Source of the DNA: a virus
Length of the DNA stretch: 30,300 nt
Virus record (IMG/VR): IMGVR_UViG_3300028800_000253
Location: 1-30,300 of that record
Reading direction: 5' to 3' (one strand)
Shown here: positions 1 to 30,300 of the stretch, piece after piece
Numbering within the stretch: position 1 is the first letter of the stretch
Layout of the letters: every line of letters begins with the position of its first letter
Notes under the pieces: generated by a model
Seen by the model: the letters and a program-made list of their open reading frames with translations, nothing else
The model's database searches: none
Told to the model about the DNA's origin: nothing
Made by a program: the position numbers and the translations under genes

Positions 1-1297
1 CTTTAATCGCTCCAGAAGTTATTTTATTTGCTTTTCCTCTTCCAATAACTTTTTCAAGCATATTTTCTATTTTTTCACTTCTAGCATTAGCCGCAAAAGC
101 TTCATTAGCCGCTCTCCAATTCTTAACGAATTCAGGATTAGTCTCTCCGACTTGTTCAGCTGCTTTGACAACTTCATTTTTAACATTGTTGAGATTTTTC
201 TTAATTTTGGATTTAAGGGCTGGTTGAAGTAATAGATCCCAACCTCCAGTTCCTTCAATGACTTCATTAATGGATTGTCGAAAAGGTACAAGATCTTTAG
301 CATCAATCTGACCGTTCTTGATATGAGAACGAATCTCTTCAATTTTGGTTAAAGCTTGAGGAGTAGATGGTTTTGAACCACCTGCACGCAATGCTTTTTC
401 TATTGAATCAAGTCCTGACTCAAGTCCTTTTGCAGGAATCAACATACCAGGTTTGATTTCGCTTTCTGCTTTTTTGAAAAGTTCATTAGCTAATTTCTTC
501 GATCCTCCCATACCAAATCGATGTCCGATCAAATCCAAGATAATCATAGTTCCAATTCGTGACCCGACTTGGGCCTTTTCTCCATAGCCTGCAAATTTAA
601 AACCTTCTTCAGCTAAATGGCCTGCAATAGGAATACCTATGTTTCTAACTAAAGAATGTTTACCAGCCCCAGGAACTGAAAACGTAGCGATATCACTTAG
701 GATTTGTCCAGTCTTTTCTTCGAAATTGTTCTTTGGTTTTGTATATCCTAAAGATGCTTTTTCGCTTTTTTCTCTTAGTTTTGAGGAAGTTGGGAGTAAA
801 TTTTCACCTTCATTACCAATAAGCCATCGACTAAAATATTCTAGATCACCTGGAATACCAAGAATTGTCTCTCCCATTCGCGAAGATTGTTGAGCAATAT
901 TTCGTTCAATCTCACGTTCGAGATCAAAATCTTCTCCATTGATAATCTTTAGATCTTCTTCTCTTTGCTTTTCAGGTGAAATTTGATCCTGTTGAAGGAA
1001 TTCTTGTTCGGCTATATCCCAGATATCATTTTTTTCTTGTTTATTTCCATTTGGGTATTTTTGAGGAGATTCATCCACAAATTCGTAACGAGAATTAGAT
1101 TTAGACTGCTGGGTTTGATTTAAATACGGCTGAAGTTGAACAGGTGTCATTTTAGGAGACTGACTATCATCATCAATTGTATTTTGTGGAATAGATTGTT
1201 TCGCAAAATTAGGTTCATGTCCTTGACGAAAAGAAATTGATGGTTTTGTCTCTTCAAGATATTCCTTTTCAGCCTCATCCCAAATGCTAGAATTCAT
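1..1297 (-). CDS. large virion-associated protein, N-terminal part (runs off left edge)
   Basis: An uninterrupted minus-strand frame starts with ATG at 1297 and stays open to the window edge, giving about 432 residues of a longer protein. The start overlaps the end of the upstream gene by 11 bp, which suggests translational coupling. The first 110 residues are polar and low in complexity and contain an acidic aromatic motif twice, IWDEAEKEYLE (residues 5-15) and IWDIAEQEFLQ (92-102). A Gly/Ala-rich, possibly membrane-active stretch follows at about 205-275, then helical Lys/Glu-rich sequence. As the last gene of the visible virion cluster it could be an internal or ejection protein. That is inferred from position and composition only; I do not recognise the family. 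Confidence 0.75.
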   Translation of the reverse strand, partial: MNSSIWDEAEKEYLEETKPSISFRQGHEPNFAKQSIPQNTIDDDSQSPKMTPVQLQPYLNQTQQSKSNSRYEFVDESPQKYPNGNKQEKNDIWDIAEQEFLQQDQISPEKQREEDLKIINGEDFDLEREIERNIAQQSSRMGETILGIPGDLEYFSRWLIGNEGENLLPTSSKLREKSEKASLGYTKPKNNFEEKTGQILSDIATFSVPGAGKHSLVRNIGIPIAGHLAEEGFKFAGYGEKAQVGSRIGTMIILDLIGHRFGMGGSKKLANELFKKAESEIKPGMLIPAKGLESGLDSIEKALRAGGSKPSTPQALTKIEEIRSHIKNGQIDAKDLVPFRQSINEVIEGTGGWDLLLQPALKSKIKKNLNNVKNEVVKAAEQVGETNPEFVKNWRAANEAFAANARSEKIENMLEKVIGRGKANKITSGAIK

Positions 1298-2444
1298 AGC
1301 CAGCATCCCTTGCTAATTGTTGAGCTTTGCGTTTATCACCATTAGCTTGTCTTAAGAAATCTCGTGCAATATCTTTTGTGAATTCTTTTTTTTCTTCTTG
1401 TTGATCGGTACGGATATTATTCAACTCTTCCAAAAGCTCTTTTTCTCTATCTTCAATCATCGATTCTGCCATTTCAGCAGCATCTTCTTCTGAGATATTT
1501 CCTAATTTATGCTTCTTGTATACATCTGAAAGTGCTTTATAATATTGATTGTTGATGTCACTTAGAATTTCCATTTGTCGAATGATCTGTCTACGACCTT
1601 CTGGTGTATTCAAAAGACTTGGCAGACGTTTCATGAAGTTAGCTAAATCGAAATTGGTTACTCGTGATCCAAATGTATCTTTGGCTTTTGTGGTAAAGTC
1701 TTGAACCGTCTTAACAAATCTTTCCGTTTCAGGATTAGCAAGTCCTGCTAATTGAGCTGTGGGACGAATGCCACCAGTATGTGGATCAATGATGATGCTT
1801 CCCATACCAGAAGGCAATTTTCCTGAATTGTTAAGATCATCAAGTATTTTCAAAGAAGCCTTTTCGCTTTTAGCTGCCTTCGTTTTACTTTGCGCTTCTC
1901 TGAAGATGGGCTCATTGGATTTTCTAAATTCAGACTGTGCTTGAACGCGTTCTTTTGGAGTCATCCCTTCAAATGGACTATACTCTTTTTCTTCTCCAAC
2001 TTTTTCCTTAACTTGTTGTCCACGTTGTTCTCTTTCAAGAAGATGTTTTACGAGTTCTGTTTGTCCACCAATAGGAAGAGCTTTGAAAAGATCACCAGCT
2101 TCAGGACCAAATCGATTAGAAATAATTCCAGCTGCTTGATCAAGCATTTGTTGATCTTGTTCATTCTTTTGCGGTTGCTGCTGTTCAAATTGTTGTTGAG
2201 CCAAAAGCTTTTGCAATGCAGGATCAAGAATATTTTCATTAATTCCTAATGCTCGCGCTTGTTCTCTAGATTGATTGATTCCTTCTTGTCGAAGATTTTC
2301 TTGTCTTTCTTGTTCTTCCCCTCTTCGTTTATTTTCAACAAGCCCAGCCAAAGCATCAGGCAATGCCGAAGCTAATCCCCCCAGAAAACTCTGTCCCTTC
2401 GATGGCTGTTTCTGTCTATTATTCTGAATGAATGTCGTTGCCAT
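1287..2444 (-). CDS. Gln/Glu-rich helical virion protein, unknown function
   Basis: 385 residues, with a good ribosome site (GAGGAAAA directly before ATG). The N-terminal third is very rich in Gln, Glu and Arg and probably forms long helices or coiled coil. Residues about 95-135 are more globular. Near residue 270 there is a compact segment with FMKRLPSLLNTPEGRR. The C-terminus is again charged and helical. Similar helical, Gln-rich proteins next to the largest virion gene act as internal or ejection proteins in other podoviruses, but that role is inferred from context here. No catalytic motif was seen. Confidence 0.75.
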   Translation of the reverse strand: MATTFIQNNRQKQPSKGQSFLGGLASALPDALAGLVENKRRGEEQERQENLRQEGINQSREQARALGINENILDPALQKLLAQQQFEQQQPQKNEQDQQMLDQAAGIISNRFGPEAGDLFKALPIGGQTELVKHLLEREQRGQQVKEKVGEEKEYSPFEGMTPKERVQAQSEFRKSNEPIFREAQSKTKAAKSEKASLKILDDLNNSGKLPSGMGSIIIDPHTGGIRPTAQLAGLANPETERFVKTVQDFTTKAKDTFGSRVTNFDLANFMKRLPSLLNTPEGRRQIIRQMEILSDINNQYYKALSDVYKKHKLGNISEEDAAEMAESMIEDREKELLEELNNIRTDQQEEKKEFTKDIARDFLRQANGDKRKAQQLARDAGYEF

Positions 2445-2450
2445 TTTTCC

Positions 2451-3077
2451 TCAAAAATTTAATATTTCTGGAAGTGATCGGGTTGTATTTTCTTGCCCAA
2501 ATGTTGTTTGACCAAGTGCTTTATCTGCTGCTGTACCAGCACCTTTGTTAATCAAAGATAATATTGAAGGCAAAGATTTGAGTGCTGATTGACCAAATAG
2601 ATTCCACATATTGGTGTCTTGCTCTTCAGGTTCTTGCATATAATAATTGTCATGTGACTGAATACCTAAAAGTCGACTTAATAAACTCATCAGAGAATTT
2701 AGTGAATTCGATTGGATATCATGACGCTTTCCTGCTAACTCTTCAGCAAGATTACCCGCAGCTCCAGCCGCAGCATTCTCAAATGCAGAAGAATCCCTAG
2801 CTCCTAAGCCAGAAAATCGACTCGCTAATTGCCCAATATTTTGGTTAAAAGATCTTTGAGCTTGCGCCTCATAAGGCTGAAAACCTTCATCACTTCCCCC
2901 AGCTAATCTTGATAGATAATCTAATCCTTGATTAATCCCCTGTTGACCGTTACCCAGCCCTCCTAAAGTGCTATTCAAAAGATTCATTTGCTTAGGATTA
3001 AGATTCGGGACACTTACTCCTTTATAACCTGAAACTTTTGGTAAATTTGGCGCATTGCCAGTTGGTCCGTAATTCAT
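2451..3077 (-). CDS. small Gly/Ser-rich virion protein, unknown function
   Basis: 208 residues, preceded by GAGG a few bases before ATG, and six bases upstream of the next gene. The N-terminus is Pro/Gly-rich (NAPNLPKVSGYKGV), followed by a Gly/Gln-rich linker. A helical central segment with an Ala/Gly-rich run (about 95-115) and a Leu/Ser-rich helix (LNSLMSLLSRLLG) follow. Its place between tail-region genes and the large helical proteins suggests a minor virion or ejection component. The family is not recognised. Confidence 0.7.
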   Translation of the reverse strand: MNYGPTGNAPNLPKVSGYKGVSVPNLNPKQMNLLNSTLGGLGNGQQGINQGLDYLSRLAGGSDEGFQPYEAQAQRSFNQNIGQLASRFSGLGARDSSAFENAAAGAAGNLAEELAGKRHDIQSNSLNSLMSLLSRLLGIQSHDNYYMQEPEEQDTNMWNLFGQSALKSLPSILSLINKGAGTAADKALGQTTFGQENTTRSLPEILNF

Positions 3078-3084
3078 AATAACC

Positions 3085-3591
3085 TCATCCTAAAATATAT
3101 TCTAATATAACATATGCTAATGAACCTGTCCAAAAAGCAGAAGTAGTAATTACGATATCTGTTGGTGTGACATCCAATTCAATCGCATTAGCTCCTCCTC
3201 CTCCCACATCAACCCAAGGCAAAGGACGATAAAACCCTGCACTTCCCACAGGCGCATTTTGCAAAACACCATATATATGCGTAAAATATGTCGTTGAGTT
3301 AATTGCAATATTGTGAGGAAAAGATGTAGATGCTCCAGTTAAAGTAAATTCATATACTTGTCTAAGTGACTGTCTCTTTCTCAATGATGTCGTGGTATCA
3401 ATACTGAACCATTGTTCCCCTGTTACAATCTGAAATTTGTCATAAATACCATTCGTGCGAAGATTTATGGCTTGTGCAAATTCAATATCTCTCTTTGTCA
3501 AAACTGGTTGCAACATTTCAGGATCTTGAGGAAAGGTCCTAGATGTACTCACATAAGGAGATTGGATTGCTTCTGTTGTTGGGTTTACCAT
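3085..3591 (-). CDS. small beta-rich virion protein, unknown function
   Basis: 168 residues, start supported by AAGG seven bases before ATG. The sequence alternates short beta strands with Gly- and Ser-rich turns (WVDVGGGGANAIELDVTP) and ends in a hydrophobic strand. This composition fits a head-decoration or tail-attached beta-sandwich protein. It sits between the large tail protein and the helical virion proteins, 30 bases from the upstream gene, so it is probably translated from the same transcript. No named family was recognised. Confidence 0.7.
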   Translation of the reverse strand: MVNPTTEAIQSPYVSTSRTFPQDPEMLQPVLTKRDIEFAQAINLRTNGIYDKFQIVTGEQWFSIDTTTSLRKRQSLRQVYEFTLTGASTSFPHNIAINSTTYFTHIYGVLQNAPVGSAGFYRPLPWVDVGGGGANAIELDVTPTDIVITTSAFWTGSLAYVILEYILG

Positions 3592-3620
3592 AAATTTACC
3601 TTATGTAAAGCGGATTTACA

Positions 3621-6185
3621 TTATGCAAGTATCGGTCCTGGATAAAGGTCTATAGCTATCGTGTAAAGTACAAATTCAGCTCTATTGATATCCGGAATTC
3701 TTGCTTGTGCATCTGATAATGTAAAACCAACCTGAACACTATCTCCATTGAAACTATTAGAACTTCTATGCCATATCTGGTTCTGGTTAATCTGTATGGG
3801 TTTGTCTGGTTCAGGTCCTGTTAATACAACATTTGAGGATACAAGAAAGGGATCAGCAAAAGGATCGTTTGAAGAATAATCATCGATTTGATTCACATAA
3901 ATATTAACTGTCGTTTCACCAGTAGGCGCATTCTGAAATAAGAACATTTGAGTACCAATTCTTGCTTGCCTTCCATTCTCCCAAAATATTGGGAATGCCT
4001 TAGTGCGAATATCATATATAGTGATACGATTGTAAACACCCCCACCAATATATGTTCCCGAAGCAATTCCTGTTTCAATCTTAAAGGTATTTCTATCAGA
4101 TCGACTGATCTTCTGTATTGTGTTGTTTAATGCAGTAAAATTCGTTCCTATAACTCCTGAAATGGTAATAAAATCATCATCTTCAAGATTATGGTTTGGA
4201 GATGTAATTATACATCCAGTTGTATCAGCAGTAATGTTTTGGATATATTGAGAATTTCCTTCAGTAGAACCGAGGTCTCTAAGCATCACAAAGCCTTGTT
4301 GGTTTCCAGCCGCAATACTCGGATATCTTTCAGCTAATGCACCAAAGTTCCAGGGTACTGTCCATTCGATCCAAGAGCTAAAAGGTAAAGTAGCCCATGT
4401 ATAATTCACCGATCTTCTATATGTGCCGTAATGTGTATAATTTTCATTGAAAATAGCCCACGTATTGTCACGATAATTCCAAAGAATAGTTTGATTATTG
4501 AAAATATCCGAATCTGACGTATCATCATCATCCGTTATAGAAGGATAGCTCACATAGACATATTCATTTCGATAATCTCGAACAGCAGTGACTCTATCCG
4601 AACCATTATTGGCTTCTGATATACTGAATACTTGATCCGGAATGACTAGGTCAACACGTTGATCGCTATAAGGCGTTGTAAGCGTTAAACCATACACACC
4701 CACACTAAAACATCCTGTATCTAAATTGATGCCACTGAAGCGAGATTGAGCACCAAATTCAACGTTGATCGTTTGATAGATAAATGGAAGAGAATCATCG
4801 CCAGTAAATAGTATTTTGAGATCTCGATTCTCGAATTTAACAATCAAGACATCTTCATTTTCCTGAACCAAAACGATCGTTTGAGGGATTGGTGCACCAA
4901 TTCTTCCTCCAAAACCAGCAACATTCTGATACCAGGCTTCAATGTTAAATCCAATTCCAGAAGTGTTTTTAGGCACTAATGAAGAATAATAAGGCGTGCC
5001 ATCTTGAGAATATATTAATAGATTCGGTCCATCTTGAGCAGCTCCTGAGGATCTTTGAATGGTCGTATTAAACATCAATAATCTACCCTTAAATGGTAAG
5101 ATCATCTTAGCGCCAATCAAATAGAAGGGAGTGGCTGTATTATCGAGAGGAGGAACAAAATTCACCCAACCTGTCGTATTATCTACTGTAAAATCACCAT
5201 CATACCACTTAATACCATCTCCATCCGTTCCACCAGGCGTATTCGAAGTTAAATATATTGCAATACCACCATTAACATAAGCTCCTCCGACTCCACCGGA
5301 ATTATTCAATGATACATGATTTGCATCTACAAATGTGACAGTCCATGCAATAAGATTAATTCCTGTATTTCCATTAACTTCATTAATAAAAATAATGTCA
5401 CCTGTGATTAGTCCATGTCCATTTATATTTACAACAGCAGGAGGACCAACAACAACTCCAGCAATTGTCATTTTATGGAAACCCGGTCTTCCATTCGTTG
5501 TGAACATGGCTCCCTGATAATTTCTTGTCCAAAACTGCTGATAATCAGCTCCTGTCCAAAGAAATGGCTTTCCAGATGATTTATAGTAATTTACAGAATG
5601 AAATTTGCTTGTAGTATCATCAAATGCATAACTCAATTCCTGATCGAAAAAAACTGTAGTTGGAAAATCAATGATAGTCGTCTGAAAATCTTCAATCCCA
5701 AGTACTGGTAAAGCCGGATAAAAGCTAAACGTCACAACCACTGGAGTTGCTGCTGATGCTCCAGTAATTGTTAAGTCGCCCGTTTGATAATTAATTGTTC
5801 CTGTTCCGCCAGCACTTCCCGTTAAAACTCCTGTAGGAGGAGAAGTATCAGTAAAGGTGGAAGCTCCAATAACAATTGATAATGAACTGGGAACTATTGA
5901 GGAATTTGGGAAATAAGTTGCTAAAGTGCTTGTAAATATTGTGGAATAAGTTATGAGAGCAAAGATATTTCCAGAAAATCCACCACCACCAGAAGTATTA
6001 CCAAGCGTCTGTGACACTTCATCATATCTCAATCGACCCAAAGTGACTGTACCGGATTTCTTTTTGATTCTACCTCTCCAAGCATAGGCATTCGTAAGCA
6101 CAGGAAATGAATCATTATTGACTTCAAAATCCGGACGATTCGTCTGCAAACCAGATGTGACATTTGATATGACTAATTTATTCAT
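3621..6185 (-). CDS. large tail/neck protein, possibly P22 gp10-like, with two FCCH-like modules
   Basis: About 854 residues. ATG at 6185 is chosen because it overlaps the upstream stop as ATGA; a TTG at 6203 would add six residues. The N-terminus (SGLQTNRPDFEVNNDSFPVL, then NAYAWRGRIKKKSGT) resembles the opening of P22 gp10-type tail accessory/DNA-stabilisation proteins, where listed coordinates are followed by a basic RGR-K turn. Two beta modules of the E1-FCCH-like type are inserted at about 242-312 (HGLITGDIIFI) and 653-721 (NHNLEDDDFITISG). The C-terminus (GDSVQVGFTLSDAQ, then IDLYPGP) looks like the closing blade of a propeller. The function assignment is tentative. Confidence 0.7.
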   Translation of the reverse strand: MNKLVISNVTSGLQTNRPDFEVNNDSFPVLTNAYAWRGRIKKKSGTVTLGRLRYDEVSQTLGNTSGGGGFSGNIFALITYSTIFTSTLATYFPNSSIVPSSLSIVIGASTFTDTSPPTGVLTGSAGGTGTINYQTGDLTITGASAATPVVVTFSFYPALPVLGIEDFQTTIIDFPTTVFFDQELSYAFDDTTSKFHSVNYYKSSGKPFLWTGADYQQFWTRNYQGAMFTTNGRPGFHKMTIAGVVVGPPAVVNINGHGLITGDIIFINEVNGNTGINLIAWTVTFVDANHVSLNNSGGVGGAYVNGGIAIYLTSNTPGGTDGDGIKWYDGDFTVDNTTGWVNFVPPLDNTATPFYLIGAKMILPFKGRLLMFNTTIQRSSGAAQDGPNLLIYSQDGTPYYSSLVPKNTSGIGFNIEAWYQNVAGFGGRIGAPIPQTIVLVQENEDVLIVKFENRDLKILFTGDDSLPFIYQTINVEFGAQSRFSGINLDTGCFSVGVYGLTLTTPYSDQRVDLVIPDQVFSISEANNGSDRVTAVRDYRNEYVYVSYPSITDDDDTSDSDIFNNQTILWNYRDNTWAIFNENYTHYGTYRRSVNYTWATLPFSSWIEWTVPWNFGALAERYPSIAAGNQQGFVMLRDLGSTEGNSQYIQNITADTTGCIITSPNHNLEDDDFITISGVIGTNFTALNNTIQKISRSDRNTFKIETGIASGTYIGGGVYNRITIYDIRTKAFPIFWENGRQARIGTQMFLFQNAPTGETTVNIYVNQIDDYSSNDPFADPFLVSSNVVLTGPEPDKPIQINQNQIWHRSSNSFNGDSVQVGFTLSDAQARIPDINRAEFVLYTIAIDLYPGPILA

Positions 6186-7039
6186 ACGCCAAGTGCCATC
6201 CAATAATAATTTGAAGGACCTGTTAAACCCGTTGTAGCTTTAAAATTATCGAATGGTCCAACTGTTGGAGTTGAAACAGTCGCTCGAGTTGATCTAGTTG
6301 AACTATTATTTGGTGTTAAAATCATTGTCAAAAATCCCGTTGTAAATGCCACAGGAAGTTTAAACGTTTGTAAAGGGCCTGGATTAATAGTTACTCCACC
6401 AAATTGAATAGTCATTCCCCAAGGTAATGCATAAGCTCTTCCATTATCGTTTTCAGCAGTTGTCTCGATATTTGTTAAACATGTTTCAGGTTGAGTATTT
6501 CCTACCACATTTTGAAAGAATAGATTCGGTAGATAAAGCTTGTCTTTTCCATATCTCTTATAATTTTCTTTTGAATAATATGCAGATTGATTAGCTGATG
6601 TAGCACCATCTAAAGGACCTTTTGCCAAAACATTTGCTAGAAATGTTCTTACATGAAGTCCAAGAGATGTTGAATCTGTATTTTGAAACTCACCTGTAAA
6701 TGGCTTGTAAGTGGGGTAAGTTGTTCCGTTAATAGGAACTGAAAATTGATTTGCATTTAATACGGTTACAACAGCGGTTTGACTATTTAATGGCCAAGAT
6801 GCACCTGTTAAATCCTGACATTTAGAAAAAGTAACCGAATTTCCATTTACCAAATGATGATTAGGAGAAGTAATGATTATAGGATTAGTAGATGTGGCAT
6901 TATCGACAGAGCCAGCAAATGGATAATGATCTACGGAATATTGAGAATTAATTGTATGAAAATTTGAGACAAAATCATCCTGGCTATCGGCTGGAATATC
7001 TGAAGGTTGTGGAGTGCCTGGATCATAAGGATTTGTCAT
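6182..7039 (-). CDS. virion protein, paralogue of its upstream neighbour with an inserted FCCH-like module
   Basis: 285 residues. It overlaps both neighbours by 4 bp (ATGA), indicating coupled translation. The N-terminus (YDPGTPQPSD, then NFHTINSQYSVDHYPF) matches the start of the adjacent upstream gene (NFQALNTQFGVNHVPF), so the two arose by duplication. After the shared 40 residues it carries an extra beta module (about 48-118, NHHLVNGNSVTFSKC and NANQFSVPINGTTY) that the neighbour lacks. The C-terminal half is again related to the neighbour (LPNLFFQN versus IPQLFFQN). Likely a tail-attached structural or adhesin protein; exact role unknown. Confidence 0.75.
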   Translation of the reverse strand: MTNPYDPGTPQPSDIPADSQDDFVSNFHTINSQYSVDHYPFAGSVDNATSTNPIIITSPNHHLVNGNSVTFSKCQDLTGASWPLNSQTAVVTVLNANQFSVPINGTTYPTYKPFTGEFQNTDSTSLGLHVRTFLANVLAKGPLDGATSANQSAYYSKENYKRYGKDKLYLPNLFFQNVVGNTQPETCLTNIETTAENDNGRAYALPWGMTIQFGGVTINPGPLQTFKLPVAFTTGFLTMILTPNNSSTRSTRATVSTPTVGPFDNFKATTGLTGPSNYYWMALGV

Positions 7040-7581
7040 GTAGGACCAATTGAAAAAAAGTTAAACGTGAACCCGCTAATGGCTGAATTTATCGTAAATT
7101 TTGTCGCTGTATTATTTGAAGCGCTATAAAATGTAGTCGATGATCCATTAACATTGGGTGTTAAAAGAATCGTATATGCTTTATCGGAATATGTAATTGC
7201 ATAATCTACATCTCCTATAGCTAATGATTTTCCTACATTGATTGTAAAACCCCAAGGAGTTACAAAACCTGTCACTCCGTCCAATAAAGTTGTAGGAAGA
7301 TTCGTCAATTGCTTCACAGATGCACTATTCTGAAAAAACAACTGAGGAATTGATGAAACCAATTTCGTATAGACACACGATTGATTTCCCACAACTCCAG
7401 GATCAGATCCCAATGTGCCAAAGAATTTAATCAATGTATGAAATCCATTGTTATTCCCTGATACAAATGGAACGTGATTGACTCCAAATTGGGTATTTAA
7501 AGCCTGAAAGTTATCCAAAAGATCTTGCTGGCTAAACTTCGGATCGTTATTAGGCTGTGGGATATTTGGATGATATGGCAT
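7036..7581 (-). CDS. virion protein, module-less paralogue of the downstream gene
   Basis: 181 residues, coupled at both ends (TAATG upstream, ATGA downstream). It opens with IPQPNNDPKFSQQDLLDNFQ followed by LNTQFGVNHVPF. This dHvPF-type motif with a following GFHTLIKF is common near the start of phage structural proteins that carry beta-rich receptor-proximal domains. It aligns with the next gene along most of its length but lacks the inserted beta module. Inferred to be part of the tail or neck; no enzymatic motif was seen. Confidence 0.72.
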   Translation of the reverse strand: MPYHPNIPQPNNDPKFSQQDLLDNFQALNTQFGVNHVPFVSGNNNGFHTLIKFFGTLGSDPGVVGNQSCVYTKLVSSIPQLFFQNSASVKQLTNLPTTLLDGVTGFVTPWGFTINVGKSLAIGDVDYAITYSDKAYTILLTPNVNGSSTTFYSASNNTATKFTINSAISGFTFNFFSIGPT

Positions 7582-7871
7582 TACTTACCTTTCTTGGCTG
7601 CATTTTTCTTTAGAGCTGGATATTCAGAATAAACTTTCTTCTTTATTCCATCTGGATTAGGCGCAAAGTGTGCTCGACTAAGAGCATTCCTAGCGTGCTT
7701 AATGTCATTGATAGGAAAACTATATTTGTTAGCTCCACCTGATTTACCTGCAAATTCTGAAGGTTTAACATTTTTATACTTACCCGCATTGGAACTTCCA
7801 GGCTTTGCCCGCATCTTTGACTCAGTTCCTCTGGGGACTTTTACACCTTTAGCTACTGAAATTTTCTTCAT
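7581..7871 (-). CDS. small basic conserved phage protein
   Basis: 96 residues, strongly basic. The segment FPINDIKHARNALSRAHFAP followed by NPDGIKKKVYSEYPALKK resembles a short conserved region found in many phage and prophage proteins, where F-P-I/L-x-D..HARNAL..A precedes a basic tail. Its role is unknown; the basic charge suggests DNA or capsid contact. AGGTAGAG lies just before the ATG, and the start overlaps the upstream gene by 23 bp. Confidence 0.7.
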   Translation of the reverse strand: MKKISVAKGVKVPRGTESKMRAKPGSSNAGKYKNVKPSEFAGKSGGANKYSFPINDIKHARNALSRAHFAPNPDGIKKKVYSEYPALKKNAAKKGK

Positions 7872-8094
7872 CTCTACCTATACAACGGTTAAATATTGAA
7901 CATAATGTTCTTCTTTTTCTGGGAATGATGATTAAACCTTCCTCTGGTTTAGCTATACACTTATGACTTTCATCATATGTTAAAATCATCTCTCCAACTT
8001 CTGTAATTTTAGATGATAAAACAGTATAACCCCCTTGATTCAACTCAAGTAATTTTGTTTCAAGTTGACGAGGAGAAATTGTTACATCAAACAT
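7849..8094 (-). CDS. small hypothetical protein
   Basis: 81 residues. The start shares one base with the stop of the upstream gene (TAATG) and the end overlaps the downstream gene by 23 bp, so it is embedded in the operon. The sequence begins with a beta-alpha pattern (FDVTISPRQLETKLLELNQG) and has a basic stretch IIIPRKRRT near the middle. Two Cys residues lie close together near the end. No family was recognised. Confidence 0.6.
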   Translation of the reverse strand: MFDVTISPRQLETKLLELNQGGYTVLSSKITEVGEMILTYDESHKCIAKPEEGLIIIPRKRRTLCSIFNRCIGRDEENFSS

Positions 8095-8378
8095 TATTTT
8101 CTTTTGTCTAAACGACCCTTTTTCGTTGGCATGCCATCGTGTACTTTGCCTTCAGCATGATGCTTTTTAGCATGTTTAGTAGCCATTTCATGTTTCTCAT
8201 GATGCTTATCTAACATTTTCTTAGCTTTTTCTTTCACTGTGTTTTTCATATCAGTTTTATGAGCTTTGGCTTGAGCTTTTACATTAGATTTTTCATTAGC
8301 TTTTGCTCTAACTTTTTCTTTAACATTGTATTTCATTTCTTTTTTCATTTCTTTTTTCATTTCTTTCATATTAGCCAT
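8094..8378 (-). CDS. Lys-rich low-complexity protein
   Basis: 94 residues, about one third Lys with many Met, Ala, Glu and His residues, starting with a MKKE repeat encoded by tandem 12-bp units. It is predicted to be a single charged helix followed by a basic tail (MPTKKGRLDKRK). Such small Lys-rich proteins in head-gene clusters may bind packaged DNA, but this is inference from composition only. It lies 10 bp after the upstream gene. Confidence 0.6.
   Translation of the reverse strand: MANMKEMKKEMKKEMKYNVKEKVRAKANEKSNVKAQAKAHKTDMKNTVKEKAKKMLDKHHEKHEMATKHAKKHHAEGKVHDGMPTKKGRLDKRK
8334..8369 (+). repeat. tandem 12-bp repeat, three units
   Basis: Three consecutive copies of CATTTCTTTTTT (the third imperfect) lie within the coding sequence of the Lys-rich protein and encode its repeated MKKE units. 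The unit length is a multiple of three, so copy-number change would keep the frame. Confidence 0.85.
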
Positions 8379-8387
8379 ATTGGACTC

Positions 8388-9470
8388 CTAATATTGGGTG
8401 TAAAACATGTTATTCTGATTTGTTTGTGCGCTGAATATCGTAGGAGTGCGAATATTGCTATTTTGCCTCTCTGTTCTTCTTAGCACTTGGCATTCTTTTT
8501 CTCTAAAAATTTGTTCATAGAAACGGTATTGATCCATATCTGCATTATCCGACAGGATCTTTCTTGCTGCTCCATAAGAGATATATTCAGCCATGTAATT
8601 GAATGGAACGAAATCGGCTGATGTCATGAATTGAGCTGGAGTAATATAGGCATCCATCTGAATTTTATATGCTCTAGAGGGAACAGGATATAATTTGAAA
8701 ATATTGTTGAAAAATAAACAGATTCGAGGAAATCCTGCTGAATATGGTGAGGATTGAACATTAATGATCGATCCATCATCAATGATGGTACTACCTAAGT
8801 TGAATGTACAAGTACCTAAATCATAATCTACAGTACCCACTGCAATTTTAGGTCCAATTGGATCATTAGGATCACTTAATGGACCTATCCCTTGATCGGG
8901 TGCGTCTGGATTATATTGAAATGAAGAATCTGTTTGATAAAGTATTCCATCTCCGCCATCAACAATATAAATTCTGCTTGTAACATCCGCTACTGTAGAA
9001 AATGCTGTAATGAATACATATGGCTCTAGATTTCCTAAATCGTCTACAAAGCCCCTTAAAATCGGTCCACGTCTAAAATTTATAATATAAGGACCGCCTG
9101 TACCATCACCAATAGGAAAAAGTTCATTATTTACTAATTCGGGATAGACACTATAGAATTGCTTATCATCTTGATACCATCCCATCTCAACGCCATCACA
9201 ATAGACTGGAGGCAAAAACATCTGATAATTTCGATAAGGAGCTTGATATTCAAATATTCCTGGAATAGTTTCAAATGTATATTGACGCTTAAGTTCAAAG
9301 AGTTGAAGCCTTCCTGGCATATCATAAACATAGAAACGATTGATATAATCACCAATCGTCTGATCTGTGATAGATTGGGCAGATGTTTGTTTAATAATGC
9401 GGCGAACCCACAAGATTATATCGCTTACAACATTGCCAGGAAGAAAATTGAAAGTAGTTGGACTACTCAT
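8388..9470 (-). CDS. virion neck or adaptor-type protein (putative)
   Basis: 360 residues, starting at an ATG that overlaps the upstream stop (TGATG). The N-terminus (VVSDIILWVRRIIKQTS, then TIGDYINRFYVYDMPGRLQL) resembles virion proteins that commonly follow the capsid gene in podoviruses with N4-gp56-type capsids, and that are thought to form the head-tail adaptor or a ring. The middle is beta-rich with several Asp/Gly turns. The C-terminal 80 residues are helical and charged, ending in an Asn/Gln-rich tail. The assignment rests on position and general resemblance, not on a recognised signature. Confidence 0.65.
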   Translation of the reverse strand: MSSPTTFNFLPGNVVSDIILWVRRIIKQTSAQSITDQTIGDYINRFYVYDMPGRLQLFELKRQYTFETIPGIFEYQAPYRNYQMFLPPVYCDGVEMGWYQDDKQFYSVYPELVNNELFPIGDGTGGPYIINFRRGPILRGFVDDLGNLEPYVFITAFSTVADVTSRIYIVDGGDGILYQTDSSFQYNPDAPDQGIGPLSDPNDPIGPKIAVGTVDYDLGTCTFNLGSTIIDDGSIINVQSSPYSAGFPRICLFFNNIFKLYPVPSRAYKIQMDAYITPAQFMTSADFVPFNYMAEYISYGAARKILSDNADMDQYRFYEQIFREKECQVLRRTERQNSNIRTPTIFSAQTNQNNMFYTQY

Positions 9471-10000
9471 CAGAAGGCTCCTATAGGTCTAAATTCCCCT
9501 CTTCTCACCGTCTCGACTACAGAAAATTCTTCAGCAAAATTGTTTTTAGCCATTCTAGAAGTATCTTTTTGAATATAGTCAAACTTATGATAAATCATCG
9601 TTTCATCAATCGTTTTTGCTACCATTCTAGGCACATATACAGGTCGGTTTGCTGGTATTTCCCATAAACAATCTGGATCACCCGGGTAAAGTTTCAACCA
9701 GAATTTTAATGTCTCTCCCACTATAGCACGATTTTCAAATATACCTTTAACATATTCCCACATAAAAGCATGTTCTTTTTTCAAAGAATCTGGAAGTATT
9801 CCAAGTCCTTTAATCTGCTTTTTAGGCTCGATATATTGCACATTTTCATTCTTTGCAATTTGCTTTAATGTAAGCTCTTGCGGTTCACTTTCTATTGGCT
9901 TGGGCGCCACTTCATTGACTCTTTCTTGATTAAATTCATTGAGATTTCTCTGATTCTCAATCATATTTTCCACTAGATTAACTTGTTCTCTTTTAGACAT
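9470..10000 (-). CDS. hypothetical head-region protein
   Basis: 176 residues, with AAAGGA before the ATG. The first 60 residues are charged and disordered-looking (many Asn, Glu, Gln, Pro). The C-terminal 110 residues are a compact Trp-containing domain (AFMWEYVKGIFENR, WLKLYPGDPDCLWEIPANRP). It is coupled to the following gene by a TGATG overlap. Its position downstream of the decoration-like genes suggests a head or connector component. Family not recognised. Confidence 0.7.
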   Translation of the reverse strand: MSKREQVNLVENMIENQRNLNEFNQERVNEVAPKPIESEPQELTLKQIAKNENVQYIEPKKQIKGLGILPDSLKKEHAFMWEYVKGIFENRAIVGETLKFWLKLYPGDPDCLWEIPANRPVYVPRMVAKTIDETMIYHKFDYIQKDTSRMAKNNFAEEFSVVETVRRGEFRPIGAF

Positions 10001-10010
10001 ATTTTTTCCT

Positions 10011-10418
10011 TTAGGTTATGTCTTCCACGGCATATGAACCGGGAATAATTAATAAAACTGGATCAATCCCAAAAGGATATGATTGTGGTGATGTATTTCC
10101 TGTATTGGCATCACCAATTGCCAACACTTGCGCTGGTTGCACGAAAGGGGGCTGAGACGGAACTACAAACGGATCGAAAGTCGAAGTGTTGATATTCACT
10201 GTAAGTGTATTAGAGGACACGGCTAATACATATCCTTTCAATCGATCGAGTTGTCTCATCCCCCATTGTTGAGGAACTTGAAAAGTCACTTGATTTCCAA
10301 CCACATATTGATGATCAATCGCTGTAGTAATAACTGTCGTAAAATCCGTCGACGTCACAGCCGTTATATTGCAGAGATAGGGATAATAAATCTGAGCTGT
10401 ATCAAATGGACTTGTCAT
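10011..10418 (-). CDS. short beta-module virion protein, paralogue of the upstream gene's C-terminus
   Basis: 135 residues. Almost the whole protein matches the second half of the upstream 372-residue protein: VVGNQVTFQVPQQWGMRQLD versus the neighbour's VVGQEVAFVLPQP followed by WGMNQLD, then NTLTVNINTSTF versus NQFVVNVNSTGF, QVLAIGDANTG versus QVMSIGDGNSG, and IPGSYA versus IPGSFA. It therefore looks like a duplicated, free-standing copy of that domain. A decoration or accessory head role is plausible but unproven. The start is supported by AAGG 9 bases upstream. Confidence 0.72.
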   Translation of the reverse strand: MTSPFDTAQIYYPYLCNITAVTSTDFTTVITTAIDHQYVVGNQVTFQVPQQWGMRQLDRLKGYVLAVSSNTLTVNINTSTFDPFVVPSQPPFVQPAQVLAIGDANTGNTSPQSYPFGIDPVLLIIPGSYAVEDIT

Positions 10419-10428
10419 AATTCATACC

Positions 10429-11547
10429 TTATTGGTTCAACAAAATTGAATCAGGGAAGATCGCTCTAAATCTGATCACATCATTAGCTGAAAAAATCAC
10501 ACTTGAAGTGCTATCAGCAGGTGCTAATAAAATACCCTGTCTTGTATTCGCAGCGAATGAACCAGGAATCCCGATTATTCCGTTTTGAACGCCAAGAAAT
10601 GGAGGCACACCTGTATTACTCAATGTATAACCGCTATTCCCATCACCAATTGACATAACTTGCGGAAAGGTTACTCCCAATGCAATTTGTGCTGATGTAG
10701 GATAAGTAAACGTTGAAAATCCTGTACTATTAACATTAACAACAAATTGATTTGCTGCTATTGATGAATATACTCCAGAACTTCCAAAAACTGCGGTTAC
10801 ATATGCTCTTTGAGGAACTCCAGTATTTCTAACAACATATTCACTATCTAACTGATTCATTCCCCATGAAGTAGTAGTTGGTTGTGGAAGAACAAATGCC
10901 ACTTCTTGACCAACAACAAAATCAGGATTAACAGAACAGGTAATTACTGTTTGGGTTGTAGGACCCGTAGTAGTTCCATTACCTTGTGTTACTCCAGTGA
11001 TATAATTCAAAAATGGAATGTATAAATCTGCAAATAAGACTTTTTTTGCAAAACCAGCTGTTGCATTACTAAATCCACTAGTTGGAATATTTCCAATTGT
11101 GAAAGTAGTTGTACTACCAACAGCAGTTACAGTTGTCCAATAACCAGATACCTGAAGCATTCCAGTAGTAGCTGTTAATAAAACAGTATCACCTACAGCA
11201 AATCCGTGAGCAGCTGATGTTGTTGCAACACCAGTTGAAGCTACAATGCCAGTAATAGTTGCAGTTGGCCCATATGAATACGTACCAGCTGAAATAAACT
11301 GACAAATATTATTTGCAGTTTCTCTTCCAACTAAAACTGGTGTAGCATTGTTTTGAGTAACATATGCTTTACCATTATTTCCATTAAATGCGATCCCATA
11401 AATTACTTCGGTAGAATTAGGTGTATTAAAATTGGATAAGTTCCACCACTCAAATGTATCTGGTACCATAGGTAAACTCAGAAACTTTGCTGCAGCAGTA
11501 GTTCCAATGGTAAATGAACCATCAATGATTTTTGAATATTCAGCCAT
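10429..11547 (-). CDS. putative head decoration/virion protein with two beta modules
   Basis: 372 residues immediately downstream of the major capsid gene, with one of the strongest ribosome sites in the window (AGGAGGTGA then six bases to ATG), which suggests high expression. About 96-165 carries an FCCH-like module (AAHGFAVGDTVLL, ending with TTFTIGNIP), and about 196-285 carries a second (VVGQEVAFVL, WGMNQLD, NQFVVNVNSTGF). The C-terminus ends in a small Gly/Asp-rich domain. Position and predicted expression fit a capsid decoration protein; this is inference. Confidence 0.7.
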   Translation of the reverse strand: MAEYSKIIDGSFTIGTTAAAKFLSLPMVPDTFEWWNLSNFNTPNSTEVIYGIAFNGNNGKAYVTQNNATPVLVGRETANNICQFISAGTYSYGPTATITGIVASTGVATTSAAHGFAVGDTVLLTATTGMLQVSGYWTTVTAVGSTTTFTIGNIPTSGFSNATAGFAKKVLFADLYIPFLNYITGVTQGNGTTTGPTTQTVITCSVNPDFVVGQEVAFVLPQPTTTSWGMNQLDSEYVVRNTGVPQRAYVTAVFGSSGVYSSIAANQFVVNVNSTGFSTFTYPTSAQIALGVTFPQVMSIGDGNSGYTLSNTGVPPFLGVQNGIIGIPGSFAANTRQGILLAPADSTSSVIFSANDVIRFRAIFPDSILLNQ

Positions 11548-11557
11548 GATTCACCTC

Positions 11558-13974
11558 CTAAACCGGTAATGTACAACGGACGTTACGGATCCAGGTCTCT
11601 TGCAATAATGCTTGAGTTTGTGCGAATTTCACGCCTAATGTACCATTTAAGGCTAATGGCCCTGAATACACGGGGGGACGATAAATCAATTGGCATGAAT
11701 ATCCATCTTGATCCACGTGTCCATATGATTCTCTCGCTACCATCATGTTGTTATATACGTCTGCACCATTTACCTCAGATGCAGAAAGTTGCACAGCAGC
11801 TTCCGAACTCGTAAAAATACGAGCATTGAAAACAGCTCCATACTCACTGTAGATAACATCGTTCTGATTTGGATAGTTCCAACTGCTAACAAACTTATCG
11901 AGTCCATCAAAAGTAGGCTCAAGCATCGTATTCGCTAAAAGAAAATACGCGCTACGAACTGGTGCAGAACCGAAACGGTCTTCACCGAGTTTTCCAGACA
12001 AGAATTTAAATGCGTTTGCCGTATCTAGAGAGGCATTTACGCGAGATAAATCCGCTGCAGTTAGTTCTGTAGGATTGTCTCCATTCACGCCACCGCTGCA
12101 ATTATATTGTGAGACAGAACTTAGTAAAAAGTCCCTCAAAATTATATCTTCAGCTTGCATTCTGTTACTTTAATGACCTATTTCTAGGCGGAAGGTCTTG
12201 TTATTCCCTTCTCACTGATTTCATTATGTTATATTCAGTGTTCCGACTATCACATATCTTATTTCTAAGATCCTCTGGGTTTAGTCTGTCAGCCTGCACG
12301 ATTTCTCTGCTTGGCCCTTGTTACCTACTTCTAGGACTCCAAGTCAATTACCAAAGGTTTTACATGCGCCCTCGACGCATGGCCACTCCAAGCCTTTCTG
12401 TGACCCATGATAATACCTTTCTATTACTTTCAGGAGGTCATTCCCTACTGACCAAATTTCTTTGGCGGGGAAACCGCTTCGGGTTTCCCTCACGAGCTTT
12501 CTAGTAAGCTATACTCGTGTCTAGACTATCGCATACGCTTATCGCGTCCCTCTCACTTAGTCGTTCACGGTGACTGTCGTCTTCCGCCCTGTAAGCCAGC
12601 TTCTGGCCGTCCAAGTCAATCAGAGAAGGTTTAAAGATCCCATATTTGTTTAAATAAATTAATTCTTGATAACATTGCTCTCGAAAATCTAATTGATCAA
12701 ATGGAATTCCATCCTCACATCTTTTTGTGAGTGAATATCCTTCACAAAATTTCAAAAGAATTTTTGCGTTTTCTTTTTTTACTCTTAGATAAGGAATAAT
12801 TTTTTCTAGAAATAATGAACATTTTTCAATGCCAGATATATAAAAACGATATACAGCGCCCAATTTTGAACCAGCATTTTTAGCAATAAAACATTTTCCT
12901 TTTGAGAAATTTTCTTTGATAAAATTTATCGACTTAACATTAGATTGGTTAAGTTGTATAATTGAATTATATCTAAAATTTATGCATTTCCCACTTGGTT
13001 TTTGTCTAGAAACACTGAATGATCCATCTGTATCCATTAATCCTGCTAAATATGACCAAACCATAGGATCATCCGAAATGATGCATGATCTTTTGGAAAG
13101 ACTATCTTCAGAGATTAATTGTTCATCATTAAATTCTCTCATTTTTATATATGCATTCTCTCTTTGAATAAGAATTTCAGGTGAAAGTTCTTTTCTGTTA
13201 CCTATAGGAGAAAATTCGTGATTGATTAAGAAATCTAATAAGAATTTGGCTCTTTCTTTTTTGATAACCAAATATTCACAAATTTTTTTCAAAGCTAAAA
13301 TAGACGCTTCAGCACCGATTAAGGACCAATAAAATTGAGGATTTGATATTTTTCCACTTTTTTTCATTACTCCTTTTCTTATTCCTACACTTCCTCCTAA
13401 ATATTCTTTTAAGAGATGAGTTAACATTTCAGAAAGTCCATATAATTGAAGACAGGGTCGATGACGAATTGATTTTCTCGTTACACCAACACCTGAACTC
13501 TTTTTCAATATTGAAAAAGATCCATCTCCATCTAATGCACCTGCTAAATATGATAACATCAATTTTTCCTTATCCATATGACCTCCACTATTTGTCATGA
13601 GGTCATGATATACAAATTAGATAATCAAGTCTATCAAATACTCATTCAAACATATCTTCTAGGCGAGGATCCTGATCTTGCACAATGACTTGTTCATTTA
13701 ATATCACACTTGTTCCATAAAACGCCATAGCGCAATCGATAGTTTCTCTCGTTGCGACCTGAGAAGCTGGTTCAATACCAGAATTCCCTAATTGAACTAC
13801 AGGAGGGACCAATGGAACAGGACGCAGAAATCGCATCGTAGTACCACCCTGGCGAGGCATAGAATATTTCTCGGCAGGAATAATGTAGTTAAAATTGGGA
13901 GTAGGTACTGACAACAGCCCTGGAGCCAAACTCGCTAAAATAGGAGCTGGCAGATTGCTGGTTGTAGTAATCAT
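11558..13974 (-). CDS. major capsid protein, N4-gp56-like, split by two group I introns
   Basis: Predicted spliced CDS: 13974-13650 (exon 1, 325 nt), 12447-12435 (13-nt microexon), 12161-11558 (exon 3, 604 nt); total 942 nt, one frame of 313 residues. Exon 1 alone would stop after LEDMFE. Across the joins the product reads DPRLEDM-LGNDL-MQAEDIILRD. This restores the LG(x11)RD helix expected after the YG...DP region of N4-gp56-type capsid proteins. Other family features are the NPTELTAADL helix and the IYSEYGAVFNARIF strand near the C-terminus. AAAGGA precedes the ATG. It follows the scaffold gene. The DP-to-LG distance is about three residues shorter than in relatives I recall, so cDNA proof of the junctions matters. 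Confidence 0.88.
12162..12434 (-). ncRNA. group I intron 2 of the capsid gene (ORF-less, 273 nt)
   Basis: Core elements can be read on the minus strand. P1: exon TGACCT (12440-12435) pairs with guide GGGTCA (12406-12401), with the required U-G wobble at the splice site. P3: CCTTTGG (12357-12351) with CCAGAGG (12278-12272). A P5 hairpin CCTA-GAAG-TAGG is present. P7: GACTA (12286-12282) with TAGTC (12249-12245). P8: hairpin ATCTTA-GAAA-TAAGAT (12271-12256) with a GNRA-type loop. A P9-like CACTGA/TCAGTG stem follows. The last intron base is G (12162). It shares the string ATTGACTTGGA between P3 and P5 with intron 1, so the two introns are related. No ORF of note. Confidence 0.88.
12435..12447 (-). 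other. 13-nt microexon of the capsid gene
   Basis: TAGGGAATGACCT on the minus strand, flanked by the G that ends intron 1 (12448) and the 5' end of intron 2. It supplies the last two bases of a Leu codon, then Gly-Asn-Asp, then two bases of the next Leu codon. Its last six bases form the exon side of the intron 2 P1 helix. It is needed for frame: exon 1 joined directly to exon 3 would read ATG-TAA. A 10-nt version starting after TAG (12445) also keeps frame but would replace Leu-Gly by Trp. Confidence 0.75.
12448..13649 (-). ncRNA. group I intron 1 of the capsid gene (1202 nt, encodes an endonuclease)
   Basis: P1: exon GATATGT (13656-13650) pairs with guide GTATATC (13613-13607), giving a U-G wobble at the splice site. 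The catalytic core lies at the 3' end: P3 CCTTCTC (12629-12623) with GAGAGGG (12554-12548); P5 hairpin CCAG-AAG-CTGG; P7 GACTA (12562-12558) with TAGTC (12528-12524); P8 ACGC/GCGT (12547-12535). Beyond P7 come hairpins CACGAG/CTCGTG and GGGAAACC/GGTTTCCC, then CCAAA-GAAA-TTTGG. The homing endonuclease gene occupies the segment between P1/P2 and P3 and runs into the core. The last base is G at 12448. Confidence 0.88.
12501..13577 (-). CDS. LAGLIDADG homing endonuclease encoded in intron 1
   Basis: 358 residues from the ATG at 13577, chosen because GGAGG lies five bases upstream; an in-frame ATG at 13598 would add seven residues without a clear ribosome site. Two LAGLIDADG motifs, SYLAGALDGDG (about 9-19) and SYLAGLMDTDG (about 175-185), both keep the final catalytic Asp. 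A single-chain, pseudo-dimeric enzyme that cuts intron-less alleles of the capsid gene is expected. The last 43 or so codons overlap the ribozyme core (P3 to P9), so the C-terminal residues are constrained by RNA structure. The SD and ATG lie within a TGACCTC...GAGGTCA stem that could limit translation. Confidence 0.92.
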   Translation of the reverse strand: MDKEKLMLSYLAGALDGDGSFSILKKSSGVGVTRKSIRHRPCLQLYGLSEMLTHLLKEYLGGSVGIRKGVMKKSGKISNPQFYWSLIGAEASILALKKICEYLVIKKERAKFLLDFLINHEFSPIGNRKELSPEILIQRENAYIKMREFNDEQLISEDSLSKRSCIISDDPMVWSYLAGLMDTDGSFSVSRQKPSGKCINFRYNSIIQLNQSNVKSINFIKENFSKGKCFIAKNAGSKLGAVYRFYISGIEKCSLFLEKIIPYLRVKKENAKILLKFCEGYSLTKRCEDGIPFDQLDFREQCYQELIYLNKYGIFKPSLIDLDGQKLAYRAEDDSHRERLSERDAISVCDSLDTSIAY

Positions 13975-14018
13975 TATTTTTCCTTTAAGTTATTGCTTAT
14001 TTCAGCAAACCTAAAGAA

Positions 14019-14756
14019 TCAATAAGTTGGACGATTCATATCAGAAGATACGCCTTTCTTGATCGCGCTTTTCAATTTAGCATAAGCTGCATCACGGGCT
14101 GATTTAGATTTTACATCGAAGTCAATGGCTGAAGGCGTTCCAGACGAAGCGGGCACATAATATGGATTGTGCATATTGGCTTCTACTTTCTCTTTGATGG
14201 AAGGCTTTTCTTGTGGTTTCCTTGACTTTAGGTATTCGTAAACAGTTTCACCGCGTTCATAATCATCTTGAATATGACTTATTGCTTTAACAAAAAGTGG
14301 ATCAGTCTGAGCCAACTGATTTAAGGATTGTTCTGTCATAACGTCATCGTAATCTCTGAAGTTATTTTTCAAACGTTCCTTGTAGTTTTTTCGTTCAGCT
14401 TGTTGCTTCTTCGCCTCATATTCTTCAATCGATCTTTTAGCGATTTGTTCAGCTTCTTTTTTGTAAGCTTCCCTTTCTCGGGCTAGTTTGGCGCGTAGTC
14501 TATCTTTATCAACATAATCCTCTACATCATCAAGAGGATCTTTCTCTTGTGGTGTGAGCATTGATTTGATGTTCGATATTTCACGTTCCATCATTTCCGC
14601 TTTCGCTTCCGCCCTGATTCTGGCTTCTTTTTCCGCTTCACGAGCTTCTTCGAGTCTGCGGAAATTATCTCTTGCCCTATCGCTAATCACCGATTGTGAG
14701 GTGGTCTGCTGTTGTTCAGGTGCGGCGGTCTCCTGATTATTTACGCCTTCAGTCAT
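14019..14756 (-). CDS. capsid scaffolding protein (putative)
   Basis: 245 residues directly upstream of the capsid gene, the usual place for a scaffold. The sequence is highly charged, with a long predicted coiled coil (about 30-130: many Arg, Glu, Lys and Ala in heptad-like spacing, e.g. LEEAREAEKEARIRAEAKAE). The N-terminus is disordered (Gln/Thr-rich). A second helical region and a basic C-terminal segment (AYAKLKSAIKKGV) follow; basic helices at this end bind the capsid protein in P22-type scaffolds. The ribosome site AAGGA is seven bases from the ATG. Assignment by position and composition. Confidence 0.82.
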   Translation of the reverse strand: MTEGVNNQETAAPEQQQTTSQSVISDRARDNFRRLEEAREAEKEARIRAEAKAEMMEREISNIKSMLTPQEKDPLDDVEDYVDKDRLRAKLAREREAYKKEAEQIAKRSIEEYEAKKQQAERKNYKERLKNNFRDYDDVMTEQSLNQLAQTDPLFVKAISHIQDDYERGETVYEYLKSRKPQEKPSIKEKVEANMHNPYYVPASSGTPSAIDFDVKSKSARDAAYAKLKSAIKKGVSSDMNRPTY

Positions 14757-14770
14757 ACAAATTTCCTTAT

Positions 14771-14820
14771 GCAGTGGTGAACTGCGTTTTACACCGATTA
14801 TTCTCTTTGACGAAGAGAAT
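14771..14820. promoter_or_regulatory. two inverted repeats in a divergent intergenic region
   Basis: The 109-bp gap between scaffold (minus) and the plus-strand gene at 14866 holds two perfect inverted repeats. GCAGT-GGTGA-ACTGC (14771-14785) lies just upstream of the scaffold ribosome site. ATTCTCTT-TGACG-AAGAGAAT (14800-14820) contains a TTGACG that could serve as a plus-strand -35 box (14807-14812); the matching -10 is weak. Neither repeat has the T-run of a terminator facing a gene end. An operator or leader hairpin is possible. Confidence 0.4.
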
Positions 14821-14865
14821 GTGATATGTTAACGTCATTTCAAATTTTAACTATAGGTATTTAAT

Positions 14866-15402
14866 ATGCAAGATCTTTATGTAACTTCAGCTAAAATTTA
14901 TGAAAACGTAGACTATGTTAGATATAATTCAGAGAGGGATTATGTGAAATGTGTACAAAATCTTATTGAAAGAGCGCCATTTGGAAAAGTGCCATTTTAT
15001 ATATTTACTATTCTAAAGAGAATTGATGATGCTAGTGGAGTTAAAAAGTTCTATCATCAGCCCAGATTAACAAAACCCGAACCAGTACCAGGCTCAACAC
15101 TGTTAAGAGTTCATCCACAAGATCCTGGGGTTGCTAAGATTATGTGGACTCTTCCTGTGGAAGAATCATTTAATCTTTTCAAACACGGAAAAATATTTCA
15201 AGATGAATTTGTTAATGAATGTTGCAGAAAGTTCCTTAGAGACCCTGCTTTATTGACGCAACCAGAAGATGGGGATATGTCAGAACAATGGATTAGAGAC
15301 TTTTATAAGCAGAAATCAAGGCAAAATAATCCAGAATACAAAGATAGGTTTCAGGAAAAGGCTATACCTGGTGATATAGCCTCAGACGAAAGTGGAAACT
15401 AA
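14866..15402 (+). CDS. conserved hypothetical protein on the opposite strand between scaffold and portal
   Basis: 178 residues, plus strand, inserted into an otherwise minus-strand morphogenesis block. It overlaps the converging small gene by 4 bp at its end. The central region (STLLRVHPQDPGVAKIMWTL followed by P-EESFNLFKHGKIF) resembles a conserved phage protein seen near portal genes, but no function is known to me. The C-terminus is charged and helical. It must have its own promoter in the preceding gap. No catalytic motif was seen. Confidence 0.78.
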   Translation: MQDLYVTSAKIYENVDYVRYNSERDYVKCVQNLIERAPFGKVPFYIFTILKRIDDASGVKKFYHQPRLTKPEPVPGSTLLRVHPQDPGVAKIMWTLPVEESFNLFKHGKIFQDEFVNECCRKFLRDPALLTQPEDGDMSEQWIRDFYKQKSRQNNPEYKDRFQEKAIPGDIASDESGN

Positions 15403-15572
15403 TTAAAATTTCTTGGTGGATGTCTTTCATTCACAGGACGATACCCGATCGGTTGATCGGTAAACGTACCTTTCTTTTCACCAACTTTAGCTCGAAGACC
15501 AACTCCTCGGTATTTGCCTACATTGTTATTATTCCTAATGTCGTAAGGAATATTTGAAAAATTGGGTTTCAT
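15399..15572 (-). CDS. small hypothetical protein
   Basis: 57 residues from the ATG at 15572, chosen because AGG lies seven bases upstream and the upstream stop lies two bases away; a longer version from 15614 would overlap the previous gene by 41 bp. The sequence is basic and Gly/Asn/Arg-rich (NVGKYRGVGLRAKVGEKKGT, ending RHPPRNFN). It is the third gene of the portal transcript. Function unknown. Confidence 0.6.
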   Translation of the reverse strand: MKPNFSNIPYDIRNNNNVGKYRGVGLRAKVGEKKGTFTDQPIGYRPVNERHPPRNFN

Positions 15573-15573
15573 T

Positions 15574-15786
15574 TTAGTGCCTAAAATCTTTTTTGGGTTG
15601 ATTTCTTGAAGCATCTCTTACAAAGCTTTCTTGATCTGCAAAAATCGCTTCTTCAGTATCTGGATATTTAAAATCTTTGATTTCCCCAGGACGTTTCATG
15701 TGTTTTACACTAACGTTAGCTGGGAAAAATGCATCATCTGGTTCGCCTTTTGGCACTTTCATATTTCTATCATTCATTGGTTTCAT
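15574..15786 (-). CDS. small hypothetical protein after portal
   Basis: 70 residues, coupled to the portal gene by an ATGA overlap, with the strong ribosome site AAGGAG inside the portal's last codons. Charged, with many Lys, Asp and Pro residues (MKVPKGEPDDAFFPANVSVK); no recognisable domain. A head-assembly accessory role would fit the position. Confidence 0.65.
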   Translation of the reverse strand: MKPMNDRNMKVPKGEPDDAFFPANVSVKHMKRPGEIKDFKYPDTEEAIFADQESFVRDASRNQPKKDFRH

Positions 15787-17903
15787 AGTAAACTCCTTAG
15801 AGGTTGGTTCAATGACATGTTATTTTGCTGTTCATTATTTTGCATCATATTTGTTAAGAATCTATTTGATTCTGATGAAACTTTGGCATCCGCCTTTTCT
15901 CTGTCTTCTGCTAGTTCTTGAGATACATTCAATTGCTCTAATTGACCAGCCGAATGCATCGCTTGACTTTGACCAAAAGTACTATAAATTTGGAGTAATT
16001 TCTCAAGAGCATCAACTTTGTTTTTGAGTGAGGCTGACCTATTTTGAGTGATTTCAGAAAGACGTTCCTCAAATAAACCAATATTCGATTCAGCTCTTCC
16101 GTGGCGCTCACGAGCCATAGCAATTTCATTTGCTGATTTGGCTTGAAGGTTCTGTAGTTCTGCTTCAATTTTTGAATGCTCAAGCAACATCTGTTGTTGT
16201 TGCATCTCATTAGCCATTTTCTCTTTCTCTTCAACTGCTGCAATGATTTCATTTTTACCTTGAATGGTTGCTTTACTCAAGATGAATTTAGGAGGTATAA
16301 TACCACCAAGTTCAGCATTAAGTTGCCTTATCTGATAAAATTCTTGCTGTTGCTGAATCGTGGTATTAATACCTTCTGCAACCAATACATCATATTTAGA
16401 ATATGTCTTATTTAGAAATTCTGGGTTTGGCTCTTTACCTAATATGCGTCCTATTTTTGATGGACTCCAGTTGTTCTGAATGATTTTTTGTTCTAAAACG
16501 CCTAATTGGGCAAGAACCCTATCCCATTGATCAAAGTATTTCTGTAATGTAACAAGTCCAGCTCCTTGACGTAGCATTACTTCTATACCAGCATTAGAAT
16601 CATTAGCCATACCCATCAATTCTTGATTCACACCACTAACTTTATAAATTAAGTCAGAAAGTTGATTAGCAAGCTCCATATCACTTGGTGGTACCGCATT
16701 AGGAACAATCTTAGTGATGTCAGCAAGTTCATATCCATCCTTGATAATGATGTCTTTGCCTTGTCCAGAATAACGTAAATCTTCTGGATTTGCTACGGCA
16801 TTTTCTTTACGAAGCCATCCTGAATTAATTGACGACTCACTTATATCATGATTTAAAATTACGCGACGATTGAATAAAAAATTCGCATCACGAAGAGATC
16901 TCGTTAAAGACCTATCTCTGAGGTCATATTGAGCAACATGTGAGTCTCTATTCCAGTACACTGGGATTAGGGGGCTCTCATCGAATCCAAGGGGGTTGTT
17001 TCCTAAAAACATTAATGAATCATTCAAAACTACCGCTAGCTTCCATGTAGGCACTTGTACTTCAATTACTTCGAATGAACCAATACTATTTAACATTTCT
17101 TCCATGTAACGATCATCATCAGCATATTCATATGTAATTCCGTTCTCATGGTTGTAGAGCATCTTTTTAGTGCGTTTAGATTTATACCATATGTATGACA
17201 TAACCAACAAATCATGACGAGCCAGGTTATAATTCTCAGGCAGAAAATAAAATTTCGATCCCCTATTAGCAAAACCTGACATAGTGTGGATTAGATTTAT
17301 TTTATCAGGAAATTGATTTATTGCTTCTATCTTTGAGATATATTGTTGACACCACCAGAAGTTAGAATCCTGTCCAAGAGGATCTCTGTAATACTCATCT
17401 TGCATAAAACTGTTGTAAGACCATATCTTGAGGTCTAATGTTCCATTAACAGGGTCGTCACAATAATCTAGATAGGGTTGAATAAGTACAGATCCAGCAA
17501 TTGTTGATTGTTCATATGCTGTAGATAATTTCTCAAGTATTTGTCTATAATTATTTGCATAAGTTACCAATTTAGTTAGATCATCAGCATATTCCTGTTT
17601 TGATCCCTCTATAGGTATATAGTTAACGCTTTTTCTATGTTGTCGTTGATAACCAGTAACCATGTTATTTATGGGCTGTATGATATTGAAAGCAAAGTTC
17701 TGTGCGTTATATGTTGGATAGAAATTGTAATATGAATTTATAAAACGCTGTTCGCCTGCATAGAAAAGGCAATCAATATTACTCTGATTCCAGCGAGCTT
17801 GTGTTAATGGTTCAAATTTTCCATATAAGTTATCCATCCATATTTTAATATTTCCATCGTTCGGCTCGATATCTGTATCCCATGGCGGCATAAACATTGG
17901 CAT
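15783..17903 (-). CDS. portal protein, P22-like
   Basis: 706 residues, close to the 725 of P22 gp1. The N-terminal region (LTQARWNQSNIDCLFYAGEQ, NIIQPINNMVTGYQRQHRKS) has the pattern of P22-type portals: a wing with an early interaction helix followed by an N-x-I-x-P-x-x-N-x-x-x-G-Y-x-R-Q segment. The middle includes GVNQELMGMANDSNAG, a stem and clip-type portion seen in many portals. From about 530 onward the protein is Gln-rich and helical, as expected for the long C-terminal barrel of this family. It forms the dodecameric DNA gate at the capsid vertex and docks the terminase. AAGGA lies ten bases before the ATG. It is separated from terL by the inserted fibre block. Confidence 0.9.
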   Translation of the reverse strand: MPMFMPPWDTDIEPNDGNIKIWMDNLYGKFEPLTQARWNQSNIDCLFYAGEQRFINSYYNFYPTYNAQNFAFNIIQPINNMVTGYQRQHRKSVNYIPIEGSKQEYADDLTKLVTYANNYRQILEKLSTAYEQSTIAGSVLIQPYLDYCDDPVNGTLDLKIWSYNSFMQDEYYRDPLGQDSNFWWCQQYISKIEAINQFPDKINLIHTMSGFANRGSKFYFLPENYNLARHDLLVMSYIWYKSKRTKKMLYNHENGITYEYADDDRYMEEMLNSIGSFEVIEVQVPTWKLAVVLNDSLMFLGNNPLGFDESPLIPVYWNRDSHVAQYDLRDRSLTRSLRDANFLFNRRVILNHDISESSINSGWLRKENAVANPEDLRYSGQGKDIIIKDGYELADITKIVPNAVPPSDMELANQLSDLIYKVSGVNQELMGMANDSNAGIEVMLRQGAGLVTLQKYFDQWDRVLAQLGVLEQKIIQNNWSPSKIGRILGKEPNPEFLNKTYSKYDVLVAEGINTTIQQQQEFYQIRQLNAELGGIIPPKFILSKATIQGKNEIIAAVEEKEKMANEMQQQQMLLEHSKIEAELQNLQAKSANEIAMARERHGRAESNIGLFEERLSEITQNRSASLKNKVDALEKLLQIYSTFGQSQAMHSAGQLEQLNVSQELAEDREKADAKVSSESNRFLTNMMQNNEQQNNMSLNQPLRSLL

Positions 17904-18034
17904 ATAAAAGGGTCCTTATCGTGGGTTTGCTCCTATCGTAATGAAAATTTAAATTCAAAGCAAAAATATATGGATTTATTTTTAACTTAATCCCGTAAAA
18001 TGATATTTTTAAGTTTTACAAGGTAGAATTTTTC
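17904..18034. promoter_or_regulatory. divergent intergenic region, candidate promoter for the fibre block
   Basis: 131 bp between portal (minus) and the first fibre gene (plus). It is very AT-rich. On the plus strand a weak sigma70-like pair can be placed: TTTAAC, then 17 bases, then TATTTT, ending about 30 bases before the ATG. No unusual repeat was seen. The two boxes are poor matches, so this is a location guess rather than a firm promoter. Confidence 0.3.
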
Positions 18035-18232
18035 ATGGTCGATAGTTTTTATACATTCAGTGGACAAGGCTTTGGCACACCTCAAGGCACTTCTATTATC
18101 GCTAATCGTATTCCTAATTCTAATGATAGGGTTAGCCCTGATGGTACTCCTTATCAAATTGGTCAAACTTGGCAAGATAAATCTACTGGTAACGTTTATT
18201 TTTATAATGGATCTTACGGTTGGAATTTGATT
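18035..18232 (+). repeat. direct repeat copy 1 (5' end of fibre gene 1)
   Basis: 198 bp that recur as the 5' end of the next gene, 564 bp away, in the same frame and orientation, with scattered mostly synonymous differences. The encoded segments differ at eight of 66 positions. Such a repeat could support recombination that deletes or swaps the first fibre tip. Confidence 0.9.
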
Positions 18233-18589
18233 TATCCACCTTCACCGTCTCCTTTTCCAGCAACCAATGCTACTGGCTCTATACAAATGGTCGTTAATCA
18301 TACTTATGTGGTTACTGGTGCTACTACTTTTACTCTTCCTGCAACCGCCTCACTTGGAGATATTATTTATATTGCAAGTATTCCAGGTTCTGGTGGATGG
18401 ACTATTTCTCAAAATGATGGTCAATCAATTTACCTCCTAGATTCAAGCTCAACTGTAGGTACAATGGGTGGGGCTAATTCAAATCCAGCAGGTGATTTTG
18501 CTTCTCCAACTTTAGTTTGTATCGTTGGAGGCTCTTCCACTACATGGACATTTAATATGGGTAACACTCAAGAATTACAAATAACTTAG
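18035..18589 (+). CDS. fibre/adhesin-like protein 1
   Basis: 184 residues, first of nine consecutive plus-strand genes. The N-terminal 66 residues are almost the same as in the next gene (58 of 66 identical) and contain TFSGQGFGTPQG and ISPDGTPYQIGQTW-type repeats that look like a trimeric collar or virion-anchoring domain. The C-terminal 110 residues are a beta domain with FTLPATASLGDIIYI, GGWTISQNDGQSI and a TVG turn. That domain is shared with the next two genes. The sequence is rich in Ser, Thr, Gly and Asn, as in fibre tips. Receptor binding is inferred from composition and organisation. Confidence 0.72.
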   Translation: MVDSFYTFSGQGFGTPQGTSIIANRIPNSNDRVSPDGTPYQIGQTWQDKSTGNVYFYNGSYGWNLIYPPSPSPFPATNATGSIQMVVNHTYVVTGATTFTLPATASLGDIIYIASIPGSGGWTISQNDGQSIYLLDSSSTVGTMGGANSNPAGDFASPTLVCIVGGSSTTWTFNMGNTQELQIT

Positions 18590-18598
18590 GATAATCTT

Positions 18599-18796
18599 AT
18601 GGTTGAAAGTTTTTATACATTCAGCGGTCAGGGCTTTGGCACACCCCAAGGCACTACAATCGTTGCTAATCGAATTCCTAATTCCAATGATAGAATTAGT
18701 CCCGATGGTACTCCTTATCAAATTGGTCAAACTTGGCAATATAAGCCAACTGGAGCTGTTTATTTTTATAATGGCTCTTACGGTTGGGTTTTGATT
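18599..18796 (+). repeat. direct repeat copy 2 (5' end of fibre gene 2)
   Basis: Second copy of the 198-bp direct repeat that begins fibre gene 1. Conservation stops abruptly after the codons for a shared Leu-Ile, where the two genes diverge into different C-terminal arrangements. Confidence 0.9.
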
Positions 18797-19435
18797 GAGT
18801 CATCAACAGGAGATATTTTCCAAGTCACTACTAGTGATTCAAATGTTGTTCTTCCTTCTGCTGGTAATATCAACCTTTCTCAAGGAACAAATATTCTTAC
18901 TACTGGATCTGGAAGTACTGCAACAATTGCTACTGTAGCTACCCCAACTTTCACTAATGAAATTCTAACTTCTTCAACTGCTCACGGTGTTGTCATTGGT
19001 CAAGCATCTTCAGCTTTAACCTATACAGCTGCTGGACCACTTAATTATGTTCTCGTTGGTCAAGGTTCTAGTGCTGATCCTATTTGGGCACCTATTCCTG
19101 ATGATACTGTTGTTGATGTTACAGGAACTACTCAAACTATTGCAGTAGGAACTACATACATTTCAGATAACGCTGGTCTAGTCACATTTACACTACCTGC
19201 AACAGCACCTCAAGGATCTATTTTTGCTATTGTTGGAAATGGAGCTGGAGGATGGTTAATCGCCCAAAATGATAATCAGGGAATAAAATTGAATTCTTCA
19301 GCCTCGACAATCGGAGTAACTGGTTCTGTAGCTTCCACAAATAGATATAATTGTATTAAATGTATGGCTACTGTTGGTGGAGCTTCCACAATTTGGGTTG
19401 TACAAAATAGTTCTGGCACACTAACAATCGCATAA
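18599..19435 (+). CDS. fibre/adhesin-like protein 2
   Basis: 278 residues. It has the same N-terminal 66-residue domain as fibre gene 1, then an extra about 100-residue Thr/Ser-rich linker (VLPSAGNINLSQGTNILTTG) containing a phage-type Gly-Gln-Gly-Ser-Ser-Ala repeat, then the same C-terminal beta domain (FTLPATAPQGSIFAI, GGWLIAQNDNQGIKL, TIGVTGSVAST). The linker makes it the longest protein of the trio. AGG lies nine bases before the ATG. Likely a tail-fibre or receptor-binding protein. Confidence 0.75.
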   Translation: MVESFYTFSGQGFGTPQGTTIVANRIPNSNDRISPDGTPYQIGQTWQYKPTGAVYFYNGSYGWVLIESSTGDIFQVTTSDSNVVLPSAGNINLSQGTNILTTGSGSTATIATVATPTFTNEILTSSTAHGVVIGQASSALTYTAAGPLNYVLVGQGSSADPIWAPIPDDTVVDVTGTTQTIAVGTTYISDNAGLVTFTLPATAPQGSIFAIVGNGAGGWLIAQNDNQGIKLNSSASTIGVTGSVASTNRYNCIKCMATVGGASTIWVVQNSSGTLTIA

Positions 19436-19449
19436 TTTAAGAGGTAAAA

Positions 19450-19947
19450 ATGGCTTTCAATAATAGCGTTGATATCAGAAATGCTGGGTTAGTATCATTT
19501 AGCAGTGCTGGTGTAACAGCTGGAAGAACAATCACAGCAGGAAATACTGGTGTTACAATCACAAACGGCGATGGTATTTCTGGAAATCCTACAATTACTG
19601 TTAATGGTGGTGGTATGCCAGCTACTAACGTGACGGGTGCTACTCAAACATTAGCCGTCAATAATTCATATGTAACCAATCGAGGCGGTGGAGTAACTTA
19701 TACTCTTCCTTCTACTGCATCCCTTGGTGATATTATTATCATTACAGGATTATCAGGCGCCTGGTCCGTAGCCCAAAATGATAACCAAAGTATAAAAGTT
19801 GGAACTAGTACCTCAACCGTGGGTGTCGGTGGCTCTATTGCATCCACTAATGCTTCTGATTGCATTACTTTATATTGTGTTACCGCTGGCGCTTCAACTG
19901 TTTGGACTTCTCATGGAATCCAATCAGCCGGCATTACCGTTGTTTAG
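19450..19947 (+). CDS. fibre/adhesin-like protein 3
   Basis: 165 residues, with GAGG seven bases upstream of the ATG. It has a different short N-terminus (FNNSVDIRNAGLVSFSSAGV) followed by a Thr/Gly-rich repeat typical of fibre shafts (GNTGVTITNGDGISGNPTIT). The C-terminal beta domain is the one shared with fibre genes 1 and 2 (YTLPSTASLGDIIII, WSVAQNDNQSIKV, TVGVGGSIAST). This is a case of one tip carried on different stalks. Confidence 0.72.
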   Translation: MAFNNSVDIRNAGLVSFSSAGVTAGRTITAGNTGVTITNGDGISGNPTITVNGGGMPATNVTGATQTLAVNNSYVTNRGGGVTYTLPSTASLGDIIIITGLSGAWSVAQNDNQSIKVGTSTSTVGVGGSIASTNASDCITLYCVTAGASTVWTSHGIQSAGITVV

Positions 19948-19958
19948 GAGAAAAAAAT

Positions 19959-20396
19959 ATGGCTACTAATAATGCTTTAAATACACCTGTTGTTAACGCA
20001 ACTTCCTATACCCCAACCATTACAACAAGTGGAACTTCACCCACTACACTTACTTTTTCTACTCAATTCGGTAGATATTATGCTATTGGTCCTTTATGTC
20101 ACTTCGTTGCAAATATTGTCGTAAACGCGTTTACAATTGGAGGAGGTACTGGTAATATTCAAGTTTCAATTCCTATTGCTGCTGGTGCATTTTCTCCTGC
20201 ATCTCTTTTGAATGTACAAATTCAAAACTGCACAATTGGCGTAACAACTCAAAGTTTGAATGGAACTATTGCTTCTGGAGCTTCTGTTTTGACTATTTCT
20301 CAAAACATTACTATAGCAACTGTGACTCCATTACCTTTATCGGCTCTATCTGCAACCGCTATCATTACTGTTTCAGGAACCTATTTTATTTCATAG
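19959..20396 (+). CDS. fibre/adhesin-like protein 4
   Basis: 145 residues from the ATG at 19959, which has AGGAG upstream; an upstream in-frame start at 19860 would lie inside the previous gene. The start, MATNNALNTPVVNATSYTPT, resembles the openings of genes 5 and 6 (AQNNALDF, ASNNSLNF), so these three share a short virion-docking peptide. The remainder is a beta-rich Thr/Ile domain not seen elsewhere in the window. The inferred function is adhesion or virion decoration. Confidence 0.68.
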   Translation: MATNNALNTPVVNATSYTPTITTSGTSPTTLTFSTQFGRYYAIGPLCHFVANIVVNAFTIGGGTGNIQVSIPIAAGAFSPASLLNVQIQNCTIGVTTQSLNGTIASGASVLTISQNITIATVTPLPLSALSATAIITVSGTYFIS

Positions 20397-20402
20397 GAAA
20401 TT

Positions 20403-20984
20403 ATGGCTCAAAATAATGCTTTAGATTTTGGTTCTGGAACTGCTGGACAAATTTTGACCTCAGGAGGAGCAGGGGTTGCTCCTTCTTTTACTAATGCTGG
20501 ATCAATGGCTCTTATACAAACTCAAACTGCTTCAGCTTCATCTTCCATTGTTTTCTCAACAGGAATCACTTCCACCTATCTCAATTATGTCCTTTTTTAT
20601 ACAAATATTGTTCCTTCTACTACCCTAACGCTAGAACTTCAACTTTCGACTAATGGTGGAAGCACTTATATTACTTCTGGATATCAAGCAGGGAATAATA
20701 TAACCAGTTATAACAGTGCAACTTTTGCAAATCAAAACGGAACCACGTTTTTCTATCTTTCTCAAAGTACATTCGCTTCTTTCACTTCAGGATTTTTATA
20801 CTTAAATAATTTGACTGCAAATGCTGTATGCTCCGTAAATGGTCAATTTTATCAAGATGGAACATTCCAAGGCTTGAGTTTTGGTTATAATTCTGGAACC
20901 ACCGCTTCAAATGCATTCAAAATTTTAACAAGTACTGGAAATATGACCTCAGGTACATTTTCCCTTTATGCATTAACAAAATAG
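20403..20984 (+). CDS. fibre/adhesin-like protein 5
   Basis: 193 residues with AGGAAATT before the ATG. The N-terminus has the well-known phage fibre motif G-T-A-G-Q-I-L-T-S-G-G-A-G (residues 12-24), which precedes receptor-binding tips in many tail proteins. The following 160 residues are a beta sandwich that is clearly paralogous to the next gene (STNGGSTYITSGYQAGNN and NITSYNSATFANQN have counterparts there). It is a candidate receptor-binding protein. Confidence 0.75.
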   Translation: MAQNNALDFGSGTAGQILTSGGAGVAPSFTNAGSMALIQTQTASASSSIVFSTGITSTYLNYVLFYTNIVPSTTLTLELQLSTNGGSTYITSGYQAGNNITSYNSATFANQNGTTFFYLSQSTFASFTSGFLYLNNLTANAVCSVNGQFYQDGTFQGLSFGYNSGTTASNAFKILTSTGNMTSGTFSLYALTK

Positions 20985-20990
20985 ATATTG

Positions 20991-21590
20991 ATGGCTTCAA
21001 ATAATTCATTAAATTTTGATTTAGGTACATCGGGTCAAGTCTTAACATCTCAAGGCGCAGGCAGTCCGGCTCATTTTGCTACTTTAAATTCTTCTATTAC
21101 GCTTATTTCCACTCAAACAGCTTCCAATTCAGCATCTCTTGTTTTTACATCCGGAATTTCATCCACGTATAACAATTATTTTTTATGTATTGATAATCTT
21201 GTTCCATCAGCTGGAAGTAAAACTCTTTTTTTGAAAGTATCCACAAATGGAGGTTCAACATATGTGGGTTCCGGTTATCAAGGTGGCGCAAATGTAACGG
21301 CATATAATAGTGCTACATTTCAAAATTCCAATTCTACAACTGGCTTTGTTCTTTCTCAAGGATCAACTTTTTCAACCTTTTTAAACGCAAATATTTATTT
21401 ATTCAATTTGCCCACAAATTCCGGAAATTCCTATAAATTTATGATGGGTACTTTTTTTCAAGATAACTCTCTACAAGGTATCGCTTCCAGCTTTTGCAAT
21501 ACAACTGGAGCTGTAAATGCTCTTCAATTGATTCTTAGCAGTGGAAATTTAACATCCGGTTCGGCATCTTTATTTGGTATATCTCAATAA
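20991..21590 (+). CDS. fibre/adhesin-like protein 6, paralogue of 5
   Basis: 199 residues; the ATG at 20991 is preferred over the TTG at 20988. It carries the same G-T-S-G-Q-V-L-T-S-Q-G-A-G motif and the same tip scaffold as gene 5 (STNGGSTYVGSGYQGGANVT, AYNSATFQNSN). Conserved core strands with divergent loops are what selection for changing receptors would produce. No strong ribosome site is visible, so it may depend on coupling with gene 5, which ends six bases upstream. Confidence 0.75.
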   Translation: MASNNSLNFDLGTSGQVLTSQGAGSPAHFATLNSSITLISTQTASNSASLVFTSGISSTYNNYFLCIDNLVPSAGSKTLFLKVSTNGGSTYVGSGYQGGANVTAYNSATFQNSNSTTGFVLSQGSTFSTFLNANIYLFNLPTNSGNSYKFMMGTFFQDNSLQGIASSFCNTTGAVNALQLILSSGNLTSGSASLFGISQ

Positions 21591-21603
21591 TTTAGGAGAA
21601 ACA

Positions 21604-21948
21604 ATGGCTTACTCTAGTCAATTTAAATATGAAACACGAAGAGATTTTGCTCCTGCTTCTCTTTCCGGCACCTATCAAAAAATAGGTTCTGCTTTAGCTC
21701 ATCCATCTCAAATTATCAAAATTGTCAATGATTCTACTCAAGCAATTGATATTTCAATTGATGGCACTAATGATCACGATTACGTTCCAGCTGGTGGATT
21801 TTGGCTTTATGATAATACAACAAATAGTCCCTTGGAAAATAATCCCACGTTTCGTGCTGCTGGAACTCAATACTGGGTTAAATCAACTTCTGGTTCAGCA
21901 GGTACAGGTCTTATCGTTTTAGTTACCCAATATGTGAGTCAAGTATGA
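21604..21948 (+). CDS. small virion protein in the fibre block
   Basis: 114 residues from the ATG at 21604, which follows TTTAGGAGAAACA; an earlier in-frame ATG at 21574 lies inside the preceding gene. It differs from the other fibre genes: SALAHPSQIIKIVNDSTQAI followed by DISIDGTNDHDYVPAGGFWL is a beta-sandwich pattern like the collar or base proteins that attach fibres to the virion. A linking role is inferred from order only. Its stop overlaps the next start (ATGAG). Confidence 0.65.
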   Translation: MAYSSQFKYETRRDFAPASLSGTYQKIGSALAHPSQIIKIVNDSTQAIDISIDGTNDHDYVPAGGFWLYDNTTNSPLENNPTFRAAGTQYWVKSTSGSAGTGLIVLVTQYVSQV

Positions 21949-22454
21949 GTCAAGCTGGTGTAATTGGTTCAGGTGGTGGCGGAGGTGGCGGTTCTTCTGC
22001 TATTGCACAATTTAGTGCCTATAATACAGCAAATAGGGCAAATTTTACCGGAGACGGTAATGCACAAACTGTTATATTTAATGGTACGACCATAAATAAT
22101 GGAACTTATAATACGGGTACTTATACATTTACATGCGCCACAAAAGGAAATTATTTGTTTGAATGCAATATTGACTTATCCAATATTGTAGTTTCTGGTG
22201 CCAATATGTCATGTTTCTTTTATTATAATAATACTACAAATTATTATTTTGCTGAATCAACAATGAACCCAGTAATTTCTTCATTAAATCATTTTATGTT
22301 TAATGGAACTTTATTGCTTCCTATGAATGTTTCTGACACATTAAGTGTAATATTATTTGTATCCAACTCTACACTTACTAAAAATGTTGGATTGAATGGA
22401 AATAATCCTCAGTATGTGACCTATTTTTGTGGAACCCTTATAAACGCAACCTAA
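21945..22454 (+). CDS. C1q-like fibre tip protein A
   Basis: 169 residues, overlapping the previous stop by 4 bp. A Gly/Ser-rich hinge (GSGGGGGGGSS) is followed by a jelly-roll pattern: FSAYNTANRANFTGDG, then TVIFNGTTINNGTYNTGTYT and FTCATKGNYLFECNIDLSNI. This order (aromatic start, N-G-T-Y in the middle, a KGNYLF strand) is that of C1q/TNF-like trimeric domains, which occur at the tips of phage fibres. Its partner gene directly downstream is a paralogue. Confidence 0.7.
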   Translation: MSQAGVIGSGGGGGGGSSAIAQFSAYNTANRANFTGDGNAQTVIFNGTTINNGTYNTGTYTFTCATKGNYLFECNIDLSNIVVSGANMSCFFYYNNTTNYYFAESTMNPVISSLNHFMFNGTLLLPMNVSDTLSVILFVSNSTLTKNVGLNGNNPQYVTYFCGTLINAT

Positions 22455-22455
22455 T

Positions 22456-22968
22456 ATGAGTGATGCTGGTCCATATCAATCTTCCAATTCTCCATCACCT
22501 GGCGAAACAAATGCCTTATTTTTGGCTTTTGTTCAAACAGCTCACGAAGATGTTATAGGTGATAACACTGTATATACAATAGTATATAATGATGAAGTTA
22601 TTTCAAATGCAAATTATGATTCCACTACAGGAATATTTACTGCTGATAAAACTGGAACATACATATTTGGGACTAATATTTGCTTAGAAACGGTAGAAAT
22701 TGCAGATTTAGATTTAAGTGCTTGGTTTTTAGTAAATTCAAATAATATATACATTTCTACTATGAATCCCTATCCAGTTATTGATTCTAATGAAAGATAT
22801 ATATTTAACGGCACTGTAACCATTCCCCTTGCTGAAGGTGATCAAGTAAGCGTTCAAATAACTTGTCCTTCAACATCCACACCTATGAAAACCATAGGTA
22901 TTTTAGGAACAGGTGGAGAATCTCCACTATTTTTTACTTGGTTTTATGGAATATATTGGTCAATCTAA
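22456..22968 (+). CDS. C1q-like fibre tip protein B
   Basis: 170 residues. The signature is clearer than in its neighbour: YTIVYNDEVISNANYDSTTG followed by IFTADKTGTYIFGTNICLE, very close to the YD-x-x-x-G-x-F-T-A-P-x-x-G-x-Y-x-F strand of C1q domains. The rest aligns with tip protein A (STMNPYPVIDSNERYIFNGT versus STMNPVISSLNHFMFNGT). It ends the fibre block and converges with the minus-strand gene, overlapping it by 9 bp. No separate terminator fits between them. Confidence 0.72.
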   Translation: MSDAGPYQSSNSPSPGETNALFLAFVQTAHEDVIGDNTVYTIVYNDEVISNANYDSTTGIFTADKTGTYIFGTNICLETVEIADLDLSAWFLVNSNNIYISTMNPYPVIDSNERYIFNGTVTIPLAEGDQVSVQITCPSTSTPMKTIGILGTGGESPLFFTWFYGIYWSI

Positions 22969-23238
22969 TCCTTTATTTTCAGGATAAGTTTGAATCATAT
23001 TGATGACTTCTATAATCCCACAGTTTTTTCCCATCTCAAAATAATACATTTTTTTATCACAAGAACGGTCCAAGTCTCTTAGTATAAAATTGTTTTTTAA
23101 CATCATTTCTTGACAATCCCAGACAAGTTCAATCTTATATTTTTCGACTTCATTTAATGATTCTGAATTGATCATATTTTTAATGCCTAATTTCATTTTC
23201 GTCATGTTCTTCATTGCTTCTAGCCAAATGATAGACAT
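22960..23238 (-). CDS. small hypothetical protein
   Basis: Up to 92 residues; the start is uncertain. The first ATG at 23238 overlaps the upstream gene by 59 bp, and several internal Met codons could serve instead. The protein is helical and charged with three Cys residues. It is the last of five small minus-strand genes. Function unknown. Confidence 0.5.
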   Translation of the reverse strand: MSIIWLEAMKNMTKMKLGIKNMINSESLNEVEKYKIELVWDCQEMMLKNNFILRDLDRSCDKKMYYFEMGKNCGIIEVINMIQTYPENKGLD

Positions 23239-23434
23239 CTTCTAGCTTTTCCTTAAGATATCTCAATTCATTGTGTAGAACGGCTAAATTCTGCTCATCT
23301 TTATGATATTTTATGAATGCATCAATCGTATGTTTGCTTTTAACGCTTTGACCCCACGTATCTTCAATCTCATCCATTATCACTGTAAGCTTCTCGTAGA
23401 TACGTCCTAAATCTTCAAGGCGATGATGTCTCAT
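23180..23434 (-). CDS. small helical hypothetical protein
   Basis: 84 residues from the ATG at 23434, which has GAGGG four bases upstream and lies seven bases after the preceding stop; the earlier ATG at 23449 has no such site. Mostly helical, with the pattern RIYEKLTVIMDEIEDTWGQ and a later LHNELRYLKEKLEDVYHLA that suits a coiled coil. It shares the general build of its neighbours but not clear sequence similarity. Confidence 0.6.
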   Translation of the reverse strand: MRHHRLEDLGRIYEKLTVIMDEIEDTWGQSVKSKHTIDAFIKYHKDEQNLAVLHNELRYLKEKLEDVYHLARSNEEHDENEIRH

Positions 23435-23441
23435 AATTCCC

Positions 23442-23684
23442 TCATGCATATTCTACAATCTTATCAGCTTCTTGCTTTATTTCTTCAAAGAATTTCTGTA
23501 TCTGTGCATTGCTTTTCATGAGGTCTTCGATTTGCTTCTCGCGTTCATAATACATCTTGGCTAGTTCATTGTGTCTAGCAAACAGACCTTTACGTACGTT
23601 ATCGCTACGTTCACGTACGAGTTTGAGTTCTTCTTTGATTTGGTCCAGTTCGGTGTTATTGAATAGATCATATTGAATCGTCAT
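23442..23684 (-). CDS. small coiled-coil protein
   Basis: 80 residues from the ATG at 23684 with GAGGAAAATC directly upstream; a GTG at 23696 is the alternative. The whole sequence is Glu/Lys-rich with heptad-like spacing (ELDQIKEELKLVRERSDNVR, then MYYEREKQIEDLMKSNAQIQ), so a dimeric coiled coil is expected. Function unknown. Confidence 0.62.
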   Translation of the reverse strand: MTIQYDLFNNTELDQIKEELKLVRERSDNVRKGLFARHNELAKMYYEREKQIEDLMKSNAQIQKFFEEIKQEADKIVEYA

Positions 23685-23692
23685 GATTTTCC

Positions 23693-23923
23693 TCACTCAT
23701 TTTCTTCCTCTAGATTTTCATAATAAAACATGATTCTATCTTTTAAGAACTCCATCAATGCTTCATGGTTGTTTCCATGTTCTTTTACAATCACACTTAT
23801 TAATGCACATAAAGCTTCCACAACATTTGCAGTAATCATTACATTTTCTGAAGTATATTCACCAAGTTTTTCATACATAAATAGAGTTAGCTTCTGAATT
23901 TCATTAAAATCTAAATTTTTCAT
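23693..23923 (-). CDS. small helical protein, paralogue of the upstream gene
   Basis: 76 residues. FMYEKLGEYTSENVMITANV followed by VEALCALISVIVKE aligns with the upstream gene's YIHEKMIEYKDEYDGKLDVT followed by DVLNGLCIYLAGIIV, including the EK..EY and LC positions. The two are therefore a duplicated pair. Helical and acidic at the C-terminus; function unknown. Confidence 0.6.
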   Translation of the reverse strand: MKNLDFNEIQKLTLFMYEKLGEYTSENVMITANVVEALCALISVIVKEHGNNHEALMEFLKDRIMFYYENLEEENE

Positions 23924-23925
23924 AT

Positions 23926-24183
23926 TTATTCTTTATTTGCTTCTAAAATTTCTTTAACCATCTGTTTAATGAGAAAATTAACTTGTTCCGTAAGTTCATA
24001 AATTTTACTTTTGTCAGGACGGTTTACAATTATACCTGCTAAATAAATACAAAGTCCATTTAAAACATCTGTTACATCAAGTTTACCATCATATTCATCT
24101 TTGTATTCTATCATCTTTTCATGAATATAATAAGATATACTTAGTGATAAATTTTGCTTTATTTCATAATCTTCATCATTCAT
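23926..24183 (-). CDS. small helical protein, paralogue of the next gene
   Basis: 85 residues from the ATG at 24183, chosen because AAGGTG lies just upstream; the frame is open to 24291, but that part would run through the promoter region. It contains YYIHEKMIEYKDEYDGKLDV and a hydrophobic helix NGLCIYLAGIIVNR. First gene of the five-gene minus-strand group that diverges from the plus-strand group at 24251. Confidence 0.62.
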   Translation of the reverse strand: MNDEDYEIKQNLSLSISYYIHEKMIEYKDEYDGKLDVTDVLNGLCIYLAGIIVNRPDKSKIYELTEQVNFLIKQMVKEILEANKE

Positions 24184-24192
24184 ATTTTCACC

Positions 24193-24223
24193 TTGATTGA
24201 AATGAATCTTTATGGTACCATAA
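24193..24223 (+). promoter_or_regulatory. candidate promoter overlapped by a perfect palindrome
   Basis: In the 67-bp gap between divergent small-gene groups, TTGATT (24193-24198) and TACCAT (24216-24221) are 17 bases apart, a fair sigma70-type pair for the plus-strand genes. The -10 box lies inside TTATGGTACCATAA (24210-24223), a perfect 14-bp palindrome, the expected geometry for a repressor site. The regulator is not known. Confidence 0.42.
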
Positions 24224-24250
24224 GGCACATTAGGAGTCAAGAGGAAAATT

Positions 24251-24505
24251 ATGGTATGTATTTTTAAACGAAATGACAGCAAGAGAGACACTTATAGGGT
24301 AGCTATCCGGTTCCCGAAAATGAAAAAACTTTTTTTAACATTTAGCACCGAAGAAGATGCTAAGAAATGGGTCATCAAACACATCGATAACTTCAAGAAA
24401 GACCCAGAGCATTACCATAAATGCGTGACTATTGTCCGTAAATATTATAAACGTGGAGAGAAATTTTATGAAGAACTTGAAAAAATACTTAGAGAACCTA
24501 CATGA
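24251..24505 (+). CDS. small basic protein, possibly AP2/integrase-arm-like DNA-binding fold
   Basis: 84 residues with AGAGGA before the ATG. The segment TYRVAIRFPKMKKLFLTFST followed by EEDAKKWVIKHI has the three-strand-plus-helix pattern of AP2-like or integrase arm-binding domains (strand, basic turn, F-x-T-x-E-x-A-x-x-W helix). It lacks any catalytic domain. A regulatory or accessory DNA-binding role is possible. First gene of the plus-strand group behind the palindrome. Confidence 0.6.
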   Translation: MVCIFKRNDSKRDTYRVAIRFPKMKKLFLTFSTEEDAKKWVIKHIDNFKKDPEHYHKCVTIVRKYYKRGEKFYEELEKILREPT

Positions 24506-24532
24506 ATCCCCGTGTATCTATGAATCTGATGA

Positions 24533-24856
24533 ATGGCTTATCATACGTGGGAAATGATGGAAAAACGATATTTATATAAATATGATCTTGTGCAAATTAA
24601 ACCCGATTTTCCAAAATTCGGCTCTTTACTTTTGGTTGTTACTGAAGTAAAAAATTGGATAATTCATGGTTTATTACTTGATCTCAGAGATTGTAGAGAG
24701 TCATTTCGTAATTATGAATATATGATTTTTCAGATAAATTTTGAATTTGTTGAATATGTTGGAAAACTTCCTTTTCGAATTCATACATATGTAAGTGATG
24801 ATGATGAACCAACGGAAGATGAAGATTCTGAATTAGATAACGGATGGAAATTATGA
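24533..24856 (+). CDS. small hypothetical acidic-tailed protein
   Basis: Up to 107 residues; the start may instead be one of the paired ATGs at 24554/24557, which follow GTGGGAA. The sequence is rich in Tyr, Phe and Trp (YLYKYDLVQIKPDFPKFGSL) and ends in an acidic tail (DDDEPTEDEDSELD). The stop overlaps the next ATG as ATGA. Function unknown. Confidence 0.6.
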   Translation: MAYHTWEMMEKRYLYKYDLVQIKPDFPKFGSLLLVVTEVKNWIIHGLLLDLRDCRESFRNYEYMIFQINFEFVEYVGKLPFRIHTYVSDDDEPTEDEDSELDNGWKL

Positions 24857-25059
24857 AATTCATTAGATCGTATTCATTCACAAAGTGCCATATATATCAT
24901 GCCTTAAATGAAGATAAATATTCTTTTCATGGTATGATAGGCAGAACATCTGAAATAACTTATTGCATTTTTATTTTAAAAAATTTCTTTAGGATTCAAA
25001 TTGACGATACGATATATGTTGGAAGACAATATTTAGTTCAAGAATATGAGTTTAGCTAG
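24853..25059 (+). CDS. small hypothetical protein
   Basis: 68 residues from the ATG at 24853, which overlaps the preceding stop by 4 bp; the ATG at 24844 is in the same frame but has no advantage. Beta-rich and aromatic (CHIYHALNEDKYSFHGMIGR, IQIDDTIYVGRQYLV). No family recognised. Confidence 0.55.
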   Translation: MKFIRSYSFTKCHIYHALNEDKYSFHGMIGRTSEITYCIFILKNFFRIQIDDTIYVGRQYLVQEYEFS

Positions 25060-25066
25060 GTTGATA

Positions 25067-25267
25067 ATGTCCAAACTGATCAGAGTACCCCTTAAATCTA
25101 AAGCAATATTCCATGCAATTCCAGCTTATATCCTATCTGATGAAGATGAAATCATTCATGTTCCTGATGAAATCGATGAATTTGTCGTCATAGATATCGT
25201 TGACAATCAATGTCATCACTATATCTACGAAAAGTCTCATCATGTCTGTGATGAAGAGGATGAATAG
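25067..25267 (+). CDS. small acidic hypothetical protein
   Basis: 66 residues from the ATG at 25067, with AGG seven bases upstream; the frame extends to an ATG at 25046 inside the previous gene. Acidic C-terminal half (ILSDEDEIIHVPDEIDEFVV) and a His-rich stretch (HHYIYEKSHHVCDEEDE). It ends directly against the converging terL stop, with no room for a terminator. Confidence 0.55.
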   Translation: MSKLIRVPLKSKAIFHAIPAYILSDEDEIIHVPDEIDEFVVIDIVDNQCHHYIYEKSHHVCDEEDE

Positions 25268-26947
25268 TTAAATGATCTCCCATCCATCTGAATTCGTATA
25301 TCCAGGATAAGCCATTGGATTTTGTGCCCAACGACTCTGTCTATTCATTTGTTGTTGTTCTTCTCGTGTCACTTCTTTCAAGAATCTCTTTTGTCCAAAG
25401 TGAGTGTAGATGGCATAGCGCATTGCATCACAATTCTTAACAAGAATACCATTTGCATAAAAATTTCCTGTTCGAGGAACCTCCATACAATATACATCTT
25501 CATTCGATACTTTTTTTATACTCTTTACTTTTGAATATTCCACATCGCACAAAATTTCATCATCTAAAAAAAGATTTAATAACTCAATGTATGAACGCTT
25601 CGTCCAAATCTTATGATCACCTGTTGCTTTCAGTTTCTTCCCATTTTCCAGTTCAAGTTCATATATTTCTTTATCTACACCCGTTTGTGATACAATTTTT
25701 GCTTGATAATATTGATTATCAACCTTTCCACTTCTCACATAAGGTTGTTTACCACACAAATCTTTGATTTCAAAAAATCCTTTGTCAGTTTCTATTAATG
25801 TATTACCAACAACACATGCATGATCTTTAACCTTCATTGGCTTATCTTCACCACGTTTTACAGCCTTCTCATCCCACACATATCCCTCTATCTCCTTAAT
25901 GAGATTGCTACAAGAACGACAAATAACCAAGTCACCGTTAATGAGATGCATAGATATATTGCGGATTCCATCGAGTACCTCATTGTTGGCATGTTTTACT
26001 GGTAGTCCAGCTTTACGTAACTCTGCTTGGAAACTAGCTGCTGAAGGATCTACATATAACATCTTGAGGGGATATCCACCAAACTCTCTTCTTATGTCTT
26101 GGACATATTCACTATCAACTTTTTGCCTTCCTATGACTCTTGAATCCCAATAATATTCTTTCTCCACCCAAATATGAGGCCTCTTCAATGAATTGTATCC
26201 TACCAAAACACACGCGAAAGCATTCGTTGTACCATAGTCAATCCCCAATATAAAATACTCCCCATAAGTAGGAGGCTTAGATACAACATGATGACTAGTA
26301 TCGAAAAAATCAAATACAGCCCCCTCAGCAACCACCCATTCACCATCGATAAATCTCTTGTACCAAATTCCTTTATATTCATTCTTAAGATCACTTACAA
26401 ACTTTGGATCAAGTGATGGATTGTCTTCAATCTTAAATTTGAACGTCTTGAGATCGAGATCTTCTGCTCTATCAATGTAATCTGTTTTAAGCCAATGATA
26501 TGGACTATCTGGGTTAGTTGTGCAAAATACTTTAGCTCCTTTTATACTTAAACGCGAAAGGAGCATCATGAAAAAGCTTCTAGGAATGATTGTTGCTTCA
26601 TCGACTAATGCGCCGGCAAATGTAGAGCCTCGTATTTTGCCTTCTGCACGCTCATCATTAGCCCCAACAACATAAACCTTTCTATCATTGAATTTGAATT
26701 CACCAAGGCCTCTATTATATCGAATAGCACCTTGGGTAATATTGATCATTGGTTCAATCACATTATGAAGCACAGTCCTTTCAGACTTGCCTACAATGCA
26801 ATATTCGCCTTGAGGTCCATTGTATAATTCTTTGATAAATCTTAGCAGACAGATATAAGACTTGCCAGATCGTACCGCTCCTTCAAGGATATTGATACGA
26901 GCATCGGAATCATTAAACGCTATTATCTGCTTTGGTGACGGTTTCAT
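25268..26947 (-). CDS. terL: terminase large subunit, PBSX-type, containing an intein
   Basis: 559 residues as translated, 431 after intein removal. ATPase domain: Walker A EGAVRSGKS (22-30), Walker B GALVDEAT (112-119), and the coupling motif CTTNPDSPYHWL (from 142). RuvC-like nuclease: first Asp in LGIDYGTTNA (Asp237), second in MLYVDPSA (Asp300), third region KDHA-CDAMRY, split by the intein. It packages DNA through the portal and cuts concatemers. The gene overlaps terS by 35 bp. Unlike the usual order, the portal gene is 7.4 kb away because fibre and small-gene blocks lie between them. Confidence 0.93.
   Translation of the reverse strand: MKPSPKQIIAFNDSDARINILEGAVRSGKSYICLLRFIKELYNGPQGEYCIVGKSERTVLHNVIEPMINITQGAIRYNRGLGEFKFNDRKVYVVGANDERAEGKIRGSTFAGALVDEATIIPRSFFMMLLSRLSIKGAKVFCTTNPDSPYHWLKTDYIDRAEDLDLKTFKFKIEDNPSLDPKFVSDLKNEYKGIWYKRFIDGEWVVAEGAVFDFFDTSHHVVSKPPTYGEYFILGIDYGTTNAFACVLVGYNSLKRPHIWVEKEYYWDSRVIGRQKVDSEYVQDIRREFGGYPLKMLYVDPSAASFQAELRKAGLPVKHANNEVLDGIRNISMHLINGDLVICRSCSNLIKEIEGYVWDEKAVKRGEDKPMKVKDHACVVGNTLIETDKGFFEIKDLCGKQPYVRSGKVDNQYYQAKIVSQTGVDKEIYELELENGKKLKATGDHKIWTKRSYIELLNLFLDDEILCDVEYSKVKSIKKVSNEDVYCMEVPRTGNFYANGILVKNCDAMRYAIYTHFGQKRFLKEVTREEQQQMNRQSRWAQNPMAYPGYTNSDGWEII
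25433..25816 (-). other. mini-intein in the terminase nuclease motif (128 residues)
   Basis: Residues 378-505 of TerL. Block A starts with Cys1 (CVVGNTLIETDKGFFEI). Block B is KLKATGDHKIWT with the TxxH pair. Block F/G is VYCMEVPRTGNFYANGILVK ending in Asn, followed by Cys as the +1 extein residue. Removing it joins KDHA to CDAMRYAIYTHFG, restoring the D-H-x-x-D-A-x-R-Y nuclease motif. At 128 residues there is no room for a homing endonuclease. The penultimate residue is Lys instead of the usual His, and the His normally present before the Asn-Phe of block F is a Gly; such variants can splice, but more slowly. Confidence 0.93.
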
Positions 26948-27347
26948 TCTTTATTTCTTGAAATGCACTTTTCATTTGTGACTCAAAGAGCGCAAACTCT
27001 TTGTTAAATCCATTGTCCATAGCCTTAGGATGGTTAAAGCTGCGATCTTGACCTGTATTGTTAAGAATATATGTAGCTGAATAGTAAGCATGTCTTGGGT
27101 CTTTGTCTACTCTATCCATTAGCTTATCAAGAACAGATTCTGCTGTGTCCTTACGGCATTCCACATACATCTTGTAACATTCAATCTGGTATTCTTTGAT
27201 GTGAGGCTTTCTCTCTAAATATTTGTATAAAGCCGCATGACCAATACCAAGTTCTTTAGCTGAATTCTTAATGTTACCGAAATTCTCCATCAACTTTTGC
27301 TTAACTTCATCTTCAGTAACGACTAACTCAACAGGCACGCCTTTCAT
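26913..27347 (-). CDS. terS: terminase small subunit (putative)
   Basis: 144 residues directly upstream of terL and overlapping it by 35 bp. Residues about 22-48 form a helix-turn-helix (NIKNSAKELGIGHAALYKYL), the DNA-recognition part of small terminases. The middle (ESVLDKLMDRVDKDPRHAYY followed by SATYILNNTG) resembles the oligomerisation region of related small subunits. It would recognise the packaging site and load TerL. AGG is six bases before the ATG. Confidence 0.85.
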   Translation of the reverse strand: MKGVPVELVVTEDEVKQKLMENFGNIKNSAKELGIGHAALYKYLERKPHIKEYQIECYKMYVECRKDTAESVLDKLMDRVDKDPRHAYYSATYILNNTGQDRSFNHPKAMDNGFNKEFALFESQMKSAFQEIKNETVTKADNSV

Positions 27348-27412
27348 AAATACCTACCTACAATAGTGTTAAGATCATATCGTTTACATCAACGTAATGA
27401 TCTCAATGATTA

Positions 27413-27450
27413 TATAGACCATTTGCAGGAAATCCTGAATAAGGTCTATA
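27413..27450. promoter_or_regulatory. nested inverted repeats upstream of terS with a TATAAT box
   Basis: TATAGACC (27413-27420) pairs with GGTCTATA (27443-27450), and inside them CAGGA (27426-27430) pairs with TCCTG (27433-27437). On the minus strand a perfect TATAAT (27414-27409) overlaps the edge of the outer repeat, 62 bases before the terS ATG; the -35 region is a poor match. An operator over a promoter or a terminase recognition (pac/cos) element would both fit. Confidence 0.42.
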
Positions 27451-27543
27451 CATATATTCAAATGCATATTCAGTACACATTTATATGTCATAGTATATAG
27501 TTATAGTGAGTTATATCCACTTATAGCGGATTTCAGCTATAAC

Positions 27544-27610
27544 TTCCCAAAGGCCCAAGGCAGTGATCCTTCATCCCATCAGTTAAATTTTGATAAAGCT
27601 GCCCTGGGAA
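27544..27610. other. structured non-coding element between small genes and terS
   Basis: TTCCCA (27544-27549) pairs with TGGGAA (27605-27610), and GGCAG (27559-27563) with CTGCC (27599-27603), forming a long imperfect stem around a 35-base loop. No T-run follows on either strand, so an intrinsic terminator is unlikely. The rest of the 267-bp gap (27348-27614) is AT-rich, with repeated CTATA motifs and no ORF. Packaging signal or structured leader are possible readings. Confidence 0.35.
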
Positions 27611-27614
27611 AATA

Positions 27615-27743
27615 CTATTTCTTCTTCTTATGCATCATTTTGTCGCATTTGTCAAGCTTGCGATCTCGAGGAACGTCTTTACGCACAAGATCATCCATCA
27701 TTTTGTCAATTTTTTTCTTGTCTTTCTTAATTATTTTGTCCAT
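27615..27743 (-). CDS. very small Lys/Asp-rich protein
   Basis: 42 residues. The frame runs from the ATG at 27743 to TAG at 27615, overlapping the end of the upstream gene by 17 bp, with AAGGA six bases before the ATG. The sequence is highly charged: MDKIIKKDKKKIDKMMDDLV, then RKDVPRDRKLDKCDKMMHKK plus two further Lys residues, with the DKMM element present twice. Small charged protein of unknown role; could bind DNA or a partner protein. Confidence 0.55.
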   Translation of the reverse strand: MDKIIKKDKKKIDKMMDDLVRKDVPRDRKLDKCDKMMHKKKK

Positions 27744-27921
27744 AGTCATCCTTTGGTAAAAACACTTGATTATAAAATTTTTCCAATCCACTCGTAATCT
27801 CGCATATCATCATATAAAGTTTATGGAAATCCATATTTAGATCTTCTATAGATTTTGCTGTTTCAAGGTTATCTTTTTCGAGAGTAGCAATTCTTTTTTC
27901 TAGAATGTCAAGTCTATCCAT
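27727..27921 (-). CDS. small coiled-coil protein
   Basis: 64 residues with heptad-like spacing from the start (MDRLDILEKRIATLEKDNLE), so a short coiled coil is predicted. The start overlaps the preceding stop as TAATG. Function unknown. Confidence 0.55.
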   Translation of the reverse strand: MDRLDILEKRIATLEKDNLETAKSIEDLNMDFHKLYMMICEITSGLEKFYNQVFLPKDDYGQNN

Positions 27922-28196
27922 TATGATTCATCATCTCCAGCTATAACATTAAATTCAGATATTCCTCTACGTATAGAATATACTTCATCATGAAGACTAC
28001 TTAAACTTTCTTTTAACTTATTTATTTCATAATTTATATCAAGAATTGTCTTTTTCAAGACCTGTAAATCAAAAACGAAAGCATTAAATTTACCTTCTTC
28101 AAATTTACAATGTTTTGTAGTAAAATTTTCAATATATCCTTTGGACAATCGACAATTGTTATCTGGTATTTCATTAGAGCCATTCGATTCGTTCAT
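27921..28196 (-). CDS. small hypothetical protein
   Basis: 91 residues; the N-terminus MNESNGSNEIPDNN resembles that of the gene ending at 28417 (MNESNGFDDE), though the rest differs. The C-terminal half is helical (LKKTILDINYEINKLKESLS). It overlaps the upstream gene by 23 bp. Function unknown. Confidence 0.55.
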   Translation of the reverse strand: MNESNGSNEIPDNNCRLSKGYIENFTTKHCKFEEGKFNAFVFDLQVLKKTILDINYEINKLKESLSSLHDEVYSIRRGISEFNVIAGDDES

Positions 28197-28401
28197 ACTT
28201 TTTCCCTAGTATATAAAATAATTTTTTACAATACAATCTGCTAGCTTTAATCGTGCAATCCGGATAATGTACAATGAAAATCTTAAGCCCTTCGATGCCT
28301 TGTTTTTCGATAGACTTATCTGGTTTGCCTTTCGAATTCAGATAAGATACGTTGCCATTTCCGAAAATGAAGGCGATAGGCTGCTGTTTATTCAATACCA
28401 T
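28174..28401 (-). CDS. small hypothetical protein
   Basis: 75 residues with a beta-alpha pattern: PIAFIFGNGNVSYLNSKGKP then GIEGLKIFIVHYPDC. The tail is basic. It starts 15 bases after the upstream stop, with a GA-rich stretch before the ATG. Function unknown. Confidence 0.55.
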   Translation of the reverse strand: MVLNKQQPIAFIFGNGNVSYLNSKGKPDKSIEKQGIEGLKIFIVHYPDCTIKASRLYCKKLFYILGKKYERIEWL

Positions 28402-28416
28402 GTTCCATTACTCTTC

Positions 28417-28578
28417 TCATTCCCAATAATGTAAATTTTTATCGATGGGAGGTTCATTCCATTTTTTTTCTTGAACTTCAGACATTTTCTCAAATTCATC
28501 TAATGTATCTTCGGGAAGAGAAGATACATAAGGTAAATTTGAATATATTTCATCATCAAATCCATTTGATTCGTTCAT
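28417..28578 (-). CDS. very small acidic protein
   Basis: 53 residues read from the ATG at 28578, with AAAAGGA seven bases upstream. It opens with MNESNG, like the gene at 27921-28196, and is acidic throughout (FDDEIYSNLPYVSSLPEDTL, DEFEKMSEVQEKKWNEPP). The length and ribosome site support a real gene; role unknown. Confidence 0.55.
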   Translation of the reverse strand: MNESNGFDDEIYSNLPYVSSLPEDTLDEFEKMSEVQEKKWNEPPIDKNLHYWE

Positions 28579-28645
28579 TTTTTTCCTTTTAACATAATGT
28601 ATATTATCAGACCTTCACTCTGAAGCTCACATGATTTCAATTTAA

Positions 28646-28882
28646 TTATATAGGTTTCTCAATGAGACTCAATGACACCCAATAAGAACTCCAATAATCT
28701 TCAAAATGGGTTAAATTTACTGCCTCCATCAATTCATCATAAGAAAAACAATAATATCTTTTTTGGGTGAAGAGCAGTATTGGATATTCTTCCGGTGAAG
28801 GACCTCTTTCTAGCATTTTATGCCAATGAGGGCTCCATTTCTCTTGATCAATATCCATATTTGTTTCTTCATTGTCAGTCAT
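28646..28882 (-). CDS. small hypothetical acidic protein
   Basis: 78 residues from the ATG at 28882, which is five bases after GAGGG; earlier ATGs at 28897 and 28885 are in frame. Trp- and Tyr-rich (EKWSPHWHKMLERGPSPEEY, RYYCFSYDELMEAVNLTH). It overlaps the upstream gene by a few bases (ATGATGACTGA). Function unknown. Confidence 0.58.
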   Translation of the reverse strand: MTDNEETNMDIDQEKWSPHWHKMLERGPSPEEYPILLFTQKRYYCFSYDELMEAVNLTHFEDYWSSYWVSLSLIEKPI

Positions 28883-29171
28883 CATTTCCCTCTTCATCGA
28901 TCACCAATCTTCGGTAATATTCCACCCAATCATTCAATTTTTCGATCTGCTCTAAAAAACCTTCTTGAAATGTAAGTGTATCTTTTTGGATACATCCAAA
29001 TGCTATATTCCTGATGATCGATTCAACCCCAAGCATGTCCAATTTCAAATGATACTTTTCTTCTTCTGGATCAAATTGAGTAGATTGCTGTATTCTAGAC
29101 ATCGTATCGAAAAACACAACGATGAATCGCAAGAACTCTTGGCGCATCAGTTCGAATTCGTCATCAGTCAT
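28875..29171 (-). CDS. small acidic hypothetical protein
   Basis: 98 residues from the ATG at 29171 (a GTG at 29174 is possible). The opening MTDDEFELMRQEF resembles the opening of the next gene (MTDNEE), probably reflecting a reused start region. Helical throughout, with several Phe and Ile residues; no motif recognised. Confidence 0.58.
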   Translation of the reverse strand: MTDDEFELMRQEFLRFIVVFFDTMSRIQQSTQFDPEEEKYHLKLDMLGVESIIRNIAFGCIQKDTLTFQEGFLEQIEKLNDWVEYYRRLVIDEEGNDD

Positions 29172-29175
29172 CACA

Positions 29176-29421
29176 CTAAATCTCCATATTTATAAATTCT
29201 TCTTGAGTTATGATGCCTATTTTAATAGCATTAAAGAATTTTGTGTTTCCACAATTAACACATTCAAGCAAAACATATGGATGATAAGCAAATTTATCTT
29301 CTCTTTTTCCTTTCCAAATTAATATATCTGGTGAGGTACCCCACTTATTTTGATCACAACACTCACAATAAATGTTTTTTATGTTGTCATAAAAAAAATC
29401 AGCCAACTTATCTTCGATCAT
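29176..29421 (-). CDS. small zinc-ribbon-like protein
   Basis: 81 residues with two Cys pairs of the CxxC type: CECC (19-22) and CVNC (54-57), spaced as in zinc ribbons, with GNTKFF after the second pair. A zinc-stabilised fold that binds nucleic acid or a protein partner is likely. It overlaps the upstream gene by 4 bp. No enzyme motif. Confidence 0.6.
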   Translation of the reverse strand: MIEDKLADFFYDNIKNIYCECCDQNKWGTSPDILIWKGKREDKFAYHPYVLLECVNCGNTKFFNAIKIGIITQEEFINMEI

Positions 29422-29567
29422 TTAGTCTTACCTTTCTTCTTCGCTTTCTTCACATGCTCAGGCAATTTCTTGTATGCTGATTTAGACGTATGTTCAGCGA
29501 ATTCTTCGGCTATCTCAGGATGTTTAGCGAAAAGTAGACGCTGTTGGGCTTTGCTTTTAAATGGCAT
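29418..29567 (-). CDS. internal in-frame small gene (KSKAQQR-type basic protein)
   Basis: 49 residues from the ATG at 29567, with AAGGAG seven bases upstream. The KSKAQQRLLFAKHPEIAEEF block and a Lys-rich C-terminus are typical of a small basic phage protein of unknown function. It shares its frame and stop with the longer ORF starting at 29891. Confidence 0.6.
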   Translation of the reverse strand: MPFKSKAQQRLLFAKHPEIAEEFAEHTSKSAYKKLPEHVKKAKKKGKTK

Positions 29568-29891
29568 TTTATGCTCCTTAAATAAAAGTATAAGTTTATA
29601 ATGCAGTTCTTCATAATCACCTAAATAAAATAAAAAATCATCAACATCAATAAAGGAATTATCAACATAATCAACAATATCAAAAATAATACGTGTATCA
29701 AAAAAATACTTCAAAAATGATCGATTTAAAAATTTATAGTCTTTAATTTTCTTTTTTGGAAGAAATCTTATTTCAAATACTCCATTTTTAAGATGAAATT
29801 CACATAAAATTTTATTTAAATACTTTTTTGATATAAATTCTCTAAGATCATCAAAATAAGTAATAAGACATAACTTCTGTATTTCACGCAT
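29418..29891 (-). CDS. hypothetical protein with a C-terminal basic domain that has its own start
   Basis: 157 residues in one frame. The first 108 are rich in Ile, Phe, Lys and Asp and match nothing I recognise. The last 49 (MPFKSKAQQRLLFAKHPEIA, then LPEHVKKAKKKGK) form a small basic unit seen as a separate protein in other phages. Immediately upstream of Met109 is AAGGAGCATAAA, one of the best ribosome sites of this region, so the short form (29418-29567) is probably also made. Either a recent fusion or a nested gene. Confidence 0.6.
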   Translation of the reverse strand: MREIQKLCLITYFDDLREFISKKYLNKILCEFHLKNGVFEIRFLPKKKIKDYKFLNRSFLKYFFDTRIIFDIVDYVDNSFIDVDDFLFYLGDYEELHYKLILLFKEHKMPFKSKAQQRLLFAKHPEIAEEFAEHTSKSAYKKLPEHVKKAKKKGKTK

Positions 29892-30088
29892 TATGTTCCT
29901 GTAAAGGGAATCTTAAGTTGAGTCGTTGTTGTAGCTGTTGGCGTCTGATTCTCATCCACTAGGTCAGTTGCCGTCCCATGTGTGCTGATATTCTGAAATG
30001 AAACCGTACAACCCACAACACAAAGATAAAGCACTAAAATCACAATGAATGATATCGTTGTCCATATCCAAAAATTAAACACTCCCAT
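29891..30088 (-). CDS. small membrane or lipoprotein-like protein
   Basis: 65 residues from the ATG at 30088, which follows GGAGGAATAGAG and the stop of the RusA gene; an ATG at 30133 would lie inside that gene. A hydrophobic segment (WIWTTISFIVILVLYLCVVG) ends in the lipobox-like VVGC, followed by a Thr/Asn/Gln-rich extracytoplasmic part (QNISTHGTATDLVDENQTPT). A lipoprotein anchored in the host envelope, for example spanin-like or superinfection-related, is possible; not proven. Confidence 0.62.
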   Translation of the reverse strand: MGVFNFWIWTTISFIVILVLYLCVVGCTVSFQNISTHGTATDLVDENQTPTATTTTQLKIPFTGT

Positions 30089-30090
30089 CT

Positions 30091-30300
30091 CTATTCCTCC
30101 ACAGGGTAAATTCTTAATACCGTCTTTGCACAATCTGCATAATACTTCTTGGCATGAATGTCAAATATTATGTTGTCATCTTCCCATAAAACTTTGTTAC
30201 CGCAATCCAATATGAACTTGATCAGATTGTCCAGATCAGGTTTGACTGTCATTGGTATTGGTTTTTCTTTAGCTAAGATTCTTTTTCTTTTACTAGCTGA
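30091..30300 (-). CDS. rusA: RusA-family Holliday junction resolvase, C-terminal part
   Basis: The last 69 residues of a gene whose start lies beyond the right edge. It contains VKPDLDNLIKFILDCGNKVL then WEDDNIIFDIHAKKYY. The K-P-D-x-D-N-x-x-K...W-x-D-D-x-x-I pattern carries the active-site Asp residues of the RusA family (the PDLDN and EDD positions). The enzyme resolves branched DNA during replication or before packaging. The SD of the next gene overlaps its stop codon, linking their translation. Confidence 0.85.
   Translation of the reverse strand, partial: SASKRKRILAKEKPIPMTVKPDLDNLIKFILDCGNKVLWEDDNIIFDIHAKKYYADCAKTVLRIYPVEE

Follow-up and report, generated by a model that had tools for sequence, protein, structure and literature searches.

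In orf142 of Staphylococcus phage Twort, the tandem group I introns I2 and I3 are separated by an exon of only 23 nt, and exon skipping has been documented (PMC10136302). An intron in a major capsid gene is known from mycobacteriophage LittleE, whose splicing was shown by RT-PCR and protein sequencing (PMC3706429), and several group I introns per gene are known from the Bastillevirinae (PMC11878797) and from Jug huge phages (PMC12363816). In the window analyzed here, the whole 30,300-nt stretch of viral record IMGVR_UViG_3300028800_000253, comparison with relatives makes it well established that the major capsid gene (minus strand, 11,558-13,974) is likewise split by two tandem introns, which we assign to group I.

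As in Twort orf142, tandem phage group I introns appear to flank a very short exon; unlike there, the gene is a capsid gene, the exon is in frame and 42 nt long, the two introns carry distinct guide sequences and a LAGLIDADG gene sits in the P1 loop of intron 1. In LittleE, too, a major capsid gene holds a group I-like intron that carries a LAGLIDADG-type gene, but LittleE has one intron, an HK97-like capsid gene and its endonuclease gene on the opposite strand. Two or three group I introns likewise interrupt single genes of the Bastillevirinae and Jug phages, but for the most part those for DNA polymerase, terminase and ribonucleotide reductase, and the accessible parts of those papers mention no hot spot in a capsid gene. 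Searched against phages, the intron 2 DNA had no match, and the intron 1 core hit four records, two of which concern a P22 coat gene and a gene for ribonucleotide reductase. A related core (99.8 bits) lies at 2994-3113 of the podovirus genome Caudoviricetes sp. ctn9Y15 (L240, MW202674.1), between two P22 coat protein CDS; it too splits a coat gene, but as a single intron, under another coat-protein annotation and in a record without intron annotation. Roseobacter phage CRP-118 (L241, OR420741.1) has a related core at 3007-3122, between two ribonucleotide reductase CDS.

We consider it very likely that the locus is a gene for a 316-aa N4-gp56 capsid protein, in which two independent group I introns, one after codon 103 and one after codon 117, enclose a 42-nt exon. 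Its features are as follows.

13666-13974, minus strand: exon 1, 309 nt, 103 codons, ending in ...GATCAGGATCCT; placed by protein alignment to nine uninterrupted relatives and by splice-aware alignment.
12417-13665, minus strand: intron 1, predicted group I, 1,249 nt, ending in ...AAAGTAATAGAAAG; protein and splice-aware alignment, covariance model R1.
12501-13598, minus strand: putative LAGLIDADG homing endonuclease ORF in intron 1, 365 aa (or 358 aa from the ATG at 13577); Pfam LAGLIDADG_1, 8.8e-12, and LAGLIDADG_3, 4.6e-6.
12634-12641, minus strand: internal guide sequence of intron 1, GGGATCTT; 8 bp with the exon 1 end AGGATCCT, U.G at the splice site.
12518-12633, minus strand: catalytic core of intron 1, P3-P8; R1, 90.7 bits, 9.1e-22.
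12375-12416, minus strand: exon 2, 42 nt, GTATTATCATGGGTCACAGAAAGGCTTGGAGTGGCCATGCGT, encoding VLSWVTERLGVAMR; corresponding segment in all uninterrupted relatives, exon of identical length in locus L011.
12158-12374, minus strand: intron 2, predicted group I, 217 nt, without an ORF, ending in ...AAAGTAACAGAATG; protein and splice-aware alignment, R1.
12363-12369, minus strand: internal guide sequence of intron 2, GCGCATG; 7 bp with the exon 2 end CATGCGT, U.G at the splice site.
12239-12361, minus strand: catalytic core of intron 2, P3-P8; R1, 84.6 bits, 3.3e-20.
11558-12157, minus strand: exon 3, starting CAAGCTGAAGAT (QAED) and running to the stop codon; protein and splice-aware alignment.

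The exon boundaries come from comparison with relatives. A protein query built from the join proposed in an earlier, sequence-only reading of this DNA retrieved 15 capsid loci in viral contigs, nine of them uninterrupted, and all nine have DQDP-VLSWVTERLGVAMR-QAED, or a close variant, at the intron region; the 14 codons of VLSWVTERLGVAMR encode residues that are among the most conserved of the capsid protein. Removal of both introns (13665-12417 and 12374-12158) leaves a 316-aa protein with its frame intact, zero stops and 83% identity to close relatives with a single gap position, in which the peptides DQDPVLSWVTER and AMRQAED span the two junctions. When 78 uninterrupted capsid proteins were made into a profile, splice-aware alignment to it, constrained only to a 5' exon end in T (U) and an intron end in G, gave exactly the same junctions. 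With the exons placed by protein alignment, the introns end in GAAAG and GAATG, respectively, the terminal G being an imposed constraint in the splice-aware alignment. The corrected product scores 77.0 bits against TIGR04387 (cut-off 60), a family that 24/24 aligned capsid relatives also match at E ≤ 0.1, and the earlier assignment to an N4-gp56-type capsid gene is therefore borne out. It follows from the sequence that capsid protein would be made only if both introns were spliced out.

That two group I cores lie less than 500 nt apart on the minus strand had already been proposed, and it agrees with our covariance search. Model R1 was made from 26 introns of other phages, at other insertion sites, leaving out the window and its same-site homologues, and it matches both capsid-gene cores and nothing else in the 30.3-kb window. 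We made our own core alignment of these 26 introns because the general group I model of Rfam, RF00028, gave a single match (12456-12174, the second core) at 23.3 bits, below its cut-off of 50; covariance models thus recover two cores with R1 and only the second, below cut-off, with Rfam. Helices P3 to P8, with the P3/P7 pseudoknot among them, are paired in 99.7% of the cells of this alignment, compared with 38-45% when partners are shifted by 1-3 columns, a comparison biased in favor of the structure, which was derived from those same sequences. Double changes occur at 20/28 core pairs, with counts far above both controls, and P3 and P7 pair in both window introns. Elsewhere in the window, the terminase large subunit ORF (25268-26947, minus strand) contains an apparent mini-intein of about 128 residues, running from CVVGNTLIETDKG to NGILVKN and followed by C, after which C-terminal terminase sequence resumes.

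Pairing between introns and exons agrees with these boundaries. Across 57 family introns, guide sequences adjoin the core on its upstream side in a fixed register, and P1 averages 6.8 bp, versus 2.9 bp with exon ends shuffled among introns, with at least 5 bp in 53/57. The P1 of intron 1 is compensated in L011 and L014, which carry an intron at the same codon, where GACCCT pairs with GGGGTC. P10 averages 2.95 bp in the family, versus 1.04 bp after shuffling; intron 1 forms 5 bp with the start of exon 2 and intron 2 forms 1 bp, and because P10 is almost absent there, the 3' site of intron 2 rests on alignment and on the family-wide AAAGTAACAGAATG ending. Each intron would define its 5' splice site with a guide sequence of its own, through P1 helices of 8 and 7 bp that both carry U.G; as is established for group I introns, a guanosine cofactor would attack after the splice-site U, and the freed 3'-OH would then attack after the terminal G of the intron, joining the exons. 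Since the two guides differ (GGGATCTT versus GCGCATG), each would recognize only the exon end that belongs to it, and retention of exon 2 is the expected normal outcome. Intron 2 would act as a minimal ribozyme without a gene. Splicing may depend on a protein helper or run inefficiently.

The sequence-only reading had placed the junctions differently, with exon 1 extending to 13650, a 13-nt microexon at 12447-12435 and exon 3 starting at 12161, and we give this structure almost no chance of being correct. It does yield a single open frame of 313 codons. It restores an LG(x11)RD motif, which could not separate the joins because the spacing fits both (LGNDLMQAEDIILRD and LGVAMRQAEDIILRD). P1-like hairpins are present at its proposed sites (GATATGT with GTATATC; TGACCT with GGGTCA); however, on the minus strand of the window a T followed within 60 nt by such a match, starting with U.G, occurs once per 42 nt at 6 bp or more and once per 106 nt at 7 bp or more, so that hairpins of this kind carry no weight, and both lie outside the fixed register of the family upstream of the core. 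Its protein reads DQDP-RLEDMLGNDLM-QAED at the intron region, three residues shorter than 9/9 uninterrupted relatives and mismatched in the conserved segment; neither its two 5' nor its two 3' splice sites, nor its P1 helices, are confirmed; aligned to intron-less relatives, it reaches 79.5% identity to the close ones with four gap positions, and it scores 64.6 rather than 77.0 bits against TIGR04387. The 42-nt exon at 12416-12375, a perfect match to the 14-codon segment of the relatives, is thrown away inside its intron 2. The case thus shows that, without relatives, group I splice sites cannot be placed from short P1 matches and a single restored motif.

Two other readings accept the corrected boundaries. 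Some transcripts of the paired introns may skip exon 2, which would keep the frame, remove 42 nt and give a capsid isoform 14 residues shorter; the exon length, a multiple of three, allows this, and skipping is documented for the tandem introns of Twort orf142 (PMC10136302). We nevertheless regard it as very unlikely: the two guides differ, each fitting the end of its own exon, and the 14 residues rank with the protein's most conserved, so that the shortened form would hardly serve as a capsid protein. Less probable still is a decaying or non-functional gene copy whose introns are past splicing: while the virus is uncultivated and known here from sequence alone, exact removal of the introns leaves an intact, stop-free frame with 83% identity to close relatives, and both cores and both P1 helices retain their pairing.

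Intron 1 is likely a mobile element. Its endonuclease ORF occupies the P1 loop, downstream of the 5' splice site and ahead of the guide sequence; its 3' end runs into the ribozyme core, and it has two LAGLIDADG motifs with acidic residues (LAGALDGDG and LAGLMDTDG). The enzyme is presumably active. What is known of the family and the reuse of site 102.0 (the scale is defined below) in seven supported genes point to homing of this intron. Several capsid-family introns (in L102, L113, L151 and L157) have a LAGLIDADG-like ORF antisense to the capsid gene, as in LittleE. A hairpin, ATGACCTC...GGAGGTCAT (13555-13640, minus strand), spans a Shine-Dalgarno-like GGAGGT ahead of the endonuclease ORF's second ATG, and a weak promoter-like match lies directly upstream; comparable pairing is seen by eye in L011 and not clearly in other introns. 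Taken as a whole, this region does not fold better than shuffled sequence (z -0.19), and upstream stretches of other family introns, when folded, shared no structure; we therefore claim no regulatory role for it.

Close relatives indicate gain and loss of these introns. On a site scale that starts at the second codon of the gene, the window introns (after codons 103 and 117) lie at 102.0 and 116.0. The intron after codon 103 is also present in L008, a near-identical phage, and in L011 and L014; L011 has both introns and the same 42-nt exon, and L014 has intron 1 only, with exons 2 and 3 continuous. Other relatives carry introns at 106.2, about four codons downstream of the first window site (L010), at 99.0, three codons upstream of it (L086), at 94.2 and 118.0 (two other introns, L013) and at 142.0 (L012). 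Among 23 close relatives including the near-twin (at least 67% identity over the C-terminal segment), 10 have introns and 13 do not; this set was fetched with a C-terminal query and is independent of introns at those sites. A search of phage isolates for the capsid protein gave one distant match only, at 19-23% identity, and a pattern scan of genome contigs gave 30 stretches, none a confirmed relative, and hence no host from that source. An AlphaFold model of an uninterrupted relative had a pLDDT of 38 and was left out of fold search.

Intron crowding extends across the family. A core DNA pattern found at least 120 stretches in viral contigs, of which, among the matches listed, 46 contain the capsid family; also among the matches listed, 74/120 pattern loci (L088-L207) have no match to the N4-gp56 capsid family. 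Counting as supported those introns that have both the 3'-end motif and 5 bp or more of P1, 48/129 distinct capsid genes (all fetched loci) carry introns, at a minimum of 35 distinct positions, a proportion that is not a frequency, the sample being enriched for introns through the core-pattern search. Fifteen genes have two supported introns, and some, such as L237, hold further introns that fail the strict P1 test; the splice-aware alignment misplaces some introns with an unrecognized 5' region (several fail the P1 test), and these were left uncounted. Supported short inner exons measure 27 (L100), 31 (L116), 38 (L127), 42 (L008) and 42 nt (L011). With these and the 23-nt exon of Twort, the earlier description of so short an exon as very unusual holds only in part. 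Within a single 114-nt stretch, codons 84-122, lie 12 of the 35 positions (scan P ~0.02 under uniform placement). Over 37 loci with flanks of up to 5-6 kb, 19/19 R1 matches fall inside the capsid gene; in a second locus set, L047 and L040 match outside it. These related cores (L047 507-627, L040 1-44) sit within a different gene, some 4-5 kb upstream of the one for the capsid protein. In-frame stops between the 5' splice site and the core, considered as a block to ribosomes, were not enriched (18/60 in the true frame versus 36 and 29).

Crowded group I intron hot spots are known from organellar genes such as cox1. Our findings suggest, with good probability, that the N4-gp56 capsid gene of a broad environmental phage group is a hot spot of this sort, with at least 35 positions, two or more introns in some genes, inner exons that measure 27-42 nt and a concentration in codons 84-122, and that homing endonucleases repeatedly target its most conserved codons. 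No account of this gene as an intron hot spot appears in the literature searched, which mostly excluded subscription papers, so that novelty is not proven. While the single locus is a fresh example of a known arrangement, the family-wide crowding is the part worth following.

Major capsid genes serve to find and classify uncultivated phages, and those divided into exons of 27 to 100 nt will be missed or misannotated, as in MW202674.1, whose coat gene halves are listed as separate CDS. The gene for the most abundant protein, with its crowd of independent introns, would also offer a natural series for studying how several ribozymes splice one mRNA under translation, and the same series bears on what prevents exon skipping and what draws homing elements to capsid codons.
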